Assembly (NCBI GenBank): GCA_008360975.2 | Contig: CM039199.1 | Location: forward strand, 2,868,530-2,932,529 | Length of the DNA stretch: 64,000 bases | Source: Lichenostomus cassidix | Taxonomy: Eukaryota; Chordata; Aves; Passeriformes; Meliphagidae | Direction of reading: 5' to 3' | Shown: positions 1-64,000 of the stretch, piece by piece | Position numbering within the stretch: the first letter of the stretch is position 1 | How the letters are laid out: every line of letters starts with the position of its first letter | Made by a program: the position numbers and the translations under genes | Notes under the pieces: model-generated | What the model was told of the DNA's origin: nothing | Databases searched by the model: none | What the model saw: the letters and a program-made list of their open reading frames with translations, nothing else

Positions 1-184
1 GTGCCCAGAGCTGCCCTCACTCCAGGGAACAGCAAGAGCAGGAGGGGGAAGACCTGTGATGGGATCATCCCAAAATCACCTGCTCCCTCTATCCCACAGT
101 CCCTCTTGGATACAAGCCCCACCTGCCCCTGGGGCACTGGGAGCAGCCCCATAGCCTTGGGGTTTCTTGTGGAAGGGCACTGGG

Positions 185-364
185 TCATCCAGGGAATGTC
201 ATCCAGGGAAAGTCATCCAGTGATGTCATCCAGGGAATGTCATCCAGGGATGTCATCCAGGGAATATCATTCAGGGAATGTCATCCAGGGAATGTCATCC
301 AGGGATGTCATCCAGGGAATACACCAAATCATCCAGGGAATATCATCCAGGGAATGTCATCCAG
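185..364. repeat. 13/14-bp minisatellite
   Basis: About 13 head-to-tail copies of a TCATCCAGGGAATG unit, alternating between 14 and 13 bases by loss of one A, with one copy expanded to 21 bases. A related single copy follows near 416. Reading frames crossing it give repetitive SSREC-type peptides that are artefacts. Confidence 0.9.
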
Positions 365-811
365 CCCAGGCACTGCTGGAGACTGCAGCAAACAATCCCC
401 TGTGCAGTGTCCTTAATCATCCAGGGTGCATTCCAGCCTCCCACAGCATCTCCCCCTCTCCAGGGTACCTCAGCTAACTCCTCAGCACTATTCTGGGAGA
501 CTGCAGGAGCCCTGAATTGCTCATGTCTTTCTCGATCTGGGATCCACCTACGTGTGACAGCTCAGAGGAGCTGTGACTCCACACCCCAGCACTGTGGTGA
601 CAACTGAGCTCTTTCTGCAGAGGATGAGGAGTTGCCCAGGGCAGGCAGGGCTTGCAGCACCCATGGCACCATCAGCTCAAATCCACCCCCAGGGATCACC
701 CTGCCCAGAGCACAGGATGGATGTGCTGGTGGTGCAGCTGTTTGGGGCTGATTTTGCTCCTAGAGCTGAGGGATGCAAGGAAACCTTCACACCATGCAGC
801 CCTTGGGCTGT

Positions 812-1165
812 AGAATCATGGAATCATAAAATCCCAGAATGGATTGGGTTTGAAAGGACCTTAAAGCTCATCTCATCCCACCCCTGCCATGGGTAGGGAC
901 ACTTTCCAGAATCCCAGGCTGCTCCAAGCCCTGTCCAGCCTGGCCTTGGACACTGCCAGGGATCCAGGGGCAGCCACAGCTTCTCTGGGCACCCTGTGCC
1001 AGGGCCTGCCCACCCTCACAGTAAAGAATTTTCTCCCTAGGAAGCTCATGCCCAGGGCTCAGGGCTGACTGTGGTGCTCAACCCTCCCAGAAACAGCCCC
1101 ACAGGGTGCTCAGAATCACAGAATCACTAAATGCACTGAGCTGGAAGGGATCCTGAAGCCTGAGG
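812..1165 (-). mobile_element. CR1 LINE 3' fragment(s)
   Basis: GAATCATGGAATCAT followed by GGGTTTGAAAGGACCTTAAAG and a CCATGGG..GGGACAC stretch is the complement of the CR1 3' end. The element therefore reads on the minus strand, with its tail at the low coordinate. A second tail-like start (CAGAATCACAGAATCACT) follows at about 1110. Confidence 0.8.
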
Positions 1166-2424
1166 CAACAGATGAAGAGAAAAGTGGAGCTGGGATGAGG
1201 AGGAGGGTGGTTTTCTGGGGAGTTTTCTCTGGATTCAGATCAAAACAAGAACGACACTGTCAAGGGTTTCGGAATTTGTAAGCTACAAACGACTACTTAT
1301 TCTGAAACCAGAGTGTGGTATTTACTGAACATTTTGCACAATATATATAAAAATAAATATTTTTGAGGTTTGGGTTTTTTTTTTTTTTAACTTTAGTTTT
1401 GGGTGTTTTTTGTTGTTGTTGTTGTTTGGGGGTTTTTTGACACAAGTCCTGGGCAAGCCTAGCTGTGAACAAAAACTCAATCATTACTACAATAAGAATA
1501 TCATTATTGTAAATATATGTGCCCATGTCTCTGTATTTGCTGTTTACATCACTCTGGTGTGTCTGCAGGCATCCTGAGGCACAACAAAAGCCAGAGGAGC
1601 TGGAGGTTGCAGTCCAGCATCTCACAGAAGGAGCTGGGCTGTGCTGATGGGGATGTGGATTGAGGCCAGGCAAGGTTCATACTCTAAGCTTTTACATTTC
1701 AACTTTTCTGAGAGGAAAGTTGAAATGCAAAAGGCAATGGAGGCAAAGTGTTTGTGCACCAAGAACTGCCAATTCCATGCCTTCCTCCCCATCCCACAGC
1801 CCTCATTTGCCACAGGGAGGGGAAGCTCAGTCCTGCCTCCAGAAGGACTCTTCCCAGAGACACCACAGCAGGGTGTGTGTCACTCTGAGGGGCCAGAATC
1901 CCAAAATGTCGTGTAAAAGGGGTGGGGTTTGCATGCTGCACACAAAAGCAGTGTTTGCCTAAAGTGCTGAGATATCTCAGACTTCCATGACTAAGGCAGA
2001 CACAGAAGTATTGCAGCAGAAACTGTGTCTGGCTGTCACCTTCCCTGTGACAGCCAACAGAAGGCAGAAGTGGCCACGAGGACCCAATGGAGCATTTCTG
2101 CTGAGTTCTTAGAGAGACACAGACAGTGACTCACATCCCCCTGAGATGATGAAGCATTTTCTACTGGAAGGGAAAGAAAGATGCAACAGTTTTGAGAAAG
2201 CACATTTCTAAAGCTGCAGGGTTGTTAACTTCTCTGAATTTTAACAGGGGACAGTGCCAGTGCCTCGGAGTGAGCAAACTGCCCCTAAAAATGTGACTTT
2301 AATCTAATGATTGCTCAGAAAAATAGTAACATCCAATGCATGGTCCCTCTGCCAGATGTGGTATCCCAAGGGGATTTCTGCTTCCATCCAAACAACATCC
2401 CTTCAGCTGAGCAGTCCCTGGCTG

Positions 2425-2505
2425 GGGTAGCAGTTGGACTCAATGCCCTTAGAGGTGTTTTCCAGCCTTAACAATTCAATGATTTGATGATTCTCTGCTG
2501 TGCTG
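2425..2505 (+). mobile_element. CR1 LINE 3' tail fragment
   Basis: GTTGGACTCAATG, GTTTTCCAGCC and AACAATTCAATGATT match the end of CR1 in sense orientation. Only about 80 bases are recognisable. Confidence 0.65.
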
Positions 2506-3559
2506 GGCAGCCATTCCCTCTGGATGAGGCTGAGCAAGATCAGGACAGGGTCAGTCTGGAGGCCAAAGCAAGACAACCAATGCATTTCCACTGAGCACAA
2601 ACTCCACCTGTCATGAATTACGCAGAAATTCTGTTTGCAAATCCCCTCAGGAGCAGCTTCAACAGCAGGGAGCTCCCAAAGCCACATCCCAGTGCTCCCA
2701 GCTGCTGTCTAACTGCCCATTGCCAACCAGCCTGGGCACCACAGGGCAGACTGGGATCTGCCCTGGGCAGTTCCTTACTAGCAGGTGATGTAGAGTCCAC
2801 CAGATGGAAAATCTGGGAGCCAACTCAGAGCTATCTCACCCCTCTGACCTCCCCTGTCCTTCCTGGGGGAGGCAGATTCATGATTTCTAGAAACACTTTG
2901 GATGCTGCATCGGGGTGAGTTCACATCCTTTCTGCTCATTCATTTCTTCCCCTATTTGCAAGATCTCTGAATTGTTGCACTTCCTCCTGTCTCCTCTGGA
3001 AACACTTTCCCCCATGCCAGCAGTGCAGCAAGTGCCACTTGTCTGCCACCTGCCAGGGTCAGGTTGCTCTGGACAGCTTCTGTTCCACCACCTCCTCCCA
3101 GCCCTGCTTCAGTGACATTTCCCTGTTTCCTTCCCTGCACAGCAGCTTTCCCTGTCCTCACCACTCCTGCCTCAGCTTTCAACCCTTTCTCAAGACCTCG
3201 AAGTTCATGTCCTCTTTTATCTCCTCAGGCTCCACAAATTCCCTCTCCATGGAGAGGATGCAAGATCACAATCTCCATGTAATATCCCAAAATCTCCAGG
3301 GTGTCAATGCACTGCAGGACCCACTGAGATCTCCTTTTTTTTCCACCTCCTGGGAAGTGGCAAAGCTGGGACTGGACTTGTCTCACTGGTCTGTTCTCTC
3401 TCCTGTGTAGCCTCCAAAAGAGAGATCCTGAAGGACAGTGGGACTCCCCAAAACACAGCAAAACTCAGCCAAGAAGAACTGCTCTCCCAGTCCAGCGTAA
3501 TTTTTCATTAGGAGACTCCTAAAGCACCATCCAGGACATCCCCAGAGAACTGGAGAGAG

Positions 3560-3865
3560 ACAATTTACAGAGGCCTGGAGTGACAGGACAAGGGGGAATG
3601 GCTTCCCACTGCCAGAGGGCAGAGATAGATGGGATAAGGGAAGAAATTCCTCCCTGTGAGGGTGGGCAGGCCCTGGCACAGGGTGCCCAGAGAAGCTGTG
3701 GCTGCCCCTGGATCCCTGGCAGTGTCCAAGGCCAGGCTGGACAGGGCTTGGAGCAACCTGGGACAGTGGAAGGTGTCCCTGCCATGGCAGGGGGTGGCAC
3801 TGGATGAGCTTTAAAGTCCCTTCCAACCCAAACCATTCCAGGACTGTATGATAAATCGAGCTGAG
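3560..3865 (+). mobile_element. CR1 LINE 3' fragment
   Basis: Sense-strand CR1 end: GTGACAGGACAAGGGGGAAT, then CCCAGAGAAGCTGTGGCTGC, then CCTTCCAACCCAAACCATTC. It stops in a degenerate ATTC/GTATGAT tail. Confidence 0.85.
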
Positions 3866-4019
3866 AATCTCAGACCGTGATTTACCAAATCTCATTTTAT
3901 TTGAATCAAATCAGATTTCAAATTGAGCAGCTTCTTGATTTCTGTCTGAAGGACACTATGCACAGCCACCCCAGCTGATATTCCAGGGCTGGTGGCACTG
4001 CCTGCATCCCATGTGCCCG

Positions 4020-4085
4020 AGGCAGTGTCACCTGTCCCTGGGGCAGTGTCACCTGTCCCTGGGGCAATGTCTCCTGCCTCCTGCC
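4020..4085. repeat. Short tandem repeat of about 20 bp
   Basis: Three imperfect copies of GCAGTGTCACCTGTCCCTGG in a row. Confidence 0.7.
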
Positions 4086-4527
4086 CCTGGTAATGGGACA
4101 ATTCAGGTTCAGATGAGTCTTTCCTCCAGTGACACACTGGCAGCCCACTCAAGACAAGAGCCTTGGAGCAGCAAGACAGCCTGGAGAAGAAGGGATGTCC
4201 CAGGGGATGGAGAGACTAAAGGTGACATTCAGAGACAGAGTTTGGGTTATTTTTCTTTCCCTGGGTCTTGCAGCCCTGAAGTGCAGCCATCCTGGGGTGG
4301 GCAGCTCCCCATGCTGGGAGGTTTCCTAGCCATGGGGTTTTGAGGAGGTGGGGGAGAGGCTGGAGCTGCCAGACCTGGAAGGGATCTTGTGACCAGGTGA
4401 GATCTTCCAGCCCTCTCTGGGCTGGAAAAAACCCCATCCAGCAGCACCCTTTGCCTTCTGAGATGTTTTGGAGCAGCAGCACCACAAACCCACACCATGA
4501 ACCACACAAGACTCCCCAAATGAAGCC

Positions 4528-4533
4528 TTTATT
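4528..4533 (-). terminator. Polyadenylation signal for the TRIM gene
   Basis: TTTATT on the plus strand is AATAAA on the minus strand, about 350 bases past the TRIM stop codon at 4883-4885. This gives a plausible 3' UTR from about 4510 to 4882. Confidence 0.6.
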
Positions 4534-4882
4534 GCCTTATTCCAGTACAACTGGCACCAAAGTCAGCACTACACAGCAGGTTGGGCACACACACTCCTCC
4601 AGCAGCCTGTGAAACGAGGGCATCAGAGATCAGGGGACTCCCCTGTCCCCACCAGTGGCACAGAGGGGTATGGCACATCCTTGCTGCAAAGCCTTCCCAG
4701 CACATGGCACGGGGTGGCTGTCACATGTGACAGGCCACCCCAAAAGCCAGGACCACATGAGGATCCTGCCAGGATGCTCACCAAGGCACTAAGGTGTTTC
4801 CCTGGTGCCGCCCCACTCCCGGGGAGGAGCTGGTTGGGCTCCCAGCTCTCTGCCCACCAGCAACAAACCAGCACAACCACCA

Positions 4883-7800
4883 TCACAGGATGATGCATCC
4901 GGTCCCCTGCGGGTCCCTGACCCAGGAGATCACCAAAGGCTCTGCATTTCTGCCCCCCAAAAAGGCCCCCAGGAAGAAGAGAGGCCGCAGGTTGCCCGAG
5001 AACTTGTCGGTGAAGGTGTAAATGTGCGAGCGATCGCTCACGTTGTAGAAGGAGATTTCTCCCGCCTCGTAGTCCAGGAAGATCCCAACACGCCTGGGCC
5101 TCACACTCAGGGTCAGGGGGGACACAGGCACAGTCAGGGCCTCGTAGATTCCCCCGTTTTGCAGCCTCAGCACCCAGTAGCCGTTGTTGGGGGAGAAGAG
5201 GACGCTGCCTTTGCGGCCAGCAGCCTCCCGGCACAGCCCCAGACCCCACTCGGGTTTGTCTCCCACCTGCACCTCCCAGTAGTGGCGGCCTGAGAAGAAG
5301 CTTGGGCTGCCCAGCACCACTGGGGTGCTGCCAAACCTCTTGGGGTTGTCAAAGAGGGACAGCAGCAGCTTCTTGCTCCCCCGCCGGACACTCCTGCGGT
5401 CCTCGGACACGGAGAGGTCTGGGTGTGCTGTCTCTGGGTCCAGAAACACATCCACTGCAGAGAGAAGGACAGACAAGGCTTCAGGGGTGTGCAGGCATGG
5501 ACACAAGCAGGTGACCTGGATGCTGGACTCTCCCAAACCGTCTGACCTCCCACAATTACTTGCTTGTGGTTTTGCACAACTCCCAGAGCTGCCCAGCAGT
5601 GGCGAAGTGCAACATGGAAAATCAAACCACATGAAAATATTTGGTGTCAGCCTGCAGAACCAGGCAGAATGAGGACAGCTCCATGGCTTCAGAAAGAGCC
5701 AACGCTGAAAGCAAGAGGTCATAGTGCATGAAACCCCAAAAGGATCCCCTGGGCTTCATGGTTCCCTCACAACCCATCCAAGACCACAACAAAGGTCATT
5801 CCACCATGAAATCAGCCTGAACTCATCAGTGCACAAACTGGGAGCAGCCTGTTGGAACACCCTCCCTGTGCCCCAGGATACTGGGGGAAACCAGAGCCCA
5901 AATGTGCCAGGAGCTGGCCCAAAAGGAGTCTCCTTACCTTTGAACTTCTTCAGCATGTCCCTCATGCCCAGGCAGCGCTCAGGAATGCTGTAGTTTTCCT
6001 TCAGGGTCACGGACACAGCCTTGGGGGATTGGAACTTTACCCCCTCACACCTGAGAAGAGAGGGATGCCCATGGGATGCCCATGCAGGGCCTGTGCCACA
6101 GCTCCTCTCCTGCTGGCAGTGGGGTTAATGCCCTTTTGTTGGCTCCATAGATCATTGCCTCCCTGGAGCTCTGGCTGGGAAGAGCACTAGGGATAATCAC
6201 TTGCAGATTGGGAATCTAAATGGGATCAGAGTTAAACAATGCAGGGAGCAGCAGTGCCAGGCCTGGTGAAGGAAGGAGCAAAGCCACTGGGCAGCACATT
6301 CCTTAGGAGGGGACACATCTCACATGTCACCAGCCAGGCAAGACCTTGGCTCTGAGCCCCTGTGAAAAGAGGATGGAACCTCTGAGGGATTCTCTCAGGA
6401 CTTCCTGTGTCTAGCCCAGGAGATCAAAAGCAGATGCTGAGCAGGGAGGATGGGGTTGTGGTTGGGGAACAGACACAAACATCTGCCTTGGAGCCTGGAG
6501 GCAGCCAGGACAGTGGGAGGAAAAACCATGGTGCCTGCCAGGAATAACCATGGATACCTACCAGAAACAAGAACCCACCTGCTCAGGATGCTTTTCATGT
6601 CCTAGAAGGAGAAGACAAAAACCATTCTGGGTGTGTGGCTCACCAGCCAGTCTGGGCCAAGCCACCCACCCAGGTGACAAAGGCTCAGTTAGTGGGGTTG
6701 GTGGCAAAGCCTAACCTTGAGCAGCCCATCAGCTGGCTGCTGGCTCTTCTTCTTGATCTCCAGGATCAACTCCTCCAGCAAGCACTTCTCCTCCACCAGC
6801 CTGGACAGGTTTTCATTGATCAGCAGCAGAATCTGCTTCTCCTCCTCCTCCAGCTTCTGGAGCAGCAGCTTCTCCTCATCAGCCAGCAAGCGATGCAGCT
6901 TCCCAAACTCACTGACAATCCTCTCCCGCTTTTTCTTCACTGTCTCCTTGGGATAAGAAGATTCATGGGGTGAAGGTTATCCAGGCAGCCGAGACAGAGC
7001 CGGATGCCTGGGAAAACACTGCATTTTTGTGGTAAGTGCATGAATTTTAAAACCAGCCAGAGGCAAACTTGTGCTTCCAGCTCACTGGAGTTCCCGCTCC
7101 ACATCCTCAGTTTACCAGCAGCAGGACTTTGCCTGGGGTGTTTCTGCCCAGCTGGACCCCAGATGTGTGGGGTGTGTTGGGCTGCAAGGAGATGCCCTCA
7201 GGTGCTGGGGTGGGTTGTTATTACAACTCATACCTCCAGCCAAATGGAGGCTGATCCACTGCTTGGGCAGCTGGAAAAGGCTGGGAAAATCCCCAGTAAA
7301 GGGAAAGAAATGGAAAAATCATAAAATCATGGAATGGTTTGGGTTGGGAGGGACCTTAAGACCATTTGCTTCCATCCCCTGCCATGGGCAAGGACACCTT
7401 CCACCAGACCAGGTTGCTCCCAACCCCATCCAGCCTGGCTTTGGGGATGGGGCAGCCACAGCTTCTTTGGGCAACCTGTGCCAGTGCTTCACCACCCTCA
7501 CAGGGAGGAATTTCTTCCTTATATCTAATCTAAATCTCTCCTCTTTTAGTTTAAAACTGTTCCCTCTTGTCCTGTCACTGTGTAAAGAAGCCCCGGAGCT
7601 AGGGAGGGATGGGAAAAGAGAGCCCAGGAGGGCTCCCTGGGTCTCACCACAAGGTGAGGAGACAGCAATAGGCAGGGTCTGCCAGTGCTTTAGGGCTTCC
7701 ACCTCATCCTGAAAAATTGGCTGGAAACCTGGAGTTGCAGGAAGACACCCTCCGGTGAGCTTGGGCCAGGAAACATCAGAATGAAGAAGATAAACTAAAG

Positions 7801-9873
7801 GAAATTGAGATGAATTTTTTTTTCTGTACAAGTACATGGTTCCTTGGAATTAAGTCATTGAAGACTTGATAAGCCAGGACAGACACAGCCTCTTCCCTCA
7901 CCATTCACAAGGGACTTTCTGCTCATTTTGCTATAAAAGGACAACCAGAGGAAGCTGGAGGCAGCTGAGCCATGGCCCCAAGCCCTGACTCAGGTGGATG
8001 GGAACAGTGACATGGCTCTCACAATCTCTGTCCCCAGCCCCATCCCAGCCCCAACAGTGACACAGGGCTTGCAGAGACATCCCAAAACCCCATCACCACT
8101 TGTCGGGGCTGCCACAGGCAAGGGAGCTGAGCAAAAAACAAGGGGAGCTCAGAGAAACCTGTTTTCCCTGCCAGAGCTGATTAATCACCAGCTCAAATTC
8201 AGGGCTGGATAACTCATCCCGCAGTTTCATTTCCTTTTCTGCAGTTACTTTTACTTTCCAAGGGACTTGAAATGCAGCTGTTTGCTGGCGTCTGCTCTTC
8301 CCGGAACTGTCTGGAGTCGGGCAGAGGTGCAGTAATTCAGCTTTTTTTTTTTTCTCAATGAAAACACTTCTAGTTCCTGTTGCTGTGGAGCAGAGTTCAC
8401 CACACAGCTCACACCTGGCTTGGGACTCAAGCACATATTGTAAAACAAAAGGCAATAAAAAAATAGCCCATGTCTATTTGTTTAACCAGCATAAAGTCCT
8501 CATGATTCCAGGCTGGCTGCTCCTTGCAAACCTTTTTATGGAGCCACACAGAGTTACTGAGCCTGGTTTCCAGCATTGCTCCTACACGTGACAGCAGGGC
8601 ACGGGGACATATCTTAGCCTGGAGACTATGACGAATCTGTGTCCCCAGACACAACCATTGTGTGGTTTCTTTTAATTGCTGATATCTCTGAAACTCATTC
8701 TTTAAGAATTGAGAGAGGCACCTGCCTTGCACTCCTGGGTTTTCATCCTTTCTGCTGACTCACGCTTCTTCACCTCCTCCACTTCCTTTAAAAGATCCTC
8801 CAGGGATTTCTGGAGTTTGAGCTGGAAAGAGGAAAAATGGGCTCAGCTCACCCCAGCAGCACTTGCTGAGCATGCAGGTTGGCTGGGTCCCCTGTGCCCG
8901 GCAGGGACAGTGACCCGGTGCCAGGCAGTGCCAGCACTGGCACCCGAACCCAGCAGCTGTGCTCTTCACTCTGCTCGCAGCGTTAACCCTCCCCCTGCTC
9001 CTCAGGTTTTGCCCATGGTTTTACTCCCTGTTTTAAGTTCTGGAGAGCAAAGCGACAGCTCTCTTTCAACGCTGGGGTGAAGTTTGGCTGGTGTCACTGC
9101 CAGCATCATCCCTGGGATGTGGAGATTGGGTGCCAACACCCCTCCACCGAGGCAAAATGCCTTCGGGGACACATCTGCTCAGCTTCTCCAGGGGTTGTGG
9201 ATGGGCAGAGAGCCAGGCGGAGCTGGATGAACGGGCTGAGCGTGGGTCTATCAGCAATTTTGGATACAAGGCGGGTCCAACCTTGTCCCCACAGCGACAG
9301 CGGCTGGGTGGGCGTCACCTCTGCGCCATCCCTTCTCTGCCTCCCCAGCGGTGCCACCGGGCACGTTGGGGTGCTGGTGGCCGAACAGCCGTGTCACAGT
9401 GCCTCGGGGCAGCACGGGGACCCCAGCGGCCGTACCTTGTACACGTGCGCCGCCTCCTCGATGGGATACACGGTGTGCGGGCGGTGCTGCAGCGACTCCC
9501 GGCACACCACGCAGATGGGCTCCTCGTCCTCCTCGCAGAACAGCTTCAGCCGCTCGTCGTGCTGCGGGCACAGCGGTGTCCCCGGCTCCAGCTCGGGGCT
9601 CAGGTCGCCCCGCAGCCCCAGCTGGCGGATGCTCTCCACGATGTTGGCCAGCTGCCGGTTGGGTCGGAAGCCGCTGCGGTGGCAGGAGGCTCGGCACTGC
9701 GGGCACGAGAAGGGCCCGTCGTTCCAGAGCCCCTTGTCCTGGCAGTGCTTGGCGATGCAGCCCCGGCAGAAGTTGTGGCCGCAGTCGATGCTGACCGGCT
9801 CGCTCATGTACTCCAGGCAGATGGGGCAGATGGCTTCCTCCTGCAGCCGCTCCAGGGCACCTGCCAGCGCCAT
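4883..9873 (-). CDS. TRIM family E3 ubiquitin ligase (RING, B-box2, coiled coil, PRY-SPRY), TRIM39/TRIM27-like
   Basis: Six exons, read from high to low coordinates: 9873-9436, 8821-8726, 6946-6716, 6601-6579, 6050-5938 and 5454-4883. They sum to 1473 bases, or 490 aa. The exon sizes 96, 231 and 23 are the classic TRIM set. The RING ligands are C16, C19, C31, H33, C36, C39, C57 and C60. The B-box2 ligands are C102, H105, C113, C121, C124, H130 and H133. The coiled coil (about 147-255) is Leu/Glu rich. The PRY-SPRY (about 301-490) shows [13 protein letters not shown] and LDYEAGEI. The start has a good Kozak context (ACCATGG). By family it should transfer ubiquitin, with the SPRY choosing substrates, often in immunity or stress. 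Exon 2 ends at a GC donor, and the protein ends in CIIL, a CaaX motif. The exact family member is not assignable by eye. Confidence 0.92.
7315..7605 (-). mobile_element. CR1 LINE 3' fragment in TRIM intron 2
   Basis: AATCATGGAATGGTTTGGGT, GGGAGGGACCTTAAG and CCATGGGCAAGGACACC show a minus-strand CR1. It lies in the intron between the 96-base and 231-base TRIM exons, in the same orientation as the gene. Confidence 0.85.
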
Positions 9874-10300
9874 GGTGGCCCGGTGGGCTCCACGGGCACT
9901 TCCCTCGCCCTTCCTCAGTCAGCAGGCAAGGCTGGCACGGCGAGGAAGCACCAGCAGTGCCCTGAAAGGCTGGAGGACGAGCCGGCCTTGCTCCCGGGTA
10001 GCCTCCGTGCCGATGGGGGGAGGAGCTGGCACCGGCCGGGACAGCTGCAGCCAGCCCCGGAGCCTGGCACTGCCTCCAGCCCGGCGGGGCAAAGCGAAAG
10101 GAAAGCCCCGCGGCGAGAGCGGGACGGATTAGGAAGCGCCAGAAATAACCCGTGGCTAGAGATAGCCCCGGGCTGGAGGTGGTGGAGATGGTGGTGGTCT
10201 GGTGGTGGCTGAGCCCAGCAGCCCCTGGAGCCCCTGGGGCACCTGCCCGCTGCCCAAAGGTGCTGGCCGAGGTCGGGGACTCCTCGCCACACCAATAATT
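9874..10300 (-). promoter_or_regulatory. GC-rich upstream region of the TRIM gene
   Basis: CpG-rich sequence begins within TRIM exon 1 and continues upstream, with stretches such as CCCCGCGGCGAGAGCGGGAC near 10110. No TATA box is obvious. This is probably a CpG-island promoter and 5' UTR; the transcription start is not defined. Confidence 0.45.
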
Positions 10301-10557
10301 GTGCCAAATTATCCTCCGTGAGACCCACCCACCACAGAGAGCCGGGAGCTTGGGAATGTGCCAGGGCAGGAGGGGCAGACAGGGCAAGCAGTGCTCTCCC
10401 ATGCATGCACAGAGAGGCTTGGGGACAGCCGGGTGTCACCCCACCACCCACAGACCCTCAAGTGTCAGCCCTGACCCCCTCCCAGCCACTGCTGCCCGCC
10501 CCCGTCTCTGTGGAGCATCCCAAGAATCACTGGGAGAAGCTGTAGGTTTTGTTCCCT

Positions 10558-10563
10558 TTTATT
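10558..10563 (-). terminator. Polyadenylation signal for the chemokine gene
   Basis: TTTATT on plus equals AATAAA on minus, about 215 bases beyond the chemokine stop. The 3' UTR in between contains AUUUA-type elements (complement of TAAAT near 10650), as is usual for unstable cytokine mRNAs. Confidence 0.55.
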
Positions 10564-10775
10564 ATACAAAAATAACTTCAACACGTTCAGTACAAAGGAG
10601 AATGAAAATGCCACATAAATTAAGATTGCCTTTGCATAACCTTAAATAAAAGAGCTAAATGCTGAGTTGAATATCCTGCCAGATTCCCAGGCAATGAGGA
10701 AATGGAGTATGTCTCGGAGGTGTCCATGAGAGCAGGTCCTTGCAGAAGTGATGCATGGAGAGAGCAGGGTATTGC

Positions 10776-11790
10776 TCATCCACGGACTGCACTGTCCTTT
10801 AGTTGATTCATGATGTACTGGACCCACTTGTCTTTAGGGTTGGCACAGACCAGCTTGTCCTTGATGGTGGTAAATCTGGAGAAGGAAATCCAGTGAGGAA
10901 AGGAGAGGGAGAGGAAGACAGAGAGTGGGACGACCTGCTCTGTGCCACCAGTGAACTCCACCAGACCAGACACCTCTACAGCTGCAAAGCAGCACTAGGG
11001 AAATGGGGTGGGAGTGGCTCAGTGTCATTACTGGTGTCCTGCCTGCTGTCGCTTAAGCCACCTTGTCCCCAGCATCTCAACAGCTGGGACACCATCCTGG
11101 CTGGGTCCCACCATCTGAGGTGAGGGGGGTGACCAGCAAAAGCTCTTTTGGCTCAGATCTAATAGGAAAGTCCACAAACTGTCTGCATGGGATGTGGGAC
11201 TGCACTCTTGAGATGTCCCAAGCTGTTCTCCCCACACAGGAGAGCCCTGCCTGGTGCTTTTCCCTGTCAGGATGAGGTGTGACATGGGGTTCTCTGGCAC
11301 TGGCAGGACAAGCAGGGTCCCCAGAAGCAGGGCAGGAGATCTACTCACATCACAGCTGGCAGGGAGCAGTGTGTGCTGGTGTGCTCATACTTCACCACCC
11401 GGCTCAAGGGCAATGGCCTGGCGAGGTACTCGACGCAGCAGGGACTATAAAAGTTGAGGGAAACTGGAAGAGAAGTTTTCTGATTAGACCAGACCAGTGG
11501 GGAGAAGCAGGGTCAGAAGATAAGATCCCCACTGGAGGAGGTGCTGCTCCCACAGTGGGCTCCCACCACAGCCACCTTTCCCCTCAGGGAGCCAAGGTAA
11601 GACATGCCTCTTCTTTCCCACAGCTGAGGCTGGGAAGAGAGAGCTGCAAAGCATTACTAGACCTCATCCAGCAGATAGAAAGAGGAGAGCTCCTTGGAGA
11701 GCAGAGATTGGACTCACGTGGAGAAGAGGAGACCTGGTAGCAGAGGACAGCTACAAAAAGTACAGCAAAGGCTGCTGTGAAGGTCTTCAT
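10776..11790 (-). CDS. CC chemokine (at the CCL24/CCL26 position beside HIP1)
   Basis: Three exons, read from high to low: 11790-11718, 11463-11349 and 10875-10776. They sum to 288 bases and 95 aa. Introns fall in phases 1 and 2, as in other CC chemokines. Residues 1 to about 22 form a signal peptide with a hydrophobic core (AAFAVLFVAVLC). The mature part carries the adjacent cysteines in NFYSPCCVEY, a third Cys in TSTHCSLPAV and a fourth in DKLVCANP. It ends with the chemokine helix signature KDKWVQYIMNQL. By family it is a secreted ligand for CC receptors that draws in leukocytes. Its neighbour HIP1 suggests the CCL24/CCL26 locus, but avian chemokines rarely have one-to-one human orthologues, so I give no symbol. 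The short 95-aa length lacks the long C-terminal tail of human CCL24. Confidence 0.93.
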
Positions 11791-11877
11791 GGTCCTGTTG
11801 GGTGAAGATGGCTTGCAGGAGTCAGGCAGGACTGCTGCAGTGTCCCTGGCTGTGCCCAGTTCCCTGGGTTCAGCCCT

Positions 11878-11884
11878 CTTTATA
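11878..11884 (-). promoter_or_regulatory. TATA box of the chemokine gene
   Basis: TATAAAG on the minus strand, about 88 bases upstream of the start codon. This is the expected arrangement for a short 5' UTR inducible chemokine promoter. Confidence 0.7.
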
Positions 11885-12734
11885 GAGGGGGACAGCAACC
11901 AAGGATGGAAACATTGCTGACACAATGGAAAAAGTGCAGTGTCAAGGATACCACGCAGCCCTGCAGAGGGAACTGTCCAGAGCCCCAGTGAGAGTAGTGC
12001 CCTAATGTGGCACAGGGTATGATACCGTGAATGATATGATACCATGAGAGGACAGGATGTGGCCTGCCATTTCCTTTCCCCTGACCTAAGGATTCTGCAG
12101 AGAAGCCAGAATGAGCAATTCAGAAGATAAGTAGGTGGACCTCTTGCCTAGAAGTCATGGCAGTGGATGGGTGACGACCATGGTTGCCACGCGCTTGTAT
12201 TTCCCAGAAGATCTGCAACACAAATAGGAGATTTCACCTCTACCACAGCAACTGGAGCAGGGAAGATCTGTGAATCAGGCTCACCATCTGTGTGCCCACC
12301 AGCCATGCTGGGTCCCACTTGCAATGGGGGCTTCTTCTGTGGGACCCCAAAGGCCATTGGTGCATCAAAGTGCAGAGCAGAGGGCGGACCATGGTGCCAA
12401 TCCACACCTGGGCTCCTCTTCTGGCCCAGAGCATCTCTTGCAGAAAGTCCTTAGGGAACTGGTTCTACTATATCCCAACTTCCCAAATACCAGTGACAGC
12501 TAGAATAGTGCTGAGTTCTCCACAGACATGGGAATCAGCCATTGATGCCTCTTCCAACACACACAGAAGAGACTGGCTGATTTAGTTCATATTGCCTGGG
12601 ACAGGAATGGTGTCACTGCACTGGCAGAAAAACTCTTCTTGGAAATGTTACATCCCTCCAGAAGGGCTCTGCTGGCTTCCAGGCAAAGATCTGTGGACAA
12701 AGCCTCAGCAGAGTGAGCTGTGCTTGTTAAGTGT

Positions 12735-12920
12735 GAGTCACACAATCACAGAACCAAAGAATAATTAATGTTGGAAAAGACGTCCAAGACCAGGTGCCAC
12801 CAACTCCTTCCATCCCCTGCTCCTGCCATTTCTACCAACACATTCAGCCCCAAACTCACATAAATTCCTGTTCAGACCAACCCTACACTGCTCTGACACA
12901 TCTCCACACAGGCACCAGAA
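12735..12920 (-). mobile_element. Degenerate CR1 LINE fragment
   Basis: CACACAATCACAGAACC, then ATGTTGGAAAAGACGTCCAAG, then CACCAACTCCTTCC resembles an older minus-strand CR1 end. Confidence 0.65.
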
Positions 12921-14799
12921 TAAAACTGAGAGGAGGAGAACAGGCTGGGGAATGAGCTGGAGCCTCCTCGCTGATGGCTCACACCAACACAGCCCAGCTC
13001 AGAGCAGCTTTAGTTGGGTGTTCTGGATTTTCCTGCAACATTCAGCTACAGGTTTGATCGAAATGTCAGGAACTGTTTTGAAAAATCAGTATTACATAGC
13101 AGGAATACCAATGTGCCTCAACACTGTCAATGAATTCTCCCTCCTTTCAGATACACTGTGCTGTGTTTCCTGCATCCATTCATCCAAAAGGAATTCTTGG
13201 AGGTTTTGACACCTCTGTTCTTTCCCCTATTCACTGTTTCCCTCAACTCTGCCCCTTCCTTGAAGATTCTCTATTTCAGTCTTGGTTGCTCCTTCCTGCC
13301 AAGACAAATAATGCAAATCTCTAAATATTTTGATTTCTAAAACCTCCTCCATATTATACATCCTAAACAGTGGCTATTTCTGGAGTCTGTGAAACCTCTG
13401 CCTTATGGTGTGTTTCTGCTATTGATAGAAACCACAGACGGTATCTTTGGATCCATCACCAGGACAGTTTTGGGATGTGGGAGGAAGCCTCTGCTCAGCC
13501 CTGAGAGCAGCCTGTTCCACCACACCACCTCCTAAGCTGGAGTGATGTCTGGGGGATCACGTTATCACAGTGCTTCTGGGAGCTGCTGGGTCACTAACGT
13601 GGGAAACTGGATTTAATTGTGAGTGAATCATTTGAAAACAGAAAGAAGATGACTGGAATCACAGATCCCGGGGTGGTGCAGCTCCAAGCAGGATCTCAGA
13701 TGAGAAGAAGTATTTTCAAGAAGAATTGAGACTTTCCATGTGGGAATTGAAGCCTGCAAGATGGTAAGTGGCCTAGAAAGAGGGACAAAGAGAATAGTCC
13801 CTGTCTGTCCCAGAGCAGGAACCATGGGCCATTCAATGGAGAGGGCAAGAGGCAAGTTCAAAAGGAACAGAAGGAGGCAGATCTTCACATGAGGAGCTCC
13901 TTGCCAAGGGACATGGTGAGCACAGAAGGAAATTTCCATGTGGCTGAGTCAGAGCTTGGATTTCAGAGCAATAAGCTTGAGAAGATTTGGAAAATGAGAA
14001 GGTTTGGGGGCTGGGAATGCACTCCAGGGTGGCAGTATGAATACTGACCTGGCTCTTCAAGGGGTCTGCTGTAGCCACAGCTGGAGGTATCAAGACTGGT
14101 CTAGATGAACCCTTAGTGTACATCCTCTGGGCCTGTTCATCTTTGATTTCCTGGGACAACTAGTCCTACAGGACCATCAAGGCTAGAGAATAGCTTGTGA
14201 AATTGCATTGAAATCCCTGGACTGAAATCTATACATCAGGATGTGCCTCCAGATAAGTATTTTTGGTAAATGTCAGCAGAAAGACACCAACAGTTTCTAA
14301 GCACACAGCGAGGCAGAAATACAAAGCAGCAGTTCATGCAATTTTCCAAGACAAATTTGGAGCACCTAGAAAAGCTTCACTTTGGGACCAAGAGCCTGAG
14401 GAGCAGGAGGTGGCTGGATGTCATGCTGGGATATGTCTCTCACAGAAATGTGGTGGTACTTCCCAGGACAGCCATATGATGCCTCTGCCACATGACACCT
14501 TTTGTTTCCCCAACAGCAGCCACTGGCCTGGAGCTGAGCAAGGCTTATCCAGCAGCTGCAGCACAGCATGACAGGTTTAGTCACAGTTCAGAGAAAGGAA
14601 AATAAAACCATTTGGGGTTGGGTTTGAGACAGGCAGGACGTGAGGCTGCCGAGCCCCAGTGTGATGGGTGTGTTGCCCTTGCACACTCTGCCGCCTGTTG
14701 TCGTCAGCTGGAGGTACAGGGACTCTGCAAGTCAGGCCATGGGGTTGCAGGAATCCTGAAAACAACATTCAACAAGAGCACTGGTGGATGTTGGATCAT

Positions 14800-14960
14800 G
14801 GAAATCACAGAAATCATGGAGTCATTCAGGTTGGAAAAGACCTGCAACATCATTAATTCCAGCACTGCAAAGGCCACCACCAACCATGGCACTAAGCCCT
14901 GTAGCCTTCAGATCTTCTGCAGATCCATCTGGAAACCTGTTTAGCTTTGCTTCTGAATTC
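14800..14960 (-). mobile_element. CR1 LINE 3' fragment
   Basis: AATCATGGAGTCATTCAGG, TTGGAAAAGACCTGCAACAT and GCAAAGGCCACCACC are typical of a minus-strand CR1 tail of a different subfamily from the one at 3560. Confidence 0.75.
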
Positions 14961-17604
14961 CTGGCCAAGCAGAAGCAGTTGCTGAGGTTTCCATGCAGAA
15001 AACACAGCAGATGATGTTTGGGGTTACAGTGCTCCTTGTAGCACCTGGGCAAGCAGACCTCCCCAGGACAGAGGTGGACTTCAAGCACCTTAGCCAAGCA
15101 TTCCTCTCCATGACCCTCTCCCAGTCCCAGGCTGCTCTGCCTCCAATGCTCTCCCAGCTCCTGCACCAGGACTGTCCCTGCCCCACATGGCAGCCCAGGG
15201 TCTCTTTGGGAGCACAAGCAAAGACTCAGCAGCAACATCTGGTTTGCCCAAAGCATTCAAAACGTGGGATCAAAAGATGAACACCCTCCCCATGCCCCCA
15301 TACCTGCTTCTCCTAGCACACTCTTTGCTCCCCAAGGACCCTCCTGCCAGGTCTGAACCACCACCCTGCCCTCTCCAGGTAGGCATTTTGGTTCAGAAGT
15401 TGTTTTTATCCCAGAGTTTGAGCAAATCATCCCATAACCAGGGCAGGGCTGCATTTGGGGCTGCAGGATTGGGTTTGTGGAAGGCTTGACATGGCCACTG
15501 CCCTTTCCAGATGTGCCTCCCAGGGATGTGTGCATCCCAGGATGGTGTGCCTTGGAATGTGTAAAGGAACTACTGGAGGGGATCCATTTGGGATCCATTT
15601 TTCCCACCTCCGAGGGGGAAAGAGCAGGATCTTAGCACAGAGCCCTGTGACTGCCCACTCCAGCACAGCCTGTGGGATAACAGAGGAAGGACTGTGGAGC
15701 TCTGTGCTTCTGTTTTCCTGCTGGAACAAGGGGAATCTGTGCTCTCCCTGAGCCTGGGCCAGACCACAAGAGGGTGAGGAGTGCTGCACCCTGGGACTCT
15801 CCAGCTCTGGCTGGGGAGGAGATTGGAAAAGGAGACTTGCTCCCAGTCCCAGGGAAAAGAGCATCCCTGAGCTCCGGGCAGGGCCCACAGCCCCTTCAGT
15901 CCCTCCTGGCCCCTCTCCTGCCACTTGTCCTTCTGCTTTGGGATTAAGGCTGTCCTGATAGAACAGGAGCAGCCCCCCTATAAGGGTCCTGTGGACAGGA
16001 GCCTCTGGGCAGGGAGCAGGACAAGGGGACTGCCCTATGGAGCCCTGCAACAGGGGAAGGGTGAGCTCCAGTCCCCCCTGCCTGGCCTGAGCAGGACTTG
16101 ATGGGTGCCACACTCTGCTGAGCAGGGAAAAAACAGGGGATACACTGTCCTCTTCGTGTCCAGACAATGTCTGTCCCCACACAGGCCAGACATCACCATG
16201 AGGGGCTCTGCCATCACCCTTCAGCCCAGCCTCTTGGACAGGAGTGAGGACAGAGAACTGGAGCAGATGAACCCCAGCCATGGCTTCCAAAAAGGACCTG
16301 CTGGGGAGCAAGAGCAACGTCCTACCTCCTCTACCTCCACCCTGCTCACTTCCAGCTCACTTCCCCATCATCTCCCTGTGGAACCTGAGGCAGAGGAGCA
16401 GATGTTCCACAGGAACAGCTTTGTGCCTTCCCCTCTCAACTGCCTGAAAACAAGGCACTCTCTCCCACTGGAAAGGAGCCCCTCAAATCCCTGTAGAGCC
16501 CCACAGCACATTCCAGCAGTGACCCCACATGGACTGGGCCAGCCCAGGGTGGTCTGACCAGTAGCCCAGGGGCTGGATCCCAGTTCCATCCTGTTACAGC
16601 CTCTTCCTGGAGGAAGCAGGAGCAGCTGGTAGAAACAGACCATTCTGTCCCACACCCAAGCACCTTCCTCTGCTCCTGCCCAGGTTCCAAAGTGAGTGCT
16701 GAGCTCAGGCCAGGGAAGAAGAGGATGTGACTCTGCTCTTCAGTAGGAGGGAGAAGCTACACCAGGTCTCAGCCTCGTGGTCCCTTGCCATGGGCTCCAG
16801 GAATGTTCCAGGAGCAGAATGTTCCAAGCCAGGCGGAGGGTGGGAGAGGTCCAGATCACAAGGACACCGCTGTCCTTTGTCCAGTGCCCTCCTCTGCTCT
16901 TCCTTCCCTACATCTCTGCTCAGCAGTGACCTAATTTCTTCAATTATTAATCACCTTGCTGCAATAGAGGCTAAATCAAACCCATTAAACCTCCCCTGGG
17001 AGCATCCCCAAGGAAGGAGGCAGATTTCCAGAAAGTACATTAAGGAGAAGGCAGACAGGCAGTCGAGACAAGCCGCAATGGGAGGCATGGCCTTGCTGCT
17101 CCTTGCAGACCATTTCCCATCAGCTGGGATCTGATAACCAATGCACAGGGACTGGGAAGGCCTGTGATTCAAACAGCCTGTCACACACCCTGCCAGGCAG
17201 CTCTAGGAGGGTCCTGGTGTGGCAATTATTTCAGGGGAAAAATAAACCGCAAAAGAGAGTTATGGTGGGAGAATTGCTTACACAAGAGCTCCTGACAGCC
17301 CACATCCTAAACAGCTGTTCCCAGATTTCCCCATCACCCCAGCAGTGTTTTGCACAGTTCCTTCCCACCTGGAGCAAAGTCACTGATTTGATAAGATCAA
17401 CTTTCAGGAACCCAGCTGGCATGACCCCACCACAACCCTCAGCACATTTGCCATCTCTGGGGGTTCAGTTTTCAGTCCCTTCACAAAAATATTAATTTCT
17501 CCCAATTTTGCAGAAATGTTCCAAGTGAGAAATATACCTTTGGAATGGGATGGTATTCCTGGTCAAAACTACAGGAGTCAGCCACAGCCCAGCAATTCAC
17601 CAGG

Positions 17605-17845
17605 CTGGGAGAATCCCAGAAGGTTTGGGTTGGAAGAGACCTTAAAGCTCATCCTGTTCCCATGGGCAGGGACACCTTCCACTAGACTATTTTGCTCCAA
17701 GCCCCATCCAACCTGGCCTGGATAACTTCCAGGGATGGGACAGCCACAGTTTCTCTGGGCAACCTGTGTCTCACCACCCTCACAGACAACAATTTCTTCC
17801 CAAGACCTAATCAAACCCTACACAAATCTCTGATGAGTGACAGGA
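17605..17845 (-). mobile_element. CR1 LINE 3' fragment
   Basis: GAATCCCAGAAGGTTTGGGT, TGGAAGAGACCTTAAAGCTC and CCATGGGCAGGGACACC mark a minus-strand CR1, just upstream of the HIP1 CpG island. Confidence 0.85.
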
Positions 17846-18059
17846 CCAGAGACACGGGCTCAGATCAGGTCACGCCAAAGCACGGTCCAGCTGCTCGGGG
17901 GAAGCAAAATCCTTCTCTCACCTGTCTTCCCTTCTTTTTCACACACATGTAACCACATTTTGCCCCTCTGCCAATGCTACACCCTTCCTGCTGGGTTCTG
18001 CCAGCTGTGCCTGTAGCACCCACCCTGCAGAGCTCGCACCGACACCTGGATCCCACCAA

Positions 18060-18972
18060 GGCAAAGCCTCCCGCGGGCTGCCAGCGCTCTGCCCACGCTG
18101 ACAGGCGGTGCAGCCACCTCATCCCCGGCCCTGAGCAGGGCTGCGGAGCCCTGAACCTCCTGGTTCGCGAAGACAAGGGGGCTCCCCGGGCCGGGCCCGA
18201 GCGGGTGGCAAGGAGGGACGGCGCTGCTGTGTCACGCCGCGGTCACACCCGGGCCCGGCTGAGGGGCCGCAGCCTCCCGTGCCGCACTCATGATCTGCAG
18301 GACCCTGCGGCGTGCGGACCTGGAGGGCTCAGCCGCGGCTCGGAGCCGTTCGACAGCGGCTTACCGAGCACCTCGGGCCCGGCGGACCCCGCGGCGGCAC
18401 ACCGGACACTGCCGAGCCCTTCCCGGCGCGGCCCGTCCCTCAGCGCGGCCCGTCCCTCAGCGCGGCCCGACCCCCGCGGGGCCACCGGGACAGACACCGC
18501 CCGGCGCCGCCAGGGGGAGCCGCAACCCGCACGGGTGAGGCGAGGGGCGGAGCACCGGAGTGTGAGCGGCAGGGCCGCGGACCAATGACAGCACGGAATG
18601 GCACGGGGGCGTGGCCAAGTGCTATAGTGGGCGGTGCTAAGGGCGCGGTCCCTAAAGGCGGGGCAGGGGCGGGGCTATTGGAGGGGTGGGATTTGCATTG
18701 AGTGACGTCCAGCCGAGCCAATGGGCTTGGCTATGGCCGCTCACTGTCCGGGCCGCCCGGCCGCTCCTCCCGAGTGGCGACGGCAGGAACCAATGAGAGC
18801 GAGCAGCGGGGCGGTGGGCGGAGCGCCGGGGGCCAGGGCGGTGGCCGCGGGGCGTGTCCCGCCGTGAGTGGCAGGTGGGCGGGCCAATGGCGCGGGGCCC
18901 GTGCGGCGGCGGCAGCGGCGCCGAGCAGGGTGGCGGGGCCGGGGCGGTGGCGGTGGCGGGCCCGGGGCGGCC
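18060..18972 (+). promoter_or_regulatory. HIP1 upstream CpG-island promoter with CCAAT cluster
   Basis: Very CpG-rich sequence runs into HIP1 exon 1. CCAAT boxes stand at 18582-18586, 18718-18722, 18790-18794 and 18884-18888, with an inverted one (ATTGG) at 18677-18681. An octamer ATTTGCAT is at 18691-18698 and a CRE-like TGACGTC at 18703-18709. Many GGGCGG boxes are present and no TATA box is seen. This looks like a broad NF-Y/Sp1-type promoter; factor binding is inferred. Confidence 0.75.
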
Positions 18973-21900
18973 ATGGACCGCATGAGCAGCACCATGAAGC
19001 AGGTGTCCAACCCGCTGCCCAAGGTGCTGAGCCGGCGGGCGGGCGGCGGCGGCCTGGAAGCGGAGCGGGAGAGCTTCGAGCGCGCCCAGGTGCGGGCGGG
19101 GCGGGGCGGGGCGGGGCGGGGATGCGAGCGGCGCGGATGGGAAGGTGCCGGCTGAGGGGCGGGGCCAGGCCGGGGCGGGGTCCGGTGGGGACAGCCCGGC
19201 AGGTACCGGAGCGGGTGAACGGGGCGGGGCTGTGCCGAGCGGGCGGGGTTATCCCGAGGGGGCGTGGCTTGTTTCAGTGGGCGGGGCTGTGTTGGGGGCG
19301 GGGCCAGCGCGAGATGCCCAACAGGTTGGTGTTGGCACAGGGGGCGGGGCTTGGATGGGTGGGCGTGGTTTGTATGGGTGGGCGGGGCCACTCGGGCGAG
19401 CTGGGGTCGTGCCAGTGGGCGGGGCTTCGGCAGGAAGGTGGAGATTGACAGGCTATGATGGCCCCGCCCACCCGGGAGGGCAGGGGTCGCCATGGAGGGG
19501 CAGCGATGGGGACCCCTTGTTTGGGGCTGAGCACAGCCCTGGAGGAGCCCCTGGGCAGCTCGGGGACATCGGGGTGCGGTGGCACCTGCCCAGCAGTGGC
19601 TTCCCAGCCTGGCCTCCCCACCGGTGGTCACTCAGCCGCTGGCCTGGGCCGCTGGCTCTCTGAGCACAGCCACAGCTGGGCAGCACGCCCAGGCCAGTGC
19701 CACCCTGTCCTTGGAGCCACCGCGGGGACACACAGCCTCTGTTCCCACTGGCTGGACAGGACGTGGAGTGGCTCTTTGGCCAGTGGGGTCAGTCACCCCT
19801 CTGCGCTCTGCTGCCGTGTCACTCAGGGACACCAGGTGGGACAGGGCAGGGGACAGGGTCTGTGATGCGGGTCACTCCTGGGAAGAGGCACCAACCTGTT
19901 GAAAAGCAGACAGAATTTGCTCCTCAGCAGCATCCAGAGTGTCCAGATGAGGCTCTTCACTCAGGTTTTGGGTGATGGACTGATGTCCTGCACAGAGGGG
20001 AAGGTGGCAGCCAAGCTGGAGTGGCAGCAAGGAGGCTGTGGTGGAAAAAGCTGGTGATTTGGGGAAAGGATATGCTTGGAGCAGCTGTGGACAGGTGTGG
20101 ACAAGGCATGGGGAGGGTGAAGAGTGAGGGATGGCAGCTAGAGGGACTTGGGGACAGCTTGGCCCTGCTCCATGCCCAGGGATAAAAGCACCAGCAAAAC
20201 AGAAACATCCAGACCTACTGTGGCAGAGGAAGGGAAACTGAGGCAGAAGCAGGGCAGAAATGGCACCAGTGGGATTGGACCTGGATGAGCCCAGAGTGGG
20301 AACAGCACATGGGAGATGGCTTAGGGATGGAAATAAACACTGAGGAGCAGCTCTGAGAGGGTTTTTCAGGAAGGAAACCCAGCAGGGTGAGAGGTTGCCT
20401 GCAGGATCACGTGCAGGGCTCTGCTCACCTGCTCGATCAGCTTACCTCAGACATCAATTATTCATTCCTGGTACCAAAGGTGGGACTGGGATTGGTTTTC
20501 TGCTGGAACCTGCAGGTTCCTTGTCTCAGCAACAGCCCCATGGGATGCCTGGAGCTCTCCTGGGCTCCCTGGGAGTCACAGTTTCCCGTGAAGGGCTGAG
20601 TGGAGAGGGTGGTGGAGCAGCACCCACATCCCTGTGAGCTGGATTTCATCTTCCTCATCTGATTTCCAGACTCCTGACACAGCATGTCCCTGTCTGGCTT
20701 TTCCTTCTTCTGTGCTTCAGCTCCATGCAATTCCCTTTCTCACTCATTTCACAGCCTCCCCCTTTTTTTCTTCTTTTTTTCTTTTTTTTTTTTTTTTGCA
20801 TAATTCTGTCTCACCAGTTTAGGGAACTTGCCAGGCACCCCTTTGGTTTTGGTCATCCAGTTTTTGTCCAACTTCTTCTTTCTGAGGATTTTTTAGAGGA
20901 ACTTGGTGGGTTTTGGTTTTTTTTTTCTTTTCGAAAGTGACTTATTTTAAGAAAACTTTCAACTGTCAAATGGCTTTCAAATGAAATTTTTACCTGTGTT
21001 TCTGCATGTACAGACTCCTTCCTCCCTCTCCTCCAAACCTGCCTGTCTCAGGGCAGTAGCACATGCACCACAAAGCCTATTTGGGGCTAAAAGAGCCCAG
21101 AAAATGTGTCCAAATGGGCCTCTGGGGAGCCTGAGGAACACCTGCTTGGGTTGGCAGCACCTGATTTCTGTGGTCTGAGTTCAGTTTGGAAGAACAAGAG
21201 CACCCTACGAAACCCTAATAGTGGGGAGGTCTGGTGCTGGGATGCTCCCATGGTGCTGGGATGCTCCTGTGGTAGTGGAATATTTCCATGGTAGTGGTAA
21301 ATTCTGGTGATGGAATGGTTCCATGGTGGTGGGATGCTCTTATGGTGGTGGGATAATCTGGTGGTGGGATGTTCTGGTGGTGGTGGGAAGCCTCCATGGT
21401 GGTTGGACACCTCCATGGTGGTCACTACATTACACAATGACTCTGCCCTGACAAGATCCATCTGCTGGCTTGCAGACAAACAGGAATAAATTCCCTAGCA
21501 GCCTCTTTTCTGCTCCTACAGTTGGTGAAGTGTCTCAGATTTCCTGGGAATGCAAATGTGGGAAACCTGAGGACATGCCCAGGTGTGGTGTCCCTTTCAT
21601 GCTGTCCTTGCTGCCTGCTGGGCAAGAGCAGCTCAGGGAAAACTGGACACAGCCAAGGGCTCCTCATCCTTTCCCATCAATGCTGATAGTTTTCATGGGA
21701 AGTTGAGCAACAGGGACACCAAATCCTGCAGTTTTGCTGCTGTTGGGATGCTCTGGGTGCAGCCCTGCTGTAGGAATATGAGTGTTTGCTGGTGTTTCAC
21801 AGGGTGATTCACCACCACTCATCCCCTCAGCCTCAACACAAACCTCTGGGCACAGCAAAAGCCACCAAGGGAGGAGAAAAAACACCCAAAGTGACAATTC

Positions 21901-24900
21901 TGCCGTATTTTAAGATAAATGTTTGTATTTCACACGGTGTCTGATGTTTCTCCAAGTTCTGCTGGTTGGATTGAGGGGCATGTCCTGGTGCTGGAGCTCT
22001 GCAGGGAAACAATTAAATTGTTTAATTGGTGCTTGGGATCTTCCCTCCTTGGGTCTTGTTCCTCTTTCCACACTGTAGTTGTCCACAGCAGACATCCTTG
22101 TGCCATGATGGAGCCAAGGAGTGAAATTCCTTCTGTGCTTGGAGAAATTCCTTGCCAGTTGGCAAAGACTGGATGTTCAACCATTGCATGAGCTGAGGTG
22201 TTGAGGGTGAAAACAGAGCTGGAAGGACACAAGGCAGGAATGATGCTCCAGGGGTGATGTCCCAGGCTCCCCTGCTCCTTCACTCATGTTTTGGACTGGA
22301 TAAAGGGTCTGGAAAAAAAGGATATTTCCTTTTTTTCCCAGCAGAGACACGGCTGGCAGGGCAATTGCAGACTGCCAGAGGTGGTGTGTGACATTGCCAA
22401 GCACCAGCTGGCCCCTGGAAGTGTGGAAAGATCTCCTTCCTGCCACAGCTCAGCTCTTCCTGCACCAATCCCTTCCCTCTTTGTGTAAACCCATCACGGG
22501 AGAGTGAAAATGCTCAGACAGCAAAACTGAGGGAAGTCCCCTACAAGTCACAGCAGGACATGCACTGAACTTCAGTCCTTGTCCTGCTTTGTGGGTTGTG
22601 AGTTGAAGGGAAGCTGCACATTGTGGTGGTGGTGTGTTGTCATCTCCTGGGCTGCAAAGTCACCAAATAACCCTTGTGTCTCCCATCCTGAGATGCCTGG
22701 CTGTGCTCCATCCTGTCCCACACCTGCAGGCTGCCCTGTCCTGAGTCAGTGTCCCAGGGATGAGGACATGAGGTGGAAACAGTGCCTGGGGACAGGGGGG
22801 GCTGTGGAAATTCCATGTTTGTTCTCCAAAGCTCGTGGCTGCCAGGGCTTTCTGCCAGCAGATGTGGCTGCATGCCCAGCACGGTCTGTGTGCCACAGGG
22901 ACAATTCCAAGGGTGAGCCATCCTGACAGTGGGGAGGAGACACTTCTTTGAAATTCCTGCAGAAAACCTAAAAAACTTGCATTTGAGGTTCTTTGGGTGC
23001 AGCATTTTTCTGGGGAAGTCACAAAGTAGCAAAGGGAAACTTGGGCTGCCCACTGCCACCACCACCTCTGGCACATCCACATGCTGGGTCCTTGGGCTGT
23101 GTGCAGCAATAAAAGCAATTTATTCCTCAGAAGGGACCCTGGAAAGACCTCTTTGCAGCAGAAGGTGATTGCTGAGCTGGCTGCATGTCCACTCCTGCCA
23201 TCAGAGTCCCCAGGGTGCTGCTGGGGATGTCACACCCTCCTGCTGAGGGTTGACCAGTGGGAAGGTGTGGCACATTTGTGTCGGGGAGATGCAGAACTCT
23301 GAACACAGCTGATGCCACATCTCCTCAGGAAGGTTTGAAGCCATTCCTCAGGGTCTGCAAGGCTGTTTTGCTCCCTGCCTTGCTGCTGGAGGAGCCTTCT
23401 CCAAAGCCAGGTGCAGAGAGATGGGGCAAAAGAAGGAGAAAAAGTATCAGGTACAAATGAAATGGATTTTTTTTTCTCCCCCAGTATCGGTTAATAAATC
23501 CTTTTGATGTGTGAACCAAACTTTTTCACAGCAGGTTAAGAGCAGATTTGTGCCCATCCTGTCCCTGCCATGGGCTGTGCCACCTCTGAGCCCCATTAAT
23601 GCAATTAATCCTTTTCTCCCATCATTTATATCATTGGGAATATGGGCTGCTATCTCCCAGCCCCAGCAGCCTGGCTGGTTTCATACCAGACCCAGCTCAG
23701 TTGCAAAGGAAATACCATTTTACTACTGAAAAAAAACAATTTTTGTGGTTCAGATGCTGCAGCCACCAACAGCTTTGCCAAGAACTTCAGCTCTTACACA
23801 GGAAATGAGGCTCCTTTCAAAGCACCAGAGTGGGGCTATATATATATATACAGCCTCTCCAAAAAGATATTTAAAGAAACATATTGACACTAGCAAGAAC
23901 AGGAAAAAATAGCTGCTGGCTGTGGGGAGCGAGGGCTGAAGGCAGCTGAGCCCATCCTGGGGGCGTAGGTGATGCAGGGGATTAATTCATGGCTCTTTCA
24001 TCTCCCAGAAAAGGACCTCCTGGGTTTTATGCTGTGTGAACCCCCATGCTTTCAGTCTCCTGGCTTTCCCTGGGAACTGGAGGTGCTGGGGATTGAATGC
24101 AGCTTCAGCAGTGAAGTAGTGAGTCATATCTCGTCTCCTTTCAGCAAGTCCCTCTTAGAAACTTATTTCCATCCCCAGGGGAAAGAAAATAGTTTTTCTT
24201 GTACCAGATATGGGGCTGCTTTTCTCGTTAGTGCGTGCAGGGATGGAGGGGATTAGGAGGTTTTTTTAGATATAGAAATATCTGTTGTAGATTCAGAAAT
24301 ATCTGAGATTTTTTTAATGTGGGGATGGACTCCAGAAGCAGCTGAACCTCAGGAGGATGAATAAATTTGGTGCTGAAAGTGCTGCCAGTAAATCCAGGAG
24401 CTTCTGCAGCTGGGAAAATGTGGTTTTGAGACCACCAAGTGACAAGGGGGGACTTTGCCCTGAATTACACCAGAAGCCAAGTAGGAAGACAAGGGTGCTG
24501 GGGAATGTTGCTGCCCCAAAATCCCCTTTGCCTCTTGCTCAGCATGTGCTCCCCACCAAGGATGTCCTGTGCTGAGGGGTGCAGGGGGCTCTTGCCCTCT
24601 GAAATGTATCCAGGCTAACTCCATCCATCTGCAGAGTTGAGGAGAAACAGCCAGGAAGGCAGGGTTTTCACTGAATTCCCCATCAGAGGACTCTTGACTG
24701 AGTGTGATCCCCTCTGCAGGGAGCATCACAGTCCAGGGAAAACAGTGGGGAAAGGCAGATAGGATGTGGGTACCTGACAGGAGGAGGGGTAACTCATCCC
24801 AGCTTTGCTGTCCCTGAAGAAGAAACCTCTGCACAGGGACTGGAGCTGCAGAGGGACAATTTTGGCTGAAAGGCTGAGAATCCAAGGATGGGTGTAAGGT

Positions 24901-27900
24901 GCCCATCACAGCTCCTGGTGCTGTGTGTGGCATGGAGCCAGGATGAGCATTGCCTGCTCCAGCACTGTCCAGTGCATGGCAGTGCAGAATGAGCCCCAGC
25001 ACCTGGATTTTGTGCAGAGTGAGCCCCAGCACCTGGATTCTGTGCAGAGTGAGCCCCAGCACCTGGATTCTGTGCAGAGTGAGCCCCAGCACCTGGATTC
25101 TGTGCAGAATGAGCCCCAGCACCTGGATTCTGTGCTTCAGATGGGATCCTCATCCCATCACCTGCTCCAGTACTGTCCAGCACCTGGATTCTGTGCAGAG
25201 TGAGCCCCAGCACCTGCATTCTGTGCCCATCCTCATCCCATCCCCTGCTGCTGGCTCTGCACACTCTGAACCAGGGACAGAGGGTTGGCAATCAGGGGTC
25301 ACACAGCAGGGCTGGAGGAAGGGCTGGATCCTGGCCCTCCTCCCTACCACCAGCTCGGCTGATTTATTTTGCACAGTCACCAAATCAGAAAACTTCCTGG
25401 GGACAGCCTGTTCCCCGGGTGACAGCAGGAACAGGCAGCACAGCCGGTGTTTTAGCCCGGATGTGAGAGTCCAGCCCACAGCCAGACTAATTACACATTG
25501 TGTGCTGTTCCAGGCTAAGCACAGGGCAGGGGGAGTGATCCCAGTGCACAGCAGAAAGGTGAATTATGTTTTCAAAGTCATATCATCACGTTGAATAGTT
25601 TATTATGGACTCACCAAGGGGGTTGGGTTGGAAGGGATCTTTAAAGCTCAGCTTGTTCCACCCCTTGCCATGGGCAGGAACACTTTCAACTAGACCAGGT
25701 TGCTCCAAACCCCATCCAGCCTGGCCTTGGACAATTCCAGGGATGGAAGTTGAGCTGTTGGAATTAATCCAGAGGAGGCCATGAAGATGTGCTGGAGCCT
25801 GGAGCCTCTGCTCTGGAGCCAGGCTGGGACACCTCAGGGTGTTCACCTGGAGAAGAGAAGGCTCTGGGGAGACCTTAGAGCCTCTTCCAGTGCCTAAAGC
25901 GGCTCTGGGAGAGCTGGAGAGGGACTTGGGACAAGGGCTGGAGGGACAGGACAAGGGGGAATGGCTTCAGATTGACAGAGTGGATAGATATAGGATGTTG
26001 GGAAGGAATTCCTGGCTGGGAGGGTGGTGAGGCTCTGGCGCAGGCTGCCCAGAGAAGCTGTGGCTGCTTCATTCCTGGCAGTGTCCAAGGCCATGTTGGA
26101 CAGGACTTGGAGCAGCCTGAAACAGTGGAAGGTGTTCCTGCCCATGGCAGGGGGTAGAACTGGATGATCTTTAAGATCTCTTCCACCCCAAACCAGCCTG
26201 GGATTCTGTGCTATGTGAGCTCAAGCTTTTCTTGTGCTCTTTATGAGTCCCAACGAGCCATGACTGCTGAGATCTCCCTACTGATGCCATCCCCTGTTTC
26301 CTGGGCTCTCAGAAGGAGAAGGGACAGTTCCTGGGGGTCCCTGAGGTTCTGGCACAAGCACCTTGCAACACCATTTGCACTTGTGAAACCCTGTATTCCT
26401 GTTCACTTCCATGTGAGCACAACGACTGGAAAAAGCTGTTTTCCAAGCAGTGTCTGCTTGTTCAAATAAAACACAATGCCACAGGCTCTTTTGGGAGTGC
26501 TGAGCTGCTCACATCCATCTTTTATTCCAATAAAAGAGACAAATGGTAACAATAAGCCACAAGTCTCCAGCCTGGCCCTGGTGAGAGAAGCCACTTCTCC
26601 CTTTCTCTGATGGAAGTTTCTTCTTTCCTGCATGGTGAGCATTTGGCACAACAGGAGGACCAAACACCCACCTGGGAAGGGCACAGGCTGATGGTGTTAA
26701 ACTGGGAATAATTGTCATCACATCAAGCTGGCCACCAGTCAGACTAGATAAAAATAGCATCAAAAATTATGGAAATTTTGGAATGAAGTAGCCACAGCTC
26801 AGCAGGGCTTTACCACTTTGCTCCACTGCCAAAGCAACAGAGGGTCTTCTGCACCTCAAGACTCCAGGATGGCACATTTGGGCAACCCCAGTTCCCCTTG
26901 AACCTGAGTTTCATGGCCAAACCATCAAACCAGCCTGGCAACCTCCCTATGAGCTGAGTAAGCCTAGAGCAGCTCTGGAGCTGCCTGAATCCTCAGTCCA
27001 CAATGTTCCCAGCCTCTGGATTGGTGCTTTTTGCATTGGTGGAAGCAAAGGCACTTTCTTGAGCACCATGGAGGGCACAGGCTCCAGGACAAAGCCTCCA
27101 TCACCTCTCTGGGAAACCCCTTCCAATGCTGGCCAACGCTTCCCATGAAGAAATCCCTCCTGATGTCCAACCTGCACCTCCCCTGGCTCAGCTTGAGGCG
27201 ATGCCCTCTTGTCCCATTGGTTGTCCCTGTTTTCCTGAGCCATGGTTACCAACTGTGCCAGCTTCAGGTGGCTCCATGTGGACCAACCAGTCCAGCTCTA
27301 CAACCCTCAGGGCACCACAGCACCACTTGGAGGAGATTTTCTGAGGTCTGAAGGGAATGCTGAAGTGGAGGCAGAGGAACACTTCGACTTCCTTGGTGTT
27401 GAAGAAGTCAGTAGGCTGGGAATGCCTCCTTTCCCAAGAAGAGATGCTTCTTCTGCACTAAGTCAGTGAAGGCATTGAAGAACTCATCTCTCCTGGTGGC
27501 ACTGTGCCCAGTTGGTGACCTGGTGGTGTTTTTCCAGCCAGGAATGTTTTGTTGCTTTTCGCAAATGGGAATGAAATGTTCCGACAGTCTGCGAGGCTTG
27601 GCTGCTCCTGCAGAGGTAAATACTTGTCTGGAGAGGGAAAAGGTGGGTGTTCCTGGGTTTGCTGGATTTTATGGTCACCTGGAACTCGCACAGACCATCC
27701 TGTGCTGCTGGCATTCATGGAGCAGGATTCAGGTGAAGCTGTTAACCCCTTCAGCAGCCTGGGGAAAGGAGAGCTGCATTTTGGTGGAGCTCCTTCCACC
27801 CTGTGCTCCCAGGGGACACTCCATGCCCTGTCCCTGCTCCCCATGCTACCTGTGACCCTCCCCAAGCACAGAGCTGTTTTGGGATGATGGATGGGGCCAC

Positions 27901-30900
27901 TCCTGGACCTTCTCCTCACACAGGAGGGGTGGTGAGATGCCTCAGAACACAACACAACAATTCCCACAGCTGGGTGAGATCCAGCCTGGAATTCCTGCCA
28001 TGCCCCACAACTCTCCATCCCTGGGGGCACCTCAAAAGGTGGGCTGAGCAAGATCCTCTCCCAGCTTCACCTATGTCCTCAACAGGAGGGCAAACTACTC
28101 CCTTGTTTGTCTTCCCAGCTCTTGCAGTCCCACTCCAGCTCTTTTTATAGCTCGGGAAGAAGTGCCTTGAGTTTCTGAGTCGTCTGGGAGGCCAAGCACT
28201 CAGGGAGGAGCTGCAGCTAGAAATAGGGCTGCTCTCCGCTCCTGCATTCCAGGTTTTTTATTTTTTTTTTAACTGAGATGTCCAAATTTGAAGAGTCCCA
28301 TTGCTGCAGGCACTGAGCTGGGAACTGTCTGCATTTTTTCCATTCACATTGGGTCTTCTTTCTCCGCTGCCTTATTTCCAGTGCCCTCACTCCAGACGCT
28401 GAGCCTCCTCAGGATGTTTTTTCCTAGGAAATGGGGTCTGTCAGCCCTGCCTGTGTTTTCTGTAACCCCCAGATTTCACCCCTCAACATGGCTGGTTTGG
28501 CAGGAGAGCTCTCTGAAGAATTAATAATGTCTGGTGGGGTTGAGGAGCGATCAGGTCTACCTGGCAAAGCTTCTGTGTGGTGAGCAAAGAGCTCAGACTA
28601 AATATCCAGCAATTTCTGCCTGTGGGGAGGGAAGCAAAGCTTTGGTGGCAGCATGGATGTGAATAAACTGGAGCAAAGGGAAGAGGAGAAATTGTTGGAC
28701 AAAACCTGTGGTTTCCAGCCCATTATTATCTGGGATTTTGGCTGTGGTGCTATGCCAGGGGCACGTGGACAGAGCTGCCCTGGCACAGCATCCACAGCAT
28801 CCTGGGGTCAGCTTTTCTCTCCCATGGGAGCAGAGTATAATTAACTCTACCCTGTAAGTCACCTCACAACTTTTCCATTAATCCCTTAATGCTTGGATGC
28901 CATTGTGGGGCATACCCTGGCTGCAAGCTCCTCTCTAAAAGTTTTTATAGCACAGAACCACTTTGGGTCCCTGCTGCCCCTTGTCTGTCAGCCTCCAGAG
29001 TGCCACGTGTGTGCACCAGCATCTCTGAGAGCTGGGAATGGGACATGCCAGGGAAAAATAAATCTGGGATCAAATCTGAACCAATCTTCTAATCAGCCAT
29101 CACATGGAAGTGACAATTAGCCAGTGTCCCTGTTACATCTTTGATCATTTTAACCCTTTTTCCTCCCTTTCTGCTGCATTCACTAACTCTGGGAGCAGTT
29201 GCAATCCAGCTTCTCTTCCCATCAACAACAACAAAAAAAAAAATCTTTCACATTGTGGGAATGCTAAGAACTCTGGATTCCTATCAGAGGGGTGAATCTG
29301 CCAGGCCCTTTCTGGGGATAATAAGCAAATTTTGGGTACACAGTCCCAGCACCTCCAAGGGATTCTTTCTTCCCAGCTGCAGTGGGAAGCTCTGTGCCTT
29401 GTCCTTGGGGAAGTGGCAAACATCTCATGAGCAGTGTGTGTAGCCATGGTGAGATCTTCTCCTTCACATGGCTATTTCCATCTTTCCCAGCCCTGCAGGG
29501 TAAGGATGGTGCTCAGCTCCTTTCACAGCAATCCCCAGCTGGTCCCACAGCCTGGCTGTTTCAGGACCTGGATGTTTGCTTCTCCCCTGCAGGTGTTCCT
29601 GTTGCTGTGTTTAGGTTCAATATGCTCTTTACTGCAGGAACCAGCATTTGGAAATTGCCACTGCTTGTCCCCATGTGGATTTGTGTCTCTGCCACACCAG
29701 GGGACAGCAGAGGGACTGGCCATGGTGGCTGGGCTATGCTCAGGGCTCTCTGGTGGGTTTCTAATAATAGCATACAGCACATTTCTAGCATATTTTTTCT
29801 TTATTTATCCAAAAACGTTAAAAAAAACCCAGTCCTGATTCCCTGAACATCATTGGAACACAGAATTTTTTCTCTGCAGAAGTGCTGGGTGCAGTTCCCA
29901 TGGTCCCAGGCTGGTGCCTGGCTCAGCCATCCATCACCTGCACCGAGGCCACTCTGATTCCTTGTCCCTGTGTCACTCCACCCAGCCCTGTCACCTCCCA
30001 GCACATGTCCCTGGAGGGATGTAGAGGGGCAGATGGTTGGGGGGGAGTGAGGAGCAGGATGCCCTGTGCTGAGCTGACCTGGCTGATGGCTGCTGAATTG
30101 CTGGAACAGAAGGAAATAGGGTGTGTTTAGTGTCTCTCAGAGTTGATTCCTCACGTTCTGGTGTCCCAGGTGCCTCTCTGCCAGCACTGATGGCACTGTG
30201 TGAGCTCCACAGGTTATTTGCATTCGAGAGCAGAGATTTCCCTCCCACACTAAACCCCTGTTTTCCTGGAACATCCTTCCCACACTAAACCCCTGTTTTC
30301 CTGGAACATCCTTCCCACATTAAACTCCCGTTTTCCTGGAACAACATGGCAATCCTGGGGCTGTGCTCCCCTCTGCCCTGATGAACTCCAGGAGGGACAT
30401 CCCTGGGGTGCAGAGCCCTTCAGGCACCCCTCTTCCAGCCTTCAGCCTGCTCTGGAAGATGCATCATCCCCCTTGCAGGGCAGAGGAGGCAGAGAACAGG
30501 GTGGCAGGCACAGCTCTCCATGCCCAGCCCATTCCACTGTGGAATTACACGAGTGGGATGTCCCCATGCCATGGGGGACCAGCAGCTCCCAGCACAGTGG
30601 CATCTCCTGCTGCCAGATGGAGCTGCTTCTTATAGCTTGTGCTTATTCCAAGTGCTTCCCATCCATTTTCCCGATGCTTCCAGGGGGCACAGGCATGTTT
30701 TCCACACCCAGGGCTGGATTTCATGCTTTCAGTGCCCCTCCAGCCTCGGTGCTAGAACGGGACAGTGCAACCCTTCTCCTCGGGCTAGGTAAGCCCAAGG
30801 GCATGCTGGCACTGCTCCAGCCAGGGCTGTTTATTTCCACACAAGGAAAATGAGGAAAACCAAATATTTGTATCTCGGGAAGGCATTTCGCAGCCTTTTG

Positions 30901-33900
30901 CATGGAATCGTGCCTGCAGTTCCCTCCTCCATCAGCCCCGGCAGCAATAACACATGAAACACAGTTTCCTTTGTGCTCCGCCGGGTTTTTTCCACCTCCG
31001 GCTCCACCCTGGTCCCAGCGGAGATCCTGCTCCATCCCTGCCAGCTCCCCAGGCCCTTCCCACACCCAGGGAGCAGGCAGTGTGCCAGGCAAAGCCATGG
31101 AGCTGCTTGCAGGAGCATCACCTGTGGCAGGAGCAGACAGAGGCACTGAAGAGGTGTTGGATGCAGGAGCTGGGATTGTTATGAGAGCACATGGAAAGCT
31201 TAACTCGCATAGCAGAGAATCCTGGAATGATTCGGGTTGGAAGAGACCTTAAAGACCATCTCACTCCACCCCTGCCATGGGCAGGGACACCTTTCATTAG
31301 ACCAGGCTGCTCCAAGCCCTGTCCTGCCTGGCCTTGAACACTGCCAGGGATCCAGGGGCAGCCACAGCTTCTCTGGGCACCCTGTGCCAGGGCCTGCCCA
31401 CCCTCACAGGGAACAATTCCTTCCATATATCCCATCTAACCCTGCCCTCTGGCAGTGGGAAGCCATTCCCTGTGTCCTGTCACTCCATGCTTTGTCCCCA
31501 GTCCCTCTCCAGCTCTCCCAGAGCCCCTTTAGGCACTGGAGGGGCTCTAAATTCTCCCCAGAGCCTTCCTTTCTCCAAGAGAACACCCTGAGGTGTCCCA
31601 GCCTGGCTCCAGAGCAGAGGTTCACCCACAGTTTCATCCTGGCACTGATGCATATGAGAGGATACCAGGCAGGGAATTTACTGTCATTTTTAGCTGTCAT
31701 TTGGACACCTATTTGCTCCAACATTTTCCCCTTGGACTGAACTGGACACCCCAATCCCACTGGGGTGGGAGACCAGCCTTGGGCCCTTCTGCAAACCTGC
31801 AGCTCTGGAGCCCATGGCTCCACATCCCCTCTGGGAAGCAGCTTTTTGGGACACAGGGAGGTGGATGGATGGGGTCTTGATAGCTGGGGTGGGGGAGAGA
31901 GCTGGGAAGTGACCTCCAGGGCCAAAGCAAGCAGCCAAACCTCTGGGAGCACTGGGAGGAGGCAGCATTGCTGCAAGCTGGCATTGCCTGCTCTGCTCCG
32001 ACCTCTCCCCTTCTGTGTGGCATTTAAATATGAACACACTCAGGGCTGGAAATTGTCCCCAAGAGGGAAATATGTTGTATATTTCTCATATATACACCTC
32101 TGCTGCTGTCCAATAGCCAGAGGCAGGTGCAGCATCCACAGCCCCAGCACTGCTGAGGGGTCTGCAGGCAGGCTGGCCTCAAGGGACAGGGTCTGGTGCA
32201 GGGAAGACACATGTTGTGGCATTTCCCAGCCAGTGGTATCATTTCAGGCAAGTTTGCTCCCCATTTGCTCTGCAGCTGTAACAAATCTGTTCACATTTAG
32301 GACTCGTGGGAGGTGCTGAGGTGTGTGTGTGTGCCTGTACTGGAGCATCCACACAGCCTCCTGCTCCCCTGTCCATGTTTGCATGGATATCAAGCTCAAG
32401 AGAAGGTTTGGGAAGGTCCTGGGAGGTGGTTGCAGGCTGGGCACTGAGCTGAGCATCACTCGTGGCATTGCCAGGCTCTGCTGTGTGAATTCAAGGCACA
32501 AACAAAAGCAGAGGATTCAAGTGATTCCTGTGATGGAGCAATTCAAGGATCCCCTAAGGCAGAGGTTTGGAGATTCCTGAGGGGCTCCCTATGCTTTGGA
32601 AGAGGGAGGAAGGCACCCAAGGGCAGACATTGGATGTGTTTTGGCACCTGCTCAGCGTGAAGCCTCAACTCCCCATTTCTGAAGTCTCCAGGGCAGAACT
32701 TGGCAACTTTAAAAGGAAATGAGTGGGAGATGTGTTTTATAGCTTCAAACTGAAAGAGAGTAGGTTTGGATTGGGTATTAGGGAAGAATTTTTCCCTGCA
32801 AGGGTGGTTGCCCAGAGAAGCTGTGGCTGCCCCATCCCTGGAAGTGTCCAAGGCCAGGTTGGACAGGGCTTGGAGTACCCTGGGATAGTGGAAGGTGTTC
32901 CTACTATGGCAGGGCGTGTAATGAGATGGGCCTTAGGATTCCTTCTGACCCAGATTGTTCTGGGATTCTGTGATGTATCAACTGTCTTGTGAGTCACTGG
33001 TGACACTGATCCAGATACAGAGGGGCTGCAAGTAGAGAAGGGAGGACAGAGTTGGGGCTGTTGATGGGCGGGGCAGTGAACTCATGGATGGGAGTAAATG
33101 TCCCCATGGATGGGGAGAGCTGCTGGGGGCATTGACCCCTGTAAACTTTGGGGCTTGCAAGGCAGTGGGTGACAGCAGAGCTCTGGTCCCTGTGAGCCCA
33201 GGGAGCAGCAAGGGTCAGATGTGGCAGGATGAGCCAATTCCCAGTGCAGTTGTCTCCTCTGCTGACCCTGTTTCCTTCTGGGCGTTGGCTCATCTCAGTG
33301 GTGTCAGCTGGGGGCAAGAAGGAAGCGACAGCACAGCAGAGCAATGTGTGTGTGCAAAGGAAGAGCCAGCCTGGGGCTCCCAGCAGGGTTCTCAGATAAC
33401 CTGCATGTGTGGATGGGGCTGCAGGGGACCCAGGGGACATCTGCAGTGATGAGCAAGTTGCCACATAAAGGTTAAGTGTGCAGGTTTACATCCCACTGCC
33501 ATGATTCACCTGTGCCAGCCCCTCACTCCCTCATGGCCCAGCATTTCTTCCCCATGTCTAACCTGACCCCACCCTTGCTCAGTTTAACACCACTGTGCTG
33601 TGCTGGGACCCCAGAGGTGGAGGCAGCTCCAGGGGGTCCTCAGGAGACACTTGGCTTTCTGGGCTGTCAGCACACACGGCTGGGTCATGTCCCATTTGTC
33701 ACCCACCAGCATCCCCCAGTCCTCCTCCACAGGGTCATCTCCATCATCCAGCCATCCATCCATCCATGTCCATCCATCCATCCATCCATCCATCCCCATC
33801 CACCCATCATCCATCCATCTCCATCCACCCATCAACCATCTATGAAATCAGTGATGGTGGAATACATTGAATCACTATGGAATCAGTGGGTCCAGGATAT

Positions 33901-36900
33901 GGAGGGGCAGCAAGGGGAAAAGAGAGGACAAAGTTGGGGGCTATTGGTGGGGGTAAATGGCCCCGTGGCTGGAGTGAGATGGTTTTTCCTCACAGAGGGT
34001 GTTTATCTGGGGTCCCTGCAGACCTCCCCAGTCTGTGCTGGCACTAGGGATTGCCCTGGCCCATGTCCATGATCTTGCCCTTGGCCTGGTTGAACCTCAT
34101 GAGGTTCCCATGGACCCACTGCTCCCCTCCCTCCAGCCCATCAATGGCTCCACTCACCTCAGTCTCACCCTTTTTATGAGTTTCCAGCCCTCCACACCAG
34201 GTAGGAAACAGGAGTTTTATCTGCCCCAGGTGGATGGGAGAATCTACTTGAAGCAGCAAGTGGGGGAGGATGCTGCTTATCCCCCCCCCTCTCTCTTGCA
34301 TTTTTAATCCCCTTGGCATTGTATTGCTGCTTCCTGAGCTCCTGCTCACCTTGGAGCAGCTCCACTGAGCCGTGTTCCACAGGGCTGTGTGGTTGCTGTA
34401 ACACCAACAGGGATGGATTGAACAAGGAGCTAAAAATACCAAAAGATCGATAATGGCACCATAAACCCAGCTTTTCCTTTTTTTTTTTTTTCTAAAGGAA
34501 ATCTGTATATTGACAACACAACCGAGTGGCTTCCTGTAAAAGCAGGAGGCTAATGCAGCTGGGCTCTCTGCCCAAATGCTGGGCTGGCAGCAGCTTCACC
34601 CACACCCCTCTGTCCCATGGGGATCACATGCTGAGCCCTGGGATGGATCTCCTGCCTGGGGTGATGTGGAAAGGCTGCTCTCCTTGCTCTCTATGCTGAT
34701 CCAGTGAGCAGCTGGGATGGCTTGGTGCTGAAATAACCCCTGGGGTGGCTTGGTGCTGAAATAACCCCTGGGGTGGCTTGGTGCTGAAATAACCCCTGGG
34801 CTGCTCACTCCTGCCTGCTCCTGTGAGCTCTGAGCACAGCCCTGGGCACAGCCAGCCCTGGCCCTGTGCCTGCTTCAGCCTGATCTGCTTTTTCCTCTCG
34901 CTTTCACATGTCCAGGAAACTGCAGCATTACAAGGATTTGAAAATGGCCTTGAGCTTTTTAAGCACTGCCTCCGAGCGGATATTTTTCCTAAATCAAGAT
35001 TTGCAAAGGTATTTGGGCATTAGCTGGCCAGGGGGATTTCTAGAAGTGTCAGAGCAGCCAAGCACCCTTTAAATCTGCCTCCGTGCAGTGCAGGGTTGGG
35101 GGTGAAAGTGGCAGGTTCACCAGGACTGTGACCATTTGGGGACATTTTTTTCATCCCCAGTTTCATCGTGAAGGTTTTCTGAAGGTTGTTCATTGATGGA
35201 TCTCTTTGGAAAATCGTGGGGGTGGGATCAGCCCTGAGGGATTTGGCTGTACTGCAGTGTCTGAGCCCAGAGAAACTCATCACACCTCAAACTCCTGCCA
35301 ATGCTGCTCCCTCCCTGTATCCTGACTAATCGATGATGTGGTGCTGGCAGTGGGGAAGGTGCCTGGTGCAAGTCTTGGCTCTGTTTCGAAAGACAGAGCA
35401 GTGCAGGAAAGCTGATCACTGTTCCAACATCCCATTCAGTGGGGAAAAAAGCCATTGCCACCAATGTGGTGACAGCAAGGTGGGTTTTTCCTCTAAATCC
35501 CACAATCCCAAACACCCCCGGTGCCCAGCATTCAACCCCTTCCTCCTAAAATGCAAGCCTGTGCTGCTCATCCAGCTCCAAGGAGCAGACACCAAACCCA
35601 GCCTCCTCAGCACATCCCCCAAGGGAGAGCTCCAGGGCTGGAAAGCTGCTAGAAAGAACTGAAACCTACAGAACAGACAATAAATTCTTTTCTAAGTGCT
35701 TGGTGGTTTTCCCAGTGAACCTGCTATTCTGCCTAGAGCTCCGAAAATCCCAGGATCCTGGAGCTCCCATACCAGAATGCTTCAGCAGCACTGGGGAAGA
35801 GTAAACTGTGGGGTAGGATTAGTTTATTGTGAACTGGGGAGGTGGGTTTAAACTGCTCCAGCACTGTTGGACCTGGGAAAAAAATACCATTCTCTGAGAA
35901 AAACAGATTTAGGAATCTGAATCTGAGGGGTTGGTTGAGAGCACAGCTCCAGTTTGGTTCCTTCCCTTGGGGAAGACTTGGGAAATACAGAGAGATCAAG
36001 AGAGAGCAACAGATATTATTAGTCATCCAGGAGGGAGGAGGCTGCAGGGGAAGAGGGTTTTTAGTAGAGTATTTTTAGACCTGGTAAAATGAACAGAAGG
36101 AGAGGAAAAAAGAGGGAAGGAGACCTTTGAGAGACACGTAAATGCTCCCTGGAGCAGTTTGGCTCAGGCTTCCCACTCCTGCCCTGAGCAGCAGCTCAAG
36201 CGGAGATTTGCTCCAACACAAGTCAGAGATGTAAAAGCAATAAAAGGCAAAGCCTTAGAGAGTGTTCTCGAGGAGCCTCTCTGGGCTGCAGTGACAAAAG
36301 GCCACATTTGCCGAGACATTTTACCCTAATTCCCATCATTTTAATGGGAGGCGGTTGCCAAAATAGAGTTTAAAAGCTGCTTGCAGAGCCTCCGGCGGGT
36401 GGGGGAAGATGCTGAATGTCTCTTTTTTCATCCATCATGATCCGGACCACACATACCATCCTGGCAGCTGGCAGGAGAGTCACGGAGCCACAGGGGGATG
36501 GAGAGTGTTTCCAGGGAGGAGGAAAGGGACTTGGAGTGAAGCACCCAAGGAGATTCAGTACAGCCAGGGGAGAGGAGGGATCTCCACCTCTCCAGATCAG
36601 CCTGGGGAATGATGAAGTCCCTCAGGGTGAAGCAAGGGGCTGCCTTCCCCCTGATTCTCCAGGGAAGCAGCCCTTGCTTTGCCTTCCCTGTTCCCTGGGA
36701 GAAATGTTCCTTCCTGCCCCAATGGAGGCAGTGCCTGTGATGCCCTGCAGTAGTTCAGGAGCTCCATCAGTGCATCCCTCCTCATTCCCTACATCCCACC
36801 TGGAGAGGCTTGCTGGGTCCTCTGCAAGCTCATCCTGAATTTTTGAGAGAGGATGAAGCCCTGGAGAGGGTTGCTGGATTCTGGGATGAAGTGTGGGGGT

Positions 36901-39900
36901 TTGCACATCTGCCTGGGATACTCTATACATCCCACTGGGAATGACCCAGGAGCACTGTGGGGCCAGGAATGGCTCTTCCCCCGTGTGTCCTCACTGCAGT
37001 GCACTGAACCACAGCAAGGAACTCGCCTGGGTAGAGCATGGAGGAAATTCCTTCCACCTCAGTGGATCCCTGAAGTGGTGGGATTTGTCCCCATAGGCTG
37101 CACCAGCCCTGGAATGGTTGGGTGCTGTCATTCCTGCTTAGTGCTTCCAGCTTTCCTGGCCACTGGGGAACTGGGGTTTCCCCTTGCTCCCAGGACTCTC
37201 CCAAAATTGCCTTTCAGTTAATTTCCAGATTTTCTCTTCGAGCTGCCTTGGCTCTTATTTTTGCCCCCTGGCTGAAGCTCCCCATGCTGTGAAGTCAGGT
37301 GGATTTGGAGCTCTCTGCCTTTGCCCCAAGTGCTTCCTGGCGGTGTCCAAATTGTGGGTTTTGCCAGCTGGAGCAGCTCAGCCCTGAGGAGCCACACAGC
37401 AACCATGACCTCGGATACTCAGGTTTCTGGGCTCTGCAGGAGACTCTGGATAGCAGCATTAACCACCTTCCCCCTGAACTGAGCATTTTGTTCAGGGGGG
37501 GAGCTGAAAGCTTGATTTGGAAAAAATAAGGTCAATGATGATGAGCTGATTTTAATTTGGGAGATTAAGGAGGGATGCTGGGAGCACAAAGCCTGTGAGT
37601 GGGGGGTGCACAGTCTGGCTTGGCTGCACGCAGGATCCAGTGGTATTACAGCATGTCACCAGTATCTATGGAAAAATTAATGTATCCTGCTTGTTATTTT
37701 AGAGGCTATTTTCCATGCAGGTGGCATTGTGGAGAAAATCCCATCCATCCTGTGCCTGTGGGAGGGACTGAGTTCGGCTGTGCTCTTTGCATAACTGCCT
37801 TAAGGTCTCTTCATGCAAATGAGCCATCAATACTTGATGACCAAGTGTTAATTGCAGTAGCGTCGCCTCTGGAAGCTGTGGCTTGGCTTCTTGGTGCCCT
37901 GGAAATCCTGGGCTGCACCTGCAGGACATGCAGCAGGGAGCAGAGGACATGGTATTGAATTCAGAGTGATGCTAAACCCAGCTAAGGGGGAATGAATTAA
38001 TTCCAGGAACTCTGTAAACCAGGGGGAACACTAGGCTGAGGGCTGGGCTGCACAGCAAGGATCCAAGAGCTCACTTTTCATGTTGAGAACATGACTGGGA
38101 GTTGTTTCCTGAAGGGCTTCCCTGCAGGGAGAGCACAAACCCTGGCCCCATGGTGGCACGTATAATGGCAAAATTGCTTTTTACCTGTCCCCAGAGCACT
38201 GACCCATGCTTCTTCCCAGGCTCAGAGCAGCTTCTAGACTCTGCTCCTGAAGGAGTTTGGCTGCTGCTTGAAACCATCTGGTCCAGCAAAACACATTTGG
38301 TCCGGCAAAAAACCCATGAGCTGTGTGCTCCGAGACAAGCAGTGCTGCCGAGCAGTGCTCTGTCGATCTGTCTGTCCATCCCGGGGATCTCACAGGGGCT
38401 TTAACAGCCACCTGAGGAAAACACAGCCTGCTCTTTGCCCTAAAAGCTCCCCCAAGGCTGCGATGAACTCAGTGCTTGTGGAGCTGGGTGTTGGGAGAGC
38501 TCCACAACCTCTGTCCCCTCGGGGCTGTGGGATCCTGTTATCTCATTAAGAGAGGCCAAGTCACCCTCCCCGAGTAAGTGGCTGAGCCGTGACTAGACTG
38601 CAGTAATCCCGGGGGATTAGCGTGTTGGCCAGGCTGGCCCCACAGCAGCACTTTGTTCTTCGCCTCTGAAGCGTCTATGCCGGCAAGCCAAGGGCCCGGG
38701 CAGTGCTTTGGGGTTGCTGTTAGGGGATTCACTGAGCGACAGAGGAATTGTTTGGGTTTCTTTTGTACCTCCCATCGGAAAATGTTCCTTGAGCACGAGG
38801 AGGAGCTGCGAAAAACCCAAATCCTCCTGCCTGGGTACTTTCCTGTCCCTCGGCAGGGTGGTTGTGGGCAGCAGGCCGTGCCTGCCCATGCGGTGGGCTT
38901 GGGCCAGGGGGTCATTACCATGCTGGCTTAATTGCTTTTGTTGTTGGAACCAAGATGCCAGCAGCTGAGTGGGCTCTGGAACAAGGGAACCCTGAGCAAG
39001 TCCCAGCCAGGCCCGCCAGGGTATCTTCACCCCCAGGCACAGAGGTGGGGCAGAGGATGGAGCAGGGGGGCTGACAGGGAACGGACCGGGGGGCAGACAC
39101 AGGGGTAGGGGGGCTGCTGGGGGTAAGAGAGGGGTCTGGCAGTGGAGCAGAGGGTCGGGCGGTGGGGCAGGGGATGGAGCAGGAGGGTGCAGGCGGTACA
39201 AGGGATGAGGCAGGGGACTGGGCAGCAGGACAGGGATGGGGCAGCAGGTCCGGCAGCGGGGCAAGGGTTCGATTGCGGTCGCGCAGGGCACGAAGCGGCG
39301 ATCTGGCAGCGGGTCGGCAGATGGAGGAGGGCTGGGGCGGCTGCCCCGGGGCGCTGCGGAGCTCCCCGCTCCCCCACCCCACCGAGGCGGGGGGCGCGGC
39401 GGTGCCGGGGGTGGGCGGGCGGTTCTGCGGGACTCCCCCCGCGCTCGTCCCCCGAGGGCTCCTTTGTTATTCCGGCCGAGCGCCGCGGCCGCACCGCCCC
39501 TCGCGGGAGCGCGCCCCGCGCCCCCCCTCACCCCCGGCCGCGCCGCCCCTCGCGGGAGCGCGCCCCGCGCCCCCCCGTCAGCCCCAGCCCCGCTCCCTCC
39601 CGCGCCCCCCCGCTCCGCTCCGCGCCGCTCCGCTCGCCGCCTCTGCCCGGCAGAACCTTCCAGCGCCGCCGCCCCGCGGGGCCGCCGCCATGGGCGCCTC
39701 CGCCGCGCCGCGCTGAGCCCGCAGCGCCGAGCCCGCCGGCCCGCCATGGAGCTGGGCAAGGTGGTAAGTGCTTGCGGCCGACCCCTGCCGACCCTCGCTC
39801 CGGGCTCCTTCGTGGCATCGCGGTTCGCATGCAGGGAAACTCCTTCCCGGGGCAGCTGGTTCCCCCGCACGCCGGCGGTGCCCGGAGGAGCGAGGGGAGC

Positions 39901-42900
39901 GGGGATGGTCGGTGCGGCGGCGGGAGCCGTGCGGGGCGCGGGGGGCTCGGCGGCTCGTCTCCGTGGTGATGCGGAGCTCCCCGGGCGGCTGCGGCTCCGT
40001 TCGCACAGCCCCGGGTGAGCAGCCTTCCCCCGGCACTCGGCCCGGCCGGGTTCAGGCCGTGCCACCAGCAGCCGTGCCCCGCTGTCCCCACGCGTCCGTG
40101 TCCCCGCGAGCACTCGTGTCCCCGTGCGTTCATGTCGCCATGTCCCCACGAGCACCTGTGTCCCTGTATCCCCGGGCACCTGTGTCCCTATGCCCGCTGC
40201 TCATGTCACAGCCCGAGGGATTGCCCCTTACCCGGGTGGAAGGAACGGAACAAGCTTGCGATGAGAAGCGGGTTTTTGGGGTCTGTGGCTACAAGGCAGC
40301 ATGGTCACCCCTGCGCTGCTCAGCCGGGAGGAAGGATTTGGCTTTTCCCGGTGCTCCAGCAGGTCCCTCCGGTGCGGCGTGGAGCCCACATGGTGGTGGC
40401 TGTTCCTGGCACCGTTGCAGGATCCAGACATCCTAGGGGGATAACAGGAGAGGGATGCCCCATCCTGCGTCTGAGAGTTGCTGCTCACCCAGAAGCATTG
40501 CAAGGAATGATTTCCATCAAAACTAGATGCTGGCTTAATTTGGGAATATCCCACTAGGGCAATGAGCACCCCTGTGTTCCTGCCAGGGTGATGCTTCCCA
40601 AGAAGAGTGAGTCCTGGATGGCAGCTGATCATGGAAATGCACATCTGGATATGAGCTCCTTGCATCTGCTCCTCAAGTCCTCCATCCTCACTCCTTTATC
40701 TCTTCCTGTTCCAAAAAATGCCCAAATATTTGCGTCAGCTGGGAAGCAGAAGACTCTGGTCAGCATGACTGGGAATGTTTTGGGAACGTCTGAAGGTGGT
40801 GAAAGACCTTCCTGGACCACTGACCCTGGCAGACAGAGCCACACTCCCTCCCCAGACGGAAATCACCACTGCTGGAAGAGATTATCCTTGCATAAAATCC
40901 CCATTTAAAATTAAAAGCCTGGATATTGGGGCAGCTCACGGGAAAGGCTCAAGCCATGGCAGAGCCAGCTGGGCACGTGGGGCAGGATTGACAGAGTGCC
41001 CTGAGCAGTAATTAAGAAAGAAGAGTAATGAGCTGATGTGCATGTTTTTCACTGAGGGATGGGGATCCTGGGGATCCCCCTGGATTTCTGCTTCTCCTCT
41101 GATCCAGCCCCCTGTGATGGGCTCTGGTTGTGCTGTGGGGTTGGAAGTGCCAGGCAGCAGCAGCCTGGGCTCTGAATTTTACAGTGTCAGCTTCCCCAGT
41201 GGTCCCTGTGAGGTCTGGCTCATGTAGCCTTGCTTTTTGCCAGCTGTTCTCCCCAAAATTGCTTTTCACCATCCTTTTTTCCCCCTAAAGTTTATTTATC
41301 TGTGTACTGGAAAAGTCCACATTCCTTCAACGGGATTTAAAAATCCCTTGTCCAAGTAATTAAACTCCAGAAGTTGTTTATGGCACTGGAGAAATCCAGT
41401 AGCCCAGCACTCCAAGTGCTGGTTCCCTGTGCTGAGCAGCTCACTCTGGTGAGCTCTCAGCTCTGCTGTTGATGGACCCAAACCCTCCCTGGGATCATTC
41501 CAGCTCTCCTCTCCTGGCATCAGGTGTCTCACTGGGGTGGTTGTCTTCCTTCTTTTCCCTTGCCTCTGAGGTGGAGGAGCAATCAGATCACACTGGGGTT
41601 CCTCTAATCCTACCCCATCTCTCCTAATGGTGTGGAGCTCAGAATTCTCACTAGAGGCTCTGGAAGAGCCAACAGTGGATCAGGTCCTTGCACATGCAGC
41701 TGATGGGAACATCCCCCTGTGGATCCCAATCTCTGCTGCCCTCAGGAGGAGGAGGAGCTGGGAGCTGGTGGAGTGGGCTGTCCAGGCACACTCCAAATGG
41801 GCATCCTACAACTTCAGTTTGGTTTTCCTGCTGGGATAACAGCACTACAGCTCTCCAGGGAAAGGCATGCTAGGAGGCATTCCAGCCTCGTGTGTCTCCT
41901 CATGGTCAGAGGCCTCTGACCCTCACACCACCCCTCCATTTCCTGGCTCAGGTGTTTTTTTCCCTGGAAACCCCACCTGTGCTGGAAGAGCTCCATAGCA
42001 CTCCTCCATGAGCCATTGCTGAGTGCCTGAGGGGCCATTGGTGTCATCAGCCTGAAGTCATTGTCCTCCTGGCCTCAGCAGAGCAGACCTGGAGGCAGCA
42101 ATGCCAGGGCAGCTCTCTGCCAAGAAAAGCATCTTGGAGATGCCATTGGATTCCAGTGTGGCTTATGGAGCCTGTTGCCATCTTCCCTGTGATGTGACTG
42201 TGTTTTGGGTGTTCCATGTTCAGTCTGTGGGACAAGGTGACCCCCCTGGTGCCACCTGGGGCTCAGGACTGTCTCTGGACACCTTGGTCCTCCTCCTGCT
42301 GGCATCTGGGCTGGTGGCATCAGCATCTCCTCCTGGAGAGGGACATCTGGATACACTGCCACTGGGAGTGACCCTGGTGGATGCAATGAGGTTTTGGGGT
42401 CTCTGTCACTGGAATACATCTTTGACTGGGGGAAGATGGTTGTTTTTATGGCCCAGGCACTGGGAAATCTGAGACCTGTGTCATTCTGGGAATTATTCTC
42501 ATCTGGAGGGAGCAGGAGGTGAGAAGAGCAGCAGCACCTTTGGGGAGATACTCAGCCTGGACAAGGAGCTTCATCCCCAGAGCAGCTCCAGCATGTAGCC
42601 AGCCAGCAGAGGAGCACTTGCTTTCCAAACTCATGGATCCAGCAGCAGATGCAGCCAAATAGCCTGGATTAAGTGGTGGGAAGGTATTTTTCACATCTCC
42701 CCACTCCCTGCTCACAGGAAACCTATGGGACTGAGCAGGAAGACTCGGTTGCACTGAGCATCCTCCTATCCAGTGTGTAGAAATACATCCCTGGATTTTA
42801 CATCCTATGTGGCCAGCCAGCCCTGCCAGCACTGCTTTCCTGCCTTCCTGCCTCCCTTTCCCTCTGGCTGCTGGCAGGCACAAAGCCAGGCTTGTTCCCT

Positions 42901-45900
42901 GCTGCCTCTGTCAGGCCACAGGTGCCCAGTGTGGGGGGAGCTGCAGCCACCCCATCTGTCCCCAGGAGCTCTCGCCAGTCCTCAGCAGAGCATTGACCAC
43001 CCTGGGTGTTATCCAGCTGGCTTTGCTCCAGGATTTTGCTGGAGAAAACCATTCCCTGAGTCCTGTTGAGGGTGGAACTTGCCGTGGGCTGCTGGTGGTG
43101 GGTGATGTTTGAAGAGAGATGTGCCTTTGGAAGAGCTCGCCTGCACCCCATGTCCTGCACACCTCCAGGGCCTGAGCCAAGCTTTGCTTTCCTGGGATTT
43201 GCATTTTAGTTAAGCCCATGGATTTTTCTTCCAGTCTTCTTCTAGTCAAGTCTCCCTTCTCACTCCTTTCCCCAAAGCTCCTGCATCTGCAGGGCTTGCA
43301 AGCAGTTTTCTGGAGGTATTCTCCATCCCAGCTCTCCATTTATAGAAAGGAATTAAGGAGAAATGAGGGAGCATTACTAAGAGGATTTGCACTGCGACTT
43401 ACTCAGTTTCTCCAAATAATTTGCAGTAGCTCTGGATTCTTTAATCAACACTCATTTCCTTTTGGAAATGAAAGAAGCAAGAAGGCGTTGTGCTGCTCCT
43501 GAGCCAAGCTTGGCTCTTCGCCTCCAAATGGGAAATTTTGGATTCAGAGAGTGAGAGCATAATCTGGGGAGAGCTGGTGGGGGGTGAGGGTGTGTGTGAC
43601 AGGGAGAAGTGTGTATCAGGGCTCAGAAAGCCTCTGTCACCCTAACCCTCTCCCTCCATGTAGTTTTGGGTTCCTCTGTCCCTGTCCAGAGCCTGTGGAC
43701 ACACAGAGGTGACACGAGATCTGCTCCATGGGTCATCCCAGTGTGGAGCTGTTGGTGGCTCTGCCCTGCTCTGGGATGTCCTTGTGAGAAGGGCTGGCTG
43801 GATCAGGGGTTGGGGGTTCCCATGGGGTTATTCCAGCTCTTCCCAGGGGCTGGCAGCACTCCCTGCCAGTGGGATTCCTGAATTCCCATGGGACATGGCT
43901 AGGGTGACCTGTCAAGCCATGGGCACTAGACCTTCCACAGGGTTCTGGGAATGCCCTTGGTGTTGCAGAGGAAGGAAAAGGCAGTTTGGCAGGTCCCACT
44001 GCTCAGGGACACAGAGTCCCAGACTGCTCCTCTCCCAGATGGCCTGTGGGGAGAGCTTTCCATGCACATGCCATGGGGTTCCCTCACCCTGCTCAAGTGG
44101 CTTGTAAAGCTAATGGTTCTTGCAGCATTCCCAGCCCCTATGTCCTTCCATCCCCTATGTCCTTCCCAGCCCTGGCAGCACCCTTGGAGCCACTCTCCAG
44201 CCTGGCAGAGCCCAGCCCTGCTCCAGGTCCTGCCCCACCATGCTCAGTCCCACATCCTGGCCCTGTGGCTCTGCCAGGGTGGCCGGATGGCATTGTCACC
44301 CTGACAGCTCTCCCTGTGCAATGGGCCCCTCTGGACTCTCCTCACGCTTCCTGCCTGGCCCATTGCACAAGAGGAAACCCCAGGGTTTCCTGTCCTGTTA
44401 GCAGGGTGGGGTGTGGGGCTGCCCCACGTCCCCCCTGTGCCCTGCCCTGCTCACAAAACCCAAGCTGGGCCAGCAGCACTGCCCAGACGTGTCCTGGTGG
44501 GTCAGAAGTTGCCCTCATAGGTTGGAAGCTCGTAATTAAATTAAAATCCCATCAGTTGGTGGTGGGAAGCACCATCTCTGAGTCAGGGTGAAAGACTCTG
44601 CCTGGGGAAGGGCTCTGCACTTGCTGTCCAGGCAGCCCCAAATTTCCATCTGTCCTGACCCAGTTTGGCAGCCAAATCACCCTCCCTGACCCTGCTTGTC
44701 CCCTGGAGGTGACAATTCCAGCCTTGGTCTCCTGCTGCTGCTCTGTGCTCCCCTGGTTTGCTGCAGTGGGCACTGCTGGAGACATTGGTGTGGCACTTTG
44801 GGCATCTCCCAGGTGGCTCCAGGGATGGCACCCCTGCCCTGCACTCTGGCAAATGGCACTGGGGTGTCCACAAGGACAAGTGACATCCAGATTTTCCTCA
44901 GAAAACCTTTCTGCCTTCCAGATGGATGTTGTGTGTGCTTCAGGTGGAGTTGAGGGACTTGGGGATGGAGGTTCTGGGAGGTCCCTGCTGGAGCCAGGGG
45001 CTGCCAGCCCCCATCACCCTCCCACTGTGTCTCCTCGCTCTGGGAGGTCACTGGCACTTCCTTGGTTGGAAAAAAGTGTCCTTGCTTTGCCGGGAAAAGC
45101 TGGCAGGAGAGAGCAGTTGAACTGGGAGCTCCATTTCCAGCTTTCCCAGGGATGCAGCACTGCTCCCCTCTGGAGACCATCCCTGTTCAGGGCCAGCAGG
45201 ACACATGCTGGCTTCAGGAAAGTGGTGCCTCTGGCTGGGAGCTTCCACTCCCCAGCTCTGCCTTTGCACTTGGCTTGTTCCTCGTGCTCCAGGAGTCCAT
45301 TCTGAGGTGAAATGTGCATTTCAATGCCAATCCTGGCACTGGTCACTGTGCCAGCTGGTTCATCATGGCTCTCCTGACTGTGCCTTTGGGGCTGCAGGAT
45401 GGGTTTTCAGATGAGGACAAGCTAGCCCTGGGGCTGGATCCATGGCATGTGTCACAGATGGTTGTTGGCATGAGGACATCCTGCTCCAGGCCTTTGGGAC
45501 ATGGGCATCCTTCCCCAGAGTGGCAGAGGTGCCTTCCCAAGGGATTTTTTTAATGCTGAATTTAATGTTGTGGTTTTCCTGATGAGGGGCTGTAGCTGCT
45601 GGGGTTGGCAGAGCTGCAGAGGTGACTCCCACCCTTGTCACCATGTCCTGGGAACCTGTTCCCTCCATCCAGCCTCTCAGGAAGGGATGGATCCAGCTCC
45701 CTCCACTGCTGGTGTTCCTTTCAGCTCCTCTTAAAAAGCCACCCTGAGGTCCAGCTTCTGCTCTGGGTGTCTGGGATGGGTGTCTTGCAGCTGGCAATCC
45801 TGACACCTCAAAATGAGCCTCCTGCACCTTGCTGATGACCTCCCATGTCACCTCCAGTGTCCTTAGTGGTCACTTCCACAATCACCACCTAGAGCTGATA

Positions 45901-48900
45901 GGGATGGGGCTGCAAACACCACAGAGCAGCAGAGCTGGTTCATCCTGGGACATCAGGACACAGTTTCAGCTAAGGGGGTGCTTGGCTCTGGGCTGGGGGT
46001 GCAGCTGGTTGGGGTCTCTTTTCTCAGCCCATCATTGTTCCCACTCCAGCTGACACATGTTTTGGTGGCAGAGGGACTTCCTGGAGGATTGGGGCTGTAC
46101 CCCACCACATTTGGGGCTCCTGTGGGCTACTCCAGCTCTGCTCAGCACAGAGTCACCAGGGTCTGTAGGGATGGAGCCAGGTGGGGCCACCTCAGAGAGG
46201 GCCAGGAAGCAGGGTGGCAGCAAGGATTGCAGTGAGGAAGGTGTTGGAGTTAATCCCACAGCTTTAATTGGTTTATATCAGTAATGAGCTACTTCTGGCA
46301 GTGCTGAGCCAGATGGTTCCTTCCCTTGGCAGCATGGTGTTCAGGGAGCAGGTGCCAGGGAAGCACTTGGTGATGTGGGAGCTTGGGGAGAGGGTGACCC
46401 CGAGCTGGCATCATTGTGTCCCCGTGTGGGATCAGAAATGGGGTAGAGTTAAAAATCCTGCCTGGAAAATGCTTCCAGTGACTGTCACTGCCTTCCATGG
46501 GATAAATGCTGGCTGGCTCTGCCCAGGCTCCTCAGGGTGAACTCCCCAAGGTCCTCAACACCTGCGTGGCAAGTCCTGCCTGTGGGTTCCACTCCTGTCC
46601 CTCTGATCTGTGGAGCAGTCAGGACCTTGCCAGGCAGTGCTGGCAGTGCTCTTGCCATTCCACTGCTCCATTCTCAGCGCCCCCCAAATTGTCCTCCCCA
46701 TTCAGCCCCCTCCAAAAGTGGGGTAGGAGCTGCCAGTCGCTGCCCACGACCCAAGGGCAGGGGAGGGATTTGCCTTCCCTCTGCCTGTCCCACCACTCCG
46801 AGGGCAGCAGAGGGTTCTTTGTGGGCACTGCTTTAATTGCATCGTTATTATCCTGAGTAAATGAGTCCTGGCAGCAGCTGAACCTGCTGGATGCCAACTG
46901 CATCCCAGAAAGGCATCCGGGAAAGGTCAGCATCCAGCTGGCATGAGCAGGGACTGGGGACCTGGATGGGACCCAAGCACTGGCAGGTGCTGGCAGAGCC
47001 AGAGGGTCTCAGTGAGTGAGGGGGGACAGGGAGGGAGCCTCAACCCTTCCCATTTCACCCCCTCCATCGCTTCTCTCTTGCAGACCGTCAGCATCAATAA
47101 GGCCATTAATGCGCAGGAAGTGGCTGTCAAGGAGAAACACGCCAGGAATATCCTTCCCAAAGCTGGCCCTGGGACAAGGAGGGGTGGAGCAGGGCTGGGG
47201 CTGCCTGGAAAAGGGGCAGCATCAAGAGGGTGTGTGAGGAGAGGTGCCTGGGGTGCTGGGGATGGCTGGATGGGACCTTGGAGGGCTATTAATGACATTG
47301 GGTATTTTTCCAGCGTGGCACAGGGTTCCTGCTCCTGCTGGCACAGCCTTTGAATGTGTCCAGGCTGGTGCTCTCAGCTCTGCCAGCCCATGAGAGGGCG
47401 GGAGGGGAACCTGCTGGGGTGCCTGCAGCAGGTTGGGATGCTGCCACCAAAAGTGGATCCTCAGCGTCCCAGCCAGACACCTGGGAATGCTCAGCAGGGG
47501 CACAGCCCAGCCTTGCATGTGCCATGGTGCTCCCAGAGCAGGGCTGCGGGAGAGAGGGTTTTGGGGACATTTTGGGGACAGCACATGCCTGGGCTGGGCG
47601 GTGTGGTGGCCTGAGCCCCCTGAGCTCTTAGGGTTCAGCTGGCTTTGGGTGGCCATTCTCCATCAGCAAAGGGCAAAAGAGTGTTTCCTTGACCACTGGC
47701 ACCGTGCATCCTGGGCACACACCATGAGAAGGGAGCCCAGACCTTCTGGTCAGTGGTGAACAGACTGCCTCTGTCCGGCAATGCTGTGCTCTGCTGGAAG
47801 TTCTGCCATGTCTTCCACAAGCTCCTCCGGGATGGACATTCCAATGTGAGTGCCCAGAGCTCAGCCTGGGGACAAAGCCTTTCCCCTGCAGGGCTGCACT
47901 GGATGGTGGGAGACACTGGAGGGTCATTCTCTTCCTGGGGTGGCAGTCCTGGGCTGGGGACTGCAGAGGGTCAGTGCATTCCTGGGGGTCAATCCTGACT
48001 GGGGACTGCAGCCAGAGCCCTCCTGAAGGGTCAGTGCCCTCCTGGGGGTCAATCCTGAGTGCCAGAGCCCCTCTGGTGCTGCCCTGCCCACAAACCTGTG
48101 TGCCTCAAACCCCAGTGCTGATGGCAGTGCTGGTGCCACAGGAAACTGCTCAGCATCAGTGCAGGAGCTGGCAGCAAGGATCCTCCTTGGGGAAACTGAG
48201 GCACCCAGGGCTGGTGGTGGTGATAAAGGATCAGGAATGCATCAAGACCTCCCATTCCTCATCCTGTTCGTGGTTTCAAGAATGCAACACCATGTCCTGG
48301 TGCTCTGCCTGCTGATTGTCACCATCATTTCTCCAGGTCCTGAAAGACTCTGTGCGATACAAGAATGAGCTGAGTGACATGAGCAGGATGTGGGTGAGTG
48401 ACCAACCCTGCCAGACATGGGGAGGACACCCTGGGGATCCCTCAGCCGGGCTGGGAGGGTGTAGGCTTGGGGGGTTCCCTCTTTCCCTCTGCCAGGAAGC
48501 AGAGCACAGCCATGGCTGACCTGTCATCACCTCCCTGGACTGAGTTTCAGTTGCATTTGGTGTCCCCTCCCACCAAAATCAAATGCCTCCTTCCTATTTT
48601 ATGGCAAAACATGGTAAAAACTCTGCTCTGACAGTCAAATGAAGCACTGAAACCTGCAGAGAAGGTGATGAGAAGGTCCTGACTAAATCTGTTCAGTACA
48701 GCCAGCCTGCATCCGGTTTGGCTGTGGTTTTGGGGAGATAAGAGAGTGATTATCATGTAGAAAAAAAGCTTTTCCACAGCCTGCCATGCATCTCAACAGC
48801 TTTTTTTTGTCCCCAGGGCCACCTGAGTGAGGGCTACGGGCAGCTCTGCAGCATCTACCTCAAACTGCTGAGAACCAAGATGGAATTTCACACCAAGGTA

Positions 48901-51900
48901 AGTTCCCCCACCAAGGCTGCAGCACAGGATGGCACTGGGGTGACAGCAATGGACTGGCATGACTATCCTGCTTTCTCCATGAAATATTCCTAAAGCTGCC
49001 AGTGGTAATCAAAATTGGGTCCAAAATGGCCCAAGGACCAATGCTTTGTGGGTGGCAGGATTGCTGGTGGCCCAGAGCTCCTAGGGCTGCGCTAGGAGTT
49101 GGTGGGTTACAAGCAGTAGGAAACACACACCCCCCTTCCCCCCCAGCTGTCGTAGATAGACAAAGGGGGAAGAATTCTGATGAAAGAGGTGTTTCCTGTG
49201 TCCATCACCCTGTTTTGGAAATGTGATGTGACCTTCCCCAAAATGCTAGGACAGGTACCCCCTGGAGCAGATACCACTCCATCCCCTCCAGCTCTCTGCT
49301 GGCAGCTCCATCTCCTCCCTGCCTGGCAGGTTTCTCAGCCTAGGGACAATTGGGTTTTCTTGCTGGGAAGAGCACAGACACCATGGATTAGGGATGCTCT
49401 GGTCACCCTGTGTTGCCTCCCTTTTCCCCCACATCCTTCCCCTGGCTCATCCAAGAGCTGGCTTTGAGTCCCCAGGAGCACAGCCCTGGTGCTCCCAGAG
49501 CTGTGGCCAGAGCAGGAGATCCTCTGGAACCTTTTCCCAATGCCTGTTTCCCTCGCAGAATCCCCGATTCCCTGGAAATCTGCAGATGTCTGACCGGCAG
49601 CTGGATGAGGCTGGGGAGAACGATGTCAATAACTTGTGAGTGAGGGGCAGGGGAAGCTCTGGGAGGGGGTGGGTGTAGGAGGGGTGAATGATCTGCCCAG
49701 GAGCACCATCAAGCAGGGACAGGACCTTCCTCCTGCCCCCTGCCCTGCCACAGGTCCTGGAAGCAGGCAGAGCCCCAGGCAAGGCTGGTGCATCCACACT
49801 AGAGCACCCTCATCATTTTAGGGTGGCACCTGGCAGAGGTTGAGGCTCATGGGTGGCCTTGGGGACAGTCCCCAACCATCCTCAACCCTGTTTCCTAGTT
49901 TTCAGCTGACGGTGGAGATGTTTGACTACCTGGAGTGTGAGCTGAACCTCTTCCAGACAGGTAAAGCCCCACATTACTCTGAGAGGGTGGAGTGGGAGAT
50001 CTGCAGGAATCCAAGCTGGAGGAGGCTCTGACAGGGGGTGTTGGCTGAGGGCACCACAGCTCAGCTCTTCTGTGGGCACTTCACCTGAATTATGGTTCAA
50101 CAAGGCCAAGTGGAAGGTGCTGCATCGGGGTCAGGGCAGCCCCTGGTGTCAATCCAGGCTGGAGGGTGAAAGGATGGAGAGCAGCCCTGCTGGGAAGGAC
50201 TTGGGGCTGCTGGAGGATGAGAAGCTCAACATGCCCCAGCCATGTGTGTCCCAAAACCCCCTGTGCCCTCGGCTGATCCCCTAGCATGGGCAGCAGGTGA
50301 CAGAGGGATTCTGCCCCTCTGTACTGCTCAGGTGAGACCTCACCTGCAGAGCTGCCCCAGCCCTGGGCTCCCAGCACAGGAAGGATATGGTGCTGCTGGA
50401 GAGAGTCCAGAGGAGGCCACAGAGATGCTCTGAGGGCTAGAGCCCCTCTGCTCTGGAGCCAGGCTGGGAGAGCTGGGGGTGTTCACCTGGAGAGGAGAAA
50501 GCTCCAGGAAGACCTTAGAGCTCCTGTCAGAGCCTAAAGGGGCTCCAGGAGAGCTGGAGAGGGACTTTGAACAAGGTGCTGGAGTGACAGGACACAAGGA
50601 ATGGCTTCCCAGTGCCAGAGGGCAGGGAGAGATGGGATATTGGGAAGGAATTGTTCCCTGTGAGGGTACGGAGGCTCTGGCACAGGGTGCCCAGAGAAGC
50701 TGTGGCTGCCCCATCCCTGGAAGTGTTGGACAGGGCTTGGAGCAGCCTGGGATGGTGGAAGGCGTTGGAATGAGATGGTCTCCAGATTCTCCCAGCTGGT
50801 TTTAGAGCATCTTTCCTCTGGCACACCCAGCACACTCAAGTGCCAGTGGGACAACAGTGACAGGCAGAGCACAGGGGCTGCATGTCAGCTCTGCCTGGGG
50901 ACATGGCTGGGGCTTAGGCCCGGCTGGAGGCCCATGGTGCCAGGCTGGAGTGTTCCCAGGCCTGGGTGGGAATTTCCCCTCCTGCTGAGCTCTCAAACAG
51001 CTGCAGGGCAGCAGGCTGTGTCCCCAAGGGCCAGGGTGTATCTTGCTCCATCCAGCTGAAGGAAGGGCTCTCACTCCAGATGACATCTGTGGATTTGGCA
51101 GATACAGTGTGGCACCCTCTGGTGCTGCCAGTGCTGCCAGGTCTGATCCTGCCCTCCTTGCCCTCCTTCCCTGCAGTGTTCAGCTCCCTGGACATGTCCC
51201 GCTCGGTGTCGGTGACAGCAGCAGGACAGTGCCGCCTGGCGCCGCTCATCCAGGTGATCCTGGACTGCAGCCACCTCTACGACTACACTGTCAAGCTGCT
51301 CTTCAAGCTGCACTCCTGTGAGTGTCCCCAGCACCTCTGCAGGGCAGGGGGGACACAGAGGGAGGCACTGGGGCCACCACCCTGCTCGGCCTGGGTTGTT
51401 CACCACCACCTCGTCCCCAGCCTCTTTTGGGGAGTGAAGGGAGTCACCAGGGCAGGGAGGTGCAAAACCTATATCCTTCAGGGTCTGGAATTGCAGTGGC
51501 AGTCGCCAGCCCACACTTTTCCCTGCTCTGGGGGGTGTGGGGTGTGGTCTCCTCCTGCAGCAAGACACTGCCTGGAGGTTTGGACCTCCAGAGGAGGGTA
51601 GCCATCTCTGGGAAAGAGCCAAACCTCCTTGTGGCTGTGCTGATGGGTTGTTCCCTGATGCGTGAAGACACCCAGTGACATTTCTACTTGCTGCTTCTTG
51701 CAGGTCTGCCGGCAGATACACTGCAGGGCCACCGGGATCGCTTCCTGGAGCAGTTCCGAAAGTAAGTGCCCAGACCTGGAGCATTGGTGCTCTGGGAGTG
51801 CTCCCAAGGCATTGAGGTTAAAAATGACTGAGCAGAGACATGATTATGTAGGTAACCAAAACAAAAACTGGCCACTGAGAGCAGGGAGGGGATGTCATGG

Positions 51901-54900
51901 TGCTGAGGGACAGCATCAAGGTCACAAACTGCAAAGAGCAGATAGCAGGGCTGGCTGTGCTCTGACCAGTCAGGGGCTAACCTTGGAACAAGGATGACCA
52001 GTGCCAAGATCCTGACTGGGATGCTCAAGTGACTGACAGAGGTGGGAGCTAGAAGTGGTGTGGCTGGGCACTGCCCCTCCTCCCCAAAACTGGAAATCCT
52101 GGAGGGAGGTACCCTCCTTCTGGGGGAGATGCTCCTGCAGGAACTGAAGGTGAGGGTGGAGATGTTGGCTCCAGACAGGAAGCCCCCCTGCTCCTGAAAA
52201 CTTTGTGTAGGCAGGAAGTGGTTTAGGTTGGAAGGGACCTTTGAAGGTCATCCAGTACACCCCCCTGCCATAAGCAGGGGCACTTTCCACTAGACCAGGT
52301 TACTCAAGTTCCAGATCCTTCTCCCTGCCCATCAGGCCTTGGGTTTATGGGATAAACCCTCCAGCAGTGGGAGGCTGGCAGGTGGGACTCCCAGGACCTA
52401 CCCTGAGTTTGGTGGCAGCCCAAAATACCTTCCTGTCCAGAGCAGTATGGTGGCCAGGTGACACCTCCTGGACAAAAGCCATCCCTAACCATTCCCTGTC
52501 CCTTGCAGGCTCAAGGACCTTTTCTATCGCTCCAGCAACCTGCAGTACTTCAAGCGGCTGATTCAGATCCCGCAGCTGCCAGAGGTGAGACCCTGTGGTC
52601 CCCATGTCCCCTGTCCCTGTGCCCAGGGCAGCACTGGGGGCACTGGCAGGTGGCCCAAAAAAGCCTCTAGTTGCCTTGCCCAGCTTCCTGGGTCGGGTGG
52701 CAATGTGGGGCACCTGGGGCATGAGGATCACTCTTGTATCTCCACTGGCATCTGGTGGGATGGAGCTGCTCTCTGACTGGAAGCTGGGGTCACCTCTCTC
52801 ACTGATCCATAGCCCTTGCCAAGATCCATCCCTGTGGGTCGTGGTTCTATCCCTGTGGGTCCTGGCTCCATCCCTGTGGGTCCTGGCTCCATCCCTGTGG
52901 GTCCTGGCTCCATCCCTTTGGGTCCTGGCTCCATGCTCATGGGTCAAGTCATGCCCAGCTCAGCTCCAGGGCAGGATTTCAACCAACTGTGCCTTCAGCC
53001 CAGCAGCAGTGCCAGTCCTTCCCCCTCAGCCCTGCTCCCCTCCCTCCCCAGAACCCTCCCAATTTCCTACGTGCCTCTGCGCTGTCGGAGCACATCAGCC
53101 CCGTGGTGGTGATCCCTGCCGAGGCATCCTCGCCTGACAACGAGCCCATCACAGACCTGGTGGAGATGGACACAGCCTCACAGGTGAGGATGGTGGGGGC
53201 CCTACAGCTCTGAGCCCGGGGTTATTTCTCCAAATCCATGCTATGGTGAGGGCTGAGACAGTGGGGATGGCTTTGGGAACTGGGGAGTGTCACTGCAGAG
53301 AGACAACTCCGTGCTGGGTGCCCCATCTGGGTGCTGGATGTCCTGTCTGGGTGCTGCTAGGGCTGAGCCAGCCTGAATTCACCTCCCAGTGCTGCTCAGT
53401 AGTGTGGTGCCCTCCAGTGATGGGAAATGAGAGGTTTGTCTTTGAGCATTGCCATGGAGACCTTTAGGTCTTCACTCTGCCACCCTCCTCTCCACCAAAG
53501 GTTGTCCCCAGGCAGAGTGGGGAGGGGAAGGAGCATGCAGTGATGTGGCTTTGGGGATTATCTCCCTCCAGGAGCTAGGTGGGCATGGACCACAAATGCT
53601 CCATGTTCATCAGGTTTATCACATTCAGTGCCCTGGGAGCAGTGGGGAGAACCAGTCCCAGTGTCCAGGCAGCTCGTAGGCTGGCTTGGCAGTGACACTG
53701 AGGACATGGAGGGACAAGGGCTCCTGAGTGATGGCAGGGTGACTCCAGGTCTGTCCTGCTCTTCCCCCAGAGCCTGTTTGACAACAAGTTTGATGACATC
53801 TTTGGCAGCTCCTTCAGCTGTGACCCCTTCAACTTCAACAGCCAGAATGGGATGAACAAGGATGACAAGTGAGCAATCCTGGCAATTCCACAGAATGGAC
53901 AAAATTGTACCAGGAGCTCCCTGCCCGGAACAGCACCGCAGCCGTGGTGACACAGGGGACACCTCCCCTGCCAGGCTGTGTCCCCACGGCACTGAGGGTG
54001 TACCCTGTGTCTGTCCTTCCCAGGGACCGGCTAATCGAGCAGCTTTACGGGGAGATTGCAGCCCTGAAGGAGGAGCTGGAAAACTTCAAGGCTGAGGTGG
54101 GTGACAGCCAGCTGGGCAGGATGAGACCCACTGGGAATGTGGGGTGGCTGTGTCCCTGGGTGGGCAAGACAGTGACCCCATCTCTGTCCTGCCATGTCCC
54201 CAATGGCTTCCCCCATACAGGGGGTCCTCAGGTGTGCCAGGGAGCTGCATCCTTGTGCTTCACCCAGATGGGTGGGCATGCCAGGTGTACCAATGGAGGG
54301 GGCTGCTAGACAGGACCAGTGGGCAGTGGGCAGTACTGGTGGTATCAGTGGGCACTGGCTGGTCCTGGTGGGCACTGAACAGGGCCAGCAGCCCCTGCCT
54401 GTCCCCACAGAGCACACGGGGTGCAGTGCAGCTGCGTGGCCGTGCCAGCGAGCTGGAGGCTGAGCTGGCTGAGCAGCAGCACCTGAAGCAGCAGGCACAG
54501 GACGAGAGCGAGTTCCTGCGCACCGAGCTGGAGGAGCTGAAGAAGCAGCGGGAGGACACGGAGAAGGCTCAGCGGAGCCTGACAGAGATCGAGAGTGAGC
54601 AGGGAGTGCCAGCACTGGTGTGGGGTGGGGGTGAGCCTTGGGGGGTCCCAGATGCTCAGCTCAGTCCCTGTGTGCATGGCAGGACGGGCTCAGGCCAACG
54701 AGCAGCGCTACAGCAAACTGAAGGAGAAGTACAGCGAGCTGGTGCAGAACCACGCCGACCTGCTGCGCAAGGTGGGCTCCCCAGAACCCCCCCAGCATAT
54801 CCCCTCTCCCAGCTGTGCTCCCTGAAGCTGGGGGCTGCTCATCTCATTCTCTGCTGTCTCCAGAATGCAGAGGTGACCAAGCAGGTGACGGTGGCCAGGC

Positions 54901-57900
54901 AGGCCCAGGGGGATGTGGAGCGGGAGAAGAAGGAGCTGGAGGACTCCTTCCAGCGGGTGAGCGAGCAGGCACAGAGGAAGGTGAGTAGGGATGGAGGGGA
55001 CACGCCAGAGATGGGCAGGGCCTCCCCAGGGGGCACCAGTGCAGCAACCTCTCCCGTTGGCACAGTCTCAGGAGCAGGCAGAGGTGCTGGAGACGCTGAA
55101 ACGGGAGCTGGCAGCCAGCAGACAGGAGCTGCAGGTGCTCCAGAGCACGCTGGAGTCCAGCACACAGGTGAGAGCACGTGGGGGACCCCAACACCTCTCT
55201 GGGCTGGGCAGCCAGGCTTTACCTGTTTGAGAGGTAATACCCACCACTGGCCTCAAAACCTATCCTCCTCTTCCCCCACATGTGGGTGGGTTTGGTGTAA
55301 CACAGGTGGGTTTCACAATCCTGGGTGTGGTAGTATGTGGAACAATGGGCTCCAGAAGCAAGGATCATGGAATAAGACCCCTGAAAGAATAGGGTCAGGC
55401 AGCAGCTCTGCCTGCTGTGAGCCCATGTAGCAGTGTGCAAGATGTGCCAGAGGGTATCCCATGCCTGCAGAGTAGTGGAGGACAGCAGGTGTGCCTGGGC
55501 TCGTTGTAGAAGGCAGAAGCTGGCAGGAAAGTGCACCCATCTCTGGGGTGGGCAGGCTCAGCATCAGGATAGGGATGGGCAGAGGCAGCATCCATTCCTC
55601 CATCAGGATGGTGACAGTCATATTAAAAGTGAATTTTCATTGGTAAAAGTGAAAGGGCTCCCCAGGAGCCTCAGTTGTCCCAGGTGAGGTCATCAGTGTT
55701 GCTCAGCGTGGGGAGCTGTGCCTACACAGGCCATGGCGCACCCAGCAGGGACAGTCTGGATGGCCCAAGCCTGGACCAAGAATGAATCCCCAAACTGGAG
55801 GGTTCACCCTCAGCACAGCTCAACTATTTCATGCCCCTCAGGCAGGAGCGGAGCAGAACACTAGGATTGCCAGCCTGGAGCAGGAGAGGGACAGGCTGAG
55901 CCAGGCAGCAGAGCAGCACAGGGGGGAGATGGCAGCCCTGCAGGCTGAGCTGCAGCAGCTGCGGGACACACTCAGCCGCAAACAGGAGAGCAGCAGGACA
56001 GAGCTGGAGATGCTGCAGACCCAGCTGAGAGACAAGGTACCTCCCATGGGCGTCCTGCCAGCCCCATTCTGGCCAGACAGGAGGGGTTTGGCGGGGCTGG
56101 GTGCAGGGAATGCCCAGTGGCTCAGCAGGGCTCTGAGCCCAGCTCTGGCCCAACAGGAGAGCGCAGAGCAGGCGCTGCAGCGGCGACTGGCCGAGGAGCA
56201 GCTGTCCCTGCTGCAGGGCACAGTGCGGGAGGCTGAGCGCATGGTGCAGGACGCCTTGGCTCGCATGGAGGATCCTGCTCATGTCAGCTGTACAGGCTCA
56301 GCAGGTGAGGCTCCTGCCGCTCCCAAACCTGGTGTTAGCCCAGCCTGCCTGCTCACTGAGGTCCTGGCTGAGCCCTGCCTGCTGTCTGCCTGCAGATTGC
56401 CTCTTGTCCCAGACGCTGGCAGCCTCCGAGTGCACAGAGCGGCTGCGGGACGCACACAGCAAGTACCTTTCGGATCACGCAGGTGAGAGGTGGCAGTTCA
56501 GGGCAGAGGGCACAGGGGCAACCCTGGCACGTGGGCTGGGTGGGCAGCAGGCAGGGGCTGAGGCCTGTGCCCACTGTCCTGCCACAGCCGTGGGCTCCCT
56601 GCTGCCTTGCCTGGCCCTCTTCGCCCACCTGGTCAGCGACACCCTACTGCAGGGCAGTGCGACCTCCCATGTGGCCCCTGTGGAGCCTGCTGACCGTGAG
56701 TGCTGCCCCGGGACAGGGGCTGTGTGGGCAGGGGTCAGGGTGGGCAGGAGATCAGGGTGAGCATGGCTTGGAGTGGGCAGGGGCTGGGGTGGCCAGGGGA
56801 ACTCAGTGGGTAGGGGCCAAGGTGGACAGATGTCAAGGTGGGCAGAGGAACAGCGTGAGCAGGGGCTGGGTGGGCAGATGGCAGAGTGGACAGAGGCTGG
56901 GGTGGGCAGGCACCAGAGCAGGCTAGAGCAAGGAGGATGCTGGGTTGAGCAGAGGCCAGGGTGGGCAGGGGTCATGGCAGGATGCTGGGATAAGGTGGGT
57001 GGGATACTGGGGCAAGTAGGGTGCTGAAGTGGGCAGAAACCAGGGCAGGCAGAGGCCAGCCCAGGCAGGATGCTGGCGTGGGCAGGAACCAGACATCTCC
57101 ATCCCCACACATGGCCCCCTCAGCCCCCCATGCTACCCACACAGGTCTCCTGGAGCTGTGCAAGCAGTGTGGCAGTGAGGCTGTGAGCTACCTCAGCGCC
57201 CTGCAAGACCCAGCCAGGGTGGCAAGTGCTGACTGCAGCCTGGTGACAGCCTGCCTGGGCCAGATCAGCACCATCGGGGAGGTGGGTGCCCCAGGAGGGC
57301 TGCTGGGATGGGATCAGGCCATGACAGGCACCACCAGAGGCACTGCACTGCTCCTGGACGATCCCTTTCATCCCATCCTATCCCCAGGAGCTGCGTCCCA
57401 GAGGGCTGGATGTCAAGCAGGAGGAGCTGGGTGACCTGGTGGACAAGGAGATGGCAGCAACGGCCGCAGCCATCGAAACAGCATCTGCCCGTATTGAGGT
57501 GAGGGTCACCATGGGCAGAGGGACTACAGGCACCGTGCTGGGCCTGCTGGGACCAGCAGAGAGGTGCATGGGACTCAGCACAGCCTCTCTCCCCTCAACC
57601 AGGAGATGCTGAGCAAGGCACGAGCTGGTGACACGGGGGTCAAACTGGAAGTGAACGAGAGGTGAGTGAATGGTGGTGGGGGCACTGGACAGAGCCAGGC
57701 AGGCAGGATGGGGATAGGTGCTGCAGTCAGGGCAGCTGATCCACAGGTAGGGCTCAAGAGGTGTGTGTCTCACAGGATCCTGGGCTCCTGCACGGACCTC
57801 ATGCAGGCCATCCATGTCCTGGTCCTGGCCTCCAAAGACCTCCAGAGGGAGATCGTGGAGAGCGGACGGGTGAGCTGGGACAGGGCAAGGGTGCAGGCAG

Positions 57901-60490
57901 GGGTGGAGGAAGGGCTGAGGGCAGAGATGAAGATGGGTGCTTGGCCATCTGGGGGTCATCATGCACCTGCTGGGACTTGCTGCTCCAACCCTTGGCCCAC
58001 TGGGACTTCCCCACCAGCTGCCAGGAGCTCCTCTCCAGCCCCAGGGTCTCACCCTGGCTATGGTTCCTGGGGTGTCATGGTGATCCCTATCTCCCTTCCC
58101 ACACAGGGAACCCCACAAACCAAAGTTCAGTGTCTCCCCAGCTTCCACACACATCCTAAATGACACTTTGACCTCCTCCTTTCCCCCGAGAGCAGGGGTC
58201 TGGGGGTGCCCTGTAACCAACCATGCCTTTCCCAACGGCAGGGTGCAGCATCCCCCAAGGAGTTCTATGCCAAGAATTCCCGCTGGACCGAGGGTCTCAT
58301 CTCTGCCTCCAAAGCAGTGGGCTGGGGTGCCACTGTCTTGGTGTAAGTGCCTCTGTCACCAGAGCGGGGAGAGGATGGCAGAGTCCTGCCATTGCCACAG
58401 GGAGGGGACACAGGGTGTCCCAGCTGGTGCTCCAGCCCCTCTGCTGTCCTGCAGTGATGCTGCTGACCTGGTGGTGCAAGGCAAGGGGACATTCGAGGAG
58501 CTGATGGTCTGTTCCCGGGAGATTGCAGCCAGCACTGCTCAGCTGGTGGCAGCCTCCAAGGTAGGAGCAAGGCTGCTCCCCTGCCCACAGTTTGGGGTGA
58601 TGCAGGGGTGCCACTTGGTCACCCAAATCTTGGGGCTGGTGCCTGGTGGGGTGTAAGTGACCCCTCCTCACTGTCCTGGCAGGTGAAGGCAGACAAAGAC
58701 AGCAGCAACCTCTGCAAGCTCCAACAAGCTTCCCGGGGTGTCAACCAGGCCACGGCCAGTGTGGTGGCCTCCACCAAGGCTGGGAGGTCTCAGGTGGAGG
58801 AGAAAGGTAAGTGTTGGGCTGCAGGGATCTTAGAATCATGGAATCATTTAGGTTGGAGAAGTTCTCTAAGACAATTGAGTCTAACTGTTCCCACACCTCT
58901 AACCATGTCCCCAAGTGCAGCATCTACATGGGTTTAAAACCCCTCCAGGGATGGTGACTCCACCATGCTCTGGGCAGCCTCTGCCAGGGCTGAACAACGC
59001 TTTCCATGAAGAAATTTTCCCTTTTATCCAACCTAAACCTCCTCTGGTACAACTTGAGGCTGTTTCATCTGGTTCTAATGCTTGGAGCACAGAGCTGCCC
59101 CAAAACCCCTGCTCTTGGCACCCACTATCCTTGGCTGGCTGTTCCCCTGTGGTCTCTGGCCATGGCTGCCCCTCACTCCCTGCCTGCATATCCCATGATG
59201 TCCTGACTCTGCCAGCAGCATGGGAGCTGCTGGGGAGTCTGAGTAGGGGAGCAGAGCTCGAGGGGAGCTGGTGATGTCTTCCTCCACAGACAGCATGGAC
59301 TTCTCCAGCATGACGCTCACCCAGATCAAGCGTCAGGAGATGGACTCACAGGTAGGAGATTCCCACGTGTTTTGGGAAACACACCTGGTCATGCCTCTCT
59401 TGGGCTGCCTGGGGTGGGGCATCAAATTCAGCATCAGCATGCCCAGCTGCCCCCACGTAGCACCAGCACAAGGAGTGAAGGCAGCAGATGAATTTGCCCA
59501 GGAGTCACTTGTGCTTGGTCCTCATTCCCTCCCCGACTTTCACATCAAGGCACAGCAGCCCATGGCCACCCCTGCCTGCCATGTGCTACCCACAGCACCC
59601 ACCTCTGCCTGCCATGGGGCAGCTCTGGGGAATTCCCCTGCCTGGGATGCCCTAACTGTGCCTTCACCTGCCTGCACAATCCATTCATCCCCTCCGCAGG
59701 TCCGTTTGTCACTGGATCACCGCTGGGATGCACCTCAGTGGTCTTTGGCCTCGATATTGGGGTCATAACGGGTGTGAAAGGGAGGTGCTTGGCTCATCTC
59801 TCCTGGGCTGTGTCCCCAGGTTCGGGTGCTGGAGCTGGAGAACCAGCTGCAGAAGGAGCGGCAGAAGCTGGGGGAGCTGCGCAAGAAGCACTACGAGCTG
59901 GCCGGAGTGGCAGAGGGCTGGGAGGAGGATGGTGAGTGGTGCCAGCCCTGCTCCAGCTGGGAAGCTGCTCTGGGAGAAGGTGGGGCAGGATGGAGAAGCC
60001 CTGCCTGCCATCAATGGCAGTAAGCAGGTTTTGCTGCAGCTGGCACAAGCAAGTTGGCACACATGAGCAAATGTGGCATCTGCATCAACCCCAGGCAGGG
60101 GGCTCAGGTGCTGCTAGAGTAGCCCTGTGCTCCCAGAGGGATGGGGCAGAGTGAGCCGTTGGACACTGTATCCCCTGACCTTGTCTTCCCACCTCCAGCT
60201 GCAGATTAGCACCAGCGGTAGAAGCATCCACAGGGGACACCTGCGGGGGACACCCCTGGGAACCCACTCAGTGCAGTCTTTTGGGAAGATCCCCCAGGAA
60301 GTGGTGCAGAAGCCTCCCCCCTGAAGCACACATCCCCTGTGTCCCCCCAGGAGCCGCCTCCAGCAGCAGAGCCCGAGAGCTGCCCGCCGAGAGCCCAGGG
60401 CGGGGCGAGGGCTTTGGCAAACCGCACGTGTATTTATTAGAGATGCTGGGGGTGGGGGGTGGGGGAGGGCGTGCCCGCGGGGGTCTTTAA
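18973..60490 (+). CDS. Huntingtin-interacting protein 1 (HIP1), complete, 31 coding exons
   Basis: Exon 1 (18973-19089, MDRMSSTMKQV...) is followed after about 28 kb by exon 2 (47084-47147) and then 29 more exons to 60490. All exons join in frame, giving about 1084 aa against 1037 in human; the excess is at the uncertain C-terminus. The protein has an N-terminal ANTH domain (about 40-300), a clathrin box and AP2 motifs (328-368), a long coiled coil (about 380-640) and a C-terminal I/LWEQ (THATCH) actin-binding module (about 780-1015). It links clathrin coats and AP2 to phosphoinositides and F-actin during endocytosis, and pairs with HIP1R. Identity to mammalian HIP1 is very high in the ANTH, AP2 and I/LWEQ parts and lower in the coiled coil after exon 17. 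Intron 2 appears to be a U12 AT-AC intron. A second possible start lies at 39746. Exon coordinates are given in the block entries. Confidence 0.96.
19090..19440 (+). repeat. GC-box-rich degenerate tandem array at the start of HIP1 intron 1
   Basis: From the exon 1 donor onward, GGGCGGGGC or GGGCGTGGC recurs roughly every 20-35 bases, more than ten times, with spacers such as TTGTTTCAGT, TGTGTTGG and TTCGGCAGG. It is G-rich on the plus strand, so it could bind Sp/KLF factors or form G-quadruplexes. Confidence 0.75.
20762..20800. repeat. Poly-pyrimidine low-complexity run
   Basis: Almost pure T with a few C over nearly 40 bases; near-simple sequence with no gene signal. Confidence 0.85.
21225..21428. 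repeat. Degenerate GGTGGTGGGATGCTC minisatellite
   Basis: Repeated units of GGTGCTGGGATGCTCC, GGTAGTGGAATATTTCC and GGTGGTGGGATG, about 15-17 bases each, divergent from each other. Confidence 0.8.
24957..25227. repeat. 30-bp minisatellite with partial higher-order duplication
   Basis: Five contiguous 30-base units start at 24991 with GAGCCCCAGCACCTGGATTC. After a short break the motif returns twice (25178-25227), and the lead-in text CTCCAG(C/T)ACTGTCCAG occurs before both blocks, so a larger segment was copied. The unit is a multiple of three, so false ORFs run through it on both strands. Confidence 0.9.
25600..25745 (-). mobile_element. CR1 LINE 3' fragment (left arm of an inverted pair)
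   Basis: GGGTTGGAAGGGATCTTTAA, CCATGGGCAGGAACAC and GCTCCAAACCCCATCCAGCC mark a minus-strand CR1 end. Confidence 0.85.
25755..26205 (+). mobile_element. CR1 LINE fragment (right arm of an inverted pair)
   Basis: Longer sense CR1: CCAGAGGAGGCCATGAAGAT, TTCACCTGGAGAAGAGAAGG, CCCAGAGAAGCTGTGGCTGC, then CTCTTCCACCCCAAACCAGC and GATTCTGTG. It abuts the minus-strand copy, so the two could fold back on each other in RNA. Confidence 0.85.
27100..27235 (-). mobile_element. CR1 LINE fragment, internal to the usual 3' end
   Basis: CCCATGAAGAAATCCCTCC, TGATGTCCAACCTGCACCTC and GATGCCCTCTTGTCCCATT are the complement of an older CR1 segment. Confidence 0.7.
30241..30345. repeat. 35-bp tandem repeat, three copies
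   Basis: Units begin at 30241, 30276 and 30311 with CTTCCCACACTAAACCCCTG. The first two differ by one base; the third has a few changes. Confidence 0.9.
31207..31640 (-). mobile_element. CR1 LINE 3' fragment, about 430 bases
   Basis: GAATCCTGGAATGATTCGGG, TGGAAGAGACCTTAAAGACC, CCATGGGCAGGGACACC, then TCTCCAAGAGAACACCCTGA show one of the longer minus-strand CR1 pieces in the window. Confidence 0.88.
32700..32985 (+). mobile_element. CR1 LINE 3' fragment
   Basis: TTAGGGAAGAATTTTTCCCT, CCAGAGAAGCTGTGGCTGCC and GATTCTGTGATG show a sense-strand CR1 end. Confidence 0.85.
33746..33845. repeat. (CCAT)n microsatellite
   Basis: CATCCATCCATC runs with small interruptions (TGTCC, CCCCATCCACC) over about 100 bases. 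Confidence 0.92.
34719..34800. repeat. 28-bp tandem repeat, three copies
   Basis: GGCTTGGTGCTGAAATAACC units start at 34719, 34747 and 34775 and are essentially identical. Confidence 0.9.
37510..37870. promoter_or_regulatory. Candidate intronic regulatory element
   Basis: AT-rich non-repetitive sequence in otherwise GC-rich intron 1, with two octamer-type sites in opposite orientation (TTTGCATA at 37786-37793 and ATGCAAAT at 37813-37820) and several TAATT/ATTAA homeodomain-type cores. Regulatory function is inference only. Confidence 0.3.
39690..39716 (+). other. Upstream ORF before the alternative HIP1 start
   Basis: A nine-codon frame, including its stop, begins at an ideal Kozak ATG (GCCGCCATGG) and ends 29 bases before the alternative HIP1 start at 39746. 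If transcribed, it could limit translation from this promoter. Confidence 0.45.
39746..39763 (+). CDS. Candidate alternative first coding exon of HIP1
   Basis: ATG in a good context (CCGCCATGG) followed by ELGKV and a GTAAGT donor at 39764. The phase is 0, so it joins directly to exon 2 (TVSINKAINAQ...) and would give a HIP1 isoform whose first 39 residues are replaced by six. Position at the end of a CpG island supports a real promoter. It is a prediction without transcript support. Confidence 0.5.
40085..40205. repeat. Degenerate CGTGTCCCC repeat
   Basis: Recurrent TGTCCCC(G/A)(C/T)G and GAGCAC units over about 120 bases just downstream of the second CpG island. Confidence 0.55.
40206..47083. 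other. HIP1 intron 1, distal part
   Basis: About 7 kb from the second CpG island to exon 2. I see no repeat family, gene or RNA that I can name. Open frames here have no recognisable domain. Confidence 0.5.
47148..47702 (+). other. HIP1 intron 2: predicted U12-type AT-AC intron
   Basis: The donor reads ATATCCTTCC at 47148 and the intron ends TTCCTTGAC...CACTGGCAC at 47702. That gives an AT donor, a near-consensus U12 branch site (likely branch A at 47692, ten bases before the end) and a terminal AC. Joining AGG A to CG TGC ATC recreates R-T-C-I-L as in other HIP1 proteins. No GT-AG pair nearby preserves these residues. Confidence 0.9.
47925..48070. repeat. Local duplication in HIP1 intron 3
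   Basis: CTGGGGACTGCAG and GGGTCAGTGC(A/C)(T/C)TCCTGGGGGTCAATCCTGA each occur twice within 150 bases, with one partial further copy. Confidence 0.7.
50095..50800 (+). mobile_element. Longer CR1 LINE fragment in HIP1 intron 7
   Basis: Sense CR1 starting upstream of the usual 3' piece: CAACAAGGCCAAGTGGAAGG, GAAGGACTTGGGGCTGCTGG and GATGAGAAGCTCAACATG. It then covers the familiar end (CAGAGAAGCTGTGGCTGCCC, GAATGAGATGGTC). At about 700 bases it is the longest CR1 piece here, and too short and degraded to encode protein. Confidence 0.88.
52205..52320 (-). mobile_element. CR1 LINE 3' fragment in HIP1 intron 9
   Basis: GGTTTAGGTTGGAAGGGACC, GGTCATCCAGTACACCCC and CACTTTCCACTAGACCAGG show a minus-strand CR1 tail. 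Confidence 0.82.
52828..52946. repeat. 21-bp minisatellite in HIP1 intron 10
   Basis: Five to six copies of CCATCCCTGTGGGTCCTGGCT, the outer ones degenerate. It ends about 105 bases before the exon 11 acceptor. Being a multiple of three, it creates false ORFs on both strands. Confidence 0.92.
53052..53868 (+). other. HIP1 exons 11-12, clathrin box and AP2-binding motifs
   Basis: Exons 53052-53183 and 53771-53868. Exon 11 ends with TDLVEMDTASQ; LVEMD at about residues 328-332 sits where mammalian HIP1 has its clathrin box. Exon 12 gives SLFDNKFDDIFGSS and CDPFNFNSQNG, with the FxDxF/DPF-type motifs that bind the AP2 alpha ear. Confidence 0.93.
54024..56304 (+). other. HIP1 exons 13-19, central coiled coil
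   Basis: Exons: 54024-54096, 54411-54594, 54683-54771, 54864-54980, 55066-55167, 55842-56036 and 56157-56304. Heptad-rich text includes EAELAEQQHLKQQAQ, YSKLKEKYSELVQNHADLLR, EREKKELEDSFQRV and LKRELAASRQELQVLQ. By family this region mediates HIP1/HIP1R dimerisation and binding of clathrin light chain and huntingtin. Exons 18-19 are the least conserved part relative to what I know of mammalian HIP1. Confidence 0.92.
56396..56695 (+). other. HIP1 exons 20-21, linker before the actin-binding module
   Basis: Exons 56396-56482 and 56588-56695 give LLSQTLAASECTERL and LLPCLALFAHLVSDTL, aligning to the poorly conserved helical linker of mammalian HIP1. Confidence 0.85.
56715..57090. repeat. Degenerate GGGCAG-rich minisatellite in HIP1 intron 21
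   Basis: Units resembling GTGGGCAGGGGCTGGGGTGG and CAGGATGCTGGG(A/G)T recur across most of the intron, with changing spacing. Confidence 0.75.
57145..59931 (+). other. HIP1 exons 22-30, I/LWEQ (THATCH) actin-binding module
   Basis: Exons: 57145-57281, 57388-57498, 57603-57661, 57776-57869, 58242-58342, 58455-58560, 58683-58806, 59290-59351 and 59820-59931. Hallmark text: LGDLVDKEMAATAAAIETA, VLASKDLQREIVESG, EFYAKNSRWTEGLISASKAV, ADLVVQGKGTFEELMVCSRE and QKLGELRKKHYELAGVAEGW. This five-helix module binds F-actin in the talin/HIP1R/Sla2 family. Confidence 0.95.
58828..59100 (-). mobile_element. CR1 LINE fragment in HIP1 intron 28
   Basis: TTAGAATCATGGAATCATTT, AGGTTGGAGAAGTTCTCTAA, CCATGAAGAAATTTTCCC and CCAACCTAAACCTCCTCTGG form an older minus-strand CR1 of about 270 bases. 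Confidence 0.85.
60351..60490 (+). CDS. Likely HIP1 terminal coding exon (C-terminus uncertain)
   Basis: A strong pyrimidine-rich acceptor (GTGTCCCCCCAG) ends at 60350 and joins in frame to exon 30. It encodes GAASSSRARELPAESPG and about 30 further residues to a TAA stop. The alternative acceptor at 60271 would give a 17-residue tail containing PQEVVQKPPP and stop at 60324; this is closer to the human ending (QEVV near the C-terminus) but has a weak splice site. Confidence 0.5.
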
Positions 60491-62075
60491 TCCCTTTAGT
60501 TTTGTTTTTGCACAGATTCTGGGAACTCTTGGAGCCAGCTCTGGCTGAGCGAGAGTAGTCAGGCTTCTCTTGCCTCTCGCTGCTTTTCCAGCCTTAATCC
60601 AGCCCCTGGCTCGACGCGAATGTCCCCCCCGCCCTGGCAGTGAGCCTGCAGAAGGCCCCAGGGGTGCCACCGGGTGGGGGACAGCTTTTGGGGTGCTGCT
60701 GGGCTTGGTGCTAAGTGTGCTCCCCCTTGGCGGGGGCACCGAGTGCCTTTGGCCGCTGCGGGGTGGGAGGTGGCATTGCCATGGGACACCCTGGCCAGTG
60801 ACACGGGATGCCAGGAACAGCTGGGGAAGGGGTGGCAGCAGGAGGGATGCTGCCATGAGCTCCTGCCCCTCATCCCGGGTCCCCAAAACGCCTCCCAAGC
60901 GCCCCCTGAGCTGGGCTGCCCTGCCCTGACAGATCACTGTGTTCATGCCAGCAATAAACCCTCCGCAAGGTGCTGGGTGCAGGTTTGGGCCACCACGGTG
61001 CCACCGCACAAGCCACCAGCTCCTGGGGATGGGTGGTGGCTCTAGGGCAGCAGCACAGAGGGTTTGGCAGGCAGCCAGGGTGCCCCAAAACCGGAGAACC
61101 CAAAGGCAGAGCAAGCAGCTCCCTGTCCCCACTCGCTTTGGTGCCACCCTGGTGTCATTGCCACCCTCTTGGGTACAGGGGGACCAGGGCCAGCGTGGCT
61201 GTGGGCAGGGGTGGCCATGGGGCTGGCACCAGCCAGGGAACCTTTGTGCCTTGAGCAGGGGGCTCAGAGGGCAGGGGGTCATCAGCCACCTCCAGGCCCC
61301 CCAGCTCATCTTGCTGCAGTGGAGACAGTGACGTCAGACCATGCAGCGATGTCCCCATCCCCTGTGGTCCTGCTGGGGCCAGAGTGTCACATCCCTTTGG
61401 GTGCTGAGGACAGGATTTGGCCTTTCTCCCTTTGAGAAGGGGCTGGGCTGTCACTGCATGCTTTCCCAGTGACACCCACCCATCAGCCCCCAGCTGGCAC
61501 CCGGAGCAGTGGGACCTGCCACCACTGTGGCCTCGGAGCTGCCACCCCTCTGTGCAGCCATCCAGCGTGCAGGGACCTGCTGTCCCCGTGTCCCCCAGCT
61601 GCCAGACCACCTGCTCTGTGCGCAAGCCTGCCAGGGGGACCTGGACCTCTCCCCGTGGGTCCTGCTGCCTCCCCGTCCCCAACCTGTGCTGGCTCCCCTT
61701 GGATCCAATACCAACCATCCCGTTCCTGCAGGACACGGGGAGCCCCAAAACCCTCCCCGCTTTTTTGGGGGGAGTCTCATCTGCACCCCCAACTACCTCA
61801 GGCCTCGGGGCCAGGGAGCAGCATGGGGGTCACAGTGGCAGCGGGGGCTTGGGGACTGCGGCACCACTCTTGGCCAAATCCATTTGTCCCTTTTGTGTCC
61901 CGGCCGGGCGCGGGCAGAGGGTCCCTGCGGTGTCCTCGGTGCTGGCATCTGGTGATGGGGACAGCGGGGGTGCTCCCCCACTGCAGGGCAGGTTGGTTTG
62001 GGTTTGCATTGTATGATAGTAACGACCGCGTCGTGTGTTTTGGATTTTTCAATAAAGCCTTCAGCCCAGCCCTGC
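60491..62075 (+). other. HIP1 3' untranslated region
   Basis: No new gene is seen. AATAAA signals occur at 60953-60958 and at 62051-62056. The second has T-rich flanking text (GGATTTTTCAATAAAGCC) and is the better candidate for the main end. UTR extent is inferred. Confidence 0.6.
62051..62056 (+). terminator. Main HIP1 polyadenylation signal candidate
   Basis: AATAAA preceded by a T-rich stretch and followed by a G/T-rich region (CTTGGGGGGGAC). A weaker upstream AATAAA lies at 60953. Confidence 0.65.
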
Positions 62076-62079
62076 AGCT

Positions 62080-63527
62080 TGGGGGGGACACAGCGGACCT
62101 GTGTCACAAGGGAGTGCTGGGCTCTGTCCTCAGGGGTGTGCTCAGTGCCCTCCCAAAAGCACTTGGTGTTGAGGAGATCTGGGTGTTGTCCTGGCAGTGA
62201 CCTCCAGCCTTTGCCCCCACTGTCCCACAGCTGCATGTCCTCATGTCACCCCGGGTCACCCCAGCAGAGCCATGGCAAGGGGGTCCTGCTTCTGGGTTGC
62301 CCACGGAGTCCCCAAACAGGAATATCCTCTCCTAAGTGTGGTTAACCCATCCTGGGCAGCACCTAGTGTCCTCCAGCCCTGCCAGGGCCATCCAGACCCC
62401 TGGGCTGCAGAAAGCCCCGTGATAGCCACTGTCCCTGCCAAGGTCACTGTCATTTTCCCTGCTGTTGTCCTTGTCTGCCATAGTCCCTGCTCTGCAGGAC
62501 ACAACTGACTGGCAGTAGGGTGGGATATCCCCAGGGATAGCTATGTCCCCTGGGGACCCCAAGGGCATAGCCAGCCAGAGTGAATTTCCCACATTCCCCA
62601 GCCCTGCCCCCAGAGCAGCATGGTGGCATTGGCACCCATCAGTTGGGACAAGGGGACATTGGACACGGTGGTGACTGGGGACGGGCAGGACTGTGCCCAT
62701 GGATTCCTGCATGTGATACACGTGGTCAGCTATGGGGTCGGGACTGGGGATGTGGGAGGACACGCAGGGACTGGTTTGGAGGGACAGAGAGGCTGGAATG
62801 GTGTGGGGGGCTGTAGGGGACAGGATGTGGGGAGGGACAGGGATGGGCAGAGGGGGAACACAGTCTGTCACTGCGTGCTGAGGGGTGCAGGAGACAGGAT
62901 GGGAACACAGGGACCGGGAGAGGGGCGACATGGGGATTGGGGGGGTAAACAGGACAGTGGATCGGAGTAGGCATGGGGAAATTGGAATCTGGGTGGGGGA
63001 GGCTGCGGACGGGGGTGGGGCAGTCCCGAGGGCCCGGGTGGGGACAGGGGCACATGGCCTGGGGCGAGGGAGCGCGGTGACGAGGGGCAGAGTCCCTGCC
63101 CGGGGTTCAGAGGGGTCACGGGGCGGGATGGGGACACGGGGGTGGAGGGGCGGGGCCAGGGGGAGCCCCGCCTACCCTGCGCGGAGCATGCCGGGAGCCC
63201 GCGGCGGCAGAGCCCGGGAAGCCCCGCCTATCATTAAGCCCCGCCCACAAGGCCACGCCCTCTCATTTCCACCGAGGGCCCGGTCCCGCTCGCACTCTAT
63301 GCCCCGCCCCTGGTGTAGCCCCGCCCACCCGTGTGGCCCCGCCCCTTCAGTGCATGGCGGCAGCACTGGAAGCTCCGCCCACCCCGCGCGCCCATCCCCT
63401 AAGCCCCGCCCCGCAGTGCGTGCCGGGAGAGCCAGCCCCGCTCCCCTTAGCTCCGCCTACTCGCTAAGCCCCGCCCCGCGGCTAGCCCCGCCCCGCAGAG
63501 CACGCCGGGAGCGGCGGGCGCGCGGCG
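62080..63527 (+). promoter_or_regulatory. HIP1-POM121 intergenic region and POM121 CpG-island promoter
   Basis: The first kilobase is G-rich with GGGACA-type degenerate repeats. From about 63145 the sequence is a CpG island with repeated GCCCCGCC(C/T) GC boxes, often preceded by TAA, and three copies of a (A/T)GCCGGGAG motif near 63188, 63421 and 63503. No TATA box is seen. Confidence 0.6.
63155..63500. repeat. GC-box array upstream of POM121
   Basis: AAGCCCCGCCC/T recurs about eight or more times, interspersed with GCATGCCGGGAGC, GTGCGTGCCGGGAGA and GCACGCCGGGAGC, forming an imperfect composite tandem array. Confidence 0.65.
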
Positions 63528-64000
63528 ATGGCGGGCGCGGGGCCGGGCGGGCGGCGCGATGGGGCCGTGAGGGCCGCGCTGGCCGTGGCCGCCGCGCTGG
63601 CGCTCGCCCTGGCCTGCCTGCTGCTGCGGGGCGCGCTGCTGGGCGCGGCGGCGCTGGGCGCGGCGGGCGCCTGGTGCGCCATGCGGCCCGGCCAGCCCGC
63701 GCCGCGCCCGGCCGGCAAAGCCGCCGCCAACGGGGGCCCGGCCGCGAGGGCCGCGCCGCGTCGCCCGCAGCCCGGGTAAGCGGGGGGGAGACGGGGCTAG
63801 AGCGCGCGGGGGAGCCCTAGACCGCCTCGTGGGCGCTGACCACGCTCTGTCGCCAGCAGGTCCCCGCGCTGCCGGCCTCAGGCCCCGCGCCGCCGGTACC
63901 CGCTGCCTCAGGCTCGGCCGGCCGTGCCGCTGTGCCTGCCCGCCGCCCGCTGGGAGGGTGGCTCGCCCCGCAGCGCGCCTTGGGCCCGTCGCGCCGGCCC
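63528..64000 (+). CDS. POM121 transmembrane nucleoporin, N-terminal part (runs off the window)
   Basis: Exon 1 (63528-63775) starts MAGAGPGGRRDGAVRAAL and has a long Ala/Leu hydrophobic segment (about residues 16-46) that matches the single membrane anchor of POM121 near its N-terminus. Exon 2 starts at 63860, or 63857 through a NAGNAG acceptor, and continues past the end. Its PRRRYPLPQARP aligns to PRRRYPIHQAQ of mammalian POM121, and the following text keeps a similar Trp-Ser-Pro-Arg pattern. POM121 anchors the nuclear pore complex in the nuclear envelope. Human POM121C neighbours HIP1, which supports the call. Coordinates include one intron (63776-63859). Confidence 0.85.

Follow-up and report, generated by a model that had tools for sequence, protein, structure and literature searches.

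The 64-kb window (the whole stretch of DNA that was analysed, 64,000 nucleotides) carries the gene HIP1, as the first-pass annotation had named it. The identification agrees with three lines of evidence: the 70 residues joined from exons 2 and 3 match the Pfam ANTH domain (E 3.2e-25), the closest solved structure to this joined stretch is the HIP1R ANTH domain, and the exons in the window match a human HIP1 sequence co-linearly, starting with exon 1 and continuing almost to the end, the match to this probe being weak between about 55.2 and 57.6 kb. The numbering of exons 2 and 3 holds as well, because HIP1 exon 1 was located at 18973-19089; by eye, the boundaries of intron 1 read CAG/GTGCGG...TTGCAG (a slash marks an exon-intron boundary here and below). 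The Rfam scan of the 64-kb window at gathering cut-offs detected no RNA gene. On the minus strand, an open frame of a short repeated peptide at 24352-25149 suggests tandemly repeated units of about 30 nt, and the longest stop-free frame of the window, a putative ORF of 527 codons, lies at 38620-40200 within HIP1 intron 1. The features of HIP1 that concern us are as follows.

18973..19089, plus strand: HIP1 exon 1, coding part (MDRM...ERAQ), then CAG/GTGCGGG
47084..47147, plus strand: HIP1 exon 2, 64 nt, end ...GCC AGG A, phase 1
47148..47702, plus strand: predicted U12-type AT-AC intron 2, 555 nt
47148..47155, plus strand: U12-type 5' splice site ATATCCTT, 8 of 8 against RTATCCTT
47351..47353, plus strand: TGA, the first stop met in frame on retention of intron 2, 204 nt beyond the donor
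47685..47693, plus strand: U12-type branch motif TTCCTTGAC, 9 of 9 against TTCCTTRAY
47701..47702, plus strand: 3' splice site AC (GGCAC/CGTGC)
47703..47845, plus strand: HIP1 exon 3, 143 nt, equal in length to the matching exon in four paralogues

U12-type introns have the consensus RTATCCTT at the 5' splice site and TTCCTTRAY at the branch motif. The 5' end of HIP1 intron 2 reads ATATCCTTCC, and the candidate branch A is at 47692, at a distance of 10 nt from the last base of the intron and of 11 from the first base of the exon; the intron coordinates, the ATATCCTT start, the CAC end and the TTCCTTGAC motif with its A ten bases from the end, all of which had been annotated from the sequence, proved exact. 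The optimum distance between branch and 3' splice site in U12-type introns is reported as 11-13 nt (PMC3584512), slightly above the 10 nt of HIP1; the corresponding distance in HIP1R is 12 nt. The termini are matched in both genes (AT-AC in HIP1 intron 2, GT-AG in its HIP1R counterpart). U12-type introns lack a distinct polypyrimidine tract ahead of the 3' splice site. The pyrimidine fraction at -20..-5 of HIP1 intron 2, a stretch that includes the branch motif, is 0.69, and this measure does not tell U12 from U2 types, because the values of the U2-type paralogue introns (0.56, 1.0 and 0.75) straddle it. Exon 2 supplies the first base of the split codon and exon 3 the other two (phase 1), giving VKEKHARTCILGTHHEKG, and the 47147/47703 join reads VKEKHA-R-T-C-I-L-GTHHEKG, an ANTH stretch without interruption; the claim that splicing here restores R-T-C-I-L within the ANTH domain is thus borne out by the joined sequence.

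The ANTH search of the host genome (1.10 Gb, 514 contigs) returned 12 matches at six loci. One of these (L002) is HIP1R, in which a 419-nt intron lies at the same codon and phase (phase 1) as HIP1 intron 2, with the donor CGCC/GTATCCTTTC, the branch motif ATCCTTGAC and the acceptor ...GGAAG/GGATC, the branch A being 12 nt from the intron end (final AG). Judged by these sites, it is a GT-AG subtype intron with U12-type sites. The HIP1R junction is supported by a solved protein: of the 68 residues compared, 66 in the joined exons are identical to the HIP1R chain. Comparison with HIP1R, which had been proposed as a check, thus shows that both genes, in one genome, have the same codon split in phase 1 by an intron with U12-type sites. 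If the HIP1R intron were retained, the first in-frame stop would be met 69 nt beyond the donor. A second perfect U12-type 5' site (GTATCCTTGAC) overlaps the HIP1R branch motif at position 1483 of L002, on the gene strand.

U12-like motifs alone are not decisive, because at least one complete set occurred in 15 of 300 simulated first-order random 64-kb sequences; RTATCCTT itself is present six times in the window. Both counts leave room for an ordinary GT-AG intron with another exon boundary, beside which the AT-AC motifs would have arisen by chance. For a junction fixed between exons 2 and 3, however, the full U12 match has p of about 4e-9 under the base composition. Among 27 GT/GC donors (47085-47300) and 15 AG acceptors (47560-47800), 64 combinations were in frame and free of stops, yet none of the 64 kept the right protein length (the nearest was one residue off), in agreement with the annotated statement that no GT-AG pair keeps the protein. 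The intron at the same place in HIP1R, with a join that fits the solved protein, is also U12-type, and we regard an ordinary GT-AG intron at this junction as highly improbable.

A spliced-alignment test in which any dinucleotides could compete was applied, with human HIP1 as the probe, to 21 HIP1 junctions outside the stretch of about 55.2-57.6 kb, where similarity to the probe is weak. AT-AC was the sole class at the top score at the exon 2/3 junction; at the other 20 junctions, GT-AG was tied best in 18 and slightly lower in two (88 versus 89 and 113 versus 119). The U12 5'-site matches at these 20 junctions were 2-4 of 8, against 8 of 8 at exon 2/3. A lone ATATCCTT occurs at 51471-51478 within the HIP1 intron 51318-51703, where the only U12 branch motif on the same strand lies upstream of it. 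AT-AC ends alone do not determine the spliceosome, and some sodium-channel introns with such ends are reported to be removed by the major (U2) spliceosome (PMC2831892). For HIP1 intron 2 this is equally hard to credit: U2-type AT-AC introns are described as having G at +5 (PMC2831892), but HIP1 intron 2 has C at this position and carries a full U12 branch motif.

Three of the four minor snRNA genes were identified in the host genome, each over the cut-off and with the Rfam model spanned whole: U12 (150 bits), U6atac (133 bits) and U11 (109 bits); each search scored 40-46 candidates only, and the copy numbers are lower bounds. A second U6atac-like copy (C6:29517777-29517895, L011; 81 bits) without AAAGGAG is probably a degraded copy. 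Segments of U12, U6atac and U11 pair with splice and branch sites in minor splicing, and the genes contain segments complementary to the intron sites (GTAAGGA in U12, AAAGGAG in U6atac and AAAAAGGG at the start of U11). In the predicted duplexes, U11 pairs with TCCTT of the HIP1 and HIP1R introns, and U12 pairs with both branch motifs, leaving the HIP1 branch A unpaired; the bulge of the HIP1R duplex with U12 is the G preceding the branch A. The expected U6atac segment is paired with the HIP1R 5' site, and the best predicted duplex of the HIP1 5' site with U6atac uses the neighbouring GAAGG (19-23), not the expected AAGGA.

With the sites in HIP1, the corresponding intron of HIP1R and the minor snRNA genes in the genome all pointing the same way, the annotated class stands, and 47148-47702 of HIP1 is almost certainly an AT-AC intron of the U12 type. 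In this case ATATCCTT and TTCCTTGAC would serve as recognition sites for the U11 and U12 snRNPs, before U6atac takes over at the 5' site and 47147 is joined to 47703 in phase 1. A retained intron 2 would yield a truncated ANTH domain or a degraded message, because translation would meet the stop 204 nt into the intron. The best reading is that removal of intron 2 is needed for full-length HIP1; we infer from the sites and the reading frame that splicing proceeds at this junction, that the candidate branch A is used and that unspliced message is degraded, in which case HIP1 output would depend on the minor spliceosome. Slow removal of U12 introns has been reported (PMC2426677), and a rate-limiting role of HIP1 intron 2 is therefore possible.

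An intron at the HIP1 intron 2 codon, again in phase 1, is also found in three AP180/CALM-type genes (exon 1 loci L014, L021 and L026), two of which we take to be PICALM and SNAP91. It lies three residues past the conserved K-x-K-H and is U2-type in all three: the donors GTGAGTACC, GTGAGCATC and GTGAGTAGG match the U12 5' site at 2, 4 and 2 of 8 positions and GTRAGT at 6, 5 and 6 of 6 positions, respectively. The third gene, an AP180/CALM-type ANTH gene besides the PICALM- and SNAP91-like ones, is at C7:8361196-8361342 and upstream (L005, L026), and has the same first intron position and the same 143-nt exon as these two. Comparison of HIP1, HIP1R and the AP180/CALM-type genes thus reveals AT-AC U12, GT-AG U12 and GT-AG U2 introns at one position. 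The downstream exon is 143 nt long and ends in phase 0 in all five genes. A MAFFT alignment of four of them (the C7 copy was left out) has no gaps up to the junction and for a few residues beyond, with gaps between the families deeper in the 143-nt exon, so that for the far end of this exon the correspondence is one of length and phase only. The sixth ANTH locus (C17:2092072-2092386) is a weak match (27.9 bits, profile 3-107) in one open frame that crosses the position of HIP1 intron 2, and thus has no intron there; it could be a retrocopy or else a related gene of the ENTH type.

Changes of this kind have been documented, both as switching of U12 subtype and as conversion from U12 to U2 (PMC2831892; PMC7367187; PMC10639083); conversion is thought to proceed mainly from U12 to U2, and more often from the GT-AG subtype (PMC2831892; PMC7367187; PMC10639083). 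Among the intron clusters reported in PMC2831892, 36 contain both subtypes and 87 contain U12 and U2 introns, 8 of the 87 also having both subtypes. The switched and converted clusters resemble the ANTH genes in having AT-AC U12, GT-AG U12 and GT-AG U2 introns at one position, although they consist of orthologues of several species (PMC2831892) and the ANTH series of paralogues in one genome. AT-AC introns are given as 18% of the U12 introns of chicken (PMC7367187). The U12-type AT-AC intron listed for SMYD2 (PMC7367187, Table 1) is like that of HIP1 in its ATATCCTT, its TTCCTTGAC branch motif, its GCAC end and its phase 1, but belongs to another gene, and the distance from branch to end in HIP1 is 10 nt. 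The AP4 epsilon intron (PMC9120149) parallels the ANTH case: members of a trafficking family that arose by old duplications have an intron at one position, which in one of them is U12-type; the term 'ANTH' is absent from the main text of PMC9120149. Among the papers listed by our literature searches, none links HIP1 or HIP1R with minor introns, and the records combining HIP1 and ZRSR2 were, by title and the start of the abstract, lists of disease and cancer genes, or reviews, only. The HIP1 U12 intron may already be listed in the curated U12 databases (U12DB, IAOD and MIDB) or in supplements.

The distribution among the ANTH genes suggests that the intron is old and that its splicing type came to differ among related genes. 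The predicted U12-type intron is older than the duplication of HIP1 and HIP1R, since its counterpart in HIP1R interrupts the identical codon in the same phase and is U12-type too; the terminal dinucleotides would then have changed in one of the two after the duplication. An extension of its origin to before the split from AP180/CALM is plausible, and the U2-type intron of the AP180/CALM-type genes would, in the simplest case, be a conversion of the ancestral U12 intron. We infer this order of changes from the comparison of the paralogues. As a tentative scenario, to which we give a little less than an even chance, a U12-type intron was already present at this codon in the common ancestor of HIP1/Sla2 and AP180/CALM; HIP1 and HIP1R would have kept the minor spliceosome through two subtypes, and AP180/CALM would have converted to U2. 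If so, one branch of endocytic adaptors still depends on minor splicing, from which its sister branch has been released.

Independent origins, which concern the history of the intron and not the U12 call, would account for the same pattern if the U12 intron of HIP1/HIP1R and the U2 intron of AP180/CALM had been inserted separately at a favoured site, or if an ancestral U2 intron had become U12. Parallel gain is on record, with 5.0-5.4% common positions between separately acquired genes, and few U12 losses and conversions are inferred before LECA (both PMC9120149); a change from U2 to U12 has been reported once, in flies (PMC2831892). Our comparison, moreover, covers one genome, and its sixth ANTH locus lacks an intron at this position. 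Against separate insertion, however, the codon and phase are the same in five of the five genes, the four aligned genes are ungapped to just past the junction, and the downstream exon of 143 nt ending in phase 0 is common to all five (its far end being matched by length and phase only), and we consider independent origins unlikely. The five ANTH paralogues of one genome make up a small series provided by nature (AT-AC U12, GT-AG U12 and GT-AG U2), suited to the study of subtype switching and conversion of an intron beside an exon of fixed length. If the U12-type reading is borne out, HIP1 and HIP1R would count among the genes that should require the minor spliceosome for a full-length message, and clathrin-mediated endocytosis would be linked to defects of minor splicing.
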